Positions 1 to 40,280 of a stretch of DNA of 40,280 bases are shown in pieces; position 1 is the first letter of the stretch; the number at the start of each line of letters is the position of its first letter. A program made the translations under genes and the position numbers. This stretch comes from Castellaniella sp. GTDB taxonomy: Bacteria > Pseudomonadota > Gammaproteobacteria > Burkholderiales > Burkholderiaceae_B. The stretch covers positions 1-40,280 of the forward strand of contig JAHRWZ010000001.1 in the NCBI GenBank assembly GCA_019104865.1. The letters are read 5' to 3'. The notes beneath the pieces were generated by a model that ran no database searches, had not been told where the DNA came from, and saw only the letters and a program-made list of their open reading frames with translations.

Positions 1-267
1 CTGGCGCGCACCCTGCGCGCCCTGCGCGAACGCGACGTCTGGCTGGTGGGCACGGACGACGGCGCCAGTCGCAGCCTGCACGACGTCGATGCGCGACGCG
101 CCATGGCCTGGGTCATGGGCGCGGAAGGCGAAGGCATGCGCCGCCTGACGCGCGAGACCTGCGACGAGTTGGTCTCGATCCCCATGCGGGGCTCTGTCGA
201 AAGCCTGAACGTCAGCGTCGCCAGCGCCGTCTGCCTGTACGAGACCGTGCGCCAGCGCCTGATCTGA
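1..267 (+). CDS. rlmB: 23S rRNA (guanosine-2'-O-)-methyltransferase RlmB, C-terminal part
   Basis: This is the 3' end of a SpoU/TrmH-family SAM-dependent 2'-O-methyltransferase; the reading frame is open from base 1 and the start lies outside the window. The visible 88 residues hold the two C-terminal SPOUT motifs: [12 protein letters not shown] (motif 2) and [19 protein letters not shown] (motif 3), which form the trefoil knot that binds SAM. RlmB methylates G2251 in the P-loop of 23S rRNA in E. coli. A TrmH-type tRNA methylase is a less likely alternative, because the motif context matches RlmB better. The next gene begins 44 bp downstream on the same strand. Confidence 0.85.
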
Positions 268-311
268 AAAAGCGCATAATGCCGGGATCTTCGCCACTTT
301 TGCCGCACACC

Positions 312-1550
312 ATGTCAGACCCAGGCTTCACGACCCAGACCGTCCACTTCGGCCACCGCGCCGATACCGAGCACGGCTCGGTTCACGCCGCCATCCACCC
401 GTCCACCGAATACACCTACCGGGACGCACACGAACTGGCCGCCGTCTTCCAGAACCGCAAAAAGGGCTACACCTACGCCCGTACGGGCACGCCGACCACC
501 GCGGCCCTGGAAACACAGATCTCGATGATGGAACAGAGCAACGGCACGGTCGCGTTCGCCACCGGCATGGCGGCGCTCAATGCCGTGTTCTTCGCCCTGC
601 TGCGCCAGGGCGACCACCTGATCGCCAGCAAGTACATCTTCGGCAACACCAACAGCCTGCTGATGACGCTGGAAAATTTCGGCGTGGAACTCAGTCTGGT
701 GGATGCGACCGACGTCGCTCAAGTCCAGGCGGCCCTGCGTCCGAACACCCGCATGGTGTTCGTGGAAACCATCGCCAACCCTGGCACCCAGGTTGCCGAC
801 CTGAAGGCGATCGGCGATTTGTGCCAGGCCCATCGGCTGGTATATGTGGTCGACAGCACCCTGTCGTCGCCCTATCTGCGCCCGGGGCGCGACTTCGGCG
901 CCTCGCTGGTGGTCAATTCCCTGTCCAAGCATATCGGCGGACACGGCAACGCCCTGGGCGGCGCGGTCACCCAGACAGGCCTGTACGACTGGACCCATTT
1001 TCCCCACATCCACGAGGCCTACCGCAAGGACGATCCCCATACCTGGGGACTCATGCAGATCAAGAAAAAAGGCCTGCGCGACATGGGGGGCACCCTGTCT
1101 TCCGATGTGGCCCACCGTCTGGCCGCCGGCGCCGAGACCCTGGGCCTGCGCATGGACCGCATTTGCGCCAACGCCCTCGCGCTGGCGCACTTCCTGGATG
1201 ACCACCCGCTGGTGGAACGGGTCCAGTATCCGGGCTTGCCCAACCATCCGCAGCACGCCCGCTCCACGGAATTCTTTGGCGGGCGCCATGGCGGCTTGCT
1301 GGGTGTGGTGCTGAAGGAACAGACCGACGTCTTCGCCTGCCTGAACCGTTTACACGTGGCGGCCCTGGCCACCCACCTGGGTGACAACCGCACGCTGGTG
1401 CTGCCGGCGGCGCACACGATCTACTATGAAATGGGCGCCGAGCGCCGGGCGCTCATGGGCATCCCCGACGGATTCCTGCGCATCTCCGTTGGAATCGAAG
1501 ACGAAGCCGATCTGATCGACGATTTTGCGCAGGCCCTCGAGATACGCTGA
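312..1550 (+). CDS. Cys/Met metabolism PLP-dependent enzyme (cystathionine gamma-synthase / O-acylhomoserine sulfhydrylase family)
   Basis: A 412-residue fold-type I PLP enzyme of the cystathionine gamma-synthase family. The Schiff-base lysine is in NSLSKHIGGHGNA, about residue 206. The phosphate-binding turn FATGMAALNAV and the cofactor-pairing segment VVDSTLSSPYL are also present. Family members carry out gamma-replacement or elimination on O-acyl-homoserine or cystathionine in methionine and cysteine metabolism. The sequence alone does not separate synthase, sulfhydrylase and lyase. The ATG at 312 is preferred over one at 279 because the family motif TQTVHFG follows immediately; no clear Shine-Dalgarno sequence is visible. 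It may be co-transcribed with rlmB. Confidence 0.82.
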   Translation: MSDPGFTTQTVHFGHRADTEHGSVHAAIHPSTEYTYRDAHELAAVFQNRKKGYTYARTGTPTTAALETQISMMEQSNGTVAFATGMAALNAVFFALLRQGDHLIASKYIFGNTNSLLMTLENFGVELSLVDATDVAQVQAALRPNTRMVFVETIANPGTQVADLKAIGDLCQAHRLVYVVDSTLSSPYLRPGRDFGASLVVNSLSKHIGGHGNALGGAVTQTGLYDWTHFPHIHEAYRKDDPHTWGLMQIKKKGLRDMGGTLSSDVAHRLAAGAETLGLRMDRICANALALAHFLDDHPLVERVQYPGLPNHPQHARSTEFFGGRHGGLLGVVLKEQTDVFACLNRLHVAALATHLGDNRTLVLPAAHTIYYEMGAERRALMGIPDGFLRISVGIEDEADLIDDFAQALEIR

Positions 1551-1628
1551 GATGTCCGGGTATACCCGCATAATCAACGCTGGCTTTAACGAACGTCAGG
1601 AAATACGCGGTTCTTCGGCGGTTTTCGC

Positions 1629-1658
1629 TTGACACTGCCCGCCATTCGAAGGCTTAAT
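1629..1658 (+). promoter_or_regulatory. Candidate sigma-70 promoter of hupB
   Basis: A perfect -35 TTGACA at 1629-1634 is followed after 18 bp by CTTAAT at 1653-1658. The -10 match is imperfect and the spacing slightly long, so this is tentative. The -10 region sits inside a small inverted repeat AAGGC/GCCTT (1649-1665). Confidence 0.35.
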
Positions 1659-1762
1659 ACGCCTTAGCCACCGAGTCCGGCCGGGGTCCGATCACAGACT
1701 GTGCGGCCCCGGGCAGCACCAGCCGGGCGGGATGGCATGACACCAGACACATCCATCAAATA

Positions 1763-1785
1763 ACCCGATGGATCATCCATCGGGT
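1763..1785 (+). promoter_or_regulatory. 11-bp perfect inverted repeat in the hupB leader
   Basis: ACCCGATGGAT and its exact reverse complement flank a single C. As RNA it would fold into a 9-bp stem with a 5-nt loop. As DNA it looks like a dimeric-regulator operator. No T-run follows, so it is not an intrinsic terminator. An extra ATCCATC at 1751-1757 could pair with GATGGAT at 1767-1773 as an alternative fold. The repeat ends 28 bp before the hupB ATG. Confidence 0.55.
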
Positions 1786-1813
1786 GACAATAAACCTCAG
1801 GGGTATCTTTTAA

Positions 1814-2086
1814 ATGAACAAGACCGAGCTGATCGAGCATATTTCCTCCAAAACCGATCTGTCCAAGGCCGACGTCGGCCGCGCCTTGGAAGCCTTCGTC
1901 GGTGCTGTGAAGACCACCCTGAAGAAGAAGGGCTCGGTCACCCTGGTGGGCTTTGGCACCTTCGCCGTCTCCGAGCGGGCCGCCCGCACGGGCCGCAATC
2001 CCCGCACCGGCGAGGCCATCAAGATCAAGAAAGCCCGGGTGCCGAAGTTCCGTCCGGGCAAAGCCCTGAAGGACGCCGTGAACTGA
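1814..2086 (+). CDS. hupB: DNA-binding protein HU-beta
   Basis: A 90-residue HU-family nucleoid protein, the usual length. It starts [20 protein letters not shown], the conserved dimerisation helices. It contains [20 protein letters not shown], the start of the beta-ribbon arm with the conserved GRNPRTGE turn, and ends in the [13 protein letters not shown] helix. HU dimers bend and compact DNA and support replication, repair and transcription. The gene is monocistronic, with a long leader carrying a palindrome and an intrinsic terminator directly downstream. An IHF subunit is ruled out by the arm sequence and C-terminus. Confidence 0.96.
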
Positions 2087-2100
2087 TCGGTTCCCGCGCA

Positions 2101-2136
2101 TGAAAAGGCCGCCGCTTCCGGTGGCCTTTTCATTTT
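2101..2136 (+). terminator. Rho-independent terminator of hupB
   Basis: TGAAAAGGCC and its exact reverse complement GGCCTTTTCA (2123-2132) form a 10-bp stem followed by TTTT. It begins 14 bp after the hupB stop codon. Confidence 0.85.
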
Positions 2137-2175
2137 GGCTCGTCGCCCGATCGGCGCCTGTGCGCCTGCCATGGT

Positions 2176-2204
2176 TTGCCCCGCTTGCCTGGCACCGATA
2201 TAAT
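2176..2204 (+). promoter_or_regulatory. Promoter of tRNA-Val
   Basis: -35 TTGCCC (2176-2181), 17-bp spacer, consensus -10 TATAAT (2199-2204). Transcription would start near 2211, about 29 nt before the mature tRNA. Confidence 0.7.
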
Positions 2205-2239
2205 TGCGCCCTGGCCGTCCGGGCGACGGTGCGGTACCC

Positions 2240-2315
2240 GGGTGCTTAGCTCAGTTGGTAGAGCGGCGCCTTTACACGGCGTAGGTCGGGGGTTCGAGCC
2301 CCTCAGCACCCACCA
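2240..2315 (+). tRNA. tRNA-Val (anticodon TAC)
   Basis: 76 nt with an encoded CCA end. The acceptor arms GGGTGCT and AGCACCC pair fully. D-loop AGCTCAGTTGGTAGAGC, anticodon loop TTTACAC with anticodon TAC, and GGTTCGAGCC in the T arm are all canonical. The anticodon reads GUA and other valine codons. Confidence 0.97.
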
Positions 2316-2405
2316 CCCCCGGGATCCGACCCTCTCACGGGGCCTAACGCGGCGGCTGCGCCGGATTCGTCCCGACCTGCAGCCCGCACACTTCGAACCC
2401 TATCC

Positions 2406-3281
2406 GTGTCCACCACCACCAAGGCTTACCTGCAGCTTCACCTATGCGTGATCCTGTGGGGGTTCACGCCGATCTTCGGCCGTCTGATCTCCCTGGATGC
2501 CTTGTCACTTGTCTGGTGGCGCATGCTGATCACGGGCATCGCCTTGCTGGCACTGCCCAGCGTCCGGCACCAGCTTCGACGGATGCCATGGCGGCTGACC
2601 GGCGCCTACGCCGCGATCGGACTGCTGCTGGCAGTCAGCTGGCTTCTGTTCTACGGTGCGATCAAACTGTCGAATGCCTCGGTCGGCGCGATCTGCCTGG
2701 CGGCCGGCCCCATCTTTCTTGCCATCATCGAACCGCTGATCACCCGGCGGCCGTTCAATGCGCGGGAACTTCTGCTGGGTGTCGCCCTGATCCCCGGCAT
2801 GGCGCTGATCGTCGGCGGCATCCCGTCCGACATGTACCTGGGACTGGCCGTCGGGCTGGCCTCCGCCTTCTTCCTGGCCGCATTCAGCGTCTTCAACAAG
2901 CGGATGGTGGACCGTGCCGGCGCGTTGGTGGTCACCGGCACGGAAATGACCGCGGGCGCCCTGTCCCTGATGGTCATCGCCCCATTCATCCCGCACACCG
3001 GCGCCGCGCTGCAATTGCCCGGCTGGCAGGATGCCTGGCTGCTGGCGGTGTTCGCGGTTGGATGCACGCTGGCACCCTTCGTGCTGCTGATGAAGGTGTT
3101 GCGCCACATCAGCGCCTTCACGATGCAGATGGCCACGAACCTGGAACCGGTCTACGCGATCCTGATCGCGATCCCGCTACTGGGCGAACAGATGGAGCTC
3201 AGCCCGCTGTTCTACCTGGGGGTCGTGGTCGTGATCGGCGCCGTGATCCTGCAACCCATCATCGTGCGCGGCAAGGTCTGA
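2406..3281 (+). CDS. EamA/DMT-family transporter
   Basis: A 291-residue integral inner-membrane protein of the drug/metabolite transporter superfamily. About ten hydrophobic segments form two EamA repeats; the first starts at ILWGFTPIFGRLISLDALSLV, the typical WG-x3-F entry motif. Members export amino acids, drugs or metabolites by proton exchange; the substrate cannot be read from sequence. It starts with GTG at 2406, as no ATG precedes the first membrane segment. The next gene follows after 55 bp on the same strand. Confidence 0.85.
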   Translation: MSTTTKAYLQLHLCVILWGFTPIFGRLISLDALSLVWWRMLITGIALLALPSVRHQLRRMPWRLTGAYAAIGLLLAVSWLLFYGAIKLSNASVGAICLAAGPIFLAIIEPLITRRPFNARELLLGVALIPGMALIVGGIPSDMYLGLAVGLASAFFLAAFSVFNKRMVDRAGALVVTGTEMTAGALSLMVIAPFIPHTGAALQLPGWQDAWLLAVFAVGCTLAPFVLLMKVLRHISAFTMQMATNLEPVYAILIAIPLLGEQMELSPLFYLGVVVVIGAVILQPIIVRGKV

Positions 3282-3336
3282 TCCTCGCATACCCGCCGGC
3301 CCCCACCACCCCGGGTGGCGGATCTACAATCCCCGC

Positions 3337-4428
3337 ATGAATCGCCCTGCACACCCGCCCGGCTCCCTGCGCTGTGGCCTGGAATCCCTGGATCAATTCG
3401 ACGAGATCATCGACGTCCGCACCCCGGCGGAATACGCCGACGACCATATCCCCGGCGCGATCAACGCGCCCGTCCTGAGCAACGAGGAACGCGTCCTGAT
3501 CGGCACGATGTATGCCCAGGAATCGCCGTTCAAGGCCACGCGTCTGGGGGCTGCGCTGGTGGCCCGCCACATCGCCGGCTATCTCGAAACACTGTTCGCG
3601 GATCGCCCCCAAAACTGGCGGCCACTGATCTACTGCTGGCGCGGCGGCAAGCGCTCCGGTTCGATGACGACCTGGTTCAACCTGATCGGCTGGCGCGCGC
3701 GGCAGCTGGACGGCGGCTACAAGACCTGGCGTCGTCATGTGATCGACACCCTGGAAACGGCACCTGCCCGACTGAACTGCATCGTGCTGACCGGCCCGAC
3801 CGGCTCGGGCAAGACACGGCTGCTGCAGGCCCTGGGCCAGGCAGGCGCCCAGATTCTGGACCTGGAAGGCCTGGCCCGCCATCGCGGGTCGTTGTTGGGC
3901 GATCTGCCTGAACAGCCACAACCCAGCCAGCGCGGCTTCGAATCGGCGCTGTTGCGCGCCATCGACGGCCTGGACCCGGCACACCCGGTCTTCATCGAGG
4001 CTGAAAGCCGCCGCATCGGCCAACTGAGCCTGCCCGATGCGCTGCTGCAGGCCATGCATGGCGGGCGCTGCGTGCGCGTGCAGGCCACGCTGCCGCAACG
4101 CATCGAATTCCTGCTGCAGGATTACCGCCACCTGTTCGACGCGCCGGACGCATTCAAGCAGACACTGGAACGGCTCGTGGGGCTGCACAGCCGGCAGACC
4201 ATCCACGACTGGCAGACACTGATCGACGCCGACCGGCGCGCGGAGCTGTTCCAGGCGCTGGTCCAGGACCACTACGATCCGGCCTACCGGCGCAGCAGCC
4301 ACAGCCACTATGACGGGCTGGCACAAGCCCCCGTCTTCGACTACGACCCGACGGATGCCGATGGACGCCAGCAGGCACTGGCGCTGATGCGGCAGTGCGG
4401 CTTGCTCGTCCCAACTCCTGCTTCCTGA
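3337..4428 (+). CDS. selU: tRNA 2-selenouridine synthase SelU (MnmH)
   Basis: A 363-residue two-domain enzyme. The N-terminal rhodanese domain starts at IIDVRTPAEYADDHIPGAIN and carries the catalytic cysteine in YCWRGGKRSGSM (Cys100). A C-terminal P-loop domain has Walker A GPTGSGKT at residues 153-160. SelU converts 2-thiouridine to 2-selenouridine at position 34 of Lys, Glu and Gln tRNAs through a geranylated intermediate, using selenophosphate. selD lies 66 bp downstream and supplies that donor; mnmA elsewhere in this window makes the 2-thiouridine substrate. All recognised catalytic features are intact. Confidence 0.95.
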   Translation: MNRPAHPPGSLRCGLESLDQFDEIIDVRTPAEYADDHIPGAINAPVLSNEERVLIGTMYAQESPFKATRLGAALVARHIAGYLETLFADRPQNWRPLIYCWRGGKRSGSMTTWFNLIGWRARQLDGGYKTWRRHVIDTLETAPARLNCIVLTGPTGSGKTRLLQALGQAGAQILDLEGLARHRGSLLGDLPEQPQPSQRGFESALLRAIDGLDPAHPVFIEAESRRIGQLSLPDALLQAMHGGRCVRVQATLPQRIEFLLQDYRHLFDAPDAFKQTLERLVGLHSRQTIHDWQTLIDADRRAELFQALVQDHYDPAYRRSSHSHYDGLAQAPVFDYDPTDADGRQQALALMRQCGLLVPTPAS

Positions 4429-4494
4429 TCGCAGCCTGACAGAAAACCGAATCCGCTACCACGAGCGGCCTGAAACACCTGGAACATCTCCATC

Positions 4495-5544
4495 ATGACC
4501 GAAACCACGACTCCTCGCCTGACATCCCTTTCCCACGGCGGGGGATGCGGCTGCAAAATCGCGCCCGACGTGCTGGCCAGCCTGATGCGCAACGCCCTGC
4601 CCGCCAGTCTATTCCCCGATCTGCTGGTCGGCACACAGTCCTCGGACGACGCCGCCGTGTATCGCCTCAACGACGATCAGGCCCTGATCGCCACGACCGA
4701 TTTTTTCATGCCTATCGTGGACGACCCCCATGACTTCGGCCGGATCGCGGCGACCAATGCGCTGTCCGATATCTACGCCATGGGCGGACGCCCCATCATG
4801 GCGCTGGCCCTGGTAGGCATGCCCATCAACGTACTGCCGCACGACACGATCGCAGCCGTGCTGGCGGGCGGCGCCTCGATCTGCCAGCAGGCGGGCATCC
4901 CCATCGCCGGCGGGCACTCGATCGATTCGGTCGAGCCCATCTACGGCCTGGCCGTCATGGGCCTGGCCCACCCGGACCAGATCAAGCGTAACGACCAGGC
5001 GCGGGCCGGCGACATCCTGATCCTCAGCAAGCCGCTGGGTGTGGGCATCCTCTCGGCCGCGCTGAAGAAAAACCTGCTCGACGACGCCGGCTATCAGGCC
5101 ATGATCGGCAGCACCACCCGCCTGAATACCCCTGGCACCCGGCTCGCGCTGCTGCCCGCCGTGCATGCGCTCACCGACGTCACCGGCTTCGGCCTGCTGG
5201 GCCACACGCTGGAAATGTGCCGGGGATCCGGGCTGAGCGCCGAACTGGACTATGCGGCGCTGCCCTGGCTGGCGCCGGCACGGGACCTGGCACGGACAGG
5301 GATCAAGACAGGCGCGTCCGGGCGCAACTGGCGCGCCTGCCAGAGCGAGATCACGCTGGATGCGGGCCTACCCGCGGAAGCCCAGGCGCTGCTCACCGAC
5401 CCGCAGACCTCCGGCGGTCTGCTCATCGCCTGCGCCCCGGAAGCCGCCAAAGAGGTCCTGACCCTGTTGCGCGCCGATGGCTTCGGCCAGGCTTCGCAGA
5501 TCGGGCGACTCGGCGCCGGTGCGCCACACATTCGGGTATCCTGA
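4495..5544 (+). CDS. selD: Selenide, water dikinase (selenophosphate synthetase)
   Basis: A 349-residue AIR-synthase/PurM-fold enzyme that makes selenophosphate from selenide and ATP. The N-terminal active loop [15 protein letters not shown] is intact: Cys18, Cys20 and Lys21 correspond to E. coli Cys17, Cys19 and Lys20. The catalytic position is a normal Cys (TGC), not selenocysteine. Later motifs include [30 protein letters not shown] and DPQTSGGLL near the end. It sits directly after selU. No selA, selB or selenoprotein gene is visible here, so the sure local use of selenophosphate is tRNA modification. Confidence 0.96.
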
Positions 5545-5573
5545 GCTTTCATCGTCCAAACCAGGGATCCTCC

Positions 5574-7103
5574 ATGGCCGAGCCTCTGATCATCGCCCGC
5601 AACGCCGACTTCCAGGCCGCCTTGCTGCCCCAGATGGCCAACCGGCACGGCTGCATCACCGGCGCCACGGGCACCGGCAAGACCATCACCCTGCAGGTGC
5701 TGGCAGAATCTTTCTCCCGCATCGGCACCCCGGTCTTCCTGGCCGATGTGAAGGGCGACCTGGGCGGCATTTCCCAGACGGGCACCCCAACCGCGAAACT
5801 GACCCAGCGGCTGCAGTCCCTCGGTCTGCCGGAACCCGCCTGGGGCGCCTGCCCGACCACGCTATGGGACATCTTCGGCGAACAGGGTCACCCCGTGCGC
5901 GCCACGGTGTCGGATCTGGGGCCGCTGCTGCTGGCGCGCATGCTGGATCTGAACGACACACAGGAAGGCGTGCTGAACATGGCCTTCCGCGTCGCCGACG
6001 ACGAAGGCCTGCTGGTGCTGGACCTGAAGGATCTGCGCACCATGCTGCAATACGTCGCCGACCATGCCAGCGAACTGCGCACCCGCTATGGCCAGGTCTC
6101 CGCGACCTCGATCGGCGCCATCCAGCGCAGCCTGCTGCGCCTGGAATCCGAAGGCGCGGAACAGTTCTTCGGCGAACCTATGCTGGACGTCTTCGACTGG
6201 ATGCGCACCGACGCCCAGGGACGCGGCATGGTGAACATCCTGGCGGCTGATCGTCTGATGCAGTCGCCGCGCCTGTACGCCGTGTTCCTGCTCTGGATGC
6301 TGGCCGACCTGTACGAGCGGCTGCCCGAGGCCGGCGACCTGGACAAACCCAAACTGGTGTTCTTCTTCGACGAGGCCCACCTGCTCTTCAAGGACGCCCC
6401 CAAGGCGCTGCTGGACAAGATCGAACAGGTCGTGCGCCTGATCCGCTCCAAAGGCGTCGGCGTCTATTTCGTCACACAGAACCCCGCCGACATTCCGGAC
6501 ACGGTCCTGGGTCAGTTGGGCCACCGGGTGCAGCACGCCCTGCGCGCCTTCACACCCCGCGACCAGAAGGCCGTCAAGACGGCCGCGCAGACCATGCGGC
6601 CCCGCCCGGGCCTGGACATCGAAGCCGCCATCACGGAACTGGCCGTGGGCGAAGCCCTGGTATCGCTGCTGGACGCCAAAGGGCAGCCCGTCCCAACCGC
6701 GCGCGTCTGGATGGCTGCGCCGGGTAGCCGCATTGGCCCCGCGACCCCTGACGAGCGCCAGGCACTCCGGTCGGCATCCCAGGTGGGAGGCAAATACGAC
6801 CAGGTGATGGACCGCGAATCCGCCTACGAGATCCTGCAGCGGCGCGCCCAGGGACCCGATGCGGCGGAACCGGGCGCGAACAGAACTTCCGGCGCGGGCC
6901 GGGGCGCGACGGAAAACGGCGCCTCCGGCCAAGACGCCGGCGGCATGGGCGGCGCGATCGGCGATTTCCTCTTCGGGTCCACGGGGCCTCGCGGCGGTCA
7001 TCGGGACGGTGTCGTCCAGTCCGTGGCCAAGAGCATGGCGCGCAATGCAGCCAACCAACTGGTGCGCGGCCTGCTGGGATCGCTGGTGGGCCGTCGGCGC
7101 TGA
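5574..7103 (+). CDS. HerA-like ATPase, DUF853/YjgR family
   Basis: A 509-residue P-loop ATPase of the HerA/FtsK superfamily, DUF853 type. Walker A is GATGTGKT at residues 30-37. Walker B is in [12 protein letters not shown] at about residues 258-268, followed by a [38 protein letters not shown] sensor region (partly quoted family feature). The C-terminus has a Gly/Ala-rich linker of about 60 residues and a short helical tail ending GRRR. Its cellular role is poorly defined. ATG at 5574 is chosen because the family N-terminus follows at once; a longer upstream extension overlaps selD. No NurA-type nuclease partner is nearby. Confidence 0.85.
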
Positions 7104-7144
7104 TCGCCCCGGCCGACTCATTGCCCGACCGGCATCCGACTCCC

Positions 7145-7768
7145 ATGCCCACAGCCGCCTCGCCCACCCCCTCCCCGGTCGACATGGCCGGCGGCACCCC
7201 CGCGCGCTGCCGCTGGTGCACCGACGATCCGCTCTACATCCGCTATCACGACCAGGAATGGGGCGTGCCCTCGCGGGATCCGCATCATCTCTTCGAGATG
7301 CTGATCCTGGAAGCCTTTCAGGCCGGGCTGTCGTGGCTCACCATCCTGCGCCGGCGGGAAGCATTCCGGACGGCCCTGTTCGGATTCGATCCCCAGGCGC
7401 TGGCCCGCACCGATGCCGATTGGGCACAGGACCGGATGCGGGATACGAGCATCATCCGCAACCGCCTGAAGCTGCAGGCGGCGGGCACGAATGCGCGCGC
7501 CTGGCTGGCCTTGTCCGATCCGGTCGAACTGATTTGGTCGGTCGTCGACGGCCAGCCCAAAATCCACGACTATGTTGGCGTTGAAGAGATCCCCACTGCG
7601 GGTCCCGAGGCCCAAGTGCTCAGCCGGCTACTGAAGCGCCACGGCTTCACCTTCGTCGGTCCCACCATCTGCCAGGCCTACCTGCAGTCGATCGGCTGCC
7701 TGATGGACCACACGACCGACTGCCACCGGCATGCCGAGCTGGCCGGCCCGCCACGACGCCGGACATGA
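7145..7768 (+). CDS. tag: DNA-3-methyladenine glycosylase I
   Basis: A 207-residue Tag-family glycosylase that removes 3-methyladenine from alkylated DNA. The zinc-snap residues are present: Cys in ARCRWC (residue 22 from this start), His in RYHDQEWG (35), and His189 and Cys193 in MDHTTDC. The catalytic/base-recognition Glu is in LILEAFQAGLSW (Glu56). The N-terminus carries about 20 extra Pro-rich residues compared with E. coli Tag, and an ATG at 7184 would give a more usual length. A TTG at 7121 is less likely. The stop overlaps the next ATG by 4 bp, suggesting translational coupling. Confidence 0.92.
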   Translation: MPTAASPTPSPVDMAGGTPARCRWCTDDPLYIRYHDQEWGVPSRDPHHLFEMLILEAFQAGLSWLTILRRREAFRTALFGFDPQALARTDADWAQDRMRDTSIIRNRLKLQAAGTNARAWLALSDPVELIWSVVDGQPKIHDYVGVEEIPTAGPEAQVLSRLLKRHGFTFVGPTICQAYLQSIGCLMDHTTDCHRHAELAGPPRRRT

Positions 7769-8229
7769 CACCCCTGGCGCAAGCCTATCGGGATGCGATC
7801 TATCGCATCGACTCCGTACCACCCCTGACCCTGCGCATCGGATGGGCCGACCCAGACCTGGAAATGTTGCACCAGCGCCACAGCTGCGTGTGCAGTGTTT
7901 TCCTGACCGCCTGCAACCCACGCAGCCGCAGGTTGCGGCCTGCGGCCAATGCCCGGCGCATGCGGGCCCTGCAACGGATGCTGTCCCTGGAGGGCCGCGC
8001 CTGGCTTCCGGGACGAGGCATCGACCCGCTGGGCCAATGGCCAAAGGAGCCCAGTGTCTGGGTTCCGGGCCTGCCGCTGCCAGAGGCGCTGAATCTGGCC
8101 CGCCGCTTCCGGCAGAACGCGCTGGTCTGGTGCACAACGGCCGGCGTCGCGCACCTGATCTGGGTTTCCCGAGGACCTGCCGGGCCCGTCGCGAACGGCG
8201 CTTCCGGCCTGGAGGACCCATCAGGCTGA
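7765..8229 (+). CDS. DUF3293 domain protein
   Basis: A 154-residue protein with the DUF3293 pattern: a central SVFLTACNPRSRRL segment and a short C-terminal beta stretch (ALVWCTTAGVAHLIWV). No signal peptide or membrane segment. Function is unknown. It overlaps tag by an ATGA junction and is probably co-translated with it. Recognition is by the LTA-N-P motif and overall length, so the family is moderately certain and the role is not. Confidence 0.7.
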   Translation: MTPLAQAYRDAIYRIDSVPPLTLRIGWADPDLEMLHQRHSCVCSVFLTACNPRSRRLRPAANARRMRALQRMLSLEGRAWLPGRGIDPLGQWPKEPSVWVPGLPLPEALNLARRFRQNALVWCTTAGVAHLIWVSRGPAGPVANGASGLEDPSG

Positions 8230-8257
8230 ACGGGACCTGAACCCGCGTCATTGCGCA

Positions 8258-8286
8258 TTTTCATCGACAGTGGCTTGCACTAAAAT
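8258..8286 (+). promoter_or_regulatory. Candidate promoter of the liv-type operon
   Basis: -35 TTTTCA (8258-8263), 17-bp spacer, -10 TAAAAT (8281-8286, 5 of 6 consensus). The downstream gene has its ATG at 8390. The -35 is weak. The -10 is overlapped by an inverted repeat that could act as an operator. Confidence 0.35.
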
Positions 8287-8300
8287 CCGCCACGTAGTGC
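8277..8300 (+). promoter_or_regulatory. Inverted repeat GCACTA-N12-TAGTGC over the liv promoter
   Basis: Perfect 6-bp arms at 8277-8282 and 8295-8300. The left arm overlaps the candidate -10 and the right arm reaches the expected start site, a typical repressor position. Spacing does not match the canonical NtrC site. Confidence 0.35.
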
Positions 8301-8389
8301 GTTTTGGGATCACAAACCGCGCCGGAATGCCTGACAATCCGCCCATTCCCCCGCACCCGATCGAAAGCCGACATAAGGGTTTCATCATC

Positions 8390-9544
8390 ATGCGCAGCAC
8401 CTGCAAGATTCTGTTCCTCTCGCTCCTGGCCGCGGGCGGCCTCTCCACCGCGCAGGCCGCGGACATCAAGATCGGCATCGCCGAAGCGCTTTCGGGCCTG
8501 GCCGCGCAATACGGGCACTCCATCCGCAACGGCTTCGAACTCGCCGCCTCGGAAATCAACGCCGCCGGCGGCATCGACGGCAACAAGATCCAGTTCGTCG
8601 TCGAAGACGAGCGGGGCAAAAAAGAAGATGCGATCAACGCCTTCAAGAAACTCGTCTTCGCCGACAAAGTCCTGATGGTGTTCGGTCCGACCCTGTCCAA
8701 TTCAGCCCAGGCGGCAGACCCCATCGCGCAATCCGCCAAGACCGTCGTCTTCGGCACCTCGAATACCGCGGACGGCATCACGTCGATCGGCAACTACGTC
8801 TTCCGCAATTCGGTCACCGAATCCGACGTGCTGCCGGTGACGCTTTCCGTTGCACAGCACAAGCTGAACCTGAAGAAAGTCGCTGTCCTGTATGGCAACG
8901 ACGACGTCTTCACCGTCAGCGGCTACGACAACTTCAAGAAGGCGCTGGCCGACCTGAAGATCCCCGTGACCACGACCGAAACGTTCGCCAAGGGCGACGT
9001 CGACTTCAAGGCTCAGCTCACCAAGATCGCCGGCACGAATCCGGATGCCATCGTCCTGTCGGCGCTGCTGGCCGAGGGCGCGCCCATCATGGTCCAGGCC
9101 CGACAATTGGGAATCAAGGCGCCCTTCATCGGCGGCAACGGCATGAATTCGGTCAAGGTCTTCACCCTGGCTCCGGGCGCGTCGTCCAACGACCTGTGGG
9201 TCGGCAGCCCCTGGTCCATCGACAACAAGACGCCCGAAAACACCAAGTTCATCGCCGCCTACAAGACCAAGTTCAACGCGGACCCCGACCAGTTTTCGGC
9301 CCAGTCCTACGATGCCATGTACATCGTCGCGCAGGCCATGAAGCAGGTGAAATTCACCGGCGACCTGGCCGCCGAACGCGCCGCCCTGCGCAACGCGTTG
9401 CCCAGCGTCAAATGGACGGGAGCGACAGGCCCGTTCGAATTCGCCCAGGCCAAGAACAAGGCCGGACAACCGGCGGGCTATGACGCCAGGCAGACCGCCA
9501 TCGTCAGCGTCACCCGCGACGGCAAATACGTCATCGAGAAATAA
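8390..9544 (+). CDS. livK: Branched-chain amino acid-type ABC transporter, substrate-binding protein
   Basis: A 384-residue periplasmic binding protein of the Leu/Ile/Val (type I) fold. It has a cleavable Sec signal peptide ending in the AQA motif near residue 23. The mature start ADIKIGIAEALSGLAAQYG and the segments NGFELAASEINAAGGIDG and ALLAEGAPIMVQARQLG are typical of Peripla_BP_6. The true ligand may be a branched-chain amino acid, another amino acid, an amide or an aromatic acid. It is the first gene of a complete K-H-M-G-F operon; an AAGGG Shine-Dalgarno precedes the ATG at 8390. The longer upstream frame is not used because the signal peptide starts at 8390. Confidence 0.9.
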   Translation: MRSTCKILFLSLLAAGGLSTAQAADIKIGIAEALSGLAAQYGHSIRNGFELAASEINAAGGIDGNKIQFVVEDERGKKEDAINAFKKLVFADKVLMVFGPTLSNSAQAADPIAQSAKTVVFGTSNTADGITSIGNYVFRNSVTESDVLPVTLSVAQHKLNLKKVAVLYGNDDVFTVSGYDNFKKALADLKIPVTTTETFAKGDVDFKAQLTKIAGTNPDAIVLSALLAEGAPIMVQARQLGIKAPFIGGNGMNSVKVFTLAPGASSNDLWVGSPWSIDNKTPENTKFIAAYKTKFNADPDQFSAQSYDAMYIVAQAMKQVKFTGDLAAERAALRNALPSVKWTGATGPFEFAQAKNKAGQPAGYDARQTAIVSVTRDGKYVIEK

Positions 9545-9589
9545 CCCACCCCCCTCTCGCATCCGGCGCAACCACACAGGGATCCGGGC

Positions 9590-10471
9590 ATGCTGGCACA
9601 ACAACTGGTCAACGCCTTGTCCCTGGGCTGCGTCTACGCGCTCTTCGCCCTGGGCTTCACGCTGATTTTCGGCGTGCTCGACGTCATCAATCTGTCGCAT
9701 GGCGCGGTCTTCATGTCCGGATCCTATGCCGCCCTGTATTTGATCACCCGGCTGGGCCTGCCGCCGGCCGCCGGGCTCGTGGCCGCCTTCGCGGCCGCGG
9801 GCGCGCTCGGTGCCCTGATCGACCAGCTGGTGCTGCGGCCGCTGCGCAAGCGGGGCGCACCCCAGCTGATCCCCATGATCGCCACCATCGGGATCGCCAT
9901 CATCCTGACCAATGGCGCCCAGGGTATCTTCGGTCCGGACAACCAGCGCTTTCCCCATGGCACGGTCCCCAGCCAGACCCTGATCCTGGCAGGGGTGCGG
10001 ATCACGGTGGTCGAGATCGGCATCATTTTCCTGTCGTTCGCCCTGATGGCGCTGCTCATGTTCATGCTGCGCCGCACGCGCCTGGGACGCGCCCTGCGCG
10101 CCGTGGCTGAATCCCCCAAGGCGGCCTCGCTGCTGGGCATTCATGTCGAACGCGTCTTCCTGACCACCTCGTTCGCCGCCGGCGGCCTGGGCGGCATCGC
10201 CGGGGTGCTCATCGGCCTGTATTCCGACGCGATCTATCCGCTGATGGGCGAGCCGATGCTGCAGAAAGGGATCGCCGTCGTCATCCTGGGGGGGCTGGGC
10301 AGCATCCCCGGCGCCCTGCTGGGCGGCATCTTCCTCGGGTTCTCCGAAGTCTTCTCTGTCGCATACATCGGCTCGACGATGCGCGACGCCGTGGCCTTTG
10401 GCCTGCTATTCCTGGTGCTGCTGCTGCGTCCACAAGGACTGTTCAGCAAAGCCACGCAACGCAAGGCATAA
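9590..10471 (+). CDS. livH: Branched-chain amino acid-type ABC transporter permease LivH
   Basis: A 293-residue inner-membrane permease with eight or more hydrophobic segments. It starts with LVNALSLGCVYALFALGFTLIFG and includes the INLSHGA motif typical of LivH. The cytoplasmic coupling loop RRTRLGRALRAVAESPKAASLLGI (EAA-like) contacts the ATPases. It forms the membrane channel with LivM. It lies 45 bp after the binding protein and 13 bp before livM. Confidence 0.92.
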   Translation: MLAQQLVNALSLGCVYALFALGFTLIFGVLDVINLSHGAVFMSGSYAALYLITRLGLPPAAGLVAAFAAAGALGALIDQLVLRPLRKRGAPQLIPMIATIGIAIILTNGAQGIFGPDNQRFPHGTVPSQTLILAGVRITVVEIGIIFLSFALMALLMFMLRRTRLGRALRAVAESPKAASLLGIHVERVFLTTSFAAGGLGGIAGVLIGLYSDAIYPLMGEPMLQKGIAVVILGGLGSIPGALLGGIFLGFSEVFSVAYIGSTMRDAVAFGLLFLVLLLRPQGLFSKATQRKA

Positions 10472-10484
10472 GGGCCACAGCGAC

Positions 10485-11354
10485 ATGAGCGGCAATCTGA
10501 CGACATTCTGGGATATCTACAGCAACCTCGTGCTTTCGCTGGGCACCAACGCCCTGCTGGCGCTCTCCATCTGGCTGACGCTGGATTGCGGGATGCTGTC
10601 CATCGCCAACGCGGCCTTCATGGGGATCGGCGCTTACGCATCCGCACTGATCACAGTCAATTTCGGCGCGCCTTTCCCTCTGGCCCTGGCTGCAGGCATG
10701 CTGGCGCCCGCCCTGGCTGCGGCCATCATCGGACTGCCCACCATCCGCCTGTCCGGCGTCTATCTGGCGATGGCGACACTGGCCTTCGGCGAGGTCATCC
10801 GGGTCATCATCCTCAACACGCAGTCAGTAACCGGCGGCGCACTGGGCCTGAACGGCATCCCGCAGCTGACGCAGTGGTGGCACGTCCTGCTGGCCGTCGT
10901 CGTCGTGATGCTGATCCTGTGGCGCCTCAGGATCTCGAAGATCGGCCGCGCGTTCGATGCAATCCGCGGCGACGAGACGGCCGCCAGCCTGATGGGTGTC
11001 AACATCGTCGCCAACAAGATACTGGCCTTCGTCCTGGGGGCCGCGATCGCCGGACTGGCAGGCGCCCTCAACGCCCACCTGACCTTCTTCATCGGGCCCG
11101 AGGAATACGGCTTCGGGCGGGCGGTCGACATCCTGACCATGACCATCCTGGGCGGGATCGGCGGGCTGACCGGGCCCGTGCTGGGCGGGATGATCGTCAC
11201 GCTGCTGCCCGAGGTCCTGCGCGGACTGGCCGGGTTCCGGCTGATCGCCAACGGTCTGATCCTGGTGCTGATCGTCCTGTTCCTGCCGCGCGGCATCTGG
11301 GACCCGGCACGCTACGCGCAATGGCTGCGCCGCGGAGACAGACGCCGTGCTTGA
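10485..11354 (+). CDS. livM: Branched-chain amino acid-type ABC transporter permease LivM
   Basis: A 289-residue inner-membrane permease partner of LivH. It has the LivM signatures GMLSIANAAFMGIGAYASAL and IRLSGVYLAMATLAFGEVIR, and the coupling loop SKIGRAFDAIRGDETAASLMGV. ATG at 10485 follows livH by 13 bp; a longer upstream frame overlaps livH and lacks family sequence. Its 3' end overlaps the GTG start of livG by 8 bp. Confidence 0.92.
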   Translation: MSGNLTTFWDIYSNLVLSLGTNALLALSIWLTLDCGMLSIANAAFMGIGAYASALITVNFGAPFPLALAAGMLAPALAAAIIGLPTIRLSGVYLAMATLAFGEVIRVIILNTQSVTGGALGLNGIPQLTQWWHVLLAVVVVMLILWRLRISKIGRAFDAIRGDETAASLMGVNIVANKILAFVLGAAIAGLAGALNAHLTFFIGPEEYGFGRAVDILTMTILGGIGGLTGPVLGGMIVTLLPEVLRGLAGFRLIANGLILVLIVLFLPRGIWDPARYAQWLRRGDRRRA

Positions 11355-12135
11355 ACTCTCCAACATCGCCCTGCATTTCGGCGGGCTGCAGGTGCTGCAC
11401 GATGTCAGCATCCAGGTGCCCCAAGGGTCCATCTTCGGTCTGATCGGCCCCAATGGCGCGGGCAAGACGACGATCTTCAACCTGATCACCGGGCTGCTCG
11501 CGCCGAATAAGGGCGCACTCTCATTCGACGGCCACGCGCTGCAAGGTCTCAAGCCGCACCAGATCACCCGCCTGGGCCTGGCGCGCACCTTCCAGAACAT
11601 CCGGCTGTTCAAGGAAATGACCCTGCTGCAGAACGTCGTCGTCGGCGCCTACCGGCACATGCACTATGGGTTCGCCTCGCTGCTGCTGGGGTTGCCGGAT
11701 TATCGCCACCAGGAGGCCCGGGCGCGCGAGCGCGCCATGGAACTGCTCACCTGGATGAAACTCGACCATAAGGCGCAGGAACTCGCCGACCATCTGTCGT
11801 ACGGGGAACAACGCCGCCTCGAACTGGCGCGGGCGCTCGCGACGGAGCCCCGGCTCCTGCTGCTCGACGAGCCCGTGGCCGGCATGAATACCGGCGAACG
11901 CGCCGAACTGATGCACAACCTCCAAGGCATCCACGACCGCGGCTACACCATCCTGATGATCGAGCACGACATGCACTTCGTCATGGGCCTGTGCGACCGG
12001 ATCGCCGTGCTGAACTTCGGCCGGATCATCGCCGCGGGCGAGCCCCAATCCATCCGCGAGAACCCCGAAGTCATCGAAGCCTACCTAGGTCGCGACGAGG
12101 ACGCCGATTCTCCGGCGCCAAAGGCCATGCCATGA
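11347..12135 (+). CDS. livG: Branched-chain amino acid-type ABC transporter ATP-binding protein LivG
   Basis: A 262-residue ABC ATPase. Walker A GPNGAGKT is at residues 34-41, the Q-loop is in ARTFQNIRLF, the signature is LSYGEQRRLELARAL, and Walker B is LLLLDEPVAGM followed by the switch histidine in MIEHDMHFVM. The degenerate LSYGEQ signature and MIEHDM are typical of LivG. It energises uptake with LivF. It starts with GTG at 11347, overlapping livM by 8 bp, and its last 4 bases overlap livF. Confidence 0.93.
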   Translation: MLELSNIALHFGGLQVLHDVSIQVPQGSIFGLIGPNGAGKTTIFNLITGLLAPNKGALSFDGHALQGLKPHQITRLGLARTFQNIRLFKEMTLLQNVVVGAYRHMHYGFASLLLGLPDYRHQEARARERAMELLTWMKLDHKAQELADHLSYGEQRRLELARALATEPRLLLLDEPVAGMNTGERAELMHNLQGIHDRGYTILMIEHDMHFVMGLCDRIAVLNFGRIIAAGEPQSIRENPEVIEAYLGRDEDADSPAPKAMP

Positions 12136-12860
12136 CCGCGGCGCTCCAGGTCGACGGCCTGATGGTCCGCTACGGCCACGTCGAAGCCGTTCGCGGCATC
12201 GACTTCACGCTTGAACAGGGCGGAATCACAGCCCTGGTGGGCGCCAACGGAGCCGGCAAATCCACCACCCTGCTGGCGCTGTCCGGCCTGGTCCCCAAGG
12301 CGGCGGGGTCCGTCGTGTTCGACGGCGAGGACATCACCCGTCTTGCCCCCCACCAGATCGTCGCGCGCGGCATCATCCAGGTGCCCGAGGGGCGGGCCAT
12401 CCTGACGACCATGACGGTCCGCGAAAATCTTGAACTCGGCGCCTATCGCTGCGGCAACAATGGCGCACCCAAGGATTTCGACTACGTCTTCGCGCTCTTT
12501 CCACGCCTGAAGGAACGGCTCGACGGGCTGGCCGGCAACCTGTCGGGCGGCGAACAGCAGATGCTGGCCATCGCCCGCGCGCTCATGGCCAAGCCGCGCC
12601 TGCTGCTGCTCGACGAGCCCTCCATGGGCCTGGCCCCCCTCCTCGTCCAAGAGATCTTCCATGCCCTGCGTGCCATCAATGCCGACGGGCTGACGCTCTT
12701 TCTGGTGGAACAGAACGTCCGTCAGGCGCTCAGGATCGCGCAGCAAGGCTACGTCCTGGAAAACGGCAACCTGGCGCTCTCGGGATCCGGGGCCGAGCTG
12801 CTGAACGACCCGCGCGTCCTGCATGCCTATCTGGGTGTGGCATCTCAGGGTAATTACTAA
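12132..12860 (+). CDS. livF: Branched-chain amino acid-type ABC transporter ATP-binding protein LivF
   Basis: A 242-residue ABC ATPase. Walker A GANGAGKS is at residues 37-44, the LivF-specific PEGRAILTTMTVRENL follows the Q-loop, the signature is LSGGEQQMLAIARAL, and Walker B is LLLLDEPSMGL. The ATG at 12132 overlaps the livG stop (ATGA). It is the last gene of the operon; an intrinsic terminator follows 35 bp after the stop codon. Confidence 0.94.
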   Translation: MTAALQVDGLMVRYGHVEAVRGIDFTLEQGGITALVGANGAGKSTTLLALSGLVPKAAGSVVFDGEDITRLAPHQIVARGIIQVPEGRAILTTMTVRENLELGAYRCGNNGAPKDFDYVFALFPRLKERLDGLAGNLSGGEQQMLAIARALMAKPRLLLLDEPSMGLAPLLVQEIFHALRAINADGLTLFLVEQNVRQALRIAQQGYVLENGNLALSGSGAELLNDPRVLHAYLGVASQGNY

Positions 12861-12895
12861 TGCAATCCAGGCTGCGGATTTCTATACTGAAGCCG

Positions 12896-12915
12896 CTACC
12901 AGAGTGGTAGTTTTT
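12896..12915 (+). terminator. Rho-independent terminator after livF
   Basis: CTACCA-GAG-TGGTAG: 6-bp perfect stem, 3-nt loop, followed by TTTTT. It lies 35 bp downstream of the livF stop and should end the liv operon transcript. Confidence 0.7.
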
Positions 12916-12925
12916 CATCGCCTTT

Positions 12926-13005
12926 GCGGCGGTGATCCGGCACTGCGCCCATGCAGTGCTTACCGCCCCAGCGGCGGTAGGGCCCCACCAAAAGGTGGGG
13001 CCTTT
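12926..13005 (+). ncRNA. Stacked hairpins with alternative pairing; candidate small RNA or switch-like element
   Basis: Three adjacent perfect hairpins lie between the liv terminator and the end of the diguanylate cyclase gene: GCACTGC/GCAGTGC (12940-12959), TACCGCC/GGCGGTA (12961-12979) and GGCCCCACC-AAAA-GGTGGGGCC (12981-13002). ACCGCC (12962-12967) can also pair with GGCGGT at 12928-12933, enclosing the first hairpin and excluding the second. The third hairpin is followed only by TTTACGTTTTT, so it is an imperfect terminator. No promoter is clear (TATACT at 12883-12888 is a possible -10). Function is not known. Confidence 0.35.
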
Positions 13006-13025
13006 ACGTTTTTGCAGTTTTACGT

Positions 13026-14627
13026 TCAGATTTCCCCGCGCGGCAGGCGTCCGGATTCCCCGAATTCGCCATCCCTGGCCACCCGGTTGCGCCCCGCTTC
13101 CTTGGCACGGTACAGAGCCTGATCGGCCGCCTTCAGAACGGCGTCCATGTCGCCCCGAGTCCAGGCAGCCACCCCGATCGACACTGTGACGGCGCCCTCG
13201 GGCAGGATCGAGGCCTGCTCCACGCTTGCCCGCAAACGCTCGGCCACGCTGACGGCGACTTCCAGCCCCATCCCGGGCAACAGGATCAGAAATTCCTCGC
13301 CGCCCATCCGGAACAGCGAATCCCCTTGGCGCGCGTGACCGCGCATCAGCTCGCCGACTCGGCGGATTACCCGATCGCCCACGTCATGTCCATAGTGGTC
13401 GTTGATACGCTTGAAGAAATCAATATCCAACACCATCACGGCAAAAGACCGCCCGAGAGTCCTGGACGTCCGCAGTGCGACATCCAGTGCCCGGCGATTG
13501 CCCAGCCCGGTCAATGGGTCCGTATGGGCGGCATCAAGTAGTAATCCGAACTGGCTACGCACTGCGCCGGCCCCCAGCAGCAAAGCCCGCTTGAGCTGCT
13601 GGGCCTCGAAATACCAGCAGCTCACCTGGCCGATACGCTGAGCCAGGCCCTCGCCATACCCATCGCGCACGATCAGCGCCAGTTGCCTCAGGGGGCGTGA
13701 AATCCAGCGCGACAACAGCCACAACAGAACCAGCAGCGCCATGGCAGGCACCAACACCCGCCAGGACACGCGCCACATCAGATCGTCGACCGGGCGGAGA
13801 GCCACCGAGGTCGGGCGCTGCACCACGACGCCCCAGTCGGCGACCGGCACATGGGCATAGCCCGCCAACATGTCGATCCCCTGGCTGTTGACCAGCCGCT
13901 GGCGACCCGAACGTCCTTGCAGCACGGCGTCGATCACCGGATTACCCAGAATGGACTGACCGATGCGATCCGGCTGGGGATGATAGATCAGCCGCCGCGA
14001 TGAATCGACCACGTAGACATAGGTCTCATCGTGGAAATACTGTTGTCCGAACAGCCGTGACACTCCCCCGTCGGTTTTCAGATAGAGGGCGCCCGCGATA
14101 TAGCCCAGGTAGCGCATGTCCGGCGCATAAAGCGGATGCGTCATCAGGACCGCCAGATCGCCCAGCACCGTGATGAAAGGCTTGCTGATGGCGGGCACCT
14201 GATGCCGCGAGACCGACAGCGGTTCGTCCGTATCCACCCGATGCCCCTTCAAAAAACGCAGTGCGCCAGGGGAAACCACCTGAAGCACCCCGTGCTCATC
14301 AGTGATGGAGACCACATTGAAACCGATCCCCTGCTGGCGCAGACGTTCGACTTCGGCCTGCAGCACCGCGGGCGTCATGCCGGATTTCTCAATGATGTCG
14401 GCGGAATAGGCCATGCCGTGCTGCGCCTGCCGCAGAAGGTCAGACGCCGTGGCTGCAAGCTTGGCGGCGAAGACCTCGTTGGTGGACAGCACCTCGTCGA
14501 TCAGCTGCTGCCGCTGCGCTTGATAGGTACCGGCCAGGCCGGCCACCAGCATGACGAGCATGCTGAAAATGGACAACACCAGGATGAGCTGACGCAGATT
14601 GATTCTGGAGGGTCGCCGGATATGCAT
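13026..14627 (-). CDS. Membrane-bound diguanylate cyclase with periplasmic dCACHE-type sensor
   Basis: A 533-residue protein. Transmembrane helix 1 is at residues 13-34, a periplasmic sensor of about 250 residues resembles a double-CACHE domain, helix 2 is at 291-307, and a cytoplasmic GGDEF domain covers about 365-520. The active-site motif is GGEEF (442-446) and a complete allosteric inhibition site RQGD sits five residues before it (433-436). The enzyme is therefore predicted to make cyclic di-GMP and to be product-inhibited. The sensor ligand is unknown; family ligands are often amino or carboxylic acids. GAGG lies 7 nt before the ATG. It is monocistronic, with a palindrome upstream. Confidence 0.9.
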   Translation of the reverse strand: MHIRRPSRINLRQLILVLSIFSMLVMLVAGLAGTYQAQRQQLIDEVLSTNEVFAAKLAATASDLLRQAQHGMAYSADIIEKSGMTPAVLQAEVERLRQQGIGFNVVSITDEHGVLQVVSPGALRFLKGHRVDTDEPLSVSRHQVPAISKPFITVLGDLAVLMTHPLYAPDMRYLGYIAGALYLKTDGGVSRLFGQQYFHDETYVYVVDSSRRLIYHPQPDRIGQSILGNPVIDAVLQGRSGRQRLVNSQGIDMLAGYAHVPVADWGVVVQRPTSVALRPVDDLMWRVSWRVLVPAMALLVLLWLLSRWISRPLRQLALIVRDGYGEGLAQRIGQVSCWYFEAQQLKRALLLGAGAVRSQFGLLLDAAHTDPLTGLGNRRALDVALRTSRTLGRSFAVMVLDIDFFKRINDHYGHDVGDRVIRRVGELMRGHARQGDSLFRMGGEEFLILLPGMGLEVAVSVAERLRASVEQASILPEGAVTVSIGVAAWTRGDMDAVLKAADQALYRAKEAGRNRVARDGEFGESGRLPRGEI

Positions 14628-14751
14628 TCCTGTTCCTCGATTGTGCCGGGCAAGCTGTGCCGAATCCGGTTGCGGCCGTCAGGCTACTGTGCCACCACCG
14701 GGCCAAAGCCCGAAATTCCCGCATGCAACGCTCACACGGCTCGCAAACTTG

Positions 14752-14769
14752 TCGTACGGATCTGTACGA
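14752..14769. promoter_or_regulatory. Inverted repeat upstream of the diguanylate cyclase gene
   Basis: TCGTAC and GTACGA (perfect 6-bp arms) flank GGATCT. It lies 125 bp upstream of the cyclase ATG and just beyond the stop of the neighbouring hypothetical gene. It has no T-run on either strand, so it looks more like an operator than a terminator. Confidence 0.3.
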
Positions 14770-14772
14770 AAC

Positions 14773-15525
14773 TCAGTGTCTGGCGGCATCGTGGGCATGC
14801 TGCCAGCCCAGGACCGCCTGGGTGGCATGCGCCATGATGCGTTCGTAGTGCTCACGCGGCAGCGCTTCGCGCAAGGCGGCAAACAGACACCGGGTGCCGC
14901 TCTGGGCAAGCTCGGGCAGATCCGTGTGATCGATCAGGCCGATCTGAACGTGGGCCAAGGTATCGGCCACCAGCCGCCACCCCAGTGTGGGCATGCGGGC
15001 ATCCAGCGCCAGCAGCAGGCTGCCCAACGTATGCAGGACTGGCTGCGCGGCCTCGAGATCGGTCTCGGCCGCCATGGCATGCCACAAAGCCAGATGGATC
15101 GCGCGCCGCAGCTCGATCTTGAAGTCGATGGCGGCCCCTTCGACTGCGTCGATCTGCGCGAACCACCGCTGGAAGCAAGCGTCTTCCTGCGGATCCAGAT
15201 CGGTGCGCAGGCCGCCCAACAAGGCTGACAGCACAGGCATGGCCGTGATCCCGAAGGCCTGGCTGAAGGCCAGGCCCCATTGGTCCAGCCCCGTCAGCAG
15301 CAACGCCAGCCGTAGCGCCCGCGCATCGCACGAATTCGCCGCGTCGCACCAGGCAGCGCCACGATCCCGCAGCTCATCCAGCGTGGATTGACTCGCCTGG
15401 GAACCGGCCGCCTGGCGAAACGCCAGGGTGAACAGACGTTGTGCCAGATGGGCGGCCTCGGCCTGCGTCTGCGGCAAAGCCAGACCGGCAAGCGGATCCG
15501 TGATGTCGGCGGGTTCCTGGGGCAT
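14773..15525 (-). CDS. Hypothetical protein, unrecognised
   Basis: A 250-residue protein I do not recognise. It is rich in Ala and Leu, predicted almost wholly alpha-helical, and has no signal peptide or clear membrane span. Tryptophan- and Cys-containing segments (GAAWCDAANSCDA, CFQRWFAQID) punctuate the helices, and it ends in HATQAVLGWQHAHDAARH. ATG at 15525 is chosen because AGAGG lies 7 nt upstream; a TTG at 15540 is the alternative. It stands just downstream of tRNA-Met and its terminator, so it probably has its own promoter. The clean codon use and long uninterrupted frame support a real gene. Confidence 0.7.
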   Translation of the reverse strand: MPQEPADITDPLAGLALPQTQAEAAHLAQRLFTLAFRQAAGSQASQSTLDELRDRGAAWCDAANSCDARALRLALLLTGLDQWGLAFSQAFGITAMPVLSALLGGLRTDLDPQEDACFQRWFAQIDAVEGAAIDFKIELRRAIHLALWHAMAAETDLEAAQPVLHTLGSLLLALDARMPTLGWRLVADTLAHVQIGLIDHTDLPELAQSGTRCLFAALREALPREHYERIMAHATQAVLGWQHAHDAARH

Positions 15526-15540
15526 GGGTGCCTCTGTCAA

Positions 15541-15574
15541 GAAAAAAGCCCTTAGATTGGGGGTCTAAGGGCTT
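15541..15574 (-). terminator. Rho-independent terminator of tRNA-Met
   Basis: On the minus strand AAGCCCTTAGA and TCTAAGGGCTT form an 11-bp perfect stem with a 7-nt loop, followed by a T-run. It lies 14 nt past the tRNA 3' end and 15 nt before the next gene's start. Confidence 0.88.
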
Positions 15575-15588
15575 GATCCATCGAATTC

Positions 15589-15665
<77 letters not shown>

Positions 15666-15675
15666 AAAGCACGAG

Positions 15676-15703
15676 ATTATAGCAAGAAATCTTCCGCATG
15701 CAA
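15676..15703 (-). promoter_or_regulatory. Promoter of tRNA-Met
   Basis: Minus strand -35 TTGCAT (15703-15698), 16-bp spacer, consensus -10 TATAAT (15681-15676), placing the start a few bases before the mature tRNA 5' end at 15665. The -35 hexamer is the same as that of tRNA-Lys. Confidence 0.8.
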
Positions 15704-15784
15704 GCGCCGACCCTACCCAACTTGATTTCGTGCCCATCACCGCAGCATACTGAACCATCATCATCAACCACATCGAGATCCCGG

Positions 15785-16876
15785 ATGAATGGTACGGACA
15801 TCACCTTCGAACAGCGCGCCCAGGGTGCCCTGATGGGGGCCTTCATCGGCGACGCGCTGGCTCTGGGCCCCCACTGGTACTACGACCTGGAAGCCCTGCG
15901 CCACGACTATGGCAACTGGATCACCGATTACACCGACCCACGCCCGGACCGCTATCACGGCGGGCTGAAGGCGGGTCAGTCCTCACAGGCCGGGTACATC
16001 CTGGATCTGCTGGCGCATTCGCTGGCGGACCGGGGCCGGTACGACGAGCCCGATTTTTGCCGGCGGCTGGACCAGGATCTGTTTCCCAAACTGGATGGCA
16101 CGCCGATGAATGGGCCGGGCGGCTATACCAGCCAGTCGATACGCGAAACCTGGCGGTTGCGGGTGCGCGAACACCGCCCCTGGGGGCAGGCCGCCGGCGT
16201 GGCCGACACGACCGAGGCGGCCGAGCGCATCCTGGCTCTGGCCATCCGCTACGCACACAACCCTGCGGAACTGGCCCAGCAGGTATCCGCCAACACGGCG
16301 CTGACCCAATACGACACCACCGTCATGGCCATGACGGTGGCCTACGGCTGCATCCTTGGCAGTCTGGTGCGCGGAGAACCGCTGGATGAGCAGACCTCGG
16401 GCCGGCTGATGGCCATGGTGCACGACGGTATCCTGCCCTTCCATGCAGTCACATCCGTCGGCGAGCAGGCCGTGCCTCCCGGCCCCGCAGCCGTACGGCA
16501 AGTGGGCCAGTTTCCCTCGCCCGACGCCTTGCTGACGGTATCCTGCATCCTGCGCGCTACGCAGGACCTCGACATCCGCATCGAGCCCGCCTGGAAGGCA
16601 TCCCTGGTCTATGGAATGCCCTGCGCCGTCTACCACCAGTTCCCGGCCGCCTACTATCTGGCCGGACGCTTCCAGGGCGATTTCGAATCCGCCGTCCTGC
16701 ACGCGGTCAACGGCGGCGGCCAGAACCAGGCGCGCGCCATCCTGACCGGCGCGTTGGCCGGTGCGATCGGCGGCATCCAGTCGATCCCGGATCGCTTCCT
16801 GAAAGGACTGGAATTCAGCCAGGAACGGCAGGATCTGGCGCGAAAACTGGCACGGCAAGCCAACGCGGCCACCTGA
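15785..16876 (+). CDS. ADP-ribosylglycohydrolase-fold protein with degenerate metal sites
   Basis: A 363-residue all-helical protein matching the ADP-ribosylglycohydrolase (ARH/DraG) family in order and length. The N-terminal motif GALMGAFIGDALALG (Asp23) and C-terminal ARAILTGALAGAIGGIQSIP align well. Both usual magnesium motifs are altered: the TDDT-type motif is replaced by SSQAGY (66-71), and the GGDTDT-type motif by GGGQNQ (310-315). The family removes ADP-ribose from proteins or O-acetyl-ADP-ribose. This one may be catalytically different, metal-independent or a binding protein. ATG at 15785 is chosen because the family N-terminus starts just after. Confidence 0.8.
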   Translation: MNGTDITFEQRAQGALMGAFIGDALALGPHWYYDLEALRHDYGNWITDYTDPRPDRYHGGLKAGQSSQAGYILDLLAHSLADRGRYDEPDFCRRLDQDLFPKLDGTPMNGPGGYTSQSIRETWRLRVREHRPWGQAAGVADTTEAAERILALAIRYAHNPAELAQQVSANTALTQYDTTVMAMTVAYGCILGSLVRGEPLDEQTSGRLMAMVHDGILPFHAVTSVGEQAVPPGPAAVRQVGQFPSPDALLTVSCILRATQDLDIRIEPAWKASLVYGMPCAVYHQFPAAYYLAGRFQGDFESAVLHAVNGGGQNQARAILTGALAGAIGGIQSIPDRFLKGLEFSQERQDLARKLARQANAAT

Positions 16877-16886
16877 CGCCAGCATC

Positions 16887-16920
16887 CGGGCGGGCCGCCA
16901 TCTTTCGCGCGGCCTGCCCG
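16887..16920. terminator. Hairpin between convergent genes
   Basis: CGGGCGGGCCGC and GCGGCCTGCCCG form a 12-bp stem with one G-T wobble and a 10-nt loop, between the stops of the ARH-like gene and the lipoprotein gene. No T-run follows on either strand, so its strength as a terminator is uncertain. Confidence 0.4.
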
Positions 16921-16926
16921 ACCCGT

Positions 16927-17664
16927 TCAACGCACCGGCAGGAAATTGAAGAACAAGAGACCCTGCAGGTAGCCGATGCCAATGCGCCGGACGCTCTCGT
17001 CCTGCAACTCGGCCACCAGATCCAGGCGGGCGATCATGCGGCCGAACTCGCGCTCGAAGCTCAGGTTGGCGACGCCGTTGCCCAGATCATTGGACAGCAG
17101 CAGCGGCTGACCCCGGGCATCGCGCCGGCTGGACAGCATCCAGGCGGCGATTTCCACATTGCGCGCCGCATTGAACACATGCCGGGCATCGACCGAATCC
17201 CCCACGTGAAAGCGGGTGAGCCCGCCATGCGCCGCGATGATCATGTTGGACAGGCCCAGCACGAATGCCGCTGCCCGGTCCCCGGGATAGCGCGGATCCA
17301 TGGCTACGGACAGGACCTCGATGTCCTGAAGCCCCTCCAGTTCCTTGGGGACTTCACCCTTGCGGATGCGCGTATCCCCCTGGGCCAGGGCCGACTTCAG
17401 ATCCGTGAAACCCGCCTTGCGCCATTCCGCGGGATTGCGCCGGTACAGCTTGTCCAGCAAGCGGACCAGACTATCCAGATTGTCCCGCATCGCCAGGGTC
17501 TGGACGCGGTTGATGTCGTTCTGCACGAACTGGTCGGCGGACAGGGATTCGCCTTTCGGCCCCGGACCCTTGTCGGGCGGCGCCGCGCAGCCGGTCAGCG
17601 CCAGGACGGCAAGCAGCCCCAATGCCGCCCATACCATGACACGACTGGCGACCGACCCGATCAT
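16927..17664 (-). CDS. Predicted lipoprotein, function unknown
   Basis: A 245-residue protein with a lipoprotein signal peptide: a hydrophobic stretch from about residue 8 and lipobox LTGC with the lipidated Cys at 26. The mature part is soluble and mostly helical, with no motif I can assign; DRAAAFVLGLSNMIIAAHGG and SVDARHVFNAARNVEIAAW look conserved-like. Ala27 at +2 suggests outer-membrane sorting by Lol. The ATG at 17664 overlaps the last base of the ghrA stop (TGATG), which indicates translational coupling with that gene. A longer upstream frame is rejected because it would put the signal peptide internally. Confidence 0.75.
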   Translation of the reverse strand: MIGSVASRVMVWAALGLLAVLALTGCAAPPDKGPGPKGESLSADQFVQNDINRVQTLAMRDNLDSLVRLLDKLYRRNPAEWRKAGFTDLKSALAQGDTRIRKGEVPKELEGLQDIEVLSVAMDPRYPGDRAAAFVLGLSNMIIAAHGGLTRFHVGDSVDARHVFNAARNVEIAAWMLSSRRDARGQPLLLSNDLGNGVANLSFEREFGRMIARLDLVAELQDESVRRIGIGYLQGLLFFNFLPVR

Positions 17665-18593
17665 CAGTACTGTCGGGCCCGATCCACGATGCCGGTGATC
17701 GGCTGCCCCTGCGCTACGGCGTCGATCTTGCCCGCGATCTGCCGCACAGTCAGATCCATCAGGCTGGCCCCCGCCACGTGTGGCGTCACCTGAATGCGCG
17801 CATCGTGCCAGAACGGATGGTCGGGCGGCAAAGGTTCCTGGGAAAAGGCATCCAGCGCCGCGCCGCGCAGCCGCCCCTCGTCCAGGCAGGCCAGCAGGTC
17901 TTCGGCGACCAGATGGTCGCCGCGCGCGATATTGATCAGATAAGCGTCGGGCCGCAATTGCTGGAACAAGGAACGGCACAGGATCCCGCGCGTGTCGCCG
18001 GTCAGCGGCAGCACGTTCACCAGCACGCGGGTGCGCGCCAGAAAATCCGCCAGCCCGTCCCGCCCGAAAGACTCGGTGCCCACAACCGGGCGACCACTAC
18101 GCGACCAGACGGCCACCGGGTATTCCAGCGCCGCGCAGGCCTGCGCGACCCGGGCCCCCATCATACCGGCCCCCATGACACCCACGGTCCAGGCCGACCG
18201 GTCGATGTCCGCCAGCGGCTGCCAGCGGGCCAGCGCCTGCTGCGCGGCATAGCGGCCCAGATCGCGGGATTCGCGGATCAGATAATGCAGGACGTATTCA
18301 GCCATCTGCACGGCCATGCCGCCGTCTTCCATCCGGACCAGGGTAATCCGATCGGACAGACCCGGCATGTGCAACAGGGCATCGACCCCCGCGCCCAGGT
18401 TGAACAGGTATTTCAGCCCAGGCTCGCGGTCGAACAAACCTGCTGGCGGGGCCCACACCACCGCGGCATCGGCCCGCCCCGACGGTTCCTCGTCGTCCCA
18501 CAGACGCACCCGATGATCCGGCAAAGCCGCCTGCAGGGCACGCACCCATTCCAGCGGATTCGACTCGTGACGAGAGGCAAAGACAATTTCCAT
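17664..18593 (-). CDS. ghrA: Glyoxylate/hydroxypyruvate reductase A (D-2-hydroxyacid dehydrogenase)
   Basis: A 309-residue NAD(P)H-dependent D-2-hydroxyacid dehydrogenase of the GhrA type. The Rossmann motif is VGVMGAGMMGARVAQ. The catalytic triad is visible as Arg in LINIARGDHLV, Glu in DAFSQEPLPPDHPFW and His in TPHVAGAS. The short N-terminal substrate domain contains FNLGAGVDALL. It reduces glyoxylate to glycolate and hydroxypyruvate to D-glycerate, and so could feed glycolate metabolism with GlcDEF in this window. ATG at 18593 gives the normal family N-terminus MEIVFASRHE. The lipoprotein gene is coupled downstream. Confidence 0.87.
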   Translation of the reverse strand: MEIVFASRHESNPLEWVRALQAALPDHRVRLWDDEEPSGRADAAVVWAPPAGLFDREPGLKYLFNLGAGVDALLHMPGLSDRITLVRMEDGGMAVQMAEYVLHYLIRESRDLGRYAAQQALARWQPLADIDRSAWTVGVMGAGMMGARVAQACAALEYPVAVWSRSGRPVVGTESFGRDGLADFLARTRVLVNVLPLTGDTRGILCRSLFQQLRPDAYLINIARGDHLVAEDLLACLDEGRLRGAALDAFSQEPLPPDHPFWHDARIQVTPHVAGASLMDLTVRQIAGKIDAVAQGQPITGIVDRARQY

Positions 18594-18796
18594 GTTCAAG
18601 CATCCGATCCGACGTTGACTCACCCGCGCAGAGGTGGATCCAGTCCCCGGGACTGTAGCATAGGAACTTTGATCCGTATTTTCCCCAGGTCCGATAAAAG
18701 TACCAGCATCCGGCCAAAATGTGCATTTCCGCATATTGCTAACATGTTTATGATTTTTTCATCCCACCCAGGGACGCCACCCAAGGAGATGAAAAC

Positions 18797-19993
18797 ATGA
18801 GCCAAGCCGTCACCGTCCTGACCCAACCGGACGCCGCCACAATACTGGAAAAAGTCCAGGCCATCCTGCCCGAGATCGCCGCCCGCGCCGCCCAGGCGGA
18901 ACAGGACCGCATGGTGCCGGCGGAAAACATTGCCCTGCTGAAACAAACAGGCCTGCACCGCGCGTTCCAGCCCAGGGCCTACGGCGGGCTGGAACTGTCC
19001 CTGCCGGAATTCGCCCAGTGCGTCGTCGCACTGGCGGGCGCCTGCGGTGGCACCGCCTGGGCCTTCAGCCTGCTGTGCACTCACAGCCACCAGCTGGCCA
19101 TGTTCCCGAAGCAACTGCAAGACGAAATCTGGGGCGGTGACCCCGACGCCACCGCCAGCAGCAGCATCGCGCCCTTCGGCCGGACCGAGGAAACCGAGGG
19201 CGGCATCCTCATCAGCGGCGAGATGGGCTGGAGCAGCGGCTGCGACCATGCGCAATGGGCCATCGTCGGCTTCAACCGCCTGAACGCGGCCGGCGAGAAG
19301 ACCTACTGCTTTGCAGTCCTGCCGCGCCAGGATTACACGATCCGGGATGACTGGTTTGCCATCGGCATGCGGGGCAGCGGCTCCAAAACCCTGGTGATCG
19401 ACAAGGCCTTCGTGCCCAATCACCGGATCCAGGCCGCCAAGGACATGATGGAGGGCAAATCCGCCGGCTTCGGCCTCTACCCGGACAGCAAAATCTTCTA
19501 CACCCCCTACCGTCCCTATTTCGCGAGCGGCTTTTCAGCCATCAGCCTGGGGGTCGCCGAGCGAATGCTGCAGGCCTTCAAGGAAAAGACCCGGAACCGG
19601 GTTCGCGCCTACACCGGCGCCAACGTCGGCACCGCCACTCCCGCCCTGATGCGGCTGGCGGAATCCACCCATCAAGTGGCCGCCGCACGCGCCTTTCTGG
19701 AAAAGACCTGGGATGACCATCGGGCCCATGGCGAAGCGAAACGCTACCCCAGCCGCGAAACACTGACCTACTGGCGCACCAACCAGGCCTACGCCGTCAA
19801 GATGTGCGTCCAGGCCACGAACCGCCTGTTCGAGGCCGCCGGCGCCGGCGCCTGGTTCGAAACCAATGAGATGCAGCGCCTGTTCCGCGACAGTCACATG
19901 ACGGCCGCCCATGCCTACACGGACTACGACGTCTGCGCGCAGATACTGGGGCGCGAACTGATGGGCCTGGAACCCGACCCGACCATGATCTGA
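18797..19993 (+). CDS. Flavin-dependent monooxygenase, oxygenase component (HpaH-C2/HsaA-like, acyl-CoA dehydrogenase fold)
   Basis: A 398-residue group D flavoprotein monooxygenase with the acyl-CoA dehydrogenase fold. N-terminal helical domain: LLKQTGLHRAFQPRAYGG. Middle beta-domain: SGEMGWSSGCDHAQWAIVG and MRGSGSKTLVIDKAFVPNHR. C-terminal four-helix bundle ends with DYDVCAQILGRELMGLEPDP. Such enzymes use reduced flavin from a separate reductase to hydroxylate phenols, indoles or similar aromatics. The reductase gene follows after 15 bp. The substrate is not readable; the neighbouring HpaA-like regulator suggests a hydroxyphenylacetate-like compound. AAGGAGATG precedes the ATG as a strong ribosome binding site. 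Confidence 0.8.
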   Translation: MSQAVTVLTQPDAATILEKVQAILPEIAARAAQAEQDRMVPAENIALLKQTGLHRAFQPRAYGGLELSLPEFAQCVVALAGACGGTAWAFSLLCTHSHQLAMFPKQLQDEIWGGDPDATASSSIAPFGRTEETEGGILISGEMGWSSGCDHAQWAIVGFNRLNAAGEKTYCFAVLPRQDYTIRDDWFAIGMRGSGSKTLVIDKAFVPNHRIQAAKDMMEGKSAGFGLYPDSKIFYTPYRPYFASGFSAISLGVAERMLQAFKEKTRNRVRAYTGANVGTATPALMRLAESTHQVAAARAFLEKTWDDHRAHGEAKRYPSRETLTYWRTNQAYAVKMCVQATNRLFEAAGAGAWFETNEMQRLFRDSHMTAAHAYTDYDVCAQILGRELMGLEPDPTMI

Positions 19994-21411
<1,418 letters not shown>

Positions 21412-21453
21412 GGCAAAAGATCCCACGGGGTTCAGGCCAAAATAAGAGTTGTA

Positions 21454-21462
21454 AATATAGCA
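21454..21462 (-). promoter_or_regulatory. Candidate extended -10 promoter of the AraC-type regulator
   Basis: Minus strand reads TGCTATATT, a TGn extended -10 with hexamer TATATT, 43 bp upstream of the ATG at 21411. No good -35 is seen. Confidence 0.35.
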
Positions 21463-21518
21463 TTCCCCTACTAGAGGCCCACTTTCCAGTGACCCCGTCC
21501 ACAAGGCAGGAGGCTCTC

Positions 21519-22098
21519 ATGTTGCGCAGATTTCTCTCTTTTTTTCTGGTCGGCTCGATGCTTTTGTTTTCGGCTCTGGCCACGGCAGCCACCGCTCCAC
21601 ACCGGCTGCTTCCTGGATCTGAGCGTGCAGGACAACCTGCTGCTGGGCGGTCAGTCCCTGCCCCCCGCGCAGGCCAGGCGCCAGCTGGATCCGCTGTATG
21701 ACCGCTTTCCGATCCTGAAGCAAAAGCGCCGCGATCCCGGCAGCAGCCTGTCCGGGGGGCAACGCAAGATCCACGGCGTGGCAAAGGCGCTGGCCAGCCG
21801 CCCCAAGTTGCTGATCATGGACGAGCCCTCGGCCGGACTGTCGCCACTGTTCGTGAAGGAAGTCATCCAGGTCCTGGGGCAGTTCCGCGAAACCGGCCTT
21901 TCCCTGCTGGTCGCCGAGCAGAACGTGAAATTTCTGGATCTGGCCGACCGTGTCTACACCCTGGAGGGCGGCCGGGTGGGATTCGAAGGCACGGTGGCAG
22001 CCATGCACGCCGATGCCGCGCTGGAGCGGGCCTATTTCGGGCTGAAGTCCAGCCCGATACCGTCGTCCACCGGGCAGTCCACCTACTTAGCGAAATGA
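21519..22098 (+). pseudogene. Deletion scar: signal peptide of a binding protein joined to the C-terminal part of a LivF-type ATPase
   Basis: A strong AGGAGG site leads to an ATG at 21519 and a perfect Sec signal peptide (MLRRFLSFFLVGSMLLFSAL, then ATAATAP). Near 21600 the sequence changes abruptly, in another frame (+1), to the C-terminal two-thirds of a LivF-type ABC ATPase: FLDLSVQDNLLLGG, signature LSGGQRK, Walker B LLIMDEPSAGL and VAEQNVKFL. Walker A and the whole N-terminal 80-90 residues are absent. The likely origin is deletion between the first gene (binding protein) and last gene (ATPase) of a second Liv-type operon. The frame 21625-22098 could still make a fragment, but not a working ATPase. 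Confidence 0.75.
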
Positions 22099-22337
22099 CG
22101 TTGCAACCGCAGAGTCTGGGCCTGGTTCAGGCGCTTGGCTTCTTGTTCGGCGTAGTCGCTTTCTCCCGGCTCGTACTGACCGTCATACATGCAACTGCGG
22201 GGGCTCCACCGGCACTGACTGTCACGGCTCACGGCCCCGCCTCCACCCAGGGAATCACCGCCACCGGAAGCGCAGCCGGAGATCAGGACGAGGAAAAACA
22301 GCGCGGCGCCGGTCTGGCTGATTCGTTGGATGGACAT
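22083..22337 (-). CDS. Small predicted lipoprotein
   Basis: An 84-residue protein with a short signal peptide and lipobox LISGCASGGG (Cys22). The Gly-rich linker is followed by a short charged region containing two cysteines (CRWSPRSC) that could form a disulfide, and a Gln/Arg-rich C-terminus. I cannot assign a function. Its 3' end overlaps the ATPase remnant by 16 bp, so its last codons were probably joined by the deletion or are unusual. Confidence 0.65.
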   Translation of the reverse strand: MSIQRISQTGAALFFLVLISGCASGGGDSLGGGGAVSRDSQCRWSPRSCMYDGQYEPGESDYAEQEAKRLNQAQTLRLQRHFAK

Positions 22338-22404
22338 TCTTCTGACCCTGCGAAGCTGAAATAGCTGTTTTTATAGCAGATTCCGGAAGACGCCTATGTA
22401 GCGA

Positions 22405-22444
22405 AACGAAAAGGCGGGACCCCTATATTTCAAGGGGCCCCGCC
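22405..22444 (-). terminator. Rho-independent terminator of the cold-shock gene
   Basis: On the minus strand a 12-bp stem (22444-22433 with 22424-22413, one mismatch) and an 8-nt loop are followed by TTTTCGTTT. A second small stem, CCTGTTT/AAACAGG at 22460-22481, lies between it and the gene. Confidence 0.75.
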
Positions 22445-22492
22445 ACACTGCGCTAACTACCTGTTTACCTGAGCAAACAGGTTGGTGGTTTT

Positions 22493-22702
22493 TTAGATCA
22501 CCGCAACTTGCGTTGCGCAAGGACCTTTTTGCCCTTGGCCAACCACGAAGGAAACGCGCTGGTTTTCTTCGAGGGATTTATGACCAGAGCCCTGAATCTC
22601 GCTGAAGTGTACGAAGAGATCCTTTCCGCCATTATCCGGCGTGATGAAGCCGAAGCCTTTGTCGTTGTTGAACCACTTCACGACACCTGTTTCTGTTTTC
22701 AA
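22493..22702 (-). CDS. cspA: Cold-shock protein, CspA family
   Basis: A 69-residue single cold-shock domain. RNP1 is KGFGFITPD and RNP2 is LFVHFSEI, with the usual VVKWFN start. It binds single-stranded nucleic acid as an RNA chaperone. There is no ATG: two TTG codons are in frame. The TTG at 22702 is chosen because AGGA lies 6 nt upstream and the result [11 protein letters not shown] matches the family; the TTG at 22708 lies too close to AGGA. A terminator follows downstream. Confidence 0.93.
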
Positions 22703-22769
22703 AGTCAATCCTAATATCTGTGTAGGGATAAATTGTCCCGTTTGCTAGTTTCACCGATGCACATCAATA

Positions 22770-22797
22770 AAGATAGGCCTGTTTCAAAACGATACAA
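22770..22797 (-). promoter_or_regulatory. Candidate promoter of the cold-shock gene
   Basis: Minus strand -35 TTGTAT (22797-22792), 16-bp spacer, -10 TATCTT (22775-22770). It would give a leader of about 60 nt, shorter than in E. coli cspA. Confidence 0.4.
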
Positions 22798-22870
22798 ACT
22801 ATCCTGACTGAACAGCCGGGTGGCAATTGGCATCCTTCATCGGGATGCCCCTGGCAAACGGGTCTGATAC

Positions 22871-22897
22871 AAAAAAGACCCGGATTTTCATCCGGGC
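22871..22897 (-). terminator. Rho-independent terminator of tRNA-Lys
   Basis: Minus strand CCCGGAT-GAAA-ATCCGGG (7-bp stem, stable GNRA-type loop) followed by TCTTTTTT, 12 nt past the tRNA 3' end. Confidence 0.88.
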
Positions 22898-22908
22898 CCC
22901 GCATGTAC

Positions 22909-22984
22909 TGGTGGGCTGTGAGTGGCTCGAACACTCGACCGACGGATTAAGAGTCCGCTGCTCTACCAACTGAGCTAACAGCCC
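22909..22984 (-). tRNA. tRNA-Lys (anticodon CTT)
   Basis: 76 nt with encoded CCA. Acceptor arms GGGCTGT/ACAGCCC pair fully, D arm AGCTCAGTTGGTAGAGC, anticodon loop CTCTTAA (CTT), T loop GTTCGAGCC. The pre-tRNA leader holds a small hairpin TCGCAA-GTTT-TTGCGA at 22986-23001. Confidence 0.96.
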
Positions 22985-23009
22985 GTCGCAAGTTTTTGCG
23001 AAGAACGAA

Positions 23010-23038
23010 ATAATACACGAATTCACGAGGCCATGCAA
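23010..23038 (-). promoter_or_regulatory. Promoter of tRNA-Lys
   Basis: Minus strand -35 TTGCAT (23038-23033), 17-bp spacer, -10 TATTAT (23015-23010). The palindrome GATCGGCCGATC lies just upstream at 23044-23055. Confidence 0.7.
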
Positions 23039-23119
23039 AAACTGATCGGCCGATCTACCCGGGAATGCATCCATACCCGCGGCCCGAGGCCTCATTCACA
23101 CGCATGAAAGCCGCTGGAA

Positions 23120-24641
<1,522 letters not shown>

Positions 24642-24740
24642 GCCCGTGACTGGGAGTGGGCGGATATACCACACCCAATCATAAAATCCTGTGAAAAACC
24701 GGATTCGTCGCGTACTGGATCTGGATCCCCTCCACTGCCC

Positions 24741-24749
24741 TGCTATACT
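24741..24749 (+). promoter_or_regulatory. Candidate extended -10 promoter of the glutathione transferase gene
   Basis: TGCTATACT: a TGn extended -10 with hexamer TATACT, 31 bp upstream of the ATG at 24780. No convincing -35 is present. Confidence 0.45.
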
Positions 24750-24779
24750 TTTTTTGCCTTGGACTACCCCTGCTTCGCC

Positions 24780-25394
24780 ATGAGATTAATCGGTTCCCTG
24801 ACCAGCCCCTACGTCCGCAAGGTCCGGATCGTGCTGGCGGAGAAAAAACTCGACTATGAACTGATCCTTGACGACCCCTGGGCGGCCGGGAATCAGGTGA
24901 CCGCGCACAACCCCCTTGGCAAGGTCCCCTGTCTGCTCCTCGACGAAAACGAAGCCCTGTTCGATTCGCGCGTCATCGTGGAATATCTGGACACGCTTTC
25001 GCCCGTCGGGCGCCTGATCCCGCCGCCGGGCCGGGAACGCATCGAGGTCAAGCGCTGGGAAGCCACCGCCGACGGCATCATGGACGCGGCAGCCGCCGCG
25101 TTCCTGGAAACCCATCGCAGGCCCGAAGCCCAACGCAACACCGACTGGGTCCAGCGACAGACCGCCAAGATCCAGGCCGGTCTGGACTACATGAACACCT
25201 TGCTGGGCGAACAGCCCTATTGCACGAGCGTCAATCTGTGCCTGGCCGACATCGCCGTCGGCGCCGCCCTGGGCTACCTGGACCTGCGCAGTCCGGAACT
25301 GGACTGGCGATCGCAATACCCCAATCTGGCCCGTCTGGCCGAGAAGCTCGAAACCCGGCCATCGTTCGTCTCGACGCGCCCGCCCGCCGCCTGA
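24780..25394 (+). CDS. Glutathione S-transferase family protein
   Basis: A 204-residue GST-fold protein. The thioredoxin-like N-terminal domain starts MRLIGSLTSPYVRKVRI, with Ser in the catalytic region as in beta/theta-like GSTs. NPLGKVPCLLLDE holds the cis-proline and LFDSRVIVEYLD the glutathione-binding acid-Ser pair. The helical C-terminal domain contains LCLADIAVGAALGYLDLR. Substrate unknown. ATG at 24780 gives the standard N-terminus; a frame from 24759 is less likely. It converges with mnmA, 6 bp away. Confidence 0.88.
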   Translation: MRLIGSLTSPYVRKVRIVLAEKKLDYELILDDPWAAGNQVTAHNPLGKVPCLLLDENEALFDSRVIVEYLDTLSPVGRLIPPPGRERIEVKRWEATADGIMDAAAAAFLETHRRPEAQRNTDWVQRQTAKIQAGLDYMNTLLGEQPYCTSVNLCLADIAVGAALGYLDLRSPELDWRSQYPNLARLAEKLETRPSFVSTRPPAA

Positions 25395-25400
25395 TCCTCA

Positions 25401-26537
25401 TCAGGCGATGATCCCGCCTCCCAGGCAGATATCCCCGTCATACAGCACGGCCGACTGGCCGGGCGTCACGGCCCACTGCGGATCCTGGAACGCCAGGCTG
25501 AACGCCGCCGCGTCGCGCACGCTGAGCGTGCAGGGCGCATCCGCCTGGCGGTAGCGCGTCTTGGCGCCATAGGCGCCGGGCGTGGGTGGCTCGCCGGCCA
25601 CCCAGCTGGCATCCTGGGCGGTCAGGGTCGGGCTGAGCAGCCAGGGGTGATCGTGCCCCTGGACCACATACAGGGTATTGTCCGCCATGCTCTTGCGGGC
25701 CACGTACCAGGCGTCCGCCGTGCCATCGTCGCGCTGCGCACCCTGCACGCCGCCGATCCCCAGGCCCTTGCGCTGCCCCAGTGTGTAGAAGGCCAGCCCC
25801 TGGTGCTCACCCAGCGGCAGCCCCTCGGGTGTGCGCATGGGACCCGGCCTGGTCGGCAGATACCGGTTCAGGAATTCCCGGAAGGGCCGTTCGCCGATGA
25901 AGCAGATGCCGGTGGAATCTTTCTTGGCGGCGTTGGGCAAGCCGATCTCGTGCGCGATGCGACGCACCTCGGTCTTGCGCACTTCCCCCAGGGGAAAGAC
26001 GGTGCGCGATAGCTGGGCCTGGTTCAGGCGATGCAGGAAATAGCTCTGATCCTTGGTGGCATCGACCGCCTTGAGCAGCTGGCTGCGCACACCGGCATCC
26101 GTACGGACACGCCGCACCCGGGCGTAGTGTCCAGTGGCAATGTAGTCCGCCCCCAGGCTCATGGCATGATCCAGGAAGGCCTTGAACTTGATTTCGGCGT
26201 TACACAACACGTCCGGATTGGGCGTGCGTCCGGCGGAATATTCCCGCAGGAACTCGGCGAAGACGCGGTCCTTGTATTCGGCGGCGAAATTGACTGCCTC
26301 GATGTCCACTCCGACCACGTCAGCCACGCTGGCCGCATCCAGCCAGTCCTGGCGCGACGAGCAGTACTCGCTGTCGTCGTCATCTTCCCAGTTTTTCATG
26401 AACAGGCCGATGACCTGGTAGCCCTGCTGCTTCAACAGCCACGCGGAAACCGACGAATCCACACCGCCGGACATGCCGACCACGATCCGGGCACCGGGCG
26501 CCGGCATCCCATCCGCAATCCGGGGTGCGTCAACCAT
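25401..26537 (-). CDS. mnmA: tRNA-specific 2-thiouridylase MnmA
   Basis: A 378-residue ATP-pyrophosphatase enzyme that adds sulfur to uridine 34 of Lys, Glu and Gln tRNAs. The PP-loop motif is [16 protein letters not shown]. The catalytic cysteines are in [14 protein letters not shown] and [14 protein letters not shown]. Other motifs are GHYARV and [11 protein letters not shown]. It starts at ATG 26537, overlapping glcF by 8 bp, so it may be translated from the glc transcript. Its product, 2-thiouridine, is the substrate of SelU encoded earlier in the window. Confidence 0.96.
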
Positions 26538-27759
26538 GCAGGGCCTCGTCGACCGTCTCGATCCAGTGGCGCACCGGAGTCTGGGTCCCCCCCTGCAAGT
26601 GACAGATGCAGCCGACGTTGGACGACACGATGGTATCGGGCAGCGTCGTCTGGATGGCCTGCAGCTTGCGGTCTCTCAGTGACACGGACAGCGCCGGCTG
26701 CGTGATGGAATACGTCCCCGCCGAACCGCAACACAGGTGGGATTCGCCAAAGGCCTGCAGATCGAAGCCCAGTTCCGTCAGCAGACGCTCGGTCAGGGGA
26801 CGCAAGCCCTGCCAGTGCTGCAGGGTGCAGGGCGGGTGAAAGGCGCAGCGGCCGGGCGCGCGGCGCATTTTCGCGCGCACGTCGGCGGCCAGAGGCGCCA
26901 GGAACTCGGCAATGTCTTTCACGTAGGGCATCAGTCGCGCCGCACGCTCGGCATAGACCGGATCGTACTGAAGATGGTGCGCATAGTCCTTGATCATGCC
27001 GCCACAGCCCGATGCGTTGACGACCACGGCCTCGACCTGGCCGGATTCCAGCAGCGGCAGCCAGGCGTCCACATTGGCGCGCATCTGGTCGCGGGCGGCT
27101 TCCTGGGCATCCAGGTGGAAATTGATGGCCCCACAACAGCCGGATCGCGCAGCGAACCGCGTGCCGACCCCGACCGCATCCAGTACGCGCTGCGTCGCGG
27201 CATCGATGGACGGCAGCATGGCCGGCTGCACACAATTGGCCAGCATCAGCACCTGGCGGGCATGGCGCCCCGGCTGATCCGGCAGGGGTCCGGCCGGCCG
27301 CGTGGCGGCAATCTTGGCCTTCAGCATCGCGGGCAGCACCGGACGCACCCAGCGCCCGATCCTGTACAGGGTGCCGAACGCGGGCGACATCAGCAAGCGG
27401 CGCAGGACAACGCGCAACAGGCGCTGGTTCCAGGGGCGTTCCACGCGATCGCTGACCAACTGGCGGCCAATGTCCACCAGCTTGCCGTATTCCACACCCG
27501 ACGGACAGGTGGTTTCGCAATTGCGGCAGGTCAGACAGCGATCCAGGTGCTGCTGGGTCACATAAGTGGGCTGGGCGCCTTCCAGCACCTGCTTGATCTG
27601 ATAGATCCGGCCGCGCGGGCTGTCCAGCTCGTCCCCCAGAATCTGGTAGGTGGGACAGGTCGCCAGACAGAAGCCGCAATGTACGCAGCGACGCAGGATT
27701 TCATCGGCTTCACGGCCGACATCCGTGTCGCGCGCCCAGTCGGCAAGTTGGGTTTGCAT
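26530..27759 (-). CDS. glcF: Glycolate oxidase iron-sulfur subunit GlcF
   Basis: A 409-residue subunit with two ferredoxin-type 4Fe-4S clusters: [12 protein letters not shown] (Cys25, 28, 31, 35) and [14 protein letters not shown] (Cys75, 78, 81, 85). Two CCG domains follow, [11 protein letters not shown] with [12 protein letters not shown], and [12 protein letters not shown]. It takes electrons from the flavin subunits of glycolate dehydrogenase and passes them to the quinone pool at the membrane. It is the last of glcD-glcE-glcF, 9 bp after glcE, and overlaps mnmA by 8 bp. Confidence 0.95.
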
Positions 27760-27768
27760 GATCGATCC

Positions 27769-28860
27769 TCAGAATTCCGGAACCAGCCGACGGGCATTGA
27801 AGACCCCGGTCGGGTCAAATTCTTGTTTGAGCCGCCGGTGGATCTGCATCACACCGGACGAGAGCGGATGAAAGGTGGGAACATCCCGGGACACGCCGCC
27901 GCGGTGATAGAGGCCGGCGGAGCCGCCCAGCGCCTGTACCCGGGCACGCAGAGCCGCCGCATCCTGATCGCCGGCCAGCCAGCGCAAGCCCCCACCCCAT
28001 TCATGCAGGGTCGGCCCCAGGCCCAGCGCGGGCACCCGAGGCGGCAAGCTGACGCGCCACAGCGGGCGCTGGCGGAAGAAGGCATGCGTCTGATCGCGCA
28101 ACCCCAGCCAGAAGGCGGCGGCCTCGGCGTCGTTCAAGGACTCGCCACCAATGGTCGTCTGAGCCTGACGGACCGCGGATTCATTGCCCGACAGCCGGAC
28201 CGCCAACCGGCCGCCCTGTTGCGGATCATCCAGCCAGGCCGTGGCCGAAATGGGAAGCGGCTTTGCGCGCCAGGACAGGCACCGACGCAGGGCGGTGGCT
28301 TCGTCCACCGCCAGCACCCGCGTGACCTCGAATCGGGGCCGAGGCATGACCTTAATGGAGATTTCCACCAATGCCCCCAGGACGCCCAGCGAGCCCGCCA
28401 GCAACCGCGACACATCGTAGCCGGCCACGTTCTTCATGACTTCGCCGCCAAAGCGCAAGATATTGCCCTCGGCGCCAAGCAGCCGCGTGCCGAGTACAAA
28501 ATCGGCCAGCGCGCCCGCAGCCATGCGGCGCGGACCGGACAGCCCCGTCGCCACGCAGCCGCCCAGTGTCCCTGCCGCGCCAAAGCGGGGCGGCTCGAAC
28601 GCCAGCATCTGGCCCTGGGCAGCCAGCAGGTCTTCGATTTCCGTCAACGGCGTGCCGGCGCGCGCGGTGAGCACCAGTTCGGAGGGCTCATAGCCCACCA
28701 CCCCGCGATACTCCGACAGGTCCAGCCAGCTGACCGCATCGCCCGATGGCAGCGGCTCACCATAAAAGAGGCGTGTGCCGCCTCCGCGGATCAGGAGCGG
28801 TCGCTGGGCGGCGCGCGCCGCGACCACCTGCTCGCTCAGTTCAGACAGGACGAATTCCAT
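27769..28860 (-). CDS. glcE: Glycolate oxidase FAD-binding subunit GlcE
   Basis: A 363-residue PCMH-type FAD-binding protein, shorter than GlcD. The FAD segments are LLIRGGGTRLFYG, GAAGTLGGCVATGLSGPRR and GGEVMKNVAGYDVSRLLAGSLG. It acts with GlcD and GlcF to oxidise glycolate to glyoxylate. It lies 9 bp after glcD and 9 bp before glcF, a compact operon. ATG at 28860 has only a weak ribosome binding site, so coupling to glcD is likely. Confidence 0.94.
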   Translation of the reverse strand: MEFVLSELSEQVVAARAAQRPLLIRGGGTRLFYGEPLPSGDAVSWLDLSEYRGVVGYEPSELVLTARAGTPLTEIEDLLAAQGQMLAFEPPRFGAAGTLGGCVATGLSGPRRMAAGALADFVLGTRLLGAEGNILRFGGEVMKNVAGYDVSRLLAGSLGVLGALVEISIKVMPRPRFEVTRVLAVDEATALRRCLSWRAKPLPISATAWLDDPQQGGRLAVRLSGNESAVRQAQTTIGGESLNDAEAAAFWLGLRDQTHAFFRQRPLWRVSLPPRVPALGLGPTLHEWGGGLRWLAGDQDAAALRARVQALGGSAGLYHRGGVSRDVPTFHPLSSGVMQIHRRLKQEFDPTGVFNARRLVPEF

Positions 28861-28869
28861 AGGACCACT

Positions 28870-30366
28870 TTAGAATCGAGGAATGTCGGGAAAGCTCAGC
28901 TCACCCTGATGGACATGCATTTTTCCATACTCGGCGCAACGCACCAGGGTCGGAATGAGCTTGAGCGGATTGAGCAGGCCGTAAGGGTCGAATGCCCGCT
29001 TGAGCGCCGAGAACGCGTCGAGTTCCTCGCGCGAGAACTGTGAGCACATCTGGTTCATCTTCTCGAGGCCCACCCCGTGTTCCCCCGTGATGGTGCCCCC
29101 CACCCGGACACAGAGTTCCAGGATGGCCGCGCCAAAGGATTCCGCGCGTTCGACCTCGTCGGGCTGGTTGGCATCGAACAGAATGAGCGGATGCAGGTTG
29201 CCGTCCCCGGCATGAAAGACATTCGAGCAGCGCAGCTTGAACTGGCCTTCCATATCGGCGATGGCGCTCAGCACTTTGCCCAGATGCCGGCGCGGAATGG
29301 TGCCGTCCATGCAATAGTAGTCGGGCGAGATCCGGCCGGCGGCGGGAAAGGCGTTTTTGCGGCCGGCCCAGAATTTCAACCGTTCAGTCTCGGAGGAAGA
29401 CACCTGCAGCCGGGTCGCGCCGGCCTCTCGCAACAAGGCCTCGACCCGGGCGATCTCTTCGGCGACCTCGTCGGGCGTGCCATCGGACTCGCACAGCAGG
29501 ATGGCCTCGGCATCCAGGTCGTAGCCGGCCTTCACAAAGGGCTCGACCATGTGCACCGCGCGCTTGTCCATCAGTTCCAGCCCGGCCGGGATGATGCCGT
29601 CGGCGATGATGCGCGTCACGCCCTCGCCCGCCACCTCCACCCCGGGGAAGCTGGCCATCACCACCTGCGCCAGCTGTGGACGCGGAATCAGGCGCACGGT
29701 GACTTCGGTCACCAGCCCCAGCATGCCCTCGGAGCCGATGAACGCCTGCAACAAATTCAGGCCCGGCGCATCGGGCGCCTCGCCCCCGAGCTCGATGACT
29801 TCGCCCTCGATGGTGACCATCCGCACCCGCAGCACGTTGTGTACCGTCAAGCCGTACTTCAGGCAATGCACCCCGCCGGAGTTTTCCGCCACGTTGCCGC
29901 CTATCGAGCAGGCGATCTGGCTGGAAGGATCGGGCGCGTAGTACAGGCCATGGGGCGCGGCCGCCTCGGAGATCGCCAGATTGCGCACGCCGGGCCCCAC
30001 CACAGCCATACAGGTTTCGGGGTCCAGGCGCACGATGCGGTTCAATTTGGCCAGCCCGATCACCACACCCTGCGGGTGCGGGGTGGCGCCCCCTGACAGC
30101 CCGGTGCCGGAACCGCGCGGCACCACCGGCACATTGTGCTCGTGACAGGCCTTCAGCAGTTCAATGACCTGCGCCTCGTTTTCCGGCAGCACCACCACAG
30201 GCGGCAGTTCACGGTACAGCGACAGGCCGTCGCACTCGTAGACGCGTGTCTGATCGACCCGCGTCAGGATGCAGTGAGCCGGCAATTTCTGGCCGATCCG
30301 GGCCAGAAAACCGGGAAAATCCGGCACGATGGCATGTGGTTCGGTGACCGGGGAAGCGATGTCCAT
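28870..30366 (-). CDS. glcD: Glycolate oxidase subunit GlcD
   Basis: A 498-residue FAD-linked oxidase. PCMH FAD-binding motifs: PVVPRGSGTGLSGGATP and DPSSQIACSIGGNVAENSGG. The C-terminal cap has the conserved HAGDGNLHPLILFD and GTITGEHGVGLEK motifs. It oxidises glycolate, and often D-lactate, as the catalytic subunit with GlcE and GlcF. AAGGAAA lies before the ATG at 30366. A separate flavoenzyme of the same superfamily lies 15 bp upstream in the same direction. Confidence 0.94.
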   Translation of the reverse strand: MDIASPVTEPHAIVPDFPGFLARIGQKLPAHCILTRVDQTRVYECDGLSLYRELPPVVVLPENEAQVIELLKACHEHNVPVVPRGSGTGLSGGATPHPQGVVIGLAKLNRIVRLDPETCMAVVGPGVRNLAISEAAAPHGLYYAPDPSSQIACSIGGNVAENSGGVHCLKYGLTVHNVLRVRMVTIEGEVIELGGEAPDAPGLNLLQAFIGSEGMLGLVTEVTVRLIPRPQLAQVVMASFPGVEVAGEGVTRIIADGIIPAGLELMDKRAVHMVEPFVKAGYDLDAEAILLCESDGTPDEVAEEIARVEALLREAGATRLQVSSSETERLKFWAGRKNAFPAAGRISPDYYCMDGTIPRRHLGKVLSAIADMEGQFKLRCSNVFHAGDGNLHPLILFDANQPDEVERAESFGAAILELCVRVGGTITGEHGVGLEKMNQMCSQFSREELDAFSALKRAFDPYGLLNPLKLIPTLVRCAEYGKMHVHQGELSFPDIPRF

Positions 30367-30381
30367 GCAGTTTCCTTGTGC

Positions 30382-31797
30382 TCAGGCCACCGAGGGCGGC
30401 AGCATCTTGCCCGGATTGAGGGTGTTGCGCGGGTCCAGCGCTGTCTTTAGCGCGCGCATGACGTCGAGCGCATCGGCGCCGTGTTCCGCCTGCATGAAAA
30501 CCTGCTTGTGCAGACCCACGCCATGTTCTCCCGTGCACGTGCCTTCCATGGCGATGGCACGTTCGACCAGCCGGTGATTCAGGCGTTCGGACTCGTTCCA
30601 TTCGGCATCGCTGTCCGGATCCAGCAGCATCAGCACGTGGAAATTGCCGTCGCCCACGTGCCCCACGATGGTGTAGGGAAAAGGCGCGGCATCCAGTTCG
30701 CGCGCGGTCTCGCCCACGCATTCGGCCAGCCGGGAAATCGGCACACAGACGTCCGTCGTACTGGCGCGGCACCCGGGGCGCAGCTGCACGCCCGCGAAAT
30801 ACGCGTTGTGCCGCGCCGTCCACAGGCGGTTGCGGTCTTCCGGGCGTTCCGCCCAGTCGAAATCCTGGCCGCCAAGATCGCCCGTGATCTGCTGGACCAG
30901 TTCGGCCTGCTCGCGCACGCCTGCGGGGCTGCCGTGGAATTCGAACAGCAGCAAGGGCGATTCGCGCAGGGCCAGATGGCTGTAGCGGTTGGTGGCACGC
31001 ACGGCGCCGACGTCCATGAATTCCACCCGGGCGATCGGGACACCCATCTGGATGATCTGGATGACGCTGCGCACGGCCGAATCCAGATCGGGAAAATTGC
31101 AGACGGCGGCCGACACGGCCTCTGGCTGCGGATACAACCGCACCGTCACTTCGACAATAATGCCCAGCGTGCCTTCGCTGCCCACGAACAGGCGGGTCAG
31201 GTCGTAGCCCGACGAGGACTTGCGCGCCCGGTTGGCGGTTTCGATGATGCGCCCGTCGGCCGTGACGACCTTCAGGGACATGACGTTCTCGCGCATGGTC
31301 CCGTAGCGCACGGCGTTGGTGCCGGACGCGCGCGTCGCCGACATGCCGCCCAGACTGGCGTCCGCCCCCGGATCGATGGGAAAGAACAGGCCGGTTTCGC
31401 GCAAGGATTCGTTCAGCTGCTTGCGCGTGACGCCCGCCTGCACCGTGGCGGTGAAGTCTTCGGCATGTACGTTCAGGATCTTGTTCATGCCCGATAGATC
31501 CAGGCAAACCCCACCCTGCACCGCCAGCAGATGGCCTTCCAGCGAAGAACCCGCGCCATAGGGAATCAGGGCGATCCGATGGTCGTTGCAATGGCGCGCC
31601 ACCCAGGCGACCTCGTCCACGGACTGCGCGAACACCACGACGTCGGGCAGCATCGCCGGATAAGGCGACTCGTCACGGCCATGATGATCGCGCACCGGTT
31701 GCGCAGTCGAGCATCGCTCGCCAAATCGCTGCCGCAGGGTTGCCAGAAAGCCTTCCGGCAACGGTCGCGGCTGCTGTACCAAATGCAGTGTATCCAT
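30382..31797 (-). CDS. FAD-binding oxidoreductase, D-lactate dehydrogenase (cytochrome) type
   Basis: A 471-residue protein of the same FAD-oxidase superfamily as GlcD but a different subgroup (LDHD/Dld2-like). FAD motifs are IPYGAGSSLEGHLLAVQGG and PGADASLGGMSATRASGTNA, and the cap contains VGHVGDGNFHVLMLLD and GTCTGEHGVGLHKQ. It probably oxidises D-lactate or another D-2-hydroxy acid and passes electrons to the respiratory chain. ATG at 31797 gives the usual N-terminus. It sits between aroG (61 bp upstream) and glcD (15 bp downstream), with no terminator visible on either side. Substrate is inferred from family only. Confidence 0.88.
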   Translation of the reverse strand: MDTLHLVQQPRPLPEGFLATLRQRFGERCSTAQPVRDHHGRDESPYPAMLPDVVVFAQSVDEVAWVARHCNDHRIALIPYGAGSSLEGHLLAVQGGVCLDLSGMNKILNVHAEDFTATVQAGVTRKQLNESLRETGLFFPIDPGADASLGGMSATRASGTNAVRYGTMRENVMSLKVVTADGRIIETANRARKSSSGYDLTRLFVGSEGTLGIIVEVTVRLYPQPEAVSAAVCNFPDLDSAVRSVIQIIQMGVPIARVEFMDVGAVRATNRYSHLALRESPLLLFEFHGSPAGVREQAELVQQITGDLGGQDFDWAERPEDRNRLWTARHNAYFAGVQLRPGCRASTTDVCVPISRLAECVGETARELDAAPFPYTIVGHVGDGNFHVLMLLDPDSDAEWNESERLNHRLVERAIAMEGTCTGEHGVGLHKQVFMQAEHGADALDVMRALKTALDPRNTLNPGKMLPPSVA

Positions 31798-31858
31798 GTT
31801 CGATCCTGAAAACGGGATTCGTCGGGTCAACCGGATCGGGCGGCTGACAGGCAAGGCA

Positions 31859-32953
31859 TCAGGCGGCACTGCCGACCGATTCGCGATCGGCGGTGGCCAG
31901 CCGCTGACGACGCACGCGCACGGCAGCCGCCAGGCGATCCAGCAGCGCTACCGAGGTATCCCAGTCGACACAGCCATCGGTGATGCTCTGACCATACACC
32001 AGCGGGCGCCCCGGAACCAGGTCCTGACGGCCGCCCACCAGATGACTTTCGATCATGACGCCGAACAGGCGGGAATCCCCCGCCTCGACCTGCCGGCAGA
32101 TGTCCTCGACGACCTCGGGTTGGCGAGTGTAATCCTTATGGCTGTTGGCGTGGCTGGCATCCACCATGATGCGTGCGGGCATACCCGCCTTTTCCAGGGC
32201 CTGGGCCGCCGCCTGCACGTGTTCGGCCTGATAATTGGGGGCCTTGCCGCCGCGCAGGATGATGTGGCAGTCCTCGTTGCCGCGGGTGGACACGATGGCC
32301 GAATGGCCGCCCTTCGTCACCGACAGAAAATAATGGGAGTTCGATGCCGCTTTCATGGCGTCGATGGCGATGCGCGTATCCCCCGTCGTACCGTTCTTGA
32401 AGCCCACCGGGCACGACAGCCCGGACGCCAGCTCACGGTGCACCTGACTTTCGGTCGTGCGCGCGCCAATGGCCCCCCAAGACACCAGATCGGCAATATA
32501 TTGCGGCGTGATCATGTCCAGGAATTCGCAGCCGGCCGGCAGACCCAGCGCATTGATGTGGATCAGCAGTTCGCGGGCGGTGCGCAGGCCCTGGTTGATG
32601 TCGAAGCTGCCGTCCAGGCCCGGGTCGTTGATCAGTCCCTTCCAGCCGACTGTGGTGCGAGGCTTCTCGAAGTACACCCGCATGATGATCTCCAGATCGG
32701 CGGCGTACTTCTGGCGTTGTTCCACCAGCAGGCGGGCGTATTCCATGGCGGCCTTGGTGTCGTGAATGGAGCACGGCCCGATCACCACCACCAGGCGGTC
32801 GCTCTGGCCATACAGCACGTCGTGCACGGCATGCCGCGCATCATGCACGGTGCCGGAAATCGCCGGTGTGCAGGGAAACTCGCGCATCACGTGCGCGGGC
32901 GGCGCCAGTTCACGGATTTCCCGGATGCGGATATCGTCGGTATTGTGTGACAC
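31859..32953 (-). CDS. aroG: 3-deoxy-7-phosphoheptulonate (DAHP) synthase, class I, AroG type
   Basis: A 364-residue class I-alpha DAHP synthase, the first enzyme of the shikimate pathway (phosphoenolpyruvate plus erythrose 4-phosphate). It is very close to E. coli AroG: GPCSIHD with metal-ligand Cys61, RVYFEKPRTTVGWKGLINDP, IGARTTESQVHRELASGLSC and HIILRGGKAPNY. The extended N-terminus is the allosteric region of Phe/Tyr-sensitive enzymes. It starts with GTG at 32953, with GGAG upstream. Expression is predicted to be controlled by the Phe/Tyr leader peptide and attenuator described separately. Confidence 0.96.
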   Translation of the reverse strand: MSHNTDDIRIREIRELAPPAHVMREFPCTPAISGTVHDARHAVHDVLYGQSDRLVVVIGPCSIHDTKAAMEYARLLVEQRQKYAADLEIIMRVYFEKPRTTVGWKGLINDPGLDGSFDINQGLRTARELLIHINALGLPAGCEFLDMITPQYIADLVSWGAIGARTTESQVHRELASGLSCPVGFKNGTTGDTRIAIDAMKAASNSHYFLSVTKGGHSAIVSTRGNEDCHIILRGGKAPNYQAEHVQAAAQALEKAGMPARIMVDASHANSHKDYTRQPEVVEDICRQVEAGDSRLFGVMIESHLVGGRQDLVPGRPLVYGQSITDGCVDWDTSVALLDRLAAAVRVRRQRLATADRESVGSAA

Positions 32954-32994
32954 GGTCTTGCTCCAATCATGAATCCGGTGTTCAGGGCAGCAAC

Positions 32995-33026
32995 AAAAAA
33001 GCCGCCTGGCATCGCCGGCGGCTTTT
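32995..33026 (-). terminator. Attenuator terminator upstream of aroG
   Basis: Minus strand AAAAGCCGCC and GGCGGCTTTT arms form a 10-bp stem with a 10-nt loop and a run of six Ts, between the leader peptide stop and aroG. It forms the 3:4 hairpin of the attenuator. Readthrough is needed for aroG expression. Confidence 0.88.
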
Positions 33027-33117
33027 GGGGAATTTGTTGACTACCTGAATGTACAGCGATTCCCTTCCTCCACCAGCGGCTTCAGAAACGGAAAAAAATA
33101 AAAGAAATAGGGAATCG
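33014..33117 (-). promoter_or_regulatory. Phe/Tyr attenuator pairing elements of the aroG leader
   Basis: Region 1 (33117-33109, CGATTCCCT) lies in leader codons 3-6 and pairs perfectly over 9 bp with region 2 (33065-33057, AGGGAATCG). Region 2 can instead pair with region 3: GGGAAT with ATTCCC (33033-33028), extended by GCTGGTGG (33077-33070) with CCGCCGGC (33021-33014), eight pairs including two G-T wobbles. The latter overlaps the left arm of the terminator, so 2:3 pairing is an antiterminator. Ribosome stalling at the Phe/Tyr codons would cover region 1 and allow aroG expression. Confidence 0.75.
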
Positions 33118-33124
33118 AGTGCAT
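33041..33124 (-). CDS. aroG leader peptide, Phe/Tyr-rich (27 residues)
   Basis: A 27-codon frame (ATG at 33124, TAG at 33041) starting MHSIPYFFYFFPFLK: five Phe and two Tyr codons lie between codons 6 and 13. This is the pattern of amino acid biosynthetic leaders such as pheL. It is followed by a full attenuator and then aroG, whose product makes the precursor of Phe and Tyr. AGGA lies 8 nt upstream of the ATG, but the same bases look like a -10 box (see promoter). It is too short for normal gene finding. Confidence 0.8.
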   Translation of the reverse strand: MHSIPYFFYFFPFLKPLVEEGNRCTFR

Positions 33125-33130
33125 TGGATG

Positions 33131-33159
33131 ATCCTAGCACAACAAAAAGCGACAGGCAA
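33131..33159 (-). promoter_or_regulatory. Candidate promoter of the aroG leader
   Basis: Minus strand -35 TTGCCT (33159-33154), 17-bp spacer ending in TGC, extended -10 TAGGAT (33136-33131). The start would fall about 7 nt later, on the A of the leader ATG at 33124, so the leader would be translated without a ribosome binding site. An upstream promoter using AGGA as ribosome binding site is the alternative. Confidence 0.45.
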
Positions 33160-33222
33160 GAATGAATGAACTAGAGAGGGGCCGAAACCGTCGACAGCCA
33201 GAAGCTATTGATTCGATATGAA

Positions 33223-33250
33223 TTGATTAGTACACTAATGATTCTATAAT
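33223..33250 (+). promoter_or_regulatory. Promoter of the ehuBCDA operon
   Basis: -35 TTGATT (33223-33228), 16-bp spacer, consensus -10 TATAAT (33245-33250). The region is AT-rich relative to the window. The operator-like inverted repeat lies between the two hexamers. Start expected near 33257. Confidence 0.75.
33226..33239 (+). promoter_or_regulatory. EctR-like operator in the ehu promoter
   Basis: ATTAGT-AC-ACTAAT: perfect 6-bp arms with a 2-bp centre, between the -35 and -10. On the minus strand it reads ATTAGT-GT-ACTAAT, sharing the core TTAGT-GT-ACTA with the EctR1 operator of methylotrophs, as I recall it (TATTTAGT-GT-ACTATATA). An ectR gene is in the window. Confidence 0.55.
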
Positions 33251-33260
33251 AGATGGTTCC

Positions 33261-33299
33261 GGCAGCGATTATTTCATGCAGATGAATAATTTCGCTGCC
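33261..33299 (+). promoter_or_regulatory. 5'-terminal hairpin of the ehuB mRNA
   Basis: GGCAGCGA (33261-33268) pairs with TCGCTGCC (33292-33299), and an inner TTATTTCAT/ATGAATAA stem extends it, with a bulge and a GCAG loop. It starts about 4 nt after the predicted transcription start. It could stabilise the mRNA or act as a leader control element. Confidence 0.5.
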
Positions 33300-33358
33300 A
33301 CCCGGACGAGGCCAGATGACTTGGCCCTCATGTCTCACACGGAACCAGGAGCCCCACC

Positions 33359-34219
33359 ATGAACACCTCCCTGAAATCCTGCCTGCTGGCCACTGCCGCC
33401 GCCAGCACGCTTGGCCTGGCCCCCACCGCCCAATCCGCCGATCTGGCCGCCATCCAGAAATCCGGTACGATCCGCATCGCCATCGCCAACGAGATCCCTT
33501 ATGGCTACATGGACCTGAATGGCCAGGCCAAGGGCGTCGGCCCCGATGTGGCAAAGCACATCGCCAAGGCCCTGGGGATCCCGAAGATCCAATGGACCAC
33601 CACCAGCTTCGGCTCGCTGATTCCAGGCCTGCAGGCGGATCGCTATGACATGGTGGCCGCCGAGATGGCGATCCTGCCGCAACGCTGCCAGCAGGTCGCC
33701 TTCTCGGAACCTGATAGCTCCTATGGCGAAGGCCTGCTGGTCGCCAAGGGCAACCCCGAGAATCTCCATGACTATGGCAACTTCGCCAAATCAGGCCACA
33801 AGATCGCCATCATGGCGGGTGCCGACCAGCTGGAGATGCTGCAAGCGCTGAAAGTTCCGGCGGACCGGATCGTCACCATCGCCAATAACGCCGACGCCAT
33901 TGCGACGGTCTCCACCGGCCGGGCGGCTGGCTACGCCGCCACCAGCCTGACCGTCAGTCAGCTGGCTACAAAGGGCAAGGGCAAGGTCGAAGCCGCCAGA
34001 GACTTCAAGGATCCGGTCATCAACGGCCAGCCGGTCCGCAGCTGGGGGGGCTTCACTTTTTCCCGGGATTCCGCAAAGCTGCGCGAGGCCGTCAACCAGG
34101 AACTGGCCAAGTTCAAGAAGACGGACACATGGAAACAGATCATGACCCAGTACGGGTTCTCGAGCGAGGACGCCTCGCAATCCTTCCAGCGCACCACGGC
34201 GCAGCTGTGCAAGGGCTGA
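33359..34219 (+). CDS. ehuB: Ectoine/hydroxyectoine ABC transporter substrate-binding protein EhuB
   Basis: A 286-residue periplasmic binding protein of the amino acid (family 3) type, with a Sec signal peptide cleaved near residue 27. The mature protein contains IRIAIANEIPYGYMDLNG, DRYDMVAAEMAILPQRC and FSEPDSSYGEGLLVAKGNP, which match what I recall of EhuB. It delivers ectoine or 5-hydroxyectoine to EhuCD. CAGGAG precedes the ATG. First gene of ehuBCDA, behind a consensus promoter, and convergent with ectoine synthesis genes, which supports the substrate. Confidence 0.87.
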   Translation: MNTSLKSCLLATAAASTLGLAPTAQSADLAAIQKSGTIRIAIANEIPYGYMDLNGQAKGVGPDVAKHIAKALGIPKIQWTTTSFGSLIPGLQADRYDMVAAEMAILPQRCQQVAFSEPDSSYGEGLLVAKGNPENLHDYGNFAKSGHKIAIMAGADQLEMLQALKVPADRIVTIANNADAIATVSTGRAAGYAATSLTVSQLATKGKGKVEAARDFKDPVINGQPVRSWGGFTFSRDSAKLREAVNQELAKFKKTDTWKQIMTQYGFSSEDASQSFQRTTAQLCKG

Positions 34220-34226
34220 ATGACCC

Positions 34227-34898
34227 ATGGACTGGCTGTCGTACCTGCCGCCGCTGCTGACGGGCGCCCGCGTCACCATCGAACTGACGGTGTACTCCAC
34301 CGTGCTGGGGGCGCTGTTTGCCTTTCTCTTCGGCATCGGACGTCTGTCGCGGTCCCGGGCCTGTCGGTGGACCTCGATCTGCGTGATCGAGGTCTTTCGC
34401 GGGACATCCCTGCTGGTTCAGCTCTTCTGGCTGTTCTTCGCCCTGCCGGTCCTGGGCCAGGCGCTGGGCATTGACCTGCGGCTGCCGCCGGTCGCTGCCG
34501 GAACCCTGGCGCTGGCCCTGAATATCGGCGCCTATGGCGCCGAGGTGGTCCGGGGCGCCATCCAGGCAGTACCGCTGAACCAGCACGAGGCGGCAAAGGC
34601 CCTGGATTTCACGCCCCGGCAAACCCTCTGGCGCATCTGCATCCCGCAGGCGGTCCCGGAGATGTTGCCCAGCTTCAGCAACCTGGCCGTCCAGAATCTG
34701 AAGGACACTGCGCTGGTGTCGCTGATCGGCCTGGGCGATATGGCCTTCCAGGCCGAACGCATCCGCAACTTCACGCAGGACAGCGTTTCGGTCTATACCC
34801 TTCTGCTGCTGATGTATTTCGGCATGGCCCTGGTCCTGGCCGCCGGCATGCACGTCCTGGAAGGGCGTGTCGGCCGCTGGCGAGTGGGAAGGAGCTAG
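34227..34898 (+). CDS. ehuC: Ectoine/hydroxyectoine ABC transporter permease EhuC
   Basis: A 223-residue permease of the polar amino acid (HisMQ/GlnP) family with about five membrane helices. ELTVYSTVLGALFAF begins the core, FRGTSLLVQLFWLFFALP is the conserved entry, and the EAA loop is HEAAKALDFTPRQTLWRICIPQAVPEMLP. It pairs with EhuD to form the channel. It starts 7 bp after ehuB and ends 2 bp before ehuD. Confidence 0.87.
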   Translation: MDWLSYLPPLLTGARVTIELTVYSTVLGALFAFLFGIGRLSRSRACRWTSICVIEVFRGTSLLVQLFWLFFALPVLGQALGIDLRLPPVAAGTLALALNIGAYGAEVVRGAIQAVPLNQHEAAKALDFTPRQTLWRICIPQAVPEMLPSFSNLAVQNLKDTALVSLIGLGDMAFQAERIRNFTQDSVSVYTLLLLMYFGMALVLAAGMHVLEGRVGRWRVGRS

Positions 34899-34900
34899 CC

Positions 34901-35596
34901 ATGCTGTTCGGCATCGAATGGAACACCGCCAACGACTGGACGTTCGCCTGGTCCATCCTGCCCATCCTGCTGCATGGGATGGTCGTGACCATCGAGGCGA
35001 CGTTGCTGGGCTTTCTGGTGGGTGCCGCGCTGGGCCTGGTGCTGGCCGGCCTGAAGGCTTCCCGGCTGCGCCTGATTGCCTGGCCGGCGCGCCTGCTGAC
35101 GGAATTCCTGAGGGACACCCCGCTGCTGGTCCAGCTGTTTTTCCTGTATTACGTGCTGCCGGAGTACGGTCTGGTGCTGTCCGCCTTCCTGACCGGCGCA
35201 CTGGCCCTGGGCGTGCAGTACAGCGCCTACATGTCCGAAGTCTATCGCGCCGGCCTGGAGTCGATCACGCAGGGCCAGACCGAAGCCGCCCGGGCACTGG
35301 ATATTTCTCCGCTGCGCACCTTCACTGTGATCATCCTGCCCCAGGCCATTCCACGGATCATCCCGGCGCTGGGCAACTATCTGGTATCCATCATGAAGGA
35401 TGTCCCCGTCCTGTCGGTGGTCTCGATCCTGGAAATGCTGAACGTCGCCCGCATCATCGGCGACCGCAGCTTCAACTACATGGTGCCCTTGACCATGGTC
35501 GGCGTGCTGTACCTGATCCTGACCCTGATCGCCGCAGCCGGCGTGCGTTATCTGGATAAACGGTTGCCCAAGCGCGGCATTCCGCTGCGCGGATGA
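34901..35596 (+). CDS. ehuD: Ectoine/hydroxyectoine ABC transporter permease EhuD
   Basis: A 231-residue permease of the same family as EhuC. It contains FLRDTPLLVQLFFLYYVLP, the EAA loop TEAARALDISPLRTFTVIILPQA, and a C-terminal helix ending in a Lys/Arg tail. A GGAAGGAG ribosome binding site lies before the ATG at 34901, inside the end of ehuC. It is the partner of EhuC. Confidence 0.87.
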   Translation: MLFGIEWNTANDWTFAWSILPILLHGMVVTIEATLLGFLVGAALGLVLAGLKASRLRLIAWPARLLTEFLRDTPLLVQLFFLYYVLPEYGLVLSAFLTGALALGVQYSAYMSEVYRAGLESITQGQTEAARALDISPLRTFTVIILPQAIPRIIPALGNYLVSIMKDVPVLSVVSILEMLNVARIIGDRSFNYMVPLTMVGVLYLILTLIAAAGVRYLDKRLPKRGIPLRG

Positions 35597-35639
35597 ACAT
35601 GGCCCCTGGCCCCTGGCCCCTTCCCCGATAAAGGAATCC

Positions 35640-36470
<831 letters not shown>

Positions 36471-36472
36471 AC

Positions 36473-36489
36473 GGCCGCGCCAGGCGGCC
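36473..36489. terminator. Small hairpin between convergent ehuA and ectD
   Basis: GGCCGC-GCCAG-GCGGCC, a 6-bp GC-rich stem 2 bp after the ehuA stop. No T-run on either strand, so terminator strength is doubtful; it may be bidirectional. Confidence 0.3.
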
Positions 36490-36513
36490 ACACCGGCACC
36501 CGCGTGGCGTGGG

Positions 36514-37416
36514 CTATACCGCGGTCGATACCGGCGTCAGGGCCGCTGCGTGGCGACGCGCCGCAATGTATTCCGGCCGTGGCTTCATGCCGTGGAATGG
36601 CGCCACCAACCGGTTCTCGACGCTGTTGTAGACCATGAAGACATTGCTGCGCGGCCAGGGCGACAGATTGCCCGCCGATCCATGCAGCGTATTGCAGTCG
36701 AAGAACACCACCGAACCCGCAGGTGCCGTCACCGCATGCAGGCCGCCCTGCTCGGCCAGCAGACGCAGGCTTACGGCATCCGGCACACCGACCTTCTGAC
36801 GCCGCAACGACGTCTGATAGTTGTCTTCCGGCGTCTCGCCCACACAGGCCACAAACTGCCGATGCGAACCGGGAATCAGCATCAGCGGCCCATTGAACGG
36901 CGTATTGTCGGTCAGCATGACGGAACAGCTGAGAGCCCGCATCACCGGCATGCCATCCTCGACATGCCAGGTCTCGAAATCCGAATGCCAATAAAATTCC
37001 TTGCCGTCGAGGGCCGGCTTCATGTTGACCCGCGATTGGTGAATGTAGACCTCGGATCCCAGGATCTGCCTGGCCACATGCAACAGCTGCGGATCGCGGG
37101 GCAGGTCCGCCAGCCGCCGGCCCAGTTCGTGCACCCGGAAGATCGAGCGCAAGGCGGTGCCGCCGGGCTCACGGATCACCTCCCCGCCGCCGAGAATCGC
37201 CGGGTCCTGCGCCAGCATCGCTACTTCCTCGCGCAACGCTGCGACCTCCGCGACATCGAAGACCTCCGGCAGGATGAGAAAGCCATCCCGGTCATAGGCC
37301 TGCAACTGATCCTCGCTCAGTGCGTGGGCATAACGCCCGCCGCCATGAACGACCGGATCGCATCGCGCCATCAGGGCTGCTGCACGACTGGTGCGGGATA
37401 CATAACAATCTTTCAT
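36514..37416 (-). CDS. ectD: Ectoine 5-hydroxylase EctD
   Basis: A 300-residue iron(II)/2-oxoglutarate-dependent dioxygenase that converts ectoine to 5-hydroxyectoine. The family signature FYWHSDFETWHVEDGMP holds the first two iron ligands (His, Asp), and the third is His in DCNTLHGSAGN; SVENR follows. The N-terminal part has DGFLILPEVFDVAEVAAL. ATG at 37416 is chosen because AGGAG lies 6 nt upstream; tandem ATG at 37419 and one at 37434 are alternatives. Last gene of the ectRABCD operon. Confidence 0.94.
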   Translation of the reverse strand: MKDCYVSRTSRAAALMARCDPVVHGGGRYAHALSEDQLQAYDRDGFLILPEVFDVAEVAALREEVAMLAQDPAILGGGEVIREPGGTALRSIFRVHELGRRLADLPRDPQLLHVARQILGSEVYIHQSRVNMKPALDGKEFYWHSDFETWHVEDGMPVMRALSCSVMLTDNTPFNGPLMLIPGSHRQFVACVGETPEDNYQTSLRRQKVGVPDAVSLRLLAEQGGLHAVTAPAGSVVFFDCNTLHGSAGNLSPWPRSNVFMVYNSVENRLVAPFHGMKPRPEYIAARRHAAALTPVSTAV

Positions 37417-37441
37417 CATCGACTCCTGCCGCATCCGCGCT

Positions 37442-37834
37442 TCAGGTTGACGTTTCCAGTGGATAGACTCCGGACGCATCATGGACTTCGCGGCCGGTCA
37501 GCGGCGGATTGAAGACGCAGATCACCCGCAGCGGCTCGCGCCCCCCGCACAGCCAATGCTCGTCATGCTGGTCCAGGGCGTAGACGACTCCCGGCCCCAA
37601 TGCATAGGTCTTCCCGTCGGCAACCGTCTCGATTTCCCCGTCGCCTTCGATGCACCAGACCGCCTCCAGATGATGCTGGTAATGAATATGGGTCCGCGTC
37701 CCCGGGAAGATGGTGGTCTCGTGAAAAGAGAAACCCATGTGGTCGTCCGCCAACAAGACGCGCCGGCTCACCCAGTTCCCGGTCACGACTTCCTGATCGG
37801 TGCCGACGACATCATTGACATGGCGCACGATCAT
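37442..37834 (-). CDS. ectC: L-ectoine synthase EctC
   Basis: A 130-residue cupin that cyclises N-gamma-acetyl-L-2,4-diaminobutyrate to ectoine. Cupin residues are visible in [34 protein letters not shown] and [11 protein letters not shown] (each partly quoted as motif span). Normal family length. ATG at 37834 overlaps the ectB stop by 4 bp (ATGA), so it is translationally coupled. Confidence 0.95.
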
Positions 37835-39138
37835 GAGCGGCCTCCCGCCACCTTCAGCACGGCGGGCTGACGTCTCAGGGATGCCAGGACTTCGCCGACG
37901 CTGCGCTCGACGATTTCAAGCCCTTGTTCCAGCTGCTCATCGGGAATCGTCAACGCCGGCAGAATCTTCAGTACTTCGTCGTGCGCCCCCGAAGTCTCGA
38001 TCACCACACCGAGCTCGAACGCCCGGCGCGCAATACGGTTGGCCAGATCAGCGCCAACCGGTGTGACCAGCCCCTGAATCAGACCGCGCCCCCGCACGCC
38101 CAGACCGGCATCGCGGTAGCTGTGAACCAGATTCTCCAGCCAGTCGCGCACCAGGCGCTCCTTGGTGGCGACCGCGGCGGACAACGCCGCATCGGACCAA
38201 TAGGTCTCCAGCGCCTGCGCGGCGGTGACGAAGGCCAGGTTGTTGCCCCGGAATGTCCCGCTGTGCGCACCTGGCTCCCAGACATCGAGTTCCGGCTTGA
38301 AGAGCACCAGAGACAGCGGCAGACCGAAACCCGACAAGGATTTGGACAAGGTCACGATGTCCGGCGAAATGCCGGCCGCCTCAAAGCTGAAGAAACTGCC
38401 GGTGCGGCCGCAACCCACCTGAATGTCGTCCACGATCAGCAGCATGTCGTGGCGGCGGCACAGCCTTTCCAGTTCGCGCAGCCAGCGCTGCGATGCAACA
38501 TTCACGCCGCCTTCGCCCTGGACGGTTTCGACGATCACGGCGGCCGGATGGTCCAGGCCGCTGCTGGGATCATCCAGCATACGCTCCAGATAGGCCATCG
38601 TATTGACATCCGCCCCGAGGTATCCGTCAAAGGGCATGAAACTGGTGTTGCCCAGCGAAACGCCGGCTGCCCGACGGAACTTCTGGTTGGCTGTTGCCGC
38701 CAGCGACCCGCCCGACATGCCATGAAACCCGTGGGTAAAGGAAATGATGTTCTGTCGCCCCTTGACCTGACGCGCCAGCTTCAGAGCAGCCTCGACGGCA
38801 TTGGTGCCGGTCGGCCCTGTAAATTGCAAGATATAGTCCAGGCCGCGCGGTTTGAGGACCAGGCGATCCACCGTCCGCAAAAAATATTTCTTGGCACTGG
38901 TCGCCATGTCCAGCCCATGCACCACGCCGTCGGACGACAGATACTCGACCAGGCGTTCGCGCAAAATCGGATTGTTGTGACCGTAATTCAACGCCCCGGC
39001 ACCACTGAAAAAATCCACATAACGCCGCCCGTCCTCATCGAACAGCTCCGATCCGCGAGCCTTGGCAAAAATCACCGGAAACGACCGAATGTAGCCCCTG
39101 ACTTCCGACTCCATCCGGTCAAAGATTTTCAAGTCCAT
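37831..39138 (-). CDS. ectB: Diaminobutyrate-2-oxoglutarate transaminase EctB
   Basis: A 435-residue class III PLP aminotransferase that makes L-2,4-diaminobutyrate from aspartate semialdehyde. The Schiff-base lysine is Lys266 in [12 protein letters not shown], with [18 protein letters not shown] and [12 protein letters not shown] earlier. The N-terminus [20 protein letters not shown] is typical of EctB, and a perfect AAGGAGG site precedes the ATG at 39138. A longer frame to 39195 is rejected. Second structural gene of the ect operon, 44 bp after ectA. Confidence 0.95.
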
Positions 39139-39182
39139 GAGATCCTCCTTGTTGACGTTCGAATAGACGACAGCAATGCAGT

Positions 39183-39695
39183 TCACTGCCGACAAGGAAA
39201 AGGCCCCAGGCGCAACAATGGTTCCGCTTCGTGCGCCTGCAAACCGAATAGCGGCGCTTCGAACAGCGCCGACTCTTTCACAGCGGCCGCAGCCCGGTCG
39301 GCAAGCCGGCCGAACAGCCGCCTGGACGCCTGATTGCCGGGCCCTACTGTGGTTTCCACCCAGCGTACCGGCCGAGGACCGCGGCGCGCCAGCAACTGTT
39401 CCAGCATCCGCAGGCCCAGGCCCTGGCCACGGGCCCTAGGATGCACGGCCACCTGCCAGACGAACAGGACCTCGGGCCGACCAGGTGGCCGATACCCGGA
39501 AACCATGCCCAAAAGGCCACAGCCATCCTCGGCCACGATGCAGGTTTGGGAAAAATGCTCCGTCAGCAGCAGATAAACGTAGACGGAATTCAGATCGAGT
39601 GGCGGGCAGTCGGCCACCAGTTTGTGCATGGCCGGGCCATCCGCCCGGCACGGGGGCCGCAGATGCGGCTGCCGCCCCCCAAAAATATCCTGCAT
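39183..39695 (-). CDS. ectA: L-2,4-diaminobutyrate N-gamma-acetyltransferase EctA
   Basis: A 170-residue GNAT acetyltransferase. The acetyl-CoA loop is in VHPRARGQGLGLRMLEQLL, and LVADCPPLDLNSVYVYLLL is the substrate-recognition segment typical of EctA. It acetylates diaminobutyrate at the gamma nitrogen. ATG at 39695 is preferred; an upstream TTG at 39704 overlaps the ectR stop by 4 bp and is the alternative. It follows ectR without a gap, so the two are co-transcribed. Confidence 0.93.
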   Translation of the reverse strand: MQDIFGGRQPHLRPPCRADGPAMHKLVADCPPLDLNSVYVYLLLTEHFSQTCIVAEDGCGLLGMVSGYRPPGRPEVLFVWQVAVHPRARGQGLGLRMLEQLLARRGPRPVRWVETTVGPGNQASRRLFGRLADRAAAAVKESALFEAPLFGLQAHEAEPLLRLGPFPCRQ

Positions 39696-39700
39696 CTGGA

Positions 39701-40237
39701 TCAAACCACCAGCCCGGATTCGGGCGCAACGCCCGCCACCGGGACATCCAGCATGGGGGACTGAAGATCCGAGGTCGGCACCAGCCCGGTCCCGGATTCA
39801 ATCAGGCCCACCACACGCTCCAGCGACTGCGTGATGGTTGCCTGCTCCAGCTCGGGCAAGGCCTGCAGGGATTCGGCCAGCTTCTGCTGCAGGGGCGACG
39901 GCGTGTCCTGTGCCAGCTGGCGCCCGGCGTCCGTGGCGCTGACGAAGACGATGCGGCGATCTGTCCGGCCACGCTCGCGCAGGATCAGGCCTTTGTCCTC
40001 CAGGCGATCGAGGATGCCCACCACCGTGCTGGCACTGACATGGACCTCGCGGCTGATGGCCGTGGCGGTCATCGGCCCTTTGTCGATGACGGTGCGCAGG
40101 CAGACCAACTGAGGGCCGGTGATGTGACTGCAAGCCGACAGCTGCCGGGAATGCAGGGCCACGGCGCGGGTGATCCGCCGCAGTGCCCGCAAGATACGCA
40201 GGTCATAGGCCTGCTGCGCATCCGGTTGGGTGTTCAT
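39701..40237 (-). CDS. ectR: MarR-family regulator of ectoine genes, EctR
   Basis: A 178-residue MarR-family winged-helix dimer. The recognition region is SREVHVSASTVVGILDRLEDKGLI, and the wing RERGRTDRRIVFVS follows. The position at the head of ectABCD is typical of EctR, a repressor lifted at high salt. Its start is at ATG 40237 with AAGGA 12 nt upstream. The promoter region is cut off by the window edge (43 bp remain). An EctR-like site in the ehu promoter suggests a wider regulon. Confidence 0.9.
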   Translation of the reverse strand: MNTQPDAQQAYDLRILRALRRITRAVALHSRQLSACSHITGPQLVCLRTVIDKGPMTATAISREVHVSASTVVGILDRLEDKGLILRERGRTDRRIVFVSATDAGRQLAQDTPSPLQQKLAESLQALPELEQATITQSLERVVGLIESGTGLVPTSDLQSPMLDVPVAGVAPESGLVV

Positions 40238-40280
40238 GGCAATCGATAATCCTTAAAAACGATTTCTGTTGAAATGATAA

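What the first reader, a model, noticed from the sequence alone, without database searches (positions are those of the whole stretch)
32995..33124. Phenylalanine/tyrosine attenuator and leader peptide controlling aroG
A 27-codon frame with YFFYFFPF at codons 6-13 precedes DAHP synthase. All attenuator parts are visible: a 9-bp perfect 1:2 stem, a 2:3 antiterminator that overlaps the terminator arm, and a 10-bp 3:4 terminator with six Ts. Region 1 lies in codons 3-6, so a ribosome stalled at codons 7-13 would cover it, allowing antitermination when charged tRNA-Phe or tRNA-Tyr is scarce. This fits ribosome-mediated control of aroG. pheL is the known parallel, but I do not recall this exact arrangement for an aroG in this group.
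Basis: partly seen in the sequence, partly recalled or inferred. Interest (0 to 1): 0.75.

Follow-up and report, generated by a model that had tools for sequence, protein, structure and literature searches.

The report
Leaderless Phe/Tyr attenuator before aroG
Just ahead of the only gene found here for the first step of aromatic amino acid synthesis lies a tiny reading frame packed with phenylalanine and tyrosine codons and a terminator hairpin, which together are predicted to let a stalled ribosome switch the gene on when those amino acids run short; the same arrangement sits before this gene in most of the relatives examined, and in this family its message likely starts right at the start codon.

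Summary
In detail: leader frame 33124-33041 (-), 9-bp stem, 9-bp antiterminator core and 10-bp terminator with six Ts, before aroG (32953-31859, -). Comparison shows a conserved element. 94 of 110 aroG loci carry an aromatic-rich leader ORF (reverse strand 0 of 110), with a terminator behind each of the 89 distinct ones. Stem 1:2 covaries (0 of 10,000 permutations), as does 2:3 across wider lineages. Frameshifted or early-stop leaders keep the downstream RNA, so the tail is kept as RNA, not peptide. A conserved local hairpin holds the antiterminator strand. No Rfam, Pfam or NCBIfam model matched, and ten literature searches listed no report. In kind it is classical attenuation; target, spread and leaderless start make it a new variant. 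Stalling and readthrough are inferred, and an equilibrium model did not reproduce the OFF state.

The parts
33154..33159 (-). predicted -35 box TTGCCT, 17 nt from the -10 box
   Evidence: in 22 of 64 relatives the best-matching -35 word is TTGGCA
33131..33139 (-). predicted extended -10 box TG-C-TAGGAT; last base 6 nt before the leader ATG, placing +1 at or next to the A of ATG
   Evidence: 64 of 64 leaders of the Alcaligenaceae set have TGnTAnnnT ending 6-9 nt before ATG; shuffled mean 0.41, maximum 3
33041..33124 (-). leader peptide ORF, 27 codons, MHSIPYFFYFFPFLKPLVEEGNRCTFR
33086..33109 (-). control codons 6-13, YFFYFFPF
33109..33117 (-). strand 1, CGATTCCCT
33057..33065 (-). strand 2, distal part AGGGAATCG: pairs with strand 1, or by GGGAAT (33064-33059) with ATTCCC of strand 3
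33070..33078 (-). strand 2 core, CGCTGGTGG: antiterminator arm; also inside the conserved local hairpin
33028..33033 (-). strand 3, first part ATTCCC (same word as in strand 1)
33013..33021 (-). strand 3 core CCGCCGGCG, overlapping the terminator 5' arm
32995..33026 (-). intrinsic terminator: AAAAGCCGCC, loop, GGCGGCTTTT, six Ts
32961..32964 (-). GGAG, Shine-Dalgarno of aroG
   Evidence: strong SD before aroG in 64 of 64
31859..32953 (-). aroG, DAHP synthase type I-alpha, GTG start; the controlled gene
   Evidence: NF006723 569.9 bits; the only DAHP synthase found in the 89%-complete assembly

Best explanation
The conserved leader RNA before aroG most likely works as a transcription attenuator, in which a ribosome translating a Phe/Tyr-rich leader peptide, likely from a leaderless mRNA that begins at the leader's start codon, is predicted to decide between an antiterminator and a terminator. 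Inferred working: RNA polymerase would start at or next to the A of the leader ATG. If charged tRNA-Phe or tRNA-Tyr is scarce, the ribosome would stall in codons 6-13, cover strand 1 and leave strand 2 (CGCTGGTGG...GGGAAT) free to pair with strand 3 (ATTCCC...CCGCCGGCG), which includes the terminator's 5' arm, and aroG would be transcribed. If Phe and Tyr are plentiful, the ribosome would run to the stop codon, sit inside the antiterminator loop on GGGAAT and be released; the local hairpin and the long 1:2 stem would then hold strand 2, and the terminator would form. Shown here: the parts, their conservation, covariation of 1:2 and 2:3, the position of the -10 box, and a single DAHP synthase in the assembly. 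Inferred: promoter activity, the start site, stalling, and the change in readthrough.
For: Leader ORF in 94 of 110 aroG loci against 0 of 110 on the reverse strand and 0.25 on average in 20 shuffles (a few genomes occur twice among the 110). Terminator behind the ORF in 89 of 89 distinct stretches. Stem 1:2: own partners -14.35 against -10.92 kcal/mol for swapped, 0 of 10,000, with two null controls. 2:3 in 47 dereplicated leaders: 0 of 10,000, z -4.3. Local hairpin 99.0% of cells paired with compensatory changes; 0 of 500 shuffles reach the covariation score. L075 and L080 (frameshifted tail) and L040 (early stop) keep the aromatic run and the RNA of strand 2. Covariance model: one hit in the own genome; the 30 best loci of the order search all lie before an AroG homologue. 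Leaderless: 64 of 64 extended -10 boxes 6-9 nt before ATG, shuffled mean 0.41; strong SD 0 of 64 before the leader, 64 of 64 before aroG.
Against: No expression data. In an equilibrium model (37 leaders) mean P(2:3) before the terminator's second arm is made is 0.58 without a ribosome, 0.92 and 0.94 with one stalled at the first or middle aromatic codon, but only 0.60 at the last aromatic codon and still 0.88 at the stop codon; mean P(3:4) of the full RNA is 0.96-0.99 in all three states tried. So the OFF state is not explained by simple masking and needs steric or kinetic arguments. Within the 37-sequence alignment the 2:3 core is too conserved to show covariation (z -0.7 and -1.8). 31 of 64 leaders contain AGGA inside TAGGAT, which could act as a Shine-Dalgarno. 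One further family member outside the 64 (L118) lacks the -10 box at the start codon that I chose, and so do the Burkholderia, Ralstonia and Oxalobacteraceae loci. 15 of 110 loci have neither the aromatic ORF nor a significant model hit; one of them (L054) holds only 48 nt upstream.
Confidence: 0.85

Rival explanations
1. Ordinary, not leaderless, attenuator: the promoter lies further upstream and AGGA within TAGGAT is the Shine-Dalgarno of the leader.
For: AGGA 7-10 nt before ATG in 31 of 64 leaders; Burkholderia, Paraburkholderia and Ralstonia relatives have no such -10 box next to the ATG, so a leadered form of the element very likely exists; L118 in the own family lacks it too at the start chosen.
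Against: 33 of 64 have no such word (TAGAGT, TAGCAT, TAATAT, TATTGT and others) but keep the T, A, T and TG of an extended -10; a -35-like box is enriched at 16-18 nt (4.08 against 2.40 matches of 6). In B. cenocepacia leaderless genes carry a promoter motif in place of an SD (passages of PMC4603805).
Confidence: 0.13
2. The peptide itself is the product: a conserved small protein, or one that acts in trans as reported for peTrpL of Sinorhizobium.
For: PLVEEG or a close variant is common in the close family; a trans role of a leader peptide is reported (passages of PMC7298713).
Against: The tail is frameshifted in L075 and L080 and cut off in L040 while the RNA is kept; other lineages encode different tails whose RNA still pairs with strand 3. 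A trans role in addition is not excluded.
Confidence: 0.04
3. The terminator controls aroG without a ribosome: a protein- or ligand-bound leader, or a constitutive terminator.
For: A stable fold without ribosome (z -4.0), in which P(2:3) is intermediate (0.58).
Against: An open frame with an ATG and aromatic codons is kept in 94 of 110 loci, and within the run A falls on codon position 2 (mostly Tyr) in 265 of 323 cases (the frame was chosen for aromatics, so this is partly built in). No riboswitch or T-box match in Rfam at gathering score in the window or six relatives.
Confidence: 0.05
4. The terminated leader RNA works as a small RNA in trans as well as by attenuation.
For: Early termination would release an RNA of about 130 nt; rnTrpL of S. 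meliloti is such a case (passages of PMC7298713).
Against: No target was searched here; the conserved parts are accounted for by the cis switch.
Confidence: 0.1

Closest known systems
pheL attenuators of enteric bacteria (Rfam RF01859 Phe_leader)
   Same: Phe-rich leader peptide, mutually exclusive antiterminator and terminator, aromatic amino acid pathway (recalled for pheL)
   Different: Controls the DAHP synthase aroG, not pheA or pheST (their targets recalled, not tested); Tyr and in 38 of 119 leaders Trp codons as well; scores 17.4 bits against a gathering score of 55; predicted leaderless in this family; extra local hairpin
Leaderless trpL attenuator of Sinorhizobium meliloti (rnTrpL, peTrpL)
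   Same: Attenuator RNA whose 5' end is the leader ATG (passages of PMC7298713)
   Different: Tryptophan, trpE(G), Alphaproteobacteria; no sequence relation tested
E. coli aroF, aroG and aroH control by TyrR and TrpR (recalled)
   Same: Same enzyme family, end-product control of DAHP synthase
   Different: Repressor proteins there; a leader peptide and terminator here
Putative attenuators of aromatic genes in the Merino list (Table 7 of PMC1173090, passages)
   Same: Predicted attenuators before aromatic genes, including a Bordetella parapertussis operon holding pheA and tyrA
   Different: In the rows I saw the Bordetella entry is the gyrA-serC-pheA-tyrA unit, not a DAHP synthase with this leader; the table covers tyrA-linked operons only

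Membership tests
Ribosome-mediated transcription attenuator (class) | Short ORF with a run of codons for the pathway's end products | tested here: met
Ribosome-mediated transcription attenuator (class) | Intrinsic terminator between leader ORF and gene | tested here: met
   89 of 89 distinct stretches
Ribosome-mediated transcription attenuator (class) | Mutually exclusive antiterminator, maintained by selection | tested here: met
   2:3 overlaps the terminator arm; covariation in 47 dereplicated leaders; too little variation to test in the 37
Ribosome-mediated transcription attenuator (class) | Ribosome position switches between the two folds | tested here: inconclusive
   A stall at the first or middle aromatic codon favours 2:3 (0.92, 0.94); the stop-codon state is not separated by an equilibrium model (0.88)
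Ribosome-mediated transcription attenuator (class) | Readthrough rises when the cognate tRNA is uncharged | not testable with these tools
   needs an experiment
Rfam RF01859 Phe_leader | Covariance score at or above gathering (55 bits) | tested here: not met
   17.4 bits, E 1.6; six relatives: no match at gathering
Leaderless mRNA | -10 box directly before the start codon in place of an SD | tested here: met
   64 of 64 in the Alcaligenaceae set; L118 of the same family, outside the set, lacks it
Leaderless mRNA | Mapped transcript 5' end at the start codon | not testable with these tools
   no start-site data for these species were at hand

The most novel reading that the evidence does not exclude
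A single uncatalogued RNA device, recurring through the order of Burkholderia and Bordetella and in some neighbours, gates the entry to all aromatic amino acid synthesis by reading Phe and Tyr, and in about a third of leaders Trp, charging in one peptide; in Alcaligenaceae and in members of several other families it does so from a leaderless message whose start codon lies at the foot of the regulatory stem, so translation initiation on bare 70S ribosomes is part of the switch.
Probability: 0.5. Interest if true: 0.65.

Novelty: new variant of a known kind. Interest (0 to 1): 0.52.

Why it matters
In enteric bacteria DAHP synthases are held by repressor proteins (recalled). Here the pathway's single entry gene appears to be held by a leader peptide that reads several amino acids at once. 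If confirmed it gives a compact family recurring through the order (ready for an Rfam entry) for asking how one peptide integrates two or three tRNAs, and whether a leaderless message can support ribosome-paced attenuation. Related species that have the leaderless promoter, and others that lack it, offer a natural comparison.

Tried and rejected
Terminator pattern scan did not list the terminator, likely because of its loop limit. Rfam with a lax threshold gave only weak chance-like matches, Phe_leader among them. Plasmid collection: no match. Pfam (4 leader peptides) and NCBIfam (5): none. A covariation count on the MAFFT columns of the 2:3 core found too little variation, and so did swapping within the 37; a permutation test on wider lineages was used instead, which ignores tree structure, so its numbers are not exact probabilities. 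The outer 1:2 stem is misaligned by MAFFT because both strands vary, so it too was tested by swapping partners. The equilibrium model with a ribosome footprint did not reproduce the OFF state. Ten literature searches listed no paper reporting an aroG leader peptide in these bacteria; most listed hits were judged by title and abstract only, passages were looked up in six papers. Only open papers are held, and the known survey of attenuators in proteobacteria (Vitreschak and others 2004, recalled) was not seen. Supplementary tables, e.g. the 82 B. cenocepacia 5'UTRs that give short transcripts by processing or attenuation (PMC5688073, passages), could not be read and may contain this leader.

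Rows dropped before counts: alignment A1 and the 37-sequence tests leave out 5 of 42 dereplicated leaders (L012, L036, L039, L040, L062), left out of the alignment by me and not fitting the strand-2 motif; all five are in the wider test. That test took 130 leaders (of 145 aroG-bearing loci; ORF with 5 or more aromatics in ten), dereplicated to 47. The 64-leader set was defined by locus number (distinct leaders of L001-L052 and L082-L110), a proxy for close relation, not by taxonomy; two of its members (L012, L036) carry the label Burkholderiaceae. Of the genomes with a model hit only the 30 best loci were examined. In one search, of 9 hits, 7 lie before aroG (L111, L139, L141-L145) and 2 (L146, L147) do not.

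Full report
Setting. The window is contig 34 of a 3.46-Mb, 102-contig assembly, 89% complete. Among the named loci kept, the closest by AroG is Castellaniella caeni, 87% identical, so it is most likely a Castellaniella. aroG (32953-31859, -, GTG start) matches the NCBIfam equivalog for AroG (569.9 bits). The assembly has no match to type II DAHP synthase, and the second PF00793 gene is KdsA, so aroG is the only DAHP synthase found.

Observation. On the minus strand lie the 27-codon ORF 33124-33041, the 9-bp stem CGATTCCCT/AGGGAATCG, the antiterminator core CGCTGGTGG/CCGCCGGCG and the terminator AAAAGCCGCC/GGCGGCTTTT with six Ts. Among 1,057 ORF readings of 12-45 codons in the window this is the only one with 6 or more aromatics in ten residues. 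The 151-nt RNA folds better than 200 of 200 shuffles.

Conservation. I took up to 600 nt upstream of aroG from 110 loci: the window's own copy, 80 named contigs and 29 from the family search, where 259 of 268 genomes have the gene. A few genomes occur in both collections. An ATG-started ORF of 12-45 codons with at least 6 aromatics in ten residues is present in 94 of 110; the reverse strand gives 0 of 110, 20 shuffles 0.25 on average. 89 of the leader-bearing stretches are distinct, all 89 with a terminator between ORF and gene. Of the 16 without the ORF, L052 has a significant model hit (46.7 bits) and L058 a weak one, and L054 holds only 48 nt upstream. In the upstream sequences printed for six others (L027, L028, L043, L044, L046, L049) a coding sequence seems, by eye, to end shortly before aroG. 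Of 119 distinct leaders in the wider set all have Phe, 118 Tyr and 38 Trp.

Spread. A covariance model from 37 dereplicated leaders finds one place in the own genome and places in 112 of 399 genomes of the order at E 0.1 or better, 58 of them better than 0.001 by my count of the listing. The 30 best loci were examined, the window's own among them, and all 30 lie before an AroG homologue. In the class search 9 of 369 have a hit at E 0.01; 7 lie before aroG, 2 do not.

RNA or peptide. The aromatic run is kept as codons, but what follows is kept as RNA. In L075 and L080 the tail is read in another frame, and in L040 a stop follows the run, while the RNA of strand 2 stays. L042 has the same early stop; its RNA was not printed but fell within 90% of another kept leader in the dereplication. 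In other lineages the tails differ (KPQAV, RAIGGG, TPKAAG and others) yet the RNA still pairs with strand 3.

Covariation. Swapping partners between 37 loci: for stem 1:2 own partners average -14.35 against -10.92 kcal/mol, 0 of 10,000 permutations as good; two unrelated strand pairs give z 0.3 and -0.9. The 2:3 strands barely vary in this set (z -0.7 and -1.8; column counts). In 47 dereplicated leaders from wider lineages 2:3 gives -20.87 against -19.35, 0 of 10,000. A local hairpin over CUUUUCC..GCCGCUGGU..GGAAGG is the best fold of that 31-nt stretch in the 37 loci (mean -10.6 kcal/mol; in L007 in another register); 99.0% of its cells are paired, with compensatory changes, and 0 of 500 shuffles reach its covariation score. 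The terminator is 98.9% paired and nearly invariant. Permutations ignore the tree; the null controls share the same tree.

Leaderless start. In 64 of 64 leaders of the Alcaligenaceae set TGnTAnnnT ends 6-9 nt before the leader ATG (shuffled mean 0.41, maximum 3). The hexamer varies as a -10 box does, not as a Shine-Dalgarno does. A -35-like word averages 4.08 of 6 matches against 2.40 in shuffles, most often TTGGCA, mostly at 17 nt. A strong Shine-Dalgarno (GGAG, GAGG or AAGGA) precedes the leader in 0 of 64 and aroG in 64 of 64. In the window the -10 TAGGAT is followed by six bases and then ATG, so +1 is predicted at the A. Of the order loci outside the family, 7 of 21 (L128, L130, L134, L135, L137, L138, L139 of L120-L140), and L145, have the same arrangement at 6-10 nt; they belong to three unnamed families. 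The Burkholderia, Paraburkholderia, Caballeronia, Ralstonia and Oxalobacteraceae loci do not have it, nor does L118, a family member outside the 64, at the start I chose. Leaderless messages are documented in B. cenocepacia and Cupriavidus (passages of PMC4603805, and PMC7563307), and a leaderless attenuator in S. meliloti (passages of PMC7298713).

How it would work. Strands 1 and 3 both contain ATTCCC and compete for GGGAAT in strand 2. A ribosome stalled in the run would remove strand 1; mean P(2:3) before the terminator's second arm is made is then 0.92 (first aromatic codon) or 0.94 (middle), against 0.58 without a ribosome; at the last aromatic codon, where the footprint reaches strand 2, it falls to 0.60. 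With a ribosome at the stop codon the model still gives 0.88, because the core of strand 2 emerges just upstream of the footprint. My reading, inferred, is that this ribosome sits in the antiterminator loop on GGGAAT while the local hairpin holds the core, and that its release lets the long 1:2 stem close; the model does not include steric or kinetic effects. This is the weakest step.

Known or not. Rfam's Phe_leader scores 17.4 bits against a gathering score of 55; six relatives give no Rfam match at gathering score; the leader peptides tried have no Pfam or NCBIfam match. Ten searches of open papers listed no report (calls under Tried and rejected). Naville and Gautheret 2010 has no occurrence of aroG or DAHP in its main text (PMC2965389, term search). 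I therefore call it a new variant of ribosome-mediated attenuation, with moderate interest: the principle is classical; the target, the spread and the leaderless start are new to me.

Noticed in passing
30382-31869 (-): A GlcD-like FAD-linked oxidase gene overlaps the end of aroG by 11 bases, so it is probably co-transcribed and under the same attenuator. A relative is found in 83 of the 145 aroG-bearing loci, 5 of these at only 29-31% identity; adjacency was not checked and flanks are short.
   Followed up: partly
33359-36470 (+): A divergent amino-acid-type ABC transporter starts upstream of the leader. The binding protein exceeds the EhuB model (273.8 against a 190.9-bit cut-off); the two permeases and the ATPase are named by eye from the ORF list.
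   Followed up: no
L040 1276-1422 and L042: Advenella leaders end in a stop right after the aromatic run; in L040 the downstream switch RNA is kept: a natural test that the peptide tail is dispensable.
   Followed up: partly
L141-L143: Leaders from a family outside the order (f63) share TGTTATCAAT a few bases before the start codon, perhaps another leaderless promoter; in L143 the likely start is an internal GTG.
   Followed up: no
L027, L028, L043, L044, L046, L049: aroG loci without the leader; by eye a coding sequence ends shortly upstream of aroG, and the model finds no significant hit.
   Followed up: partly
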